From a virus: DNA of 28,999 nucleotides. Position 1 is the stretch's first letter; each line of letters starts with the position of its first letter. Positions 1 to 28,999 of this stretch are shown here, piece by piece. Made by a program: the position numbers and the translations under genes. The DNA lies in the IMG/VR virus record IMGVR_UViG_3300031707_000126, positions 1-28,999 of that record. One strand, given 5' to 3'. The notes below the pieces were generated by a model. That model was not told the DNA's origin and made no database searches. It saw only the letters and a program-made list of their open reading frames with translations.

Positions 1-492
1 TCAAAGTGACTTAATCTTTTCTTTCTGAACCTGCCTCTTCTTTTCGAATATTTTAGCTCTTTCGATTGAAAGAGTCGGAGAAGCGTCCTTAAGTTGTCTT
101 AAAATTAGTTTATGGTTTTTAAGTAAACCTTCCTTGTCCCAATCCGGGAATATTCTTCTCATCCTCTCGTTAACTTGGTCTAAAATTCGTTTCGATTCTT
201 CCTGTGTGAGTCCCTTATATTCGATGAGGGTTCGATCTGGAGCCGGTAGTCCCTTGTGATAAATTTCCTCAGCTTGGTCTAAAATAAGACCGATGATTTC
301 AATGGGTTTTGGAAAGAATTTTCCATTATAACTATCGATCGCCTTCTCGACCGATTCAATAGGGTGTGATTCTAATTTTTTCCAGAATATATCTATCCTG
401 ATTGCCTTTTCCACATCTGACAGGTTGCTCGGAAAGGTAACTTCAAGTTGTTTAATCGCAAAGGCAAATCTCTTACGATCCTGTTTTTTCAT
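1..492 (-). CDS. Probable phage replicative-helicase loader (G39P-like)
   Basis: Encodes 163 aa. An all-helical N-terminal part carries the pattern HPIESVEKAIDSY then KFFPKPIEI (about residues 43-65), typical of small phage proteins that load or inhibit the replicative helicase (G39P/DnaI-type loaders). The C-terminal third is highly charged and lysine-rich, as expected of a flexible helicase-contacting tail. I place the start at the ATG ending at 492, preceded by AAGAGAAG; the frame stays open upstream only because it overlaps the 3' end of the preceding gene by 20 nt. That overlap implies translational coupling with the putative replication organiser at 473-1264. Function is inferred from pattern and neighbour, not from a diagnostic motif. 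Confidence 0.5.
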   Translation of the reverse strand: MKKQDRKRFAFAIKQLEVTFPSNLSDVEKAIRIDIFWKKLESHPIESVEKAIDSYNGKFFPKPIEIIGLILDQAEEIYHKGLPAPDRTLIEYKGLTQEESKRILDQVNERMRRIFPDWDKEGLLKNHKLILRQLKDASPTLSIERAKIFEKKRQVQKEKIKSL

Positions 493-1264
493 CTTCTCTT
501 TCTTTAGCTTCGAGCCATATTTTTGCTCCACCAAAACCCCCCGGTGGACCGTAATTATCGTATTTCCCCTCGTAAACCTTAATGGCATTATCTCCATTGT
601 GGATTAAAAATTCGAGATCAGGTTTCCATCCCGAAGGATATTTTTCATTTGGAGGGAGAAAAATAAGATTTGCTTTTTTAAACACTTCTGTCCACCAATT
701 TATATCCGAACACTCATTGATTCGAATGTTTATTTTCCTTATTCTGTCCTTTGACAGTCTTATTGATTTTATGAGGTTTGGACATTCAGAATTATAGAGA
801 CTTGTGAACATAAGATAGTTCAGTTCAGTTCTGTTCTGTTCAGTTCTGTTCAGTTCAGTTATGGAACCGTTTCGACTCTGTAATGGAGTCGATTCGCCTC
901 TATTTTTTATTAACTCTTTTATATGACTTGGATATCTTTCACCTGGAACCGGCTGTTTTTCCCTAAAATAAGGGTCCTCAATATAAATTTCTTCTTTTTG
1001 GTTTTCTCCGATCCTTATTTTATGTATTTTCCATAATCCGGCATCCCCTATTTCTTGAATAAGCAAAGAAATTTCTTCTTCGGTAAAATCCCTTCTCATA
1101 GGAAGAATTTTACCTTTTATAGCGAATGGATTTCCCTCCTGAAATCCTTCATCGTCAAAACGTGGTATTGCCCACGTCCATAGGAGGGCGGCTTTTAGGG
1201 AAAGATTATTAACCTTAATTGAAGTTGAAACCGAAGCCCACAACATACGTCTTTGTCTTGACAT
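473..1264 (-). CDS. Putative replisome organiser / winged-helix replication protein
   Basis: Encodes 263 aa. Residues 1-115 resemble the N-terminal winged-helix of phage replisome organisers and DnaD-like proteins: a basic start (MSRQRRMLWAS), a conserved helix with ALLWTWAIP, then the FTEEEISLLIQEIGDAGLW stretch and a beta-wing. A low-complexity linker (ELNRTEQNRTELN) produced by a pentanucleotide repeat separates it from a C-terminal domain with INWWTEVFKKANLIF, which could contact the loader. It overlaps the helicase-loader-like gene downstream, which supports a role in replication initiation. Translation start: ATG preceded by AAAGGG. An alternative is a generic DNA-binding regulator. Confidence 0.5.
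   Translation of the reverse strand: MSRQRRMLWASVSTSIKVNNLSLKAALLWTWAIPRFDDEGFQEGNPFAIKGKILPMRRDFTEEEISLLIQEIGDAGLWKIHKIRIGENQKEEIYIEDPYFREKQPVPGERYPSHIKELIKNRGESTPLQSRNGSITELNRTEQNRTELNYLMFTSLYNSECPNLIKSIRLSKDRIRKINIRINECSDINWWTEVFKKANLIFLPPNEKYPSGWKPDLEFLIHNGDNAIKVYEGKYDNYGPPGGFGGAKIWLEAKEREDEKTGS
817..860. repeat. Pentanucleotide tandem repeat (WGTTC)x8 inside a coding region
   Basis: Eight consecutive WGTTC units (AGTTC or TGTTC) run from 817 to 856 and end in a partial unit. They lie in the linker of the putative replisome organiser and encode a five-residue period on the minus strand. Because the unit is not a multiple of three, gain or loss of one unit would shift the reading frame and remove the C-terminal domain. 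Confidence 0.85.
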
Positions 1265-1398
1265 TTTTTCCCTTTAGAAAAATTTCCCTATTGGGTTTCA
1301 CGGGTGATCTTGACCCTTTAGGCAGGTTGTCGCAAGAGTAGTTCAATGCCATCTTGTTATCGAGCAAGGCCCCTCCACCCAATAGAGAGATTTAGTAT

Positions 1399-1455
1399 TT
1401 CAGAAGAATGGTTGATAGTTTTCATATTGATCATTATACAGAAAGCGAGATCATA
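1399..1455 (+). repeat. Left arm of a 57-bp perfect inverted repeat
   Basis: Every base from 1399 to 1455 is complementary to 1739 back to 1683. The arm duplicates, in inverted orientation, the part of the ribbon-helix-helix gene coding for its C-terminal residues (MVDSFHIDHYTESEII). It lies in otherwise non-coding sequence, so it is a truncated second copy of that gene end. Confidence 0.95.
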
Positions 1456-1471
1456 TTGGTCATCCCGGTTA

Positions 1472-1618
1472 CTATTTCACCGCGCCGATAACAGCTTCCA
1501 CCTTGGCCCCATATGCTTTTTCGAGACGTTCAAACTTTTTGGCGTTATTCCGCCAGATCAGACCTCCCACGATGATACCGACTATAAAAACAAAGAGATA
1601 AGTAAGAACCGTAAACAT
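1472..1618 (-). CDS. Small single-pass membrane protein (48 aa)
   Basis: A 48-aa ORF sits wholly within the spacer between the two 57-bp inverted repeats. Residues 3-22 form one hydrophobic helix (TVLTYLFVFIVGIIVGGLIW), followed by a basic amphipathic tail (RNNAKKFERLEKAYGAK). A very strong Shine-Dalgarno (AGGAGG) lies just upstream of the ATG, which argues that it is translated. N-in or N-out topology cannot be fixed; the positive charges after the helix favour a cytoplasmic C-terminus. The family is not recognised; phage toxins, lysis modulators and superinfection-exclusion peptides have this layout. Inversion of the segment would reverse its orientation. Confidence 0.7.
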   Translation of the reverse strand: MFTVLTYLFVFIVGIIVGGLIWRNNAKKFERLEKAYGAKVEAVIGAVK

Positions 1619-1673
1619 TTTACCACCTCCTTTCTTTTTGGTTATGGTTTGTTATGAATTCTTGACAAGTTTC

Positions 1674-1871
1674 CTATTGCTTTATGATCTCGCTTTCTGT
1701 ATAATGATCAATATGAAAACTATCAACCATTCTTCTGAAGTGCAATCCTTGGGCTACCAGATGGATAAGGGCTTGGTTAAAGGTGATTCCGTTTTTCTTG
1801 GCATATTCGACCACCGCTTCCTGCATCCCAATGGGAAGCCGTTGATACTTACCCTTTCCCGTTTTATCCAT
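1674..1871 (-). CDS. Ribbon-helix-helix (Arc/CopG-like) DNA-binding protein
   Basis: Encodes 65 aa. The pattern beta-strand QRLPIGM, helix EAVVEYAKKNG, turn ITFNQ, helix ALIHLVAQGLHF matches a ribbon-helix-helix repressor fold across residues 9-45. The ATG is preceded by GAGGGA and a good sigma-70 promoter lies at 1897-1924. The last 17 codons lie in the right arm of the 57-bp inverted repeat. If the segment inverted, the tail would change from IKQ to a longer, more hydrophobic one (ILVIPVTISPRR). It may repress its own promoter, which overlaps a TATAC...TGTA palindrome. Confidence 0.7.
   Translation of the reverse strand: MDKTGKGKYQRLPIGMQEAVVEYAKKNGITFNQALIHLVAQGLHFRRMVDSFHIDHYTESEIIKQ
1683..1739 (-). 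repeat. Right arm of the 57-bp perfect inverted repeat
   Basis: It is the reverse complement of 1399-1455 without mismatch, with a 227-bp spacer between the arms. It forms the 3' end of the ribbon-helix-helix gene, so this arm is likely the parental copy. Confidence 0.95.
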
Positions 1872-1896
1872 TTTATTCCCTCATCAAGTTTTACTC

Positions 1897-1924
1897 ATTA
1901 TACAGATTGTAGAGAAAAAGTCAA
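1897..1924 (-). promoter_or_regulatory. Sigma-70 promoter with operator, for the RHH gene
   Basis: On the minus strand a -35 TTGACT and a -10 TATAAT are separated by 16 bp. The palindrome-like TTATACAGATTGTAG (1898-1912) overlaps the -10 and spacer, and resembles motifs found near other promoters in the window. Confidence 0.7.
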
Positions 1925-1961
1925 CAATAAAATTCAGATGGCGGTATGCCATTAAATAATT

Positions 1962-1981
1962 ACTATATAATTTTGTATAGT
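1962..1981 (+). promoter_or_regulatory. Palindromic operator and -10 upstream of the first HTH regulator
   Basis: ACTATA and TATAGT are inverted around an 8-bp centre. The left half includes a good -10 (TATAAT, 1966-1971); no clear -35 was seen. It ends 11 bp before the ATG of the regulator at 1993, so autoregulation is plausible. Confidence 0.5.
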
Positions 1982-1992
1982 TGGAGGAACAA

Positions 1993-2247
1993 ATGAAAGA
2001 TAAAGAAAGTCACGAGATAGATATTTATATCGGGAAACGCCTTCGGGAGATTAGAGAAAAAAACCAACTCACCCAACACAGACTGGGTGAAGTGCTTGGG
2101 GTTGAACTCGGCGCGGTCTCCCACTACGAAAGGGGTCGAAGGACTCTTTGCATCGAGATGTTGATTAAACTTCGTGACCATTTTGGCATCGATCCTAATG
2201 AACTTTTGCCGCCACGGGCAAAGCCGAGAATCAGAAAAGAGGATTAA
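1993..2247 (+). CDS. XRE-family (Cro/CI-like) transcriptional regulator
   Basis: Encodes 84 aa. A helix-turn-helix of the XRE family spans residues about 11-65: KRLREIREKNQLTQHRLGEVLGV then the recognition helix VSHYERGRRT and the helix IEMLIKLRDHFGIDPNEL. The ATG at 1993 is favoured over the TTG at 1981 because GGAGG lies 5 nt before it. It is a single-domain DNA-binding protein without oligomerisation or cleavage domain, like a Cro or a short repressor. It converges with the gene at 2244 with a 4-nt overlap. It likely acts on the palindromes at 1898 and 1962. Confidence 0.85.
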   Translation: MKDKESHEIDIYIGKRLREIREKNQLTQHRLGEVLGVELGAVSHYERGRRTLCIEMLIKLRDHFGIDPNELLPPRAKPRIRKED

Positions 2248-2570
2248 AGTCCCATCGTAACGGGAAAGTACGGGAGGACATTACCTTCTTTCATCATTGA
2301 TGAAATTACTTTTATTTCCGAGAGTGCATCAGTCTGGGTGATCTCTATTTCGCTTGCTATAACGAAGCCGATCAAAAATGCCAGGGAGGCATAGAGATCG
2401 AGAAGATTGGGGAGATCCCATTCTAACTTATCGGCCTTCTCTGGGGATTCGAATACCACGGCGGCATATGAATCATGGAACTCTTTGTCCAGTAGGGCGG
2501 TTTTTTCAATGAAATCTGAAAGTTTGCAATCTTCTCCATCGAAAATGCGAAATAGTTTGTCTCCGATCAT
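2244..2570 (-). CDS. Hypothetical protein with a hydrophobic helix
   Basis: Encodes 108 aa from the ATG at 2570, which has AAAGGAG at good spacing; the frame is open to a GTG at 2603 that lacks a ribosome binding site. The sequence is acidic, with a hydrophobic segment (LDLYASLAFLIGFVIAS) near the middle that could be a membrane helix or a buried core helix. The family is not recognised. It lies between two regulators that run the other way and would be transcribed from the 2571-2689 intergenic region. Confidence 0.55.
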   Translation of the reverse strand: MIGDKLFRIFDGEDCKLSDFIEKTALLDKEFHDSYAAVVFESPEKADKLEWDLPNLLDLYASLAFLIGFVIASEIEITQTDALSEIKVISSMMKEGNVLPYFPVTMGL

Positions 2571-2596
2571 TAGAGGTCTCCTTTCATGTTTTTTAT

Positions 2597-2624
2597 TTGA
2601 CACTAAATTTAAAAGTGTTAAAAT
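2597..2624 (+). promoter_or_regulatory. Promoter with overlapping inverted-repeat operator (TTGACACT / AGTGTTAA)
   Basis: TTGACA (2597-2602) and TAAAAT (2619-2624) with a 16-bp spacer make a strong promoter for the regulator at 2690. The dyad TGACACT (2598-2604) and AAGTGTTA (2613-2620) covers both hexamers, as expected of a repressor site. The decamer at 2611-2620 recurs exactly at 13021-13030 in the divergent control region. Confidence 0.6.
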
Positions 2625-2689
2625 TGGAGTTTGGAAGCACCTTACACCATGATGGAATATTTGTCAAGAATTATTTTTGGGAGACAAAA

Positions 2690-3109
2690 ATGAGACAAGG
2701 TGATGATCGTCCTAAGCGATACGGGTTCGATGATTCTATAAATCGGGAGATAGCGGAAAAGCTCCGGTTAATCCGGGAATCGACTGGCTTAACACAGGTG
2801 GAAATGGCTCAGAGAATGGGAACTTCACAGAAAACGATTTGGTCTATCGAAAATGCCATTGATAATATTTCTCTAACAAAACTCAGTAGATACCTAAAGG
2901 CATTAGATATTGAAATTACTATGAAATTCGATTCGCAAAGCGGAAAAGTATGTATATTATGTAAACCTTTTACACCATCTTCCGGTGTTCCATTTTGTGC
3001 GTCTCCTTCCGGCATAGATATTGCGTCTCTTAAAGGCAATGGCCGGGGTGACGACGGATGGAAAAGTTTTCACTTAGGTCAAGTCGTCTTCCCAGGCTTA
3101 TTCGTATGA
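2690..3109 (+). CDS. XRE-family transcriptional regulator
   Basis: Encodes 139 aa. The HTH domain spans about residues 16-70: EIAEKLRLIRESTGLTQVEMAQRMGTSQKTIWSIENA with the following helix LTKLSRYLKALDIEI. The C-terminal 60 residues carry two cysteines in CILC and a proline/glycine-rich stretch with no recognised fold. The start at 2690 is chosen because it follows GGGAG and lies downstream of the promoter at 2597-2624. The next regulator starts inside its 3' end (52-nt overlap), so both are likely co-expressed. The arrangement resembles an antitoxin or lysogeny regulator, but no toxin is recognisable nearby. Confidence 0.8.
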   Translation: MRQGDDRPKRYGFDDSINREIAEKLRLIRESTGLTQVEMAQRMGTSQKTIWSIENAIDNISLTKLSRYLKALDIEITMKFDSQSGKVCILCKPFTPSSGVPFCASPSGIDIASLKGNGRGDDGWKSFHLGQVVFPGLFV

Positions 3110-3336
3110 TGCGGACTGGACATCATCTCAGTCAGACGGATTTGGCCAAAAGATTGCAAATCAGTCCAAATTATCTTTACATGATTGAAGCTGGCATAAG
3201 GTTGCCTTCGATATCCGTGCTTCAACGGTTTAGCGTTGCCTTCGAAATGAATTTGCAGTTTCTTAAACAATACTACCTGAACGATTATTTAACCCAAGTC
3301 GAGATAAAAATCAAAAGAAAATTAGAGATCACTTAA
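3058..3336 (+). CDS. XRE-family transcriptional regulator
   Basis: Encodes 92 aa with an HTH over residues about 11-65: LPRLIRMMRTGHHLSQTDLAKRLQ, then ISPNYLYMIEAGIRLPSIS and helix VLQRFSVAFEMNLQFLKQY. A start at the internal ATG 3106, which would give a neat ATGA overlap with the previous stop, would delete the first helix of the fold, so 3058 is preferred although its ribosome binding site is weak. The basic tail may contact DNA. It converges on the integrase gene with an 8-nt overlap. Confidence 0.75.
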   Translation: MEKFSLRSSRLPRLIRMMRTGHHLSQTDLAKRLQISPNYLYMIEAGIRLPSISVLQRFSVAFEMNLQFLKQYYLNDYLTQVEIKIKRKLEIT

Positions 3337-4183
3337 TAATCATCTGGTCAAGGGTCTTCTCTGCCTCCCTCTGGCCATCCCTGTCTATACCCTTCATGTA
3401 GTGGTCATAGATGGTTTTGGTTGAATTACCGGCCATCTCTGCAACCATGGCTGGATCAAGTTTTAACGATCTAATCATTCTACCTATGATGGTATGACGG
3501 AATGTATGGGACCCCCTGCCTTTTGGATCAACACCTAATCGCTCAAAGATCTGCAAAATACGACGGAATGCAGTCCTTTTTGAAATTCCAAGAATCGTCC
3601 CGCTTACCTTGCAATATCCCTCGATGTCGGATTTGATTACCTCTGGTATAGAGAGTATGCGGGTCTCTCTATTCTTGCTTTGTTTGATGGTAATCGTGTT
3701 CGATATGAAGTCTATATCTGAGGGCTGGAGTTTGATTAACTCCCCTATTCTCATGGGTCGAGTCATGAGGAGATAAAAGATAACCTTATCAATCCCTTCA
3801 AGTTTGTGGGCCTTCTTCATCATAGAAGCGATTTCAGATTTGGATAAATCCTTCTGTGGAGCCCTTGGAATATCGGCTGGTCCCTTGTACGGTATTGGAC
3901 CAATGCTCGAAATTGTACCCCTTTGATAGAGAAAGTTCAAAAATACACTAATAAAAATCTTGTGTGTCTTTTTGGACGAGGTTCTAATTTCTAACTGGTT
4001 CAGATAGGAAATTACGTCATCCCGTGTGACTTCTCCGATATCCGTCCTTCCCATCTTTTGCTCGTATTCAAGGAATCTTGATAGGACCGATCTCATATTC
4101 GATAGTGTGTTGGCGGTGGGATGTCGTTCGGCAATATAGGATTCGAAAAAGGCTTCCAAGATACCATTAAGTTTTGTTTCCAT
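3329..4183 (-). CDS. int: Tyrosine recombinase (phage integrase)
   Basis: Encodes 284 aa, a normal length. Residues 1-95 form a SAM-like core-binding domain; the catalytic domain has R145 in MRIGEL, the H226-x-x-R229 box in HTFRH, and the nucleophile, most likely Y259, in TKTIYDHY. The position usually held by His or Trp upstream of the nucleophile (as in LAGHS) is Asn in MAGNS, a tolerated but less common variant. It lacks the long N-terminal arm-binding domain of lambda Int and is closer in size to XerC/D-type enzymes. It likely integrates the element, and could also act on the inverted repeat 1.6 kb away. Strong AGGAGG ribosome binding site. Confidence 0.9.
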   Translation of the reverse strand: METKLNGILEAFFESYIAERHPTANTLSNMRSVLSRFLEYEQKMGRTDIGEVTRDDVISYLNQLEIRTSSKKTHKIFISVFLNFLYQRGTISSIGPIPYKGPADIPRAPQKDLSKSEIASMMKKAHKLEGIDKVIFYLLMTRPMRIGELIKLQPSDIDFISNTITIKQSKNRETRILSIPEVIKSDIEGYCKVSGTILGISKRTAFRRILQIFERLGVDPKGRGSHTFRHTIIGRMIRSLKLDPAMVAEMAGNSTKTIYDHYMKGIDRDGQREAEKTLDQMIIK

Positions 4184-4234
4184 AGGTTTTCCTCCTCGCT
4201 GATCTTACCTTGATGCAATGGAGTCCTTCGATTA

Positions 4235-4957
4235 TCATGGCTCTACCTCCTCGAGCATTGTCCTCAGAACCGTTCTTAGACGGAGACGGTCATCATGGTT
4301 TAATGGAACCAAATCGAAGACTTGAAGGCTTTCTATTAGTTCGTCAAGGTTCCCCTTTGTCTTCTTCGGTTGCTTTACGGACGGTGGGAACAGAAAAGTT
4401 CTGGCCTCTCGGGTCGTCATAGGAATGATCTCTATAATGGTATCAGGAGTTAGGTCTTTGATCCTATTGCAGAGTAGGGTTTTGTGTGTGCCTAGCTCGT
4501 TCCAAAATTCGATGAGCAATGGGTTGTTGTAAGCCTTGATTAATCGCATTGCATATGCGTAGTCATAGTAGACGGTTCGTTCCAAATACATCTTGAATTC
4601 CCTTTTCTTTTTTCTAAAGAATGTGTCATAGGTCTGGACGAGAAGTTTTGCAAGAGAAAGACTTTCTCGTGTGTCATTGGAGATCAAGAAACGAAGTTGA
4701 AGCGTAGCGACCTCAATGGAGAAAGTGACATCGGTGTCACTTTCTGGTTGGGGTGGTTGGGCCTCAATGATCTTTGCCTGACGTTTTCCATTACCATGAG
4801 CTTCGAGGCATTCATGGTATGAGTCATGGGAGCATAGGAGTAGGTTCCCTAAAACACAGAGTTTCTTTGAACTCGGATCATGGAGACACTTCTCGACATA
4901 TCCAGAGAATTCGGGTCTGGGTTCTACGTCTAAGTATGGGTTAGGTGCGGTTTTCAT
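4235..4957 (-). CDS. Hypothetical 240-aa protein
   Basis: The family is not recognised. The N-terminal half has a cysteine/histidine cluster (CLHDPSSKKLC, LLLCSHDSYHECLEAH, residues about 24-55) that could bind a metal; a proline-rich linker (QPPQPES) follows, then an alpha-helical domain with aromatic residues (VYYDYAYAMRLIKAYN). It begins 7 nt after the stop of the methyltransferase-helicase gene and has AGGAGG upstream, so it belongs to the same operon and may assist it. It is followed within 51 nt by the integrase. Confidence 0.6.
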   Translation of the reverse strand: MKTAPNPYLDVEPRPEFSGYVEKCLHDPSSKKLCVLGNLLLCSHDSYHECLEAHGNGKRQAKIIEAQPPQPESDTDVTFSIEVATLQLRFLISNDTRESLSLAKLLVQTYDTFFRKKKREFKMYLERTVYYDYAYAMRLIKAYNNPLLIEFWNELGTHKTLLCNRIKDLTPDTIIEIIPMTTREARTFLFPPSVKQPKKTKGNLDELIESLQVFDLVPLNHDDRLRLRTVLRTMLEEVEP

Positions 4958-4964
4958 ATGGATT

Positions 4965-7900
4965 TTACCTCCTTTCTACGGTCTGTATAGTCTCTTGGCA
5001 AAAAAATAGTTCCATCTGCTTCTCGTCTTTTTTGGCTTCATGATTATGGTTTCGATTAACTTCATGATATAGGGTATTCCACTTTCCGTTGGACTCTGTT
5101 TTGACTACAACTGGGCTCAATTTAGGCTCCGGTTCGGTTATTGCCGCTTCCCCTTTCTCGTACTCAAATTCAACGGGGTCTTCTTCCTTCCCTGTCATTG
5201 CCTTTGCGATTGCAAGATAATCCCCTCCTGCCCTCAATACATTGGCCGTTCTCCCGAACCTTACCCGTCCGTCAATGGCATTGGAGATAGCTCGCTTCTT
5301 TTGCGTGATAAGATTATACATTTTAAAATCAATGTTTTGTTCTTCTGGTGTCCAATCGAGCAAAAGATAATAACAGGTTACGGGTTTCTCCTGGCCTGTC
5401 CTGTGTGCTCTGTCCTCGGCTTGGTCTGTACTTTCCGGTGAATATTCGACATCGGTAAAGATAACATGGTTGGCAGCATTGATCGTGAATCCTCGGTTTA
5501 GGACGTTCAGGCCTGCCACTATTGCGGTGATGTTGGGGTCCTCCTGAAATCTTTTGATATTTTTGAATCGGTCTTTGGTCTGCATGGTAGAGGGTACAAA
5601 AATATGATTAATCCCCCTATTCTCAAACGATTTGTGCAGGGTCGCTTGCATATCTCTGAGTGCTGAGTAAACCAGAACCTTTTCCCCTTTGGCCCTGGCC
5701 TCTTCAACGATCTCAATAGCCTTTCTGACCTTAACATTTGCCTCTGGTGCGATTCTCGGAATGGTGGCGGCGAATCTCATAGACCATAGGGCTTTGCTGA
5801 TTACTCCCATGTTTACCTCTGTTTCTGGTTTCCTTAACTCTCTGTCGATCATTTCTTCTGCTTTCTCGACCGCGATCCCGTATTCGGTTACGTGTCCCGG
5901 GTCCGGCGGAAGTGCAAGTATTCTTCTGTGTTTCTCTGGGAGTTTAATCATTTCGTCTTTCAATCTTCGGATGGTAAAGGACGAAAGAATTTTCCAAAAC
6001 CTGTTAAGATTTGACACCTCTGGTAATTCCTTCTTTCTCCCCTTGTGAAGCGTGGTTTCAAATTCAATGTCCTTAAATTCGAATGTCGAAAACTCCTCGG
6101 CAAAAATCTTACTCCCTCTCCTGTCAAATCGGTAAGGGAATAGCGGGTTATTGTGTCTGGTGATGTATCCGATGTTGAAGAATGTGTCGGTGATATATCC
6201 CTTCATTAAAGTACCTGTCAATTCAAGTCTTGATTTGGCATGGATGGAGCGGACGGCCTGACCTCGGAATGAGGTTTTACTTTTTGCCTGCTGGACCTCA
6301 TCAATGATGACAGATCGAAACAGTTTTTTGATACGTTTATATGCGGGATACTGCTTAATCGACTCTTTCGATGAATACTTATAAGCGGAATACCCACACT
6401 TCGTACAGTTTTCACCTGTCCACTCTTCCTTAACCTTGCATTTTGGACATACTTTTTGAGTCGAGGCATATTCGGTCGAACATCCCTGACAGACCCGGCT
6501 GGTGTTGCCGTGTACCTCATGTTTAATATTTCCATCCTGGTCATACTTGATGCAGCTCCAGGGATCATAAACTCTGCCTGTATCAAGGGAAAGAAATTCA
6601 TATGATGTGATGTAAAAGTTCGTTCCTTCCCGTGTATCCCCTCGTTTGATGGATTGCTGTAAGAGGTCAATGGCATGGTGGGTTGTTAGTCTGACCGTTC
6701 TAAATCCAAACTTGTTGGCCTCGTTAATCCAGTTATCCACCAATGAGGACTGACAAATCACAAGGACCCGCTTGACATTGCGGATCGCATTAAAGACAAA
6801 TGAACAGAGCGTCTTTCCCCCACCCATATCGTAGCCTATGTATGCGCTTTTTGTTTTAGTAAGGACTCGGGCCAAATCCTCGGCTTGGTAGTCAAAATCT
6901 CCTGATAAGGCTGGATATTTCTTGATGATTTTATCTTTCCATTGCTTGACCAGTTCGGGTTTTTCTTCTGAAATGTCTCTCACTTCCGGTAAATGAAATG
7001 CCTCAAGGAATAGAGCTACTTCTAAGGGTTCGGGTTCCCTAAAGGCCCGATTCCCTAATTCTGTTTCTGCTTCGATTGATAAAAATCCCCGATCGATGGA
7101 CGTTGTGATAGTTTTCTGTTGATTGCCTTCCCCTATGACATTTATTCCCGTGACCTCTGATTGTCTAACCCATGAGGGCCTGATTAGATACTGCTTCCCT
7201 TTTTTAAAGAGCAAAAACTGTTTTCCATTCTTCCCATTCTTTCCATTGTCCCGGTGATCCTGTCTATACTTCCCCTCCTCTACCTCATCATAGACGTCTG
7301 CCCTGGCGATGTATTCTCTTTCGTCGAAATAAGCCAAAAGCTGATGATCCTTTGGCGGATAGAGCGGGATCGAGAGCAACTTAAACTTCTCCTTTAGGAC
7401 CTCGATTTTCTTACGTGTAGCGTCACTGATTGTCAAGTCAAAACCTAATTGCTTCAGTACCTGCCCTGCCCTGTCAACTCCCCTCTTACAGAGTGCGGGA
7501 CTTTCAAGGTAGGCTTCGGTTAGTCCGGTGGGTCTACCAACTACCGGATTATAGAAGTCCAGAGTATCATTGTAAAAATCCATCATGGCAAGTGCGGTCG
7601 GGTCTCCCCTCACTCCCCTTGCGGTAATTTCCACATTATTTATGGTGTTTATTTCAACGAGGTTGTCGAGGTAGGGAACATCGATTTCTGAATCTGAGAG
7701 GGCAAATCTGTCAAATCCTTCTCCTTTAACTGTAGACCAAGCATCTAATATCTTCTTCTCAAGAAGCGGGTCATTGGCGTCAATCTCAATTTCTCTGAAT
7801 CCTGATGAACAGTGATGGTCATAACGGTTCACCCTGCAAACCACTAAATCGACCTGGACATCGATTTTATATTCATCCTTAAATAGTCCATTAATGGTGA

Positions 7901-8507
7901 CTCTGAAGAGGACTTTAAAGTTCTTATAAAGGTATTGCCTTAGACCGGCATCTTTTGTGTTAGTAAAAGACGATGTTGGAATAATGGCGAAGAGATAGCC
8001 GTGATAGTTTAACGCTGCTTTACAGATTTGGATCGTTGCATTTTGGCTCTCAATGTTCTTAGCATAGGATAAACCGTCCTCAAATTCAAAGTCGGTCTCT
8101 TCCTGGTTCCAGAGAATCCCAAAGGGCGGGTTGGTGACGGCTATATCAAAATCTCCTTTTAGGTGTTTGGCATAGTCAAGGATACTGCCTGTTCTTACAG
8201 ATTCACCTCCTAACAACTGTTTTGCCTTCGATGATATCTCTTTATCCAGTTCGATCCCTAAAACCTTGGCTCCTTGCCTCTTAAATGGATAGAGAAGTCT
8301 TCCGGTTCCACAAGTCGGGTCAAGGACTTTTAACTTTTTTATGAAATCATTGCTTGGTAGGCAATTAACCACCATAGCGAATAAAACATTCGCCAGTTTC
8401 ATGGGAGTCAGATATCCTGCGTGTTTACTTTTGGACCACAAGCGGAAATTTAAATCCTTATTGGCTTCCCGTCCAGAGTCGTCAAGTATGGTCTCGGGTT
8501 CGGTCAT
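4965..8507 (-). CDS. DNA N6-adenine methyltransferase fused to an SNF2-type helicase (DarB-like)
   Basis: Encodes 1180 aa. Residues about 25-235 are a gamma-type N6-adenine methyltransferase: SAM motif VLDPTCGTG (61-69) and catalytic NPPF (126-129). Residues about 545-1060 are a superfamily-2 SNF2-like helicase: Walker A GGGKT (562-566), motif II DEVQ (736-739), and motif VI QAEDRAHRTGQ (1029-1039). Between motifs I and II sits a zinc insert with C673, C676, C687, C690, C701 and C704. No nuclease motif is visible, so this is not a complete Type I or ISP restriction enzyme. Phage methylase-helicase fusions such as P1 DarB protect injected DNA from restriction; that is the favoured role, a strand-modifying chromatin-like remodeller the alternative. 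GGAGGG precedes the ATG. Confidence 0.85.
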   Translation of the reverse strand: MTEPETILDDSGREANKDLNFRLWSKSKHAGYLTPMKLANVLFAMVVNCLPSNDFIKKLKVLDPTCGTGRLLYPFKRQGAKVLGIELDKEISSKAKQLLGGESVRTGSILDYAKHLKGDFDIAVTNPPFGILWNQEETDFEFEDGLSYAKNIESQNATIQICKAALNYHGYLFAIIPTSSFTNTKDAGLRQYLYKNFKVLFRVTINGLFKDEYKIDVQVDLVVCRVNRYDHHCSSGFREIEIDANDPLLEKKILDAWSTVKGEGFDRFALSDSEIDVPYLDNLVEINTINNVEITARGVRGDPTALAMMDFYNDTLDFYNPVVGRPTGLTEAYLESPALCKRGVDRAGQVLKQLGFDLTISDATRKKIEVLKEKFKLLSIPLYPPKDHQLLAYFDEREYIARADVYDEVEEGKYRQDHRDNGKNGKNGKQFLLFKKGKQYLIRPSWVRQSEVTGINVIGEGNQQKTITTSIDRGFLSIEAETELGNRAFREPEPLEVALFLEAFHLPEVRDISEEKPELVKQWKDKIIKKYPALSGDFDYQAEDLARVLTKTKSAYIGYDMGGGKTLCSFVFNAIRNVKRVLVICQSSLVDNWINEANKFGFRTVRLTTHHAIDLLQQSIKRGDTREGTNFYITSYEFLSLDTGRVYDPWSCIKYDQDGNIKHEVHGNTSRVCQGCSTEYASTQKVCPKCKVKEEWTGENCTKCGYSAYKYSSKESIKQYPAYKRIKKLFRSVIIDEVQQAKSKTSFRGQAVRSIHAKSRLELTGTLMKGYITDTFFNIGYITRHNNPLFPYRFDRRGSKIFAEEFSTFEFKDIEFETTLHKGRKKELPEVSNLNRFWKILSSFTIRRLKDEMIKLPEKHRRILALPPDPGHVTEYGIAVEKAEEMIDRELRKPETEVNMGVISKALWSMRFAATIPRIAPEANVKVRKAIEIVEEARAKGEKVLVYSALRDMQATLHKSFENRGINHIFVPSTMQTKDRFKNIKRFQEDPNITAIVAGLNVLNRGFTINAANHVIFTDVEYSPESTDQAEDRAHRTGQEKPVTCYYLLLDWTPEEQNIDFKMYNLITQKKRAISNAIDGRVRFGRTANVLRAGGDYLAIAKAMTGKEEDPVEFEYEKGEAAITEPEPKLSPVVVKTESNGKWNTLYHEVNRNHNHEAKKDEKQMELFFCQETIQTVERR

Positions 8508-8511
8508 TGTC

Positions 8512-8766
8512 CTATCCCTCCATTATCTTCTGAATCCCTAATCTGTCATAGACTGTGCTAACCTCTTCATCATTCATCTGGTCAATCGGTCTGAGAAAGG
8601 CCAGAAAGTGACTGCTGTAAATCCTGTAAAATTCAATTACAACATGACGCTGGTCCATCCTGCCTTCAAGGTAGGCCCGCTTAATCTCGGCCTGTCTTTC
8701 CTGGATGGTTAAGACTGGTTCTTCCCTGGCTTGACAGGGTTCACTCTTTGAGCAAGGTCTAAACAT
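8512..8766 (-). CDS. Small hypothetical protein, helical
   Basis: Encodes 84 aa from the ATG at 8766 (GGGAGAA upstream); a longer open frame lacks a ribosome binding site. A short Cys pair (FRPCSKSEPCQA) precedes a mainly helical body (IQERQAEIKRAYLEGRMD). It ends 4 nt before the methyltransferase-helicase start and overlaps the previous gene by 8 nt, indicating coupled expression. Not recognised. Confidence 0.6.
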   Translation of the reverse strand: MFRPCSKSEPCQAREEPVLTIQERQAEIKRAYLEGRMDQRHVVIEFYRIYSSHFLAFLRPIDQMNDEEVSTVYDRLGIQKIMEG

Positions 8767-9304
8767 GGTCTTGTTCTCCCTTCTCTTTAATTCCAAACAT
8801 TTCCCCTGCCCTCTTCCTGTCCATTTTCCACTGGTCAAATTCGACCTGAATAGCCGGTACTCCTGAGTTACCTTGATCTTGGACGGTTTCAAAGTAATAT
8901 GGTTTTTCCTTCATCAACCTACAGGTTAACTTCGCCAGGGCTTCATCAGACACCTTTAGCCGATAGATTTGGCGTATCCGGTCAAGAGCCACATAGAGAC
9001 TGGCTTTCTCTGTCATACCCATAAAGATGAGCTTTTTGTAAATACCTTCCTTAACCCCGTCATAGTCGAAAAATTTAGGGTTGTAGGCTGTGAATATCCA
9101 GGGCGGATCTGCTTTGATTTTTGTCTTGATGAGAGCCCAGGAGTCGGCGGGTAGGTCTTCGGGGTGGAGCGGGGTTTTACCGTAGACTTGAATGAAAGCG
9201 AAGTCGGATCGGTATCGCTGGCCCTCCTGGTATCCCCTGACAAGGAAATAGTCTTTCCCGTTTATGGTGATGTAGGTTTTATCGCGGTGTGTGAAGGTTT
9301 GCAT
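8759..9304 (-). CDS. Hypothetical protein (181 aa)
   Basis: The family is not recognised. The N-terminus is beta-rich (TFTHRDKTYITINGKDYFLVRGY), the C-terminus helical and basic (FDQWKMDRKRAGEMFGIKEKG). The ATG at 9304 is taken as start; a TTG at 9313 closer to AAGGAG is possible. It overlaps the next gene by 8 nt and sits two genes upstream of the methyltransferase-helicase. Confidence 0.6.
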   Translation of the reverse strand: MQTFTHRDKTYITINGKDYFLVRGYQEGQRYRSDFAFIQVYGKTPLHPEDLPADSWALIKTKIKADPPWIFTAYNPKFFDYDGVKEGIYKKLIFMGMTEKASLYVALDRIRQIYRLKVSDEALAKLTCRLMKEKPYYFETVQDQGNSGVPAIQVEFDQWKMDRKRAGEMFGIKEKGEQDHV

Positions 9305-9320
9305 AACTCCCAATTTCTCC

Positions 9321-9560
9321 TTAAAACTGTTTAAAGAAATGGTTTACAAAATCCTCTGATATATCGGCTTTATAAGGGCAGGTATTATATATTTGCTCTA
9401 CCTTCCCCGTTGGGTATGTCTCTATTGTGGTGATGTCGTCATCTTCCCCCCCGAAATCAGATGCATCAAAGTCTAGCACTAAGATTTCAACAGGTTGATC
9501 ACTTGTAATTCCTTGAATGAGTCCTCCTTCTAAGGTGATTACTATTCTTGGTTTTTCCAT
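9321..9560 (-). CDS. Small acidic hypothetical protein
   Basis: Encodes 79 aa, strongly acidic in the middle (LDFDASDFGGEDDDITTIE). Its start has GGGAGGA upstream. The beginning, RIVITLEGGLIQGITSD, is similar to short beta proteins common in phage early regions. The acidic patch could mimic DNA, as in anti-restriction proteins, but nothing else supports this. Confidence 0.6.
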   Translation of the reverse strand: MEKPRIVITLEGGLIQGITSDQPVEILVLDFDASDFGGEDDDITTIETYPTGKVEQIYNTCPYKADISEDFVNHFFKQF

Positions 9561-9588
9561 TATCTTTTATCCTCCCTTCATGGAGCGG

Positions 9589-9684
9589 TCACTTAACCGG
9601 AAAATGTTTAAAGTTAACGGTCAAGATAAAAATCGTCCAAAGGATAATGACCGCAAAAATTAGACTAAGGAAAACTTGAGTCAT
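9589..9684 (-). CDS. 31-aa membrane peptide
   Basis: A short ORF begins with the ATGA shared with the stop of the 9681-10112 gene, so it is translationally coupled to it; AAAGGAG also lies about 10 nt upstream. Nearly the whole peptide is one hydrophobic helix (FLSLIFAVIILWTIFILTV, residues 5-23) with a short basic tail. It would insert in the inner membrane. No family recognised; it is too small for most gene callers. Confidence 0.55.
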   Translation of the reverse strand: MTQVFLSLIFAVIILWTIFILTVNFKHFPVK

Positions 9685-10112
9685 GGGGTTAAAATCTCCT
9701 TTGCATTGCCCACAAACGGAGCGAGTAATTTAAGGGTTAGGTCAAGAAATTTTTTCCGATTATCGCCATAGAGTCGGGCGGGTTCCAGGTGGGTCACTGG
9801 TTCCATTGCTTCTATGAGGGCGCGCTCGGCCTGGCGTTGTAAGTCCTCGGCCACAAGTAAAGGGCAAAATTCGGGGTTGTCAACCCTTAACCCTGCCTTA
9901 TCCCGTGCCTTGAATGTCTCTTGAAGATAAACCTGGAAGTCTGAATCTTGTAAGAGGTAGGTTTGATCGGGGTTCAGGATGATCTGATCCTGCATCCCTT
10001 TTGCTGTCCATTCTTTGGCAATAATGGGTTTAATGGTTTCGGTGTAGGCCATTGTCATAAAGACGGTTTTAGCTGCTTCAATCATTTCGTTTGTAGGGTT
10101 GAATTTTTTCAT
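9681..10112 (-). CDS. Hypothetical protein (143 aa)
   Basis: Mainly helical, starting MKKFNPTNEMIEAAKTVFMTMAY. No catalytic or binding motif is recognised. The N-terminal pattern is common in short phage proteins encoded in early operons. It shares its stop with the start of the 31-aa membrane peptide and follows the gene at 10117 after 4 nt, so it is clearly within an operon. Confidence 0.6.
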   Translation of the reverse strand: MKKFNPTNEMIEAAKTVFMTMAYTETIKPIIAKEWTAKGMQDQIILNPDQTYLLQDSDFQVYLQETFKARDKAGLRVDNPEFCPLLVAEDLQRQAERALIEAMEPVTHLEPARLYGDNRKKFLDLTLKLLAPFVGNAKEILTP

Positions 10113-10116
10113 TTTA

Positions 10117-10305
10117 TCAATCTCCCTTCTTCCTTTGGGCGGTTATAAAAAACCGTTCGTCGCCGTCAAAGGTGAATTTCTTGGCGGTGACGTTCCATCC
10201 ATCTTTTCTTAATTGCAGGGCTTCGGTGTCGCGCGCTGCCTTATCCCGGAACATTTTCTCTTTGACATCATAGGCTTTTATAAATTCTTCTGGATATACT
10301 GTCAT
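10117..10305 (-). CDS. Small hypothetical protein (62 aa)
   Basis: A helical N-terminus (EEFIKAYDVKEKMFRDKAARDTEALQLRKDGW) is followed by a beta hairpin (NVTAKKFTFDGDERFFITAQRK). Not recognised. It is 4 nt from the downstream gene. Confidence 0.55.
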   Translation of the reverse strand: MTVYPEEFIKAYDVKEKMFRDKAARDTEALQLRKDGWNVTAKKFTFDGDERFFITAQRKKGD

Positions 10306-10351
10306 TTTTAGCAGTCCTTTCTCCCCGTCCAGCCGATAGGCCAGCTATGGG

Positions 10352-10786
10352 TTAAGCGTTCTGGTATCCTGAGCTTATCGTGATTTTAACTTTTCCTTCA
10401 TCCAGGGCCTTCTGAAATGCTTCTTTCTTCTGAATCCAGGTTTTTACTCGTTCTTTGATCGCTTCCGGTAGCCCTTCTTCGTAGGTTTCAAGCCAGGTCT
10501 TCGATTGTTCGATTGATGAATATTCGGTCAATCCCGTCCATTGGGTATAGCCTTCCTCGTCGAGAAATATACAGCCAGCAATATAAGCATAGGTGGAGGC
10601 TTTCGGTTTATTCCATACCTCGCGGCCTTGAATCTTGGGGTTGGTGGTTTGAGAAAAGAAGCGGGTCCCTTTTCGGGAGTCGTGGTCTAGCCAGTATCTT
10701 ATTTTGCATCGAAGTCTGAACCCGTACGGATAGTCGTTGACAAGGTAAGCTGTTTCAGGTGACGTGTGACCTTTTAGGATTTCCAT
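10352..10786 (-). CDS. Hypothetical protein (144 aa), phage/plasmid accessory type
   Basis: The N-terminus contains ETAYLVNDYPYGFRLRCKIRYWLD and a central IAGCIFLDEEGYTQWTGL segment. This layout (short beta-rich domain describing a nucleic-acid-like substrate, then a helical tail) recurs in uncharacterised proteins of phages and mobilisable plasmids, but I cannot name a domain. An independent start is supported by a stop-free frame and its place in the operon. Confidence 0.6.
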   Translation of the reverse strand: MEILKGHTSPETAYLVNDYPYGFRLRCKIRYWLDHDSRKGTRFFSQTTNPKIQGREVWNKPKASTYAYIAGCIFLDEEGYTQWTGLTEYSSIEQSKTWLETYEEGLPEAIKERVKTWIQKKEAFQKALDEGKVKITISSGYQNA

Positions 10787-10839
10787 TTATTTTTTACCTT
10801 TCTACCCGGTGTTATGTCGGGTGGTCAGTGGTTGGTTAT

Positions 10840-11271
10840 TTACTTACTAATCGTATATCCTTGACTCATTGCCCTGATCCATGTTTCCGGGTCTTTCATC
10901 CATTCCCGGGGGACGTATTGGTGATTATGGTATTCGTAGCGTTTGAATTGTTTTAAAAACTTTGCCAGTTTCCTGGCGGGTCTAGAAAAAGGAAAGCCAT
11001 CCCCCATCCTTGACAAGAGCTTCCTAACATCGGTTAGGCATCCGTCAATATTTACGTCTTGAAGTTTGGGTGCGTATGAGTGATAAAAAGATTTTGGCCC
11101 ATCATCTCCTCCCATTTGGATTCTGACGGTTAAAAGGTATTGATCTGATTGGACGATCTTTCCAGCATAATTCCAGTATGAGAGTTTGATAAGTTCAAAG
11201 TGCCAATGATCGTATTCGTGCGAAGTCGTTTTTCGAGCTTGCAGGACTATTTCAGATTTAGGAGTCTTCAT
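10840..11271 (-). CDS. Hypothetical protein (143 aa)
   Basis: Has a mixed alpha/beta sequence with HEYDHWHFELIKLSYW near the start and a basic patch (RPARKLAKFLKQFKRYEY) in the second half, which may bind nucleic acid. Overlaps the upstream gene by 14 nt. Not recognised. Confidence 0.6.
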   Translation of the reverse strand: MKTPKSEIVLQARKTTSHEYDHWHFELIKLSYWNYAGKIVQSDQYLLTVRIQMGGDDGPKSFYHSYAPKLQDVNIDGCLTDVRKLLSRMGDGFPFSRPARKLAKFLKQFKRYEYHNHQYVPREWMKDPETWIRAMSQGYTISK

Positions 11272-11521
11272 TTTTAAATGTTCCTTTCCCCTTCGGTGAT
11301 ATGCTGAGGCGTCTGATTTGTTTCATCCGGTCTGATCTTTGCTGCCTTTCTTCCGTTGAAATGATCCGCTTCCCTTTAGTTAGTTCTTTACAAAGCTGGA
11401 TCGCAGGGCATAGGTCAAGGAGCGTTTGACACTTGGCTTGACAGGTAGACAGACAGGCCTGGATAGGTCGCTTTCCAAGTGGCGCTGATTTGAGGGTTTG
11501 ACAATAGATATATGAGTCCAT
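11258..11521 (-). CDS. Small Cys-containing hypothetical protein
   Basis: Encodes 87 aa. Five of its cysteines fall within 38 residues (YCQTLK, ACLSTCQAKCQTL, DLCPAIQLC), suggesting a metal site; the C-terminal half is strongly basic. It starts immediately beside the stop of the RadC-like gene and overlaps the next by 14 nt, so the three are co-translated. No family recognised. Confidence 0.55.
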   Translation of the reverse strand: MDSYIYCQTLKSAPLGKRPIQACLSTCQAKCQTLLDLCPAIQLCKELTKGKRIISTEERQQRSDRMKQIRRLSISPKGKGTFKNEDS

Positions 11522-11935
11522 TTATAATATTCCCATTTCATTGAATGAGTGAAAGCCATCTTTTGTGATGATAATGTGGTCTAAGAGTTCAATACCTATG
11601 ATTTTACCGGCTGCCTTGAGCCTTTCGGTAATTGCTAGGTCTTCCTCTGAGGGGTTAATTGCTCCTGACGGGTGGTTATGGGCTATGATTATTTTGCTAA
11701 TCCCTTTTAGGATCGCAAGGCGGAAAGTCTCTCGTGGGTGAATGTTACATTGATTTAGAATCCCCAAACTTACCAGGTCTATATATTTGATTTGGAGTTG
11801 TGCTGATAGTCCGATAGTCCAGAAATGTTCTTTATCCTGGTCAATCTCGCTTTCTGTCGCAAGGATTGATCGGATAAGGTTAACGACCTTTTGAGCATCG
11901 GTGACTTTATCTAGTAGATTTTCTTTGAGAATCAT
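11522..11935 (-). CDS. radC: RadC/JAB-family protein
   Basis: Encodes 137 aa, the JAB/MPN core only; the N-terminal helix-hairpin-helix of chromosomal RadC (about 220 aa) is missing, as in phage and plasmid members. The metal motif is intact: H86-N-H88-PSG and D99 in PSEEDL (HxHx10D). A family-typical sequence, IGLSAQLQIKYIDLVSLG and HPRETFRLAI, precedes it. RadC-type proteins are common beside anti-restriction and replication genes on mobile elements; their reaction is unproven and DNA repair is the usual assumption. AACGGAG lies upstream of the start. Confidence 0.9.
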   Translation of the reverse strand: MILKENLLDKVTDAQKVVNLIRSILATESEIDQDKEHFWTIGLSAQLQIKYIDLVSLGILNQCNIHPRETFRLAILKGISKIIIAHNHPSGAINPSEEDLAITERLKAAGKIIGIELLDHIIITKDGFHSFNEMGIL

Positions 11936-12002
11936 TTTGATATCTCCGTTAGGTTGTGGACTTGATAATAATTCATCAATCCTTGCCCGACTTCCTTCCT
12001 GC

Positions 12003-12353
12003 CTATAACGGCAATAACTTTGTTTGATCTGGTTTAACGTGGATTGTAATTCCTGTGTCTTTCCCGCAAAAGATGTGATGAGAGATTAAAAGTACATCTT
12101 CGGGAATTGCTTCCTCGTGGAGCTCGCGGGGTTGATTGGCTTCAAAGAGTGGGTGGTTAGAATGGACCTGAAAGACTTTCCGGGTTGAAGGCTGGTAAAA
12201 AGTGTAGTAAGTCCTTGATCCTTCATCCCACCAGGAATTTAACTGAGACGGGATATGGTCGGATAGGCTGATTTTCCTTCCCTTATAATTCGGAAAACAG
12301 TCTTGAATGATCTGTTTGACTCTGTGGTCTGCATAACTAATTTTCTGATCCAT
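12003..12353 (-). CDS. Hypothetical protein (116 aa)
   Basis: Begins MDQKISYADHRVKQIIQDCFPNYKGRKI, followed by a beta-rich part with WWDEGSRTYYTFYQPSTRKVFQVHSNHPLF. Histidine-rich toward the end (SHHIFCGKDTGITIHV). The pattern resembles uncharacterised proteins on mobile elements near RadC. I cannot assign a function. Confidence 0.6.
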   Translation of the reverse strand: MDQKISYADHRVKQIIQDCFPNYKGRKISLSDHIPSQLNSWWDEGSRTYYTFYQPSTRKVFQVHSNHPLFEANQPRELHEEAIPEDVLLISHHIFCGKDTGITIHVKPDQTKLLPL

Positions 12354-12375
12354 TGGGTTTCCTCCTTAAACCTGA

Positions 12376-12567
12376 TTAGGTGGTTTCCTTTTTGAGTCCT
12401 AAGTGCGGGGTGAAGACGTATTGCCTTAACGTCTTAGGTTCGATAAGATGGTATCGGTCGGGTGCGTAGTCTCCGGGGGTTGGTTCGATGCTCTGGATAA
12501 TAAGGCTTAAAAACCCCACCTTGACCTTGCTTCCAATCTGCCAAATTTGTTTAGTGTTGGTAACCAT
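12376..12567 (-). CDS. Small beta-rich hypothetical protein
   Basis: Encodes 63 aa from the ATG at 12567, with GGAGGG 8 nt upstream; the extra nine codons of the open frame overlap another gene and are not used. Its sequence, WQIGSKVKVGFLSLIIQSIEPTPGD, suggests an SH3-like small barrel. It starts 4 nt after the stop of the 56-aa gene upstream. Confidence 0.55.
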   Translation of the reverse strand: MVTNTKQIWQIGSKVKVGFLSLIIQSIEPTPGDYAPDRYHLIEPKTLRQYVFTPHLGLKKETT

Positions 12568-12571
12568 CTTA

Positions 12572-12742
12572 CTATTCCCTCCATCCGACAACATTTTGAT
12601 CTTGATTTACAATCCAAAGTCTCTTGGCTGCTTCTATGTGGTTTTTAGGTTTATTTGTGGGGTGGCCACAAGCGTCGCCCGACATTACCTGGTCTTTTTG
12701 ATCTTTTGTTAGTTCAGACCATTTTAAAACTCTTTTTTTCAT
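12572..12742 (-). CDS. 56-aa small protein, first gene of the leftward operon
   Basis: This ORF begins with MKKRVLKWSEL and includes TKDQKDQVMSGDACGHPTN, KNHIEAAKRLWIVN and ends VVGWRE. A GAAGGGAAAAGAGA sequence precedes the ATG, and a promoter with TATAAT lies about 46 nt further upstream. The downstream gene starts 4 nt after its stop, which supports it as a real gene. It is basic and helical; function unknown. Confidence 0.6.
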   Translation of the reverse strand: MKKRVLKWSELTKDQKDQVMSGDACGHPTNKPKNHIEAAKRLWIVNQDQNVVGWRE

Positions 12743-13044
12743 TCTCTTTTCCCTTCTGCTATTAGTTTACTAATTGCGTCCATGTCTATTATATAAGCAT
12801 ACAATATGCCAAAATGTAGAGTTAAGGAATAAATATATTGTGTAATATAATCAAGTGTTTATCTTGTAACCATATCCAATCAGTATAATAATTAAGGCTA
12901 AAATATGCCATTCTTTGTCAATGCTACGCAAAGATTAAAACAGGGTGATTAGGTAATGATATTAAGATGTTATAAGATTTAGCACGATTATTGACGGCGT
13001 AAAGTGTCACCATCGATTTTAAAAGTGTTACGATTTGAAACAGG
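12743..13044. promoter_or_regulatory. Divergent control region of the two gene arms
   Basis: Noncoding and AT-rich. The leftward operon has a -10 TATAAT on the minus strand (12788-12793); no clear -35 was seen. The sequence TACAATATGCCAAAATGTA (12801-12819) has TACA...TGTA dyad ends near it. AATATGCCATT occurs at 12902-12912. Two direct AAGTGTYA boxes lie at 13002-13009 and 13023-13030, 21 bp apart, on one face of the helix. Confidence 0.55.
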
Positions 13045-13073
13045 TTGTGGTGTTATTCTACACTTTGTATAAT
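13045..13073 (+). promoter_or_regulatory. Rightward promoter with TACAnnnTGTA operator
   Basis: TTGTGG and TATAAT (13068-13073) are 17 bp apart. The palindrome TACACTTTGTA (13059-13069) overlaps the -10, so a repressor there would block transcription of the small gene ending at 13298. Confidence 0.5.
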
Positions 13074-13109
13074 TTGACAAATAACTTGACATTTTTCCAT
13101 CGATCTCTT

Positions 13110-13298
13110 TTGCTCCGAGGTAGAAAACCGGAGGTAGTCGTCTATTCAAACTACCCCCGGGATCCCGTTTCTTACTTTGACCAGGTTAAGAAGGATTCAA
13201 AGGGTTATGAGCTTTGGCGCGTGGAGAATGGGGATCGCCGCTTATATCTGCACGTCCAAGATGGCATTGTTACTCTAATTACTGAGTATAAAAGATAG
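13110..13298 (+). CDS. Small hypothetical protein
   Basis: The C-terminal region (DPVSYFDQVKKDSKGYELWRVENGDRRLYLHVQDGIVTLITEYKR) reads like a real protein, with a WRVENGDRRLYLHV beta core. The start is uncertain: the frame is open from 13035, but the promoter -10 at 13068 makes a start after about 13080 likely; TTG at 13110 is used here as a minimal guess. CGGAGG at 13129 may be the ribosome binding site of a nonstandard start further downstream. It is the first gene right of the divergent region. Function unknown. Confidence 0.4.
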   Translation: MLRGRKPEVVVYSNYPRDPVSYFDQVKKDSKGYELWRVENGDRRLYLHVQDGIVTLITEYKR

Positions 13299-13868
13299 AC
13301 ATTAAATGTTTAATGTTAAATCTAATGTTCAAGTCAATATTAGATTTAATATTAGATGATTAGACTTTATAAGATATAAAAGATTAGATGTAAGATATAA
13401 GATGTAGAGTATAATAGAGGGGCCGTCTCACTTGGCGGTCAATCATGGGGCGCGTGCTAACGCACGTTAAAGCGTACGCTTGGGGTTGTTTCCAGATTTT
13501 CATCTTTATGGGTGACGTTGGCATATTTTAGGTTATAATATGCCATTTGATTTTAGGGTTTATTCAATGATATTAGGTGGTTGGTGGGCTTGATCCCCTA
13601 CCCTACCCGTTTCGATTCCTGACTCTGAAAATTTTCCGCCAAGGGCTGTCTTCCCTTTTCTCTCTTCATATCTCGGAAACCCCAAGGGTGGCTTTATCTT
13701 CTTGTTTTTACAGGAGTATTCTTTCTTTTTCAAATTCCCCTCAAATTAATCTCTAAATTCTGGTAGATGAAGGTAATCTGTTGGGCCTATCTTTATCGCT
13801 CGAAATATTATCCTACAATTTGTAGAAAATGCTTGACAAAATTTGGTAGGTGTGGTAAAAGGTTATTC
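13299..13868. other. AT-rich intergenic region with repeats; possible origin or control region
   Basis: There is no convincing gene in these 570 bases. The first 120 are extremely AT-rich and contain a perfect 11-bp inverted repeat (TTAAATCTAAT at 13316-13326 with ATTAGATTTAA at 13339-13349), and repeated AGATTAGATGTAAGATATAAG-type words. A hairpin CGTGC-TAAC-GCACG (13453-13466) is followed by the palindrome AAGCGTACGCTT (13470-13481). TGGCATATTTTAG (13519-13531) is a perfect inverted copy of 12898-12910, and AATATGCCATT recurs at 13537-13547. The TACAATTTGTA palindrome at 13814-13824 and TTGACA at 13833 precede the next gene. Confidence 0.5.
13813..13825. promoter_or_regulatory. Perfect palindrome CTACAATTTGTAG, putative operator
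   Basis: A 13-bp palindrome with TACA/TGTA arms sits 8 nt before a TTGACA hexamer and 43 nt before the ATG of the next gene. It matches the operator type found at 13059, 14315 and 20183. Confidence 0.5.
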
Positions 13869-14270
13869 ATGGTAGATGGGAAGAGCGAGATGAAAAGGCT
13901 TTCTCCGGAGCAGATTGTCCGGGGGAAAGAGATCCTTGAGGGGTTGAAAGAGATCCTTGAGGGGTTGAAGGCGAAGTATCCCCTCAAGAGGGATGAGGTC
14001 ATTATGAATGATCGTGAAGTGACATCGGAAGAAATCGCAATTGCCGAGGATAGGCCAGAGGAATTGGGTATTGTTTTCCGTTTTTCTACTTCTCCGACTG
14101 ATAAGGTTACTGAGTATGACGATCTTGCAGAGGAGTACATAGTTGTCCGTGATGAAGAAGCCGTCTCTAATTTGATTGTTTGGGGTAGGTTTAATGGGCG
14201 ATGGATAGCGAATCCATCGGGAAGGCCAGTGATCAGAGAATTACTAAGAAGGTTTGGTATTTCCATTTAA
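13869..14270 (+). CDS. Hypothetical protein with a tandem heptad duplication
   Basis: Encodes 133 aa from the ATG at 13869 (AAAGG upstream), rather than the upstream ATG at 13767, which lies before the promoter. Near the N-terminus a 21-bp exact tandem duplication gives KEILEGLKEILEGLKAKYP, an amphipathic helix. The rest is acidic with VVRDEEAVSNLIVWGRFNGRW and ends with a basic helix (VIRELLRRFGISI). Not recognised. Confidence 0.6.
   Translation: MVDGKSEMKRLSPEQIVRGKEILEGLKEILEGLKAKYPLKRDEVIMNDREVTSEEIAIAEDRPEELGIVFRFSTSPTDKVTEYDDLAEEYIVVRDEEAVSNLIVWGRFNGRWIANPSGRPVIRELLRRFGISI
13926..13967 (+). repeat. Exact 21-bp tandem duplication in a coding region
   Basis: The unit AAAGAGATCCTTGAGGGGTTG occurs twice in a row without mismatch and adds one in-frame heptad (KEILEGL). 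Perfect identity suggests a recent slippage event. Confidence 0.9.
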
Positions 14271-14314
14271 CAACTATCAAGAAAAAATAGGCAGGTATTT
14301 TTTTACCTTTTGAC

Positions 14315-14331
14315 TATACGGATTGTATAAA
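14315..14331 (+). promoter_or_regulatory. Palindromic operator TATACGGATTGTATA with promoter -10
   Basis: TATAC and GTATA are perfectly inverted around five bases. The right half contains the -10-like TATAAA, with TTTACC about 18 bp upstream as a possible -35. Transcription would begin near 14338, right at the foot of the long hairpin that follows. Confidence 0.5.
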
Positions 14332-14336
14332 GTTAT

Positions 14337-14393
14337 GGTGGCCCAGGCCCTGGATTCTTCTCGTTCCTCCTTCAACCTTAACCCTGGGCCACC
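14337..14393 (+). promoter_or_regulatory. Long stem-loop in the leader of the 14410 gene
   Basis: GGTGGCCCAGG (14337-14347) is the exact complement of CCTGGGCCACC (14383-14393), enclosing a pyrimidine-rich 35-nt loop. No T-run follows, so it is not a standard terminator. It would begin at or near the 5' end of the transcript. AAGGTTAACCTT (14396-14407), a palindrome containing the AAGG ribosome binding site, follows. A possible 22-codon leader ORF (14335-14403) traverses it. Confidence 0.55.
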
Positions 14394-14409
14394 GCAAGGT
14401 TAACCTTCT

Positions 14410-14808
14410 ATGCCGACTAAATACTGTGAGACTCTTAATATTAAAATTTCTCATCCTGAAGATCCTGGGTTGGTCTGTCTGAAGCGGGCGAAAAGGTTCA
14501 ACGAATGTGCGGAATGTTTAGGGATAGAGGGAAAACCCAACAGTAAAGTTGGCAACAAGGTTGTTGTGAAACAGTCCGCTCCTAAATTTAAAGCCTATCG
14601 GTCAGGCATCGGGATTATCGCTCTAAGGGGAGAACCAGATCCTAAGAGGACACCGAGATTTCTATCCGTTGTTCCCCACGAGTGTCCACAGTGTCAGTCC
14701 GTTGAATTCGGGAATATTGACCAGGAGAGGTTCAAACAATGCTCCTACTGTCTGATGTCAAAAATTCCTAAAGGGGAGAAAGATGAACGGATCAGCGAGG
14801 ATAGATAA
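14410..14808 (+). CDS. Zinc-finger protein (132 aa)
   Basis: Two pairs of cysteines form a zinc ribbon near the C-terminus: [11 protein letters not shown] then QCSYC (residues about 92-118). Two more Cys (ECAECLG, near residue 35) and an early CLKR may form a second site. The central part is basic ([17 protein letters not shown]), consistent with nucleic-acid binding. The gene lies under the hairpin-containing leader and overlaps the following HTH gene by 26 nt. Family not recognised; a late-gene or transcription regulator is possible. Confidence 0.65.
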
Positions 14809-15004
14809 ATTATTCTCTGAAGAGCGTCTATGTAAAGCCTTGGGAGTTTCTGAGGGAACACTTTACGGGCTCAGAAAGAAGGGGTGTCCATGGGTTGAGT
14901 TGGGTGGTAAACCATTCTATTACGAACCTGAATTTATGGCGTGGTTACGCAAAACCAAAACGAAGAATGCGGGAGGGATCAATGGAAAATCAGACCAAAA
15001 ATAG
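14783..15004 (+). CDS. Excisionase/MerR-like HTH protein
   Basis: Encodes 73 aa. The sequence [46 protein letters not shown] fits the winged HTH of excisionase-type phage proteins (HTH_17), where the turn motif [13 protein letters not shown] leads into the wing. It has GGGGAGAAAG before the ATG. Roles include excision, terminase small subunit or simple regulation; its distance from the integrase makes an Xis role less certain. Confidence 0.7.
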
Positions 15005-15641
15005 ATTTACGGGTGAGGTGATTTGTACTGGAGACATAGATATTAAGAAATTAATTGAGGAAAATAAGGCCGACCTATCGGGAGCCGACCTATCGGGAGC
15101 CGACCTATCGGGAGCCGACCTATCGGGAGCCGACCTATCGGAAGCCAACCTGTCGAGAGCCGATCTGTCGGGAGCCGACCTATTGGGAGCCAATTTATCG
15201 GGAGCCGACCTATCGAGAGCCAACCTGTCGAGAGCCGATCTGTCGAGAGCCAACCTGTCGAGAGCCGACCTGTCGGATACAAGAGGTCTTATCAAAACAA
15301 TAGGTGTTGAGATCGGAAATATTTACTGGAAACGTTTTGAATCTGGATTAAACAATCAAGGATATCAATATCACATCGGTCTGAATACATTACGAGAGGG
15401 AGAAGTCTTTGCTTCCGATGAACGGATAGCATGTAGTTATCCGGGTTTTCACTTCGCTTCTCGGTCGTGGTGTGCCGTCAATTTTCCCAATCGACCATTG
15501 GAGGCTAAAATCCGCATCCCGGAAGGTGCAAAAATCAATGAACCGTGGGTAACCGATGGGAAGGCCAGTGTAGATATAATCGAAATCCTCCAGGTTTTTG
15601 ATGTGGCTACCGGAAAAGATGTAACAGACGATTACAGATAA
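14982..15641 (+). CDS. Pentapeptide-repeat protein with a C-terminal domain
   Basis: Encodes 219 aa; the ATG at 14982 has GGGAGGG upstream. Residues 30-99 consist of 14 perfect A(D/N)LxX pentapeptides, which would fold as a right-handed quadrilateral beta-helix of about three and a half turns. Residues 100-219 form a separate domain with [25 protein letters not shown] and a final [14 protein letters not shown], seen in phage-encoded pentapeptide proteins but of unknown role. Such helices can mimic DNA and protect gyrase; this one is short, so an anti-restriction or structural role remains open. Confidence 0.8.
15069..15278 (+). repeat. 15-bp tandem repeat, 14 copies (pentapeptide-coding)
   Basis: The unit GCCGACCTATCGGGA and variants are repeated without interruption. 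The first four copies are identical, showing recent expansion; later copies diverge to AACCTGTCGAGA forms. The reverse strand also lacks stops, giving a spurious ORF. Confidence 0.95.
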
Positions 15642-15656
15642 AGAAGGGGAAACGAT

Positions 15657-16286
15657 ATGGTTGTAATGGCAACTTCATATCACCGATTAAAGACAATTTT
15701 CGTCTTTATGAACTTAATCTATCTATTACTGATTGCGTGCATTGTTTTTAAAATAGTTTATTCGCTTCCGAACCAAAATATCGAATCCGCTCAAACTTAC
15801 GAACGGGAACGTAGTATTTATTCCCTACTGAGAAGTACCGGAATATCGATCGGTCAGGCAATGGATATTGCAGATACGGTGGTTCAACAATCAAGAAACC
15901 TCAATCTTCCATTATCGTTGATTATGGCTGTGATGAAGAAGGAAAGTCTATTTGATCCATCGGCCATTTCCCGTATGGGTGCTATCGGAATAATGCAAAT
16001 CCATCCTCCTACGTGGAATGAATTTACCAAAAAGTTAGGACTGAACATTTCACTTAAGGCGGCCTCTGATCCGGTGGTCAACATTGTCATCGGTACGAAT
16101 ATTCTGAAGAGTCTGTTTGAACTTTACAGGGGTAGGTATTCCTCTCCCGTCGAGATAGAAAGAAGGGTGCTGGCCGCATACCGTGATGGGATTGCATCTG
16201 TGAGCAAGACGGGAGTTGGCAAGCATCATGCGAAGTACATTTCCGATATTAAGAAGTTTCGGGACGAGTTTAGGTGGTTAGACTAA
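15657..16286 (+). CDS. Membrane-anchored lytic transglycosylase (SLT family)
   Basis: Encodes 209 aa. Residues about 12-35 form a hydrophobic N-terminal membrane anchor (uncleaved signal), which would place the enzyme in the periplasm. The SLT domain follows: catalytic E96 in MKKESLFDPSAIS, GIMQI (111-115), and the AAYRDG motif near residue 178. It cleaves the glycan backbone of peptidoglycan. Phage versions act in lysis or as virion-entry enzymes; the position far upstream of terminase and the anchor favour a lysis or host-envelope role. AAGGGG lies 7 nt before the ATG. Confidence 0.9.
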   Translation: MVVMATSYHRLKTIFVFMNLIYLLLIACIVFKIVYSLPNQNIESAQTYERERSIYSLLRSTGISIGQAMDIADTVVQQSRNLNLPLSLIMAVMKKESLFDPSAISRMGAIGIMQIHPPTWNEFTKKLGLNISLKAASDPVVNIVIGTNILKSLFELYRGRYSSPVEIERRVLAAYRDGIASVSKTGVGKHHAKYISDIKKFRDEFRWLD

Positions 16287-16310
16287 AGAGATTGATTAAG
16301 GAGGACTCTT

Positions 16311-16628
16311 ATGATCGCTTCTGCTCGTAAGATTAAACGGACGAAGAACGAACAGTTACGACAGGTGGAATCTCTCAATGCGAATCATATTAAATATTTT
16401 TACGATCTGTTCTTGCAATTTAAGACGGTTCTCGATCAGTTAATCCCCGCGGTGACCAACTTACAGGTCGTGGTTGGCCTTCTTAAAAAGAAAGGTTTAA
16501 TTAACGACCTTGAGATCGGTCTGGAGATGACCAGAATTCAGGAATTGGAAGAGATGGCTAAGAAGGCGACCATCATTGATCCCAACAGAAAGGAAAAAGA
16601 GGATGAAAAAAAGTCAGTTAACCCGTGA
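16311..16628 (+). CDS. Hypothetical coiled-coil protein
   Basis: Encodes 105 aa, almost wholly helical, with a central stretch IKYFYDLFLQFKTVLDQLIPAVTNLQVVVGLL that is amphipathic to hydrophobic, and a charged C-terminus. It follows the transglycosylase by 24 nt with AAGGAGG, so it may be a lysis accessory protein. Not recognised. Confidence 0.55.
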   Translation: MIASARKIKRTKNEQLRQVESLNANHIKYFYDLFLQFKTVLDQLIPAVTNLQVVVGLLKKKGLINDLEIGLEMTRIQELEEMAKKATIIDPNRKEKEDEKKSVNP

Positions 16629-16830
16629 ACCCATAATTGATAAATGTGTGGGTTGCGATAAGGTTCGGGTTGGTCCCGAACGTGGCGTAGGTACTTGTGT
16701 GGCCTTCCTATATCCGTCTGTGAAGTGGAGGATAGGCAATTGTCCCTTGGCATCTCATCTTAAACGTGAGGTCGGTAAGGAGAAGTTCGTTGACCCCATT
16801 AAAAAGAGCAAGAGGATGGTGGGAAAATGA
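16603..16830 (+). CDS. PxxKW-type cysteine-rich small protein
   Basis: Encodes 75 aa from the ATG at 16603 (AAAGGAAAAAGAGG upstream). It has the order C-x2-C (KCVGCDKV), a single C in GTC, then YPSVKWRIGNCPLASH. This corresponds to the PxxKW family of short Cys-rich proteins that I associate with deltaproteobacteria; four Cys probably bind one metal ion. It overlaps the RNA-ligase start (ATGA). Function unknown; the family itself gives the best hint of host taxonomy. Confidence 0.6.
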   Translation: MKKSQLTREPIIDKCVGCDKVRVGPERGVGTCVAFLYPSVKWRIGNCPLASHLKREVGKEKFVDPIKKSKRMVGK

Positions 16831-17693
16831 GTTATCTCAATATTGACAATTTGTATAAAAATCATGACATTCTTTTGTTTAAGGAATGTTACGCCATGGA
16901 GAAAATTCATGGCACATCCGCAAAAGTTTTTTGGAAAGACGGTCAAGTTCACTTCTTCGCCGGTGGAGTAGACCATGCCAACTTTGTTCTACTCTTTGAT
17001 GCATGGGGACTACCTTCGAAGTTTGAAGTTCTTGGGTATCCGGTAGTAACTGTTTATGGGGAGGCATATGGTGGTAAATGCCAAGGCATGAGTAAGGTCT
17101 ACGGTAAGGAACTAAAGTTTATAGCCTTCGAAGTCAAGATTGGAGATATATGGTTAAATGTCCCCAATGCGGAGCAAGTCGCCAGAGGATTAGGATTTGA
17201 TTTTGTCCATTACGCCCAAGTTCCAACCGATATCAAAACATTAAACGCCCACCGTGATGCAGTTTCAATTCAGGCTCAAAAAAACGGGATGGGGGATACC
17301 CATATACGGGAAGGAATTGTTTTAAGACCATTGATCGAACTCACAAAGAACAATGGAGAACGCATTATTGCCAAACATAAGCGTGAAGAATTTAAGGAAA
17401 CAAAAACCTCGAGGGAGCTTGACCCTGCTAAACTTAAAGTATTGTCGGATGCCGAAGCGATAGCCGATGAGTGGGTGACTGAAATGCGCCTTGCCCATGT
17501 GCTACAACGGTTTTCCCCAGAGTTAGAACCCGGGATAGAGATGATGGGTGATATTATCAAGGAAATGATAGCGGACGTGGTAAGGGAAGGCAGTGGGGAA
17601 ATCGTGGATTCGAAGGAAACAAGGAAGTCCATTGGTAAAAAGACCGGGGTGTTGTTTAGAAAACATTTAGAGTGTAATGCGGGATTGCGGTGA
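16827..17693 (+). CDS. RNA ligase (nucleotidyltransferase, Rnl2/DRB0094-like)
   Basis: Encodes 288 aa. The adenylation motif I is K26-I-H-G in MEKIHGTSAK; further motifs visible are VYGEAYGG (motif III), EGIVLRP (motif IV), and IIAKHKREEF (motif V). It would seal nicks in RNA by a ligase-AMP intermediate using ATP. The C-terminal 90 residues are helical (DEWVTEMRLAHVLQRF) and may be the accessory domain of Rnl-type ligases. Phages use such enzymes to repair tRNA cut by host anticodon nucleases. It ends one base before the start chosen for the HD hydrolase. Confidence 0.85.
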   Translation: MSYLNIDNLYKNHDILLFKECYAMEKIHGTSAKVFWKDGQVHFFAGGVDHANFVLLFDAWGLPSKFEVLGYPVVTVYGEAYGGKCQGMSKVYGKELKFIAFEVKIGDIWLNVPNAEQVARGLGFDFVHYAQVPTDIKTLNAHRDAVSIQAQKNGMGDTHIREGIVLRPLIELTKNNGERIIAKHKREEFKETKTSRELDPAKLKVLSDAEAIADEWVTEMRLAHVLQRFSPELEPGIEMMGDIIKEMIADVVREGSGEIVDSKETRKSIGKKTGVLFRKHLECNAGLR

Positions 17694-17694
17694 A

Positions 17695-19014
17695 ATGATA
17701 ATCTTAGACCATACCTATACTGGCAAGGTTTATAAACTCCTTCATCCGCAGGTGAAGGATATTGATATTCGTGATATTGCGCACCATCTGGCGAGACAGT
17801 GTAGGTTTGGCGGAAGGACTGAACCATTCTACTGTGTGACCCCTGAAACGAAAATTCTTACTTATGATTACCGTTGGGTTCCTGCGGGGTCAATCGCGTC
17901 TGGAGACATACTGTGGGGGTTCGACGAGGCGAACGGGGGTCATAGACGTTTGCGGAAGTGGAGACCTTCGATAGCTTCTGTACACGGATTGATTAAGCGT
18001 CGTCTTATTGAATTAACATTTGGGGATGGCACAAGTGTCCGTTGTTCAAGAGAACATCCATTGCTTTGTTCTTTTAAGGCGTCTGGAAATCAACGTTGGG
18101 AAGTCGCTTGGAAAATTTTTGAACGATTTTCAAAAGGGCAAACAACGTATTTGCCGAAACTTCTTCCGGTGTGGGCAACTGACGGAACCTGGGAAGCTGG
18201 ATGGCTTGCAGGGATGTTTGATGGGGAAGGGTGCATATCGAGTAAAAATAGTCGAGGACGATCTCTGGGGATTTCTCAAAACGAAGGGGTGCTTTTTGAC
18301 TTGCTGGTTCGGGCATTTAAATCGCGTTATGTAGATGTTCAATGTTCTTATCAGGGAAGTTACAGATGCAAACGCTTCACTGTGCGCGGAGGGTTTGGAA
18401 AACAATTAGCTCTTCTCGGTTCCATTCGCCCCTATCGGCTTATCGGTCGAATGCAAAATAAAATGGTCGGGACGGATGTGTCGAGGCAGGGCGCGCTTCT
18501 TCCGGTGATAGACGCAAGGGATGCTGGCGTAGGGTCTGTGGTTGCGATAGAAACGTCTACACATACATATCTGACTGAAGGGTTCGGGTCTCATAACAGT
18601 GTGGCAGAACATTGTGTTATGGTGTCGAAGATTGTTAATCCCATGTGGGCTAAAGAGGGATTGTTACACGATGCAGCCGAAGCATACCTGCTGGACATTC
18701 CTGCCCCCCTTAAAGTCTTTTTGGGTATACCGTATAAGAAACTGGAAGATAAGTATATGCAGGTAATATCGAAGAAATTCGGTCTTGAATGGCCGATGGT
18801 AGATGTGATTTACGATCATGTTAAACGTGCCGATTTTTTAGCCCTTATTACCGAACGTGAAAATTTCATTACTGACCGTACCCTCAACTACGGTGTAGAT
18901 TTGAAACCCCTTAATATCACAATAACACCACTGGGATATAGGCGGGCGGAGAAAGCCTTTTTGAAACGGTTTAACGAATTATTCGGGGAAAGGATAGAAG
19001 ATGTCAAGAACTAA
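17695..19014 (+). CDS. HD-domain hydrolase (YfbR-like) interrupted by an intein
   Basis: Reading is open from ATG 17677, but 17695 is favoured, being one base after the ligase stop. The exteins together give a roughly 185-residue HD protein: first histidine in IAHHLARQCRFGG, then PFY|SVAEHCVMVS, and the metal-binding LLHDAAEAYLLDIPAPLK. This pattern matches YfbR-type 5'-nucleotidases acting on dNMPs and related phage HD phosphatases. The intein occupies 17833-18597 and must splice to restore the H/HD active site, since it sits between metal ligands. Place beside the RNA ligase suggests nucleotide metabolism or RNA end repair. Confidence 0.85.
   Translation: MIILDHTYTGKVYKLLHPQVKDIDIRDIAHHLARQCRFGGRTEPFYCVTPETKILTYDYRWVPAGSIASGDILWGFDEANGGHRRLRKWRPSIASVHGLIKRRLIELTFGDGTSVRCSREHPLLCSFKASGNQRWEVAWKIFERFSKGQTTYLPKLLPVWATDGTWEAGWLAGMFDGEGCISSKNSRGRSLGISQNEGVLFDLLVRAFKSRYVDVQCSYQGSYRCKRFTVRGGFGKQLALLGSIRPYRLIGRMQNKMVGTDVSRQGALLPVIDARDAGVGSVVAIETSTHTYLTEGFGSHNSVAEHCVMVSKIVNPMWAKEGLLHDAAEAYLLDIPAPLKVFLGIPYKKLEDKYMQVISKKFGLEWPMVDVIYDHVKRADFLALITERENFITDRTLNYGVDLKPLNITITPLGYRRAEKAFLKRFNELFGERIEDVKN
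17833..18597 (+). mobile_element. Intein with LAGLIDADG-type homing endonuclease (255 aa)
   Basis: The intein begins with Cys in CVTPETKILTYDYRWVPAGSI (block A), has block B at VRCSREHPLL, and ends in THTYLTEGFGSHN (blocks F and G, with the His-Asn pair), followed by the first extein residue Ser. Between them, GWLAGMFDGEGCIS is a LAGLIDADG-type endonuclease motif; I see no second copy, so the enzyme may be a homodimer or degenerate. Block B has SREH instead of the usual TxxH, a variation to check for splicing efficiency. Confidence 0.9.
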
Positions 19015-19246
19015 ACGATTATTCTTTTGGATAAAAGACAGACGGTTTGCCCTGATAAGCAAAAGAGTATCCGTTGATGCGCCAGACAATAATGGTCAGA
19101 TGAGGGTTTGGTGGAAGTGGTATCTTTTTGATCTGATTAGGATAGCATTGATCCAGGACCCGGTCTGTTATACTGTGAATCCTAAACCTCAAGGAGTCGG
19201 AGGTAAAGAAATTTATACTTCCGGTGGTCCCTGGGGAGAGACATAG
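19001..19246 (+). CDS. Small hypothetical protein (81 aa)
   Basis: The N-terminal half is basic and aromatic (RTKRLFFWIKDRRFALISKRV; RVWWKWYLFDLIRIALI) and could bind membranes or nucleic acid. Overlaps the HD gene by 14 nt, and AAAGGATAGAAG lies before the ATG. Not recognised. Confidence 0.55.
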   Translation: MSRTKRLFFWIKDRRFALISKRVSVDAPDNNGQMRVWWKWYLFDLIRIALIQDPVCYTVNPKPQGVGGKEIYTSGGPWGET

Positions 19247-19259
19247 AGGGACAACCCTA

Positions 19260-19541
19260 ATGAAACGTGGAGACACAATCAGAATTGAGTGGCTGGATTC
19301 TGCTGCCTGCAGTACAAGTCTTTGGACCGATGAAGAGACAATTGATTTTGATGGTTACGATAAGGCCATGCACTATCAGAGCATAGGTTACTTCATACGG
19401 AAAACGAAGATCTCAATTTATTTCTGTCAGTCTATAAGAATAGATGAAGATAAGGGGGGACCAATTTTGGGTCACCTACTTTCAATACCCAACAGGGCTG
19501 TCTTATCCGTTAAAATTATTAAAGGAGACAAACATGGATAA
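19260..19541 (+). CDS. Small hypothetical phage protein
   Basis: Encodes 93 aa from the ATG at 19260 (GAGGGACA upstream). Residues 2-15, KRGDTIRIEWLDSA, then SLWTDEETIDF and YQSIGYFIRKTKISIYFCQSI, follow a pattern of small beta-rich phage proteins with a substrate-like pocket that are often encoded near structural or regulatory genes. Function unknown. The gene overlaps the following one by 8 nt. Confidence 0.6.
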   Translation: MKRGDTIRIEWLDSAACSTSLWTDEETIDFDGYDKAMHYQSIGYFIRKTKISIYFCQSIRIDEDKGGPILGHLLSIPNRAVLSVKIIKGDKHG

Positions 19542-20181
19542 AATCTTAGAGGAGTTAAGGAAACTTTTTCCGCACGGTCACGAGAAGTTTATAGAACTCT
19601 GTTTTAAGGAAATGGAGCTCCACTCGAAGAAGAATCACGACTATGCCAGTGGTGGTCATTCTCTTGGGAATTTTTACAGGGTGACTAAAATTCTCGGTCT
19701 CTATCCGGGGATGGATCTGGAAAGTCCAGTTACGGTAGCCATTTTCTACCTCCTGAAGCAACTCGACGCATTGCTTTGGATGCACTCGAACGGCCATTCG
19801 GCCAAAGTGGAAGGACCCGCTGAACGGTGCCAGGACATTTCCATCTATGCGAAGATTATAGCCTTGATTATCGGGGAAAAGAACCCTACCCCCATGGCAT
19901 CCTCTTTCGATCCGTGGAATCCAGACTCCTATGCGTTAGACGGTTCTCCACCCAAAAAGGATACTCGTCCTCCTACTCCCCCTTGTGTCTATCCATGTAA
20001 GAAATGTGGTAAGTTACCGGATTATTGGAGCGAAACAAGAGAGGATGGTATTTATCATCGTTTTCGATGTGCCACCTGTTGTATATCAAACACTTCTCTG
20101 GTAAGCAAAGAAAAGGCCCAAAAGGAGTGGAACGAGGTTTATTCCATGAGAGGAAGTCAAGAGAAAATTTTTTCAAGTTAG
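19534..20181 (+). CDS. Nmad1-like domain fused to a Lar-like zinc ribbon
   Basis: Encodes 215 aa; AAAGGAGACAAAC precedes the ATG. Residues about 20-110 carry HSKKNHDYASGGHSLGNFYR, a pattern resembling nucleotide-modification-associated domain 1 of phages. The C-terminus has CKKCGKLPDYWS, FRCATCCISN and the end KEKAQKEWNEVYS, the layout of Lar-type restriction-alleviation zinc ribbons. The two domains are joined by a proline-rich linker (PPTPPCVYP). It is a candidate for protection of phage DNA; the domain names are judged by eye. Confidence 0.6.
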   Translation: MDKILEELRKLFPHGHEKFIELCFKEMELHSKKNHDYASGGHSLGNFYRVTKILGLYPGMDLESPVTVAIFYLLKQLDALLWMHSNGHSAKVEGPAERCQDISIYAKIIALIIGEKNPTPMASSFDPWNPDSYALDGSPPKKDTRPPTPPCVYPCKKCGKLPDYWSETREDGIYHRFRCATCCISNTSLVSKEKAQKEWNEVYSMRGSQEKIFSS

Positions 20182-20182
20182 A

Positions 20183-20197
20183 CTATACAGAATGTAG
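20183..20197. promoter_or_regulatory. Operator-like CTATACAGAATGTAG
   Basis: TATAC and GTAG arms similar to the palindromes at 1898, 13059, 13813 and 14315 lie immediately upstream of the small Cys-rich gene at 20223. This is the only member inside the rightward operon. Confidence 0.4.
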
Positions 20198-20222
20198 AAT
20201 GTCTGAACCAGGTGGAGGTTTT

Positions 20223-20432
20223 ATGTCTTGTATTCATAATCAACCCCAGTGTTACTGTAAAAATAGTTTCAACCAGGATGATTTAAGGCACACTCAAAAA
20301 CGATGTCAAAGATGTAAACAAATGCTTTTCCCCCAAGATGTCTTTGACTGCATTCCGTTGATAGATTGTATAACCATCATTCGGGTGCAAAGGGGATCTA
20401 CGGTGGTTGATTTATTTTCCACTAAATGGTGA
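20223..20432 (+). CDS. Cys-rich small protein
   Basis: Encodes 69 aa from the ATG at 20223 with GGAGG 4 nt upstream; an upstream ATG at 20199 lies inside the operator. Its seven Cys (SCIHNQPQCYC; RCQRCKQML; DCIPLIDC) suggest a zinc site. Not recognised. Confidence 0.55.
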   Translation: MSCIHNQPQCYCKNSFNQDDLRHTQKRCQRCKQMLFPQDVFDCIPLIDCITIIRVQRGSTVVDLFSTKW

Positions 20433-20436
20433 GACG

Positions 20437-21222
20437 ATGGATTCAGTCGATAAACTCCGAGAGGATCTAAAAGAATTCAAGGTTCAGGTTGCCAATAAGT
20501 TGGGGAAAACCCAGTTGGATCGACTCGACCGGATGATAGAACGATTAGACCCGATCTCCAATGCTATCAAATCTGATGCCGTCAAATCTGACAAGAAGGC
20601 TTGCATTGAAGCACTTTCTCAATACATGGGTTGGCATACGGGGATACTTCGGAATGACTGGATCAATGTTCTAAGGTCTATGGGGTTCAGCATTGAGGAT
20701 CTCGCCCTCATGTTCCAGACCTCTCATCAGAATATGCGGTCAAGAATACAGACTGCAGATGCTACCGAAGCCGACAAGGTTCCCGCTTGGATGCAGGCAA
20801 TTCTCGCAAAGGATCAGAAAGATATTACCGATGACGATATGGAGCGAGTCCTTAAGTGGAAAATGTTCAGTATGGCTACAACGGACAAGGCGACCCGTGA
20901 CACCAATGAGGCTGCCTCTAAACTCTTGGCTAATCTTCAATCCCGGAAGAAGGAGGATTGGATCGTCAGTTATGAGCAAAATGTCGTGATCCGTGAATTC
21001 TTAATGTCTGAGTTATTGCCTGCCCTTCACCGGAGATTCCAGATTGAGCAGGTAGCGGTTGATATTAAGAAAATCTTTTATGATGCCCTTCTTTCCCTGG
21101 ACGACAAGGTTAAGGCTATCGGTCAAAGAATATGGGCTCTAAGTGAAATGGATGAACTGATCGCTAAGGCGAAGAAGAGAGGCAAATGGAAGAAGAAGGA
21201 TGTTGAAGAAACAGAGAAGTAA
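20437..21222 (+). CDS. HTH protein, possible terminase small subunit
   Basis: Encodes 261 aa. Residues about 15-50 are a helical coiled coil (KEFKVQVANKLGKTQLDRLDRMIERL). A helix-turn-helix sequence LRSMGFSIEDLALMFQTSHQNMRSRI follows in residues about 78-105, then a long helical region and a basic end (KAKKRGKWKKKD). DNA-binding helices plus oligomerisation coils upstream of the large terminase fit a TerS, but the 1.7-kb distance and three intervening genes leave the alternative of a regulator. Confidence 0.5.
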   Translation: MDSVDKLREDLKEFKVQVANKLGKTQLDRLDRMIERLDPISNAIKSDAVKSDKKACIEALSQYMGWHTGILRNDWINVLRSMGFSIEDLALMFQTSHQNMRSRIQTADATEADKVPAWMQAILAKDQKDITDDDMERVLKWKMFSMATTDKATRDTNEAASKLLANLQSRKKEDWIVSYEQNVVIREFLMSELLPALHRRFQIEQVAVDIKKIFYDALLSLDDKVKAIGQRIWALSEMDELIAKAKKRGKWKKKDVEETEK

Positions 21223-21448
21223 ATTCACAATAATTGAAGACGGTGGAACCGTTGTTGTTCGTTGGAGAAATCAAAGTCTCCATGTCGCCTGCTGTGATTG
21301 CGGCTTGGTCCACGATTTTTCCATGAGACTGTTTGGCAAGAACAAGATAGTTCTCACTGTATCGAGGGATAATCGGGCAACCGGACAGGTAAGGAGAGGA
21401 AGGTTTCAGAGTTGTCTGAAATATTATCTAAATGGGTGCAGGAAGTGA
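21200..21448 (+). CDS. Small zinc-binding-like phage protein
   Basis: Encodes 82 aa, starting with GAAGAAGG before the ATG and overlapping the previous gene by 23 nt. It has ACCDCGLVHDFSM, and later CLKYYLNGC, which may complete a Cys-based metal site; RDNRATGQVRR is basic. Short proteins with CDCGLVH occur in phages near terminase genes, role unknown. Confidence 0.6.
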   Translation: MLKKQRSKFTIIEDGGTVVVRWRNQSLHVACCDCGLVHDFSMRLFGKNKIVLTVSRDNRATGQVRRGRFQSCLKYYLNGCRK

Positions 21449-21463
21449 GGGGAGGATTTAGAG

Positions 21464-21802
21464 ATGAAGATAGTCATTATCGGATCAACCCAATACAAGG
21501 AAAAGTTTGAAATCCATAAGGTCACGTTAGAAGCCGATGGGCATGAGGTAAAAATCCCCGCCTTTGATTACCACCCCGAACTGGACGACCTTGGGGTATG
21601 TGTCCACAATCGTGATCTTATCAGATGGGCCGACGAGGTTCACTTGATTTGGGATAGACGTTCAACCGGAACCATCTTCGATTTCGGGATGGTTTTTATG
21701 GCCGAGAAAACCCTTAAAATAATTTATTTCGAACCCAAGACCTTTGAAGGCGTGATGAGAAAATATGAAGATTTCTCTTCTAACGGATGCTCCAAAATAT
21801 AA
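21464..21802 (+). CDS. Nucleoside 2-deoxyribosyltransferase-like protein
   Basis: Encodes 112 aa. The Rossmann-like MKIVIIGSTQYKEKF start, NRDLIRWADEVHLIWDRRSTGTIFDFGMVFMAEKTLKIIYF and the acidic D in RWADE fit the small deoxyribosyltransferase/ADP-ribose-binding superfamily, which exchanges or removes bases from nucleosides. The GTIFDFGMVFMAEK stretch corresponds to the family's Gx(S/T)xE-like region, but its catalytic Glu is not obvious (FDFG), so activity is uncertain. It overlaps the radical SAM gene by 38 nt, suggesting linked function in nucleotide modification. Confidence 0.6.
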   Translation: MKIVIIGSTQYKEKFEIHKVTLEADGHEVKIPAFDYHPELDDLGVCVHNRDLIRWADEVHLIWDRRSTGTIFDFGMVFMAEKTLKIIYFEPKTFEGVMRKYEDFSSNGCSKI

Positions 21803-22616
21803 TTTAGCCTTAATGAAACTCTCGGCTTGGCACAAAGAAAGGGGTGATCAGGTTTCCTTGAATCAACCCTTGTGGCCTGCCGATAAGCGATATGCTTCTG
21901 TCCTCTTCGATTGGAATGTCAAGAAATTTTTGGCAGATGAATATGGTGGACCAGGATATAATTTTGAACCTCTTGGCATTGACTGTAGGCCGGATTATTC
22001 TCTTTATGATTTAGATTTTTCACTCGGATACACTTACCGTTACTGTCCGAGAAAGTGTTCTTTTTGCGTAGTTGGTAAGATGGAAAAAGACCAATCCCAT
22101 AAATCTATTTGGGATTTTCATTTACCCCAATTCAAGAAAATTTGTCTCCTAAATAACAACACCTTTGCCGACCCACAATGGAAGGAAACTTTTCAAGAGA
22201 TTTGGGATGCTAAACTGACCATGATAGACGAAAACGGATATGATCTTAGACTAGTTGATGAGGAAAGGGCCGTGGCGTTGTCTGAGACAAAATGGGGAAC
22301 CAAACATATGCCTCATTTCTCGTGGGACAGGATGGGGGATGAATCGCCAATATTGCGAGGCTTTGGTGAAATCAATAGGGTTGGATTGCGTGGTTGTGAA
22401 ATTTACGTATTAGTTGGTTTCGATACAACTATAGAACAGGACATTTACCGTTGCCAAACAATACACGATCTTGGTCACGATCCGTATGTGATGGTTTATA
22501 AGAATAATCATCTTCTGAACGATTTTAGAACGATGATTTACTCACGATGTTATAGAAAGTCGGGCAGTATTGCAGAAACGTGGAAAACTTACTCAAGGAG
22601 TAACCCATGCCATTAA
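21765..22616 (+). CDS. Radical SAM protein
   Basis: Encodes 283 aa. The N-terminal 75 residues look like a B12-binding-like domain (ISLLTDAPKYNLALMKLSAW, ASVLFDWN). The radical SAM cluster motif is C94-x3-C98-x2-C101 in YCPRKCSFCVVG. The following segments KKICLLNNNTF and LRGCEIYVLVGFDT fit the rest of the TIM barrel. The iron-sulfur cluster would cleave SAM to start radical chemistry; the substrate is unknown, a nucleotide or tRNA base being most likely here. Phage-encoded members are uncommon. AAGGAGTAACCC at its 3' end serves the next gene. Confidence 0.85.
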   Translation: MKISLLTDAPKYNLALMKLSAWHKERGDQVSLNQPLWPADKRYASVLFDWNVKKFLADEYGGPGYNFEPLGIDCRPDYSLYDLDFSLGYTYRYCPRKCSFCVVGKMEKDQSHKSIWDFHLPQFKKICLLNNNTFADPQWKETFQEIWDAKLTMIDENGYDLRLVDEERAVALSETKWGTKHMPHFSWDRMGDESPILRGFGEINRVGLRGCEIYVLVGFDTTIEQDIYRCQTIHDLGHDPYVMVYKNNHLLNDFRTMIYSRCYRKSGSIAETWKTYSRSNPCH

Positions 22617-22876
22617 AGATTGAAGATCTTACCAAAGAAGAATTAATCAGTCTTTTGCATCGTGTGACTATTGACATTCCAGACAATCTTATTCGGCGCG
22701 TGCGACATGAAACTCTCTTGGCCCAGGTAAGAAGTCTGTCGGAAGAAGCACAACGGGAAATGAAAGAAAATACTGGCGATCCGTTCAAAATAGGACAATA
22801 CCTTGAGGCTTCGAAGAAATTTGATCGGGCCATGAAACTTTTACATGATCAGGCCAGTGAGATTTTAAAGGATTGA
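22607..22876 (+). CDS. Small helical protein upstream of terminase
   Basis: Encodes 89 aa, mainly helical (IEDLTKEELISLLHRVTIDIP; TLLAQVRSLSEEAQREMKEN; LEASKKFDRAMKLLHDQASEIL). AAGGAGTAACCC precedes the ATG. Its location directly before TerL, with an 8-nt gap, suggests a packaging or head-assembly role, possibly an alternative terminase small subunit. Confidence 0.6.
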   Translation: MPLKIEDLTKEELISLLHRVTIDIPDNLIRRVRHETLLAQVRSLSEEAQREMKENTGDPFKIGQYLEASKKFDRAMKLLHDQASEILKD

Positions 22877-22884
22877 ACAAATAA

Positions 22885-24789
22885 ATGCCTTACCGTGAGA
22901 TCGTTCCCAAAGACATGATGCCCTTTATGGCGACGATGATGAACTCGTTAAGTAGAGACTATTCGCTTACATTTGCTGAACGGGCGACCAAATATCTTCG
23001 ACACAATGGGCAACCGGTGCAGTTCAGGGGGTACGAATGGCAGATCGGTATTCTGAACGATTTTCACCCGAGACAAGCAATACCTAAACCTTCGCAGGTA
23101 GGAGCAACCCAGGTCATCCAATGGAAGGTTATGTTGTTCGCTGACCAATACGCCTTCATGCCCTTCTTCTATAAATCCGATGAAGGGGTAGAAATGGCGC
23201 ACTATCCGACCGTGATTTATACGTTGGAAAGTGACGACAAGGTTGGTGAATATTCGGCTGATAGACTTGGTGGTTTCTTTAGAGATAATCCGTACTTTGA
23301 CTCCTTGCTTTCCGAAGGTGAGGTTGACCAGGTTAGGTTAAAGAAGTTTGGCCGGACGGCTGTTTATTTTGGTGGTAGAAAAACTGTCTCATCTGTCACA
23401 ACTGTTCCGGGTGATATTGTGATCTGTGACGAATGGGACAGGACATTTGAGATTGATGTAGGTGAACAGATCCCTTCCAGACTCAGGCACTCTCCAATGT
23501 TTAGAAGTAAGACCTATCGGGGAATGATGATTAAATTTTCCAGTCCAGAGATGGAGAATTTCGGGGTTACAAAAGAATATGAGGAATTGTCTGACCAGCA
23601 CGAATTTATGGTGAAATGTTCGCATTGTTCCCATTGGCAAACCATGATTTACCCAGACTCAATTGCGAACTGGTATGAGAAGGGACAACCACCCTCTTCC
23701 GATCTTTATTACATATGTCTTGCCTGCCACCGTCCCCTTGATTGGAGTGTAATCGGGGGATGGAAGTCCAGCGAACCCAATGTCACCCATAACTGTGAAT
23801 GGGTGCCGAAACGAAAAGAATTTTATGAAACGGTCACCCGTTATGGTGAGGGTGTTAGGGGTTATCGCATTCCATGGGCGTATTCGAGACCCGTCCATGA
23901 GATCATGACAGAACGGGATGGAAATTCGGTTCGATACTTCCATCACCATGTTCTCGGCATTCCTTACGAGGACAAGAAGTCGGGTCTGAACTCCGCACTC
24001 TTTAAAACCTTTCCCGTCTGTGTATTTGGGTATGAACCTGGTTATACCTATATCGCCGGTATAGACCAGGGGGCTTACGTATGCGTATGGAGATACATTC
24101 CGAACTCTCGGGGCGATCTTGCACCGATCGGCAGATGGGAAATCGTTCATGTCGAATTTACGCCTGATGAGTTGGCCTTTAAGACTTTTCAAACCGTAGA
24201 TGGTCAAATCTCGGTAAGGGAAGGAAGAATCTCGCAAATCTTGAAGCAATTTCATTGTGAACTTGCTGTCTGTGATGCGGAACCATCTGGTAACGATGCA
24301 TCCAATCTTCAGAAGGATTTTCCTCGAACCGTCTTTGTTAACCACTCCACAAGGATGAATATTGACGATCCTTCTTTGGGGTTTAAATGGGTAGATGAGG
24401 AAAAGGATCCGGGTGGACAGTCAATCTTTGTCGGTAGGATCTCTGAGGATAAGACAGGAGCCTTTGATGCCTACTCCGACTTTCTTTATCAAGGATATCT
24501 GGCGATGCCTCAACAGGAAGCGGAGGAAGTGATCGGCAAGATGATTAGTCATCACCTCAACCTGAAACGGACGATCAGGGAAGAAAAACAAACGGTAGGC
24601 AAGACCAGATCGACGAGAAAGGTTCAGTATGAAACCATTTGGTATTCAGTGGGGCCGGATCATTATGCCCACGCTAATAAGTTTGCATTTCAGGCGGCAA
24701 GTTTAATGTGGCGACTTGGAAGGATGAACTATACGTCCCTGGTGACGGACACAAAAATCAGTGGCGTGAAATGGCCGGAAAGGAAATAA
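22885..24789 (+). CDS. terL: Phage terminase large subunit (GpA family)
   Basis: Encodes 634 aa, full length for GpA-type TerL. The ATPase domain has the Walker A-like K68-P-S-Q-V-G-A-T75 and Walker B with DE at 182-183 in GDIVICDEWDRT. A zinc site C245, C248, C278, C281 sits between the domains, a feature of GpA relatives. The nuclease domain begins with YIAGIDQG (D394) and contains CDAEPSGND (D464). It drives packaging of DNA into procapsids and cuts concatemers. The gene is not truncated. No portal gene follows within the window. Confidence 0.95.
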   Translation: MPYREIVPKDMMPFMATMMNSLSRDYSLTFAERATKYLRHNGQPVQFRGYEWQIGILNDFHPRQAIPKPSQVGATQVIQWKVMLFADQYAFMPFFYKSDEGVEMAHYPTVIYTLESDDKVGEYSADRLGGFFRDNPYFDSLLSEGEVDQVRLKKFGRTAVYFGGRKTVSSVTTVPGDIVICDEWDRTFEIDVGEQIPSRLRHSPMFRSKTYRGMMIKFSSPEMENFGVTKEYEELSDQHEFMVKCSHCSHWQTMIYPDSIANWYEKGQPPSSDLYYICLACHRPLDWSVIGGWKSSEPNVTHNCEWVPKRKEFYETVTRYGEGVRGYRIPWAYSRPVHEIMTERDGNSVRYFHHHVLGIPYEDKKSGLNSALFKTFPVCVFGYEPGYTYIAGIDQGAYVCVWRYIPNSRGDLAPIGRWEIVHVEFTPDELAFKTFQTVDGQISVREGRISQILKQFHCELAVCDAEPSGNDASNLQKDFPRTVFVNHSTRMNIDDPSLGFKWVDEEKDPGGQSIFVGRISEDKTGAFDAYSDFLYQGYLAMPQQEAEEVIGKMISHHLNLKRTIREEKQTVGKTRSTRKVQYETIWYSVGPDHYAHANKFAFQAASLMWRLGRMNYTSLVTDTKISGVKWPERK

Positions 24790-24801
24790 GGGAGAATCGG
24801 T

Positions 24802-24969
24802 ATGGCGATCAAATACGTGGGCGGTAAGATCAAACGGATTCATTCTCGTTCCATAAAACGATACAAAAAGATTAAGGAGAAGAGAATTATCGAACCCGTA
24901 CCCAAAGTCAATGTCTGGCATAAACTGAACGTAGGATTAAAAAGACTCATGTGCCTAAAAGTAGATTAA
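24802..24969 (+). CDS. Small highly basic protein (55 aa)
   Basis: Encodes 55 aa with AAGGGAG before the ATG, 12 nt after TerL. It is dominated by Lys/Arg (GGKIKRIHSRSIKRYKKIKEKRI) and ends LKRLMCLKVD. It could bind DNA or RNA during packaging. Not recognised. Confidence 0.6.
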   Translation: MAIKYVGGKIKRIHSRSIKRYKKIKEKRIIEPVPKVNVWHKLNVGLKRLMCLKVD

Positions 24970-24982
24970 GGGAGGTAGTTAG

Positions 24983-25246
24983 ATGCAGTTCTCCATTATC
25001 GGTTCTATGGTGGTTGGCAATAAGGTTGGCGATACAGTTGGAGGTAAACAGGTTGTCTTAAAGAAAGAAGTCGTTAAGGCTTCGAATATTATTGAAGTTT
25101 GTCGTCATCTTATCTATCTTGGGAAAGGATATCGGGGGGTGACGCACCTGGAGGTCAAACCCGTGGAGGAGAAGAAAGAAGGATGCCCTACAAAAACCCA
25201 GAAGACAGACGGCGACGGCAACGAGAGCGCAGACAAGAACACATAG
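24983..25246 (+). CDS. Hypothetical protein (87 aa)
   Basis: GGGAGG lies upstream of the ATG. The N-terminal part is beta-rich (FSIIGSMVVGNKVGDTVGGKQVVLKKEVV), with IIEVCRHLIYLGKGYRGVTHLEV; the tail is low-complexity and polar. The C-terminus overlaps the next gene by 64 nt. Not recognised. Confidence 0.55.
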   Translation: MQFSIIGSMVVGNKVGDTVGGKQVVLKKEVVKASNIIEVCRHLIYLGKGYRGVTHLEVKPVEEKKEGCPTKTQKTDGDGNESADKNT

Positions 25247-25626
25247 GGAGTGGATTGTGTCGAAATTGTGGCAATATCGCATCGTGGGGGCAACATTGCG
25301 AAAAGCATCAACGGGAGAATCGTACTAACGGATTAAGGACTTATGCAAAACATAAGATGGGCTTTTGTTGTGTCAGTTGCGGAAAACCCCACGGGAAATT
25401 GGGACATTATGCCATTGGTCAAGAATGTTTGGAAAAACGACGCAAACGCAGAAGGGAAAAAAGAAACAGGTGGAGGCGGGAAGGTCTTTGTGTCGTATGT
25501 GGCCATCCATTGAACACTGAACGAGATGGATATTTTAACAAATGTAGTGTCTGTAGGACATACTGTAACAGTAGCACTATAACACGGAGGGAATATGGAT
25601 ATTCTCGATTTTGCCGTACCAGCTAA
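25183..25626 (+). CDS. Multi-zinc-ribbon protein with HNH-like N-terminus
   Basis: Encodes 147 aa; the ATG at 25183 is preceded by GAAGAAAGAAGG. The start MPYKNPEDRRRRQRERRQEH resembles the beginning of phage HNH or homing-associated proteins. Three zinc units follow: CRNCGN...HCEKH, CCVSCGK...QECLEK, and CVVCGHPL...KCSVC (residues about 24-129), separated by arginine-rich helices. No HNH catalytic triad is visible. It is likely a nucleic-acid-binding protein and overlaps the metallophosphoesterase gene by 32 nt. Confidence 0.65.
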   Translation: MPYKNPEDRRRRQRERRQEHIGSGLCRNCGNIASWGQHCEKHQRENRTNGLRTYAKHKMGFCCVSCGKPHGKLGHYAIGQECLEKRRKRRREKRNRWRREGLCVVCGHPLNTERDGYFNKCSVCRTYCNSSTITRREYGYSRFCRTS

Positions 25627-26437
25627 TTATGAGTTGATTCTTTTCGGAGACAATCAGGAGGGCAATATCCTATCGTACAAAAAAGGATATCAGCAGGCCA
25701 TCCAGTATATATTGGATGCCAAGAACCGTTTCGCTCTCCACATGGGAGATGAGATGGAGGCATTTTGGATCAGCGATCCACGATACGATCCCGCCATCTT
25801 ACAAACAGACCCTCTTTCACAACAAAAAACGGTGGTTAAGGATCTTGCTCCGTTGGCTAAGGCTAAACGGCTTATCACCATTCTTCGCGGCAATCATACC
25901 GATAAACTATATCCGATGATTGGTGATATTACTAAGAATACTTGCGAGGATAAACTTCATATTCCCTATGGTGGCTGGTCGTGTGTGGTGAAACTTAATG
26001 ATAAAAATGGCTTACAATTCAAGGGTTACTTCACCCATGGAAGAAAGTTGATTCGGTCGGTTGCAGATGACCCTATTAGAAATTTAGCCAATCTGCAACT
26101 TCAATTAAAACAGCACTTGAAGTACAAATTCGGGGATGCCCTCTTGATGGCCAAGGCGCATACCCATCGTCTGATTGTGTCTGATCCGAGATCGCAATTA
26201 TACCTTACGACCGAACCAGGGGAAGGCATTAAGGAAAAATACACCCACTTCAGGACAACGGGGTATATCCATCCCGACCATCGCTGGTACTGCAACACTG
26301 GTTCATTCTTAAAGACCTTCGGAGAAAACGTTACCAGTTATTCAGAAAAGTATGAATATGATCCTGTCGAATTGGGCTATATTGTCGTGGAAGTCCGTGA
26401 CCGACTGATAATTAATGTACGCAAGGTAGTGGTCTAA
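25595..26437 (+). CDS. Calcineurin-like metallophosphoesterase
   Basis: Encodes 280 aa, a single-domain MPP protein. Metal ligands can be followed in order: D19 in FGDNQEG, D52 in MGDE, N100-H101 in RGNHT, H148 in FTHG and H189/H191 in AHTHR. The first site has D-N-Q instead of D-x-H, as seen in several phage members. The reaction is phosphomonoester or diester hydrolysis with two metals. Candidate substrates include nucleotide, RNA 2',3'-cyclic ends or DNA. AACACGGAGGG lies before the ATG. Confidence 0.85.
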   Translation: MDILDFAVPANYELILFGDNQEGNILSYKKGYQQAIQYILDAKNRFALHMGDEMEAFWISDPRYDPAILQTDPLSQQKTVVKDLAPLAKAKRLITILRGNHTDKLYPMIGDITKNTCEDKLHIPYGGWSCVVKLNDKNGLQFKGYFTHGRKLIRSVADDPIRNLANLQLQLKQHLKYKFGDALLMAKAHTHRLIVSDPRSQLYLTTEPGEGIKEKYTHFRTTGYIHPDHRWYCNTGSFLKTFGENVTSYSEKYEYDPVELGYIVVEVRDRLIINVRKVVV

Positions 26438-26662
26438 TGCAAAAAATTTCCCATCACGATAAAAAACGAAAGTGATATCACCAAGTCTCTGCTTGAAGAC
26501 CTGATTACTTGGCATGTTTTTGATTTGGTAAAGGCAGAGGGTAAATTTCTACGTGCCGAATATGCCTTTGGTGGTGATGTTATGGTGACTATTCATAAGG
26601 GTAATTTAGCCCCGTCAGACATAACTCGTCTGGAATTTCAAAAAAAAGCAAGTTCGAATTAA
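26437..26662 (+). pseudogene. Small ORF with apparent +1 frameshift in an A6 run
   Basis: The ATG at 26437, overlapping the previous stop, reads only 12 codons before a stop. In the +1 frame an ORF of about 70 codons follows: ITIKNESDITKSLLEDLITWHVFDLVKAEG, ending EFQKKASSN. Removing one A from the run at 26441-26446 joins the ATG to it. There is no other start in that frame. This is either a sequencing error in a homopolymer, a mutation, or a programmed frameshift. Confidence 0.55.
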
Positions 26663-26687
26663 GAAAATACCGGGGGAATAGGCGGTA

Positions 26688-26978
26688 ATGACAACGATTC
26701 CTAAATTTCAAGTAGGTACGAAGGTAATGGGATTTCAGTGGACCCCGTTCAACGGAGTAGTTCGGGAGAGCGAGGCAATACCGGACCGTGAAGCATTTTT
26801 GTGTCACATAGTCGATGATGGCAATGGAAACGAATATTTTATACCAGAAAGCCAACTGTCGGTCTTTAATGTCGATATTTATACTTCTGCCTGCGTATGG
26901 TGGAATGAATGTCTCAGGATGAGGATTCGTGCCGAGCGAATATTACAAGACACGGTTGAGATGTTGAGGCCAAAATGA
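26688..26978 (+). CDS. Hypothetical protein (96 aa)
   Basis: A beta-rich N-terminus (KFQVGTKVMGFQWTPFNGVVRES, CHIVDDGNGNEYFIPESQL) suggests an SH3-like or KOW-like fold; the C-terminus is helical with CVWWNECLRMRIRAERIL. It shares its stop with the next start (ATGA), so it is coupled to the downstream gene. Not recognised. Confidence 0.6.
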   Translation: MTTIPKFQVGTKVMGFQWTPFNGVVRESEAIPDREAFLCHIVDDGNGNEYFIPESQLSVFNVDIYTSACVWWNECLRMRIRAERILQDTVEMLRPK

Positions 26979-27148
26979 GAATTGAAAAGTTTAGAAAAGT
27001 TAAAACGATGGATGTACCGGATTGGAGGTCTGCGAAGGAAGTGGTGGCTGAACCTGCGGTGATGTCCACCCTTCTTTTAGAAGATTTCCCCTTACAGGTT
27101 GGAGATAAGGTTATTTTCGATTTAAGGATTTTGGTTGAACGGAAATGA
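26975..27148 (+). CDS. Small hypothetical protein (57 aa)
   Basis: Begins within the previous stop codon (ATGA) and ends within the next start (ATGA). It has a basic beginning (RIEKFRKVKTMDVPDW) and LLEDFPLQVGDKVIFDLRILVERK. No family recognised; the coupling at both ends supports that it is translated. Confidence 0.6.
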   Translation: MRIEKFRKVKTMDVPDWRSAKEVVAEPAVMSTLLLEDFPLQVGDKVIFDLRILVERK

Positions 27149-27321
27149 CAAGGATAACCGGGCATCTCGGTCCTAAAGAGATAAAAGAAATAAGAGTTTA
27201 TTGGGTAAAGAAATTTGATGCCAAATGTCCTTATTGCGGGGCTTCGATTAAGAAATTTGGAAACCAAATAAAAGACGACTTATTCCATTGTCGGAAGTGT
27301 AGAAAGTATCACACCCTGTAG
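27145..27321 (+). CDS. Zinc-ribbon protein (58 aa)
   Basis: Encodes 58 aa with two Cys pairs, CPYCG and CRKC, separated by about 18 residues, a compact zinc ribbon. The stop codon lies inside the first hairpin of the structured RNA that follows. It may bind that RNA or DNA, but this is only a guess from position. Confidence 0.65.
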   Translation: MTRITGHLGPKEIKEIRVYWVKKFDAKCPYCGASIKKFGNQIKDDLFHCRKCRKYHTL

Positions 27322-27500
27322 GACAGGGGCGGGTGGTCTCTCTTAGGAGAGCGGGGGGTTTTCGGAGAACCGAGGGAGCGGAGGGAAAAAGGCCAATGCA
27401 TCGAGGGTATTCGATGCGTCCAAAAGGAATACTATCCGAATGGCAAGTAAGCGAACCTGGACATTGGCCGATTAGTTGATGGGACCCTCCGGCCACCTGC
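27314..27500 (+). ncRNA. Highly structured RNA; candidate HEARO/omega-RNA-like element
   Basis: No ORF spans this region and the bases form nested perfect helices. In order: hairpin CCCTGT/ACAGGG (27314-27328); long-range stem GCGGGTGG (27329-27336) with CCACCTGC (27493-27500); hairpin CTCTC/GAGAG (27338-27351); hairpin GGTT/AACC (27357-27371); stem CGGAGGG (27379-27385) with CCCTCCG (27485-27491); stem GGCCAATG (27391-27398) with CATTGGCC (27462-27469) holding hairpin CATCGA/TCGATG (27399-27416). The nested architecture, size and the AGTTGATGG near the 3' end recall HEARO (the guide RNA of IscB), as far as I remember it. No iscB follows; an M14-type peptidase does. HEARO identity is inference; strong structure is seen directly. 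Confidence 0.75.
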
Positions 27501-27524
27501 TCATAATTCAAGGATTTAAATAAG

Positions 27525-28298
27525 ATGAAATCCGTTAATATTTTCTATAAACGACTCTTTACGGTAGCATCCAACAAGAAACTTTGGTTACGGGTGTTGG
27601 GGGAAGTGGGGAATTATCCAATATGGTTTCTATCAAATCAGCATGGATATAGAGCAAAATCTCCCCGATTATTAATGGTGGCTGGTATGCATGGTGAAGA
27701 GATAGCTGGCCCGCTATCTATTATAAAATGGCTGGAGGAATTTGATCCACAACTATTTTATTCGTTTAATCTTTCTTTCATCCCTATTATTAATCCGGTG
27801 GCGTATCAATTGGGTCGAAGATACAATTTAAAAAACGAGAAGTCAAATTGCGGTTTTTATAACACCAAGGCTTCGGGAGATAAACCGTCAGAAGAGGGTA
27901 TCATACTTCTTAAAAACCTACCCCTACTAAAAGCATGTTCCCGCGATGGATTTTTATCGTTACATGAGGATATTACCTCATCGAAATATTATGTTTACAC
28001 TTTTGAAAGAACAGATGCTCCGGGTCGTTTTACAAATGAAATGCGGAATACGTTGGCTGGATTTTTCACCGACCCCTTAGATAATGAGTTGGTAACGGTA
28101 GATGCTCTCGGCGGACACGGGGTTATGGTAAACAATGGTATTGTATATAAATTAGAAGATGGAAGTTTGGAACATTGGTTATTCACCGAGGGAACTGTCC
28201 GTGTAGCCGTGACTGAGACACCTGGTAAGTTTAAACTTAACGAAAGAGTGAAGGCTTCGATGGCATTGATCGGGAAGTTTATCGAGTTATGTCTATGA
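27525..28298 (+). CDS. M14-like zinc metallopeptidase / deacylase
   Basis: Encodes 257 aa. The zinc site is H56-x-x-E59 in GMHGEE and H147 in SLHED; the catalytic glutamate would be in AVTETPGKF near the C-terminus. NPVAYQLGRRYN in the middle matches the substrate-binding Arg-containing segment of succinylglutamate desuccinylase/aspartoacylase-like M14 enzymes. The substrate could be a murein peptide (MpaA-like) or an acylated small molecule; no signal peptide is present. It starts 24 nt after the structured RNA and overlaps the next gene by 10 nt. Confidence 0.75.
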   Translation: MKSVNIFYKRLFTVASNKKLWLRVLGEVGNYPIWFLSNQHGYRAKSPRLLMVAGMHGEEIAGPLSIIKWLEEFDPQLFYSFNLSFIPIINPVAYQLGRRYNLKNEKSNCGFYNTKASGDKPSEEGIILLKNLPLLKACSRDGFLSLHEDITSSKYYVYTFERTDAPGRFTNEMRNTLAGFFTDPLDNELVTVDALGGHGVMVNNGIVYKLEDGSLEHWLFTEGTVRVAVTETPGKFKLNERVKASMALIGKFIELCL

Positions 28299-28564
28299 AT
28301 AGAGATCCTACAAAAGAAGAACTTAAAAAAATTGAGAAATGGTCCGCAAAAGACTGCTCTGGCCTGATGGATTTTATTCATGGCATCTGGGAATATGCCG
28401 ACTGCGGTTACTGGGTCCAGAAGGACAAGATATATAATATTTCAACCGGAGGATGGAGCGGTAACGAAGACATTATGGGGGCATTGGAAAGGAATTGGAT
28501 GTTTTGGATACTATGTTGGCAAGAATCGAGGCGAGGGGGTCATTATATTTTTCATGTCAAATAA
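28289..28564 (+). CDS. Hypothetical protein, cassette-type, upstream of an attC-like site
   Basis: Encodes 91 aa. The motif STGGWSGNEDIMGAL followed by MFWILCWQESRRGGHYIF is a compact conserved core of a family of hypothetical proteins that I recall from mobile gene cassettes. The stop codon TAA lies at 28562-28564, inside the first attC-like half site. Family function unknown. It overlaps the peptidase gene by 10 nt, so it is joined to the phage operon. Confidence 0.65.
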   Translation: MSMNRDPTKEELKKIEKWSAKDCSGLMDFIHGIWEYADCGYWVQKDKIYNISTGGWSGNEDIMGALERNWMFWILCWQESRRGGHYIFHVK

Positions 28565-28640
28565 CGCCAAGGGTGAGGCGGCGAGAATATAACGCAAAGG
28601 TCAGCGGCGCTCCTGGGCGTCCGCTGGAGTGATTTTTTAT
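28561..28640. other. attC-like site (attC1) preceded by a left-half remnant
   Basis: Two related left halves lie in tandem: ATAACGCCAAGGGTGAGGCG (28561-28580) and ATAACGCAAAGGTCAGCGG (28589-28607). The second continues as an imperfect hairpin, CAGCGGCG ... CGTCCGCTG, with one unpaired T in the right arm. The right end GATTTTTTAT lacks the GTT core seen in attC2, so the site may be inactive. Its place at the stop codon is that of integron cassettes. Confidence 0.6.
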
Positions 28641-28656
28641 CTTTTTAGGAGGCTCC

Positions 28657-28845
28657 ATGAGATACATTTGGGAAATTGGGAAGAATCGACGGGTAATGCA
28701 CATCCAGAAATTTCCCCCAACTGGCGAAACAATGCCCATAATAGCTCTCTGTAAAATTGGACATAGATTCAATCGCTCAATCAATGCTCCTTGGGCATTA
28801 GGGCGAAAGATCTGCAAACGATGTGAGAAAATTGTTTACACATAA
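28657..28845 (+). CDS. Small cassette-type hypothetical protein
   Basis: Encodes 62 aa with TAGGAGG before the ATG. It has CKIGHRFNRSINAPWALGRKICKRCEKIVYT: one early Cys and a final C-x2-C that may bind zinc; NRSINAPWALGRKIC is a conserved-looking core that I associate with cassette-borne hypothetical proteins. The stop codon TAA at 28843-28845 begins the attC2 site. Flanked by attC1 and attC2, it forms a compact cassette-sized unit. Function unknown. Confidence 0.6.
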   Translation: MRYIWEIGKNRRVMHIQKFPPTGETMPIIALCKIGHRFNRSINAPWALGRKICKRCEKIVYT

Positions 28846-28899
28846 CGACTGAGTTAAGCGGCGGTGCTTTGACCGTCCGTCTTGAACGATTGGTTATAT
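28841..28899. other. attC-like site (attC2), integron recombination site
   Basis: ATAAC (28842-28846) pairs with GTTAT (28893-28897) as the outer core, matching RYYYAAC/GTTRRRY at six of seven positions each. Inside, GTTAAGCGGCGG pairs with CCGTCCGTCTTGAAC, leaving T76, T80 and G84 (28876, 28880, 28884) unpaired; loop TGCTTTGA. The parts TAACG-CTGAGTTAAGC and CTTGAACGA-TTG-TTA match, as I remember it, the reverse complement of the aadA-type attC. Orientation by the unpaired bases is therefore opposite to the flanking genes. Confidence 0.7.
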
Positions 28900-28924
28900 T
28901 CCCGCCGACGGGGGTTGACTTTTT

Positions 28925-28999
28925 ATGAATTATATTTGTGTTTCAGGTGGTGCTGATTCTACGGCAATGGCTCTCCTTGCATGGGAACAAGGGGAAAAA
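28925..28999 (+). CDS. PP-loop ATP pyrophosphatase, N-terminal fragment
   Basis: Only the first 25 residues lie in the window, MNYICVSGGADSTAMALLAW..., which runs off the end. SGGADST is the PP-loop (SGGxDS) of adenylating ATP pyrophosphatases: QueC (deazaguanine pathway), PAPS reductases, TilS and related phage enzymes. It starts 26 nt after attC2, so it may be another cassette gene or the next phage gene. With the radical SAM, deoxyribosyltransferase-like and Nmad1-like genes upstream, a nucleotide-modification role is conceivable. Confidence 0.7.
   Translation, partial: MNYICVSGGADSTAMALLAWEQGEK

Follow-up and report, generated by a model that had tools for sequence, protein, structure and literature searches.

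Reversal of cassette genes relative to their attC sites is usual in the virus contigs that we examined and unusual in the bacterial genomes that we examined. The window, by which we mean the whole stretch of DNA analysed, is an IMG/VR virus record of 28,999 bases that ends within a row of small + strand genes, and there the genes and the predicted recombining strand of the neighbouring attC sites coincide. Arrays of attC sites in phages are already known; what appears new is the systematic reversal, which extends further than the initial annotation supposed, to many viral arrays and not one site. Neither systematic reversal nor cassette exchange between near-identical phages was found described in the open-licence text of PMC. 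The explanation that we consider likely is that a tailed phage carries an integrase-less cassette array served in trans by a host integrase, that cassettes with reversed genes are retained in it, and that the arrangement may bring an advantage at the replication fork.

Orientation of the attC sites

The hairpin at 28842-28897 on the + strand (attC2) is identified as a full attC site by its score of 41.9 bits (E 2.3e-7, 68,054 bases searched) with R1, a covariance model built from the bottom strands of 10 class 1 plasmid attC sites, with no sequence of this phage in it. The match is full length (model positions 1-66 of 66). In both sequence and fold, the outer stem pairs ATAAC at 28842-28846 with GTTAT at 28893-28897; inside it lie a 6-nt spacer (28847-28852) and a 5-nt spacer (28888-28892), both unpaired, and the inner stem begins with the pairing of 28853 with 28887 and continues inward. 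The order of the site is thus ATAAC, spacer, GTTAAGCGGCGGT, loop, ACCG-T-CCG-T-CTT-G-AAC, spacer, GTTAT. The extra bases are confined to one arm: T28876, T28880 and G28884, on the right arm of the + strand, are unpaired, as the initial annotation had noticed, and because they lie on that arm the + strand corresponds to the canonical bottom (recombining) strand. Judged by its sequence, attC2 is plainly of the aadA1 type, and equal to it in sense also; the plasmid aadA1 site in bottom-strand reading is TTAACGCTTGAGTTAAGCC...GGCTTGAACGAATTGTTAG, so that the likeness to the reverse complement of an aadA-type attC, proposed in the initial annotation, extends to both the sequence and the positions of the extra bases.

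The strand assignment was examined by scoring both orientations. With filters off, the - strand of attC2 scored 1.2 bits with R1, and the best - strand score anywhere in 28500-28999 was 3.4 bits, so the forward orientation did not give the better score. Since the genes neighbouring attC2 also lie on the +, the relation of gene to attC is the reverse of the canonical one, and the earlier claim that attC2 is inverted relative to its flanking genes stands. Folding of the two strands, which had been proposed as a check, confirmed the unpaired bases, but the single-strand folding energies of the + strand (-7.8 kcal/mol, z -0.84) and the - strand (-7.0 kcal/mol, z -0.17) did not separate the strands. 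A scan of the window with a hand-made pattern likewise left attC2 indistinguishable from many chance matches, and for this reason we relied on R1. The predicted crossover in attC2 lies between 28845 and 28846 (ATAA|C).

A second site, attC1 (28589-28640, +; R1 21.2 bits, E 0.015), has the same orientation as attC2, and its extra T is T28620. It has a degenerate right box, TTTAT instead of GTTAT, and its predicted crossover is between 28592 and 28593. In the related contig L002 the corresponding site (14277-14328) keeps its right box intact, and R1 gives it 31.0 bits. At E values up to 10, R1 found eight sites in the window (2), L002 (2) and a second related contig, L003 (4), every one of them on the + strand, with a best score in L003 of 45.2 bits; this model missed the right-hand site ATAACCATTGATTAAC and one site in L003, at 14397, that is visible on inspection. 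With at least two attC sites and no integron integrase over the cut-off, the arrays of these three partial, metagenomic records have the composition of a CALIN.

The constant left flank at 28565-28592 (+) ends in GAATATAA|C, and there one half of a 15-nt inverted repeat is found (28579-28593 with 28893-28907, 93 percent). The repeat joins the left flank of attC1 to the right flank of attC2, as if a similar cassette end stood on either side. To the left of the variable stretch, and within the stretch common to the window, L002 and L003, is a gene for 91 amino acids (28289-28564, +) whose TAA stop lies inside an ATAACG box at 28561-28566, possibly an older cassette end.

Cassette genes and phage context

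The cassettes are laid out as attC, ribosome site and gene, with the stop codon often within the following left box. The cassette gene at 28657-28845 (+) encodes 62 amino acids with one CxxC. AGGAGG precedes its start, and the TAA that ends it (28843-28845) falls within the left box of attC2. The protein had no Pfam or PHROG match and no relative among the viral contigs searched. Only the start of the next cassette gene (28925-28999, +) is present before the contig end cuts it; its 25 amino acids are PAPS-reductase / PP-loop-like (phrog_424, E 2.9e-4; PF01171, E 0.035, under its cut-off). The L003 array continues with further genes, for 53 aa, for a DNA methyltransferase, for a PAPS reductase, and for 76 and 91 aa, all on +, and beyond the array is a + strand portal gene (phrog_3753, E 2.5e-52). 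In the window, the packaging region on the left side of the array is marked by the gene for the terminase large subunit (22885-24789, +; phrog_675, E 1.8e-65; PF05876, E 1.2e-16), and another relative, L035, carries a major head protein gene on + (phrog_3922, E 3.4e-52). As assigned by these matches, the array sits between the terminase and portal genes of a tailed phage.

A gapped pattern of 32 specified bases of attC2 had no matches in viral contigs, and DNA searches found no match to 28570-28999 in the phage collection or to 27520-28999 in the plasmid collection. Rfam gave nothing at gathering score on the window. The segment 27318-27520 is GC-rich, with no clear gene and with possible hairpins; Rfam applied to 27250-27560 returned two weak matches, far under their cut-offs.

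Three other genes of the window may be mentioned here. The 445-aa protein encoded at 17677-19014 matches a phosphohydrolase family at residues 13-55 and deoxyribonucleoside 5'-monophosphatase at residues 308-441, and the approximately 230 residues between the matching ends start with C and end in HN-S, like an intein insert. A pentapeptide-repeat protein is encoded at 14895-15641, with a run of similar 15-nt units. On the - strand, 4965-8507 encodes a protein of 1180 amino acids with an N-terminal DNA methyltransferase match and a DNA helicase match.

Cassette differences among near-identical phages

The window matches L002 at 99.76 percent identity for 14,343 nt and L003 at 99.93 percent for 12,429 nt, and attC1 is where the two matches stop. 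L002 and L003 become alike again at the right-hand site, with 99.91 percent identity for 3,302 nt that takes in the portal gene. L035 agrees with L002 at 99.82 percent of positions in a stretch of 6,186 nt, but it has an L003 cassette and then the L002 cassette. On the right, 1,854 nt of L281 match L003 at 100 percent, and again the cassettes are different. Different cassettes thus occur in the window, L002, L003, L035 and L281 beside common flanks, as is expected of mobile cassettes. One further contig (L060/L279) has 125 nt of left flank in common with L035, cassettes in common with L003, and other sequence beyond; it need not be the same phage as this one. Its methyltransferase-like cassette has a perfect inverted repeat of 14 nt outside the boxes (L060 460-484 and 1021-1047), which would lengthen the attC stem in the excised circle.

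Pairwise comparison gave 17 junction rows. In eleven the break falls in the left box, within ATAAC(G) (ATAA|C), and unrelated sequence lies beyond; in two it is at the right box, and in four, representing two distinct cases, it is inside attC. Counted by hand, the non-redundant junctions number 13 (9 left box, 2 right box, 2 inside attC), because the rows L279/L281 and L003/L281 repeat each other, as do L002/L003 and window/L003 and the two L002/L035 rows, and the L002/L281 row can be derived from two others. In canonical attC sites the bottom strand is cleaved between AA and C of this box. The left-box breaks coincide with that point and so favor the + strand as the recombining strand; together with the R1 match they support the proposal, made in the initial annotation, that the + strand recombines and that the cassette is oriented opposite to transcription. 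The breaks at the right box and within attC are not predicted by simple bottom-strand action of an integrase, and suggest that some homologous exchange between attC repeats takes place too.

Copies of one right-hand site, ATAA|CCATTGATTAAC, have five different left neighbors joined to them. This site, ATAACCATTGATTAACAA(A/G)CCATTTTGCC...GCAAAACTA, is conserved while its left neighbors differ at ATAA|C, and it has neither a right box nor a full hairpin. It occurs twice in L003, with a gene in between (15033-15070 and 15280-15316), and in L002 (14785), L281 (1268) and L279 (1043); ATAACCATTGATTAACAA recurs in L079 (3992-4040) and L020 (1510-1556). There is no integrase beside it. It is a candidate for an attI-like site or an incomplete attC. 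Varied left neighbors at ATAA|C are what single-box sites might produce, and in this respect ATAACCATTGATTAACAA may be likened to the attG and delta-attI sites of integrons named in PMC12901181, as a resemblance only.

Conserved structure of viral attC sites

To describe structural conservation, we aligned 14 viral attC sites with MAFFT; they were picked from the 42 R1 finds of 50-52 nt for having one length and spacer, which places attC2 (56 nt) outside the set. In this alignment 96.4 percent of the 252 expected pair cells were paired, 9 of the 18 pairs had changed on both sides (compensating changes), and the covariation score was reached by none of 500 shuffles. The bulges are conserved and lie on one arm. 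From cassette to cassette the attC arms are near-identical. Pairing that extends past the boxes within a cassette was found in 12 of 106 viral cassettes (0.8 expected), in 28 of 103 in the second viral set (2.0 expected), in 91 of 217 bacterial cassettes among the matches listed (3.7 expected), and in 4 of 10 plasmid cassettes (0.75 expected). Such pairing supports the view that these would be cassette units and is silent on the strand.

Gene polarity in viral and bacterial arrays

To survey polarity, a pattern for the right arm was used to collect 80 IMG/VR stretches and at least 118 stretches from a genome collection, and R1 was run on 78 and 80 of these, respectively. Of the viral loci, L018 and L068 were left aside, being the contigs of L002 and L003, and the scan also took in L004 and the plasmid loci. 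The bacterial scan is represented by 300 of 405 matches, those listed, from which sites of at least 26 bits were used. From a further set of 61 stretches, the 56 new ones were put through the model scan. Mirror matches opposite a stronger site were left out, as were sites cut at locus ends (L104 1-113, L125 1-46), while L127 1-52 was kept. In the frame test, a reading frame had to occupy 60 percent or more of the interval between neighboring sites and to stop no more than 25 nt from the next box. All tests skipped neighboring sites that were on different strands. Spacing was limited to 120-1500 nt for the frame test, the second pattern and the ribosome-site test, with repeated cassettes counted once, and to 60-2500 nt for the length test. 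The survey patterns derive from one attC family, and the viral status of contigs is that given by IMG/VR.

The frame test classified 98 viral cassettes as 42 reversed, 3 canonical, 15 both and 38 neither, and 202 bacterial cassettes, among the matches listed, as 7 reversed, 124 canonical, 16 both and 55 neither (Fisher odds ratio 248, p = 1.5e-29, with the bacterial side again among the matches listed). L035, the relative of this phage, contributed 3 of the 42 reversed viral cassettes. Counted by locus cluster, the viral set gave 25 reversed, 2 canonical and 11 ties, and the bacterial set, among the matches listed, 0, 29 and 10. The looser length test gave 55 reversed, 15 canonical and 31 unclear for viruses, 0, 10 and 0 for plasmids, and 18, 163 and 37 for bacteria among the matches listed. 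With the length ratio set to 1.3, all five intervals of the window, L002 and L003 came out reversed; when it was 2, three did and two were unclear. The stop codon lay inside the box in 33 of the 55 reversed viral cassettes and in 68 of the 163 canonical bacterial cassettes (the latter among the matches listed).

When only frames led by a ribosome site were considered, the 98 viral cassettes gave 52 reversed, 2 canonical, 3 both and 41 none, and the bacterial cassettes among the matches listed gave 19 reversed, 35 canonical, 4 both and 143 none, a weaker contrast. A second viral pattern, nearer to class 1 sites, yielded 111 cassettes, of which 29 scored as reversed and 21 as canonical, with 17 both and 44 neither. 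Twelve of those 21 canonical cassettes are on L257, L260 and L216, contigs that have an integron integrase, where the ribosome-site test has few cases to go on (2 canonical, 1 reversed, 13 none). When 53 proteins flanking 23 of the reversed loci were scanned in bulk, terminase, integrase, polymerase and helicase families were among those matched.

Phages annotated by others were also examined. Pseudoalteromonas phage H101 has four R1 matches (E 0.0009 to 0.12), all on -, and the annotated genes between them are on -, so that 3 of 3 intervals are reversed; in MW202573 four matches and the genes between them are all on +, and again 3 of 3 intervals are reversed. Since these genomes are also reversed and reversal predominates in the other viral arrays sampled, we rejected the idea that it is peculiar to this phage. 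Tetrasphaera phage TJE1, with two matches on - and genes on +, is canonical and is a counterexample to reversed polarity in phages. P12002L had no R1 match.

The published phage arrays are of the same kind. Qi et al. 2023 (PMC9892861), who reported attC sites in these annotated phages, describe integrase-less attC clusters in virulent, temperate and uncharacterised phages, and methyltransferase cassettes, report that 5 of 6 phage attC sites tested recombine with attI1 via IntI1, and call the TJE1 and PH101 cassettes alike in direction and typical for bacterial arrays. The array described here shares the lack of an integrase and the methyltransferase cargo with those CALINs; in our analysis, however, H101 (their PH101) is reversed and TJE1 canonical. 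The sections of that text examined describe neither a reversal between gene and attC nor cassette differences between near-identical phages (PMC9892861).

The attC sites resemble those of class 1 plasmid integrons in sequence, boxes, spacers and extra bases, but the plasmid integrons are canonical in 10 of 10 intervals and have intI1 beside the array, whereas the phage array is reversed and has no integron integrase over the cut-off. Chromosomal integron arrays have in common with the phage arrays rows of small genes between attC sites and stop codons within the box; unlike the phage arrays, they are canonical in 124 of the 131 decided cassettes among the matches listed.

Integrases

An intI beside the array, which would make a complete integron, was found in none of the window, L002 and L003 (partial records). 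The best match in the window to the integron integrase model TIGR02249, 42.7 bits against a cut-off of 265, is far from the array and belongs to a phage tyrosine recombinase (3329-4183, -; PF00589, E 1.4e-12), which we rejected as an integron integrase on that score. The partial records L002 and L003 had no integron integrase matches, and among 37 selected viral records of this phage or of reversed arrays, seven had weak matches and none exceeded the cut-off. Two further records that had been picked for an integron integrase, L257 and L216, are over the cut-off, and their cassettes are mostly canonical; IntI-like pieces occur in L226, L249 and L251.

Beside one reversed viral array, L081 has a tyrosine recombinase frame of 333 amino acids (106-942) in which 40 residues are 55 percent identical to IntI1. 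It is far under the integron integrase cut-off, and is a candidate for a virus-borne enzyme acting on reversed arrays.

Discussion

We propose that a host integron integrase, acting in trans, would fold and recombine the + strand, which corresponds to the canonical bottom strand, so that every insertion would put an attC ahead of the incoming gene. Cassettes in which the gene is reversed relative to attC would then be retained by selection, because their genes need to be read by the phage operon. The recombining strand would be the coding strand and, where genes run with the fork, the template of the lagging strand; exchange would thus be favored without transcription opposing replication. Richard et al. 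2024 (PMC11023631) report more excision when the bottom strand is on the lagging template. Sedentary integrons are reported to keep their bottom strands on the leading template, and when one was inverted excision rose sharply (PMC11023631). Relative to those sedentary chromosomal arrays, the reversed polarity of the phages would place the bottom strand on the lagging template when the gene runs with the fork.

The flanks of the viral loci agree with this proposal in part. In 14 of 23 reversed viral loci the recombining strand carries most of the reading-frame length in the flanks; in the other 9 the opposite strand does, which fits poorly there with joint reading by a flanking operon. An excess of G over C on the recombining strand was found in the flanks of 17 of the 23 reversed loci, the bottom strand is G-rich in 35 of 52 viral loci of the first pattern and 23 of 38 of the second, and to the left of the array in the window the + strand skew is about +0.15. 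The GC excess appears weakly in line with the lagging-template idea; the argument is weak because 25 of 49 bacterial loci, among the matches listed, also have a G-rich bottom strand and because gene direction alone can give such skew.

Exchange could instead proceed mainly by phage homologous recombination between real attC repeats of about 50 nt, which would then serve chiefly as short homologies for swapping modules, with the polarity carried over from the founding array. We regard this as unlikely, though it would account for the breaks inside the attC loop (4 of 17 rows, 2 distinct cases) and at the right box (2), for hybrid attC sites or a single attC before different genes at those breaks, and for the near-identity of attC arms among cassettes, and the 37 selected records with no integron integrase over the cut-off are on its side. 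It sits poorly with the 11 of 17 rows that break within ATAAC(G) and meet unrelated sequence beyond, with the joining of five left neighbors to copies of one right-hand site, and with the retention of extra bases and spacers for which homology has no need. A common stretch of 5-8 nt is little for homologous recombination.

Two other readings would dispense with cassette recombination or with the polarity difference itself. That the contrast between viruses and bacteria is an artefact of the search pattern, of ORF calling or of misclassified viral contigs is very unlikely: an identical pattern and pipeline gave the opposite result in bacteria among the matches listed, the second pattern still gave 29 reversed to 21 canonical of 111, with 12 of those 21 on contigs with IntI, and two genomes annotated by others (H101 and MW202573) agree. 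The derivation of the patterns from one attC family, the undecided viral cassettes (38 neither and 15 both of 98), the weaker ribosome-site result in bacteria (19 reversed to 35 canonical, among the matches listed), and a viral status that comes from IMG/VR, with a bulk check of 53 flanking proteins at 23 loci, are what speaks for it. We consider it very improbable that the hairpins are mainly RNA elements, such as terminators, processing sites or leaders between late genes, that came to resemble attC by convergence. Their position between genes, the identity of the folding + strand with the mRNA sequence and the ribosome site ahead of the gene in many cassettes would suit an RNA role; against it, scores against plasmid attC are as high as 41.9 bits for the window and 45.2 bits for L003, bulges are kept on one arm, cassette differences start at the boxes, and the window has no Rfam match at gathering score. 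Published phage attC sites, moreover, recombine with attI1 by IntI1, as reported by Qi et al. 2023 (PMC9892861).

The reading that we prefer, an integrase-less phage array with reversed genes served by a host integrase, has a wider corollary. Tailed phages may keep a reversed-polarity cassette pool of their own, apart from the bacterial one, in which the coding strand is the recombining strand, so that phage cassettes would be shuffled with ease and read from phage operons, and those crossing from one pool to the other would arrive antisense; the case for this is, in our judgement, close to evenly balanced. If it is true, the reversed cassettes of bacterial integrons (7 of 131 decided, among the matches listed) would in part be phage imports. 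Integron theory gives gene and attC one polarity, because a single promoter drives expression. Should reversal be systematic in phage arrays, polarity would be a marker for viral cassettes and a natural barrier between the viral and bacterial cassette pools, and the phage arrays would offer a test of the idea that exposure of a strand at the fork sets the recombination rate. Near-identical phages with differing cassettes would be a natural record of viral cassette exchange, in which the cargo includes DNA methyltransferases.
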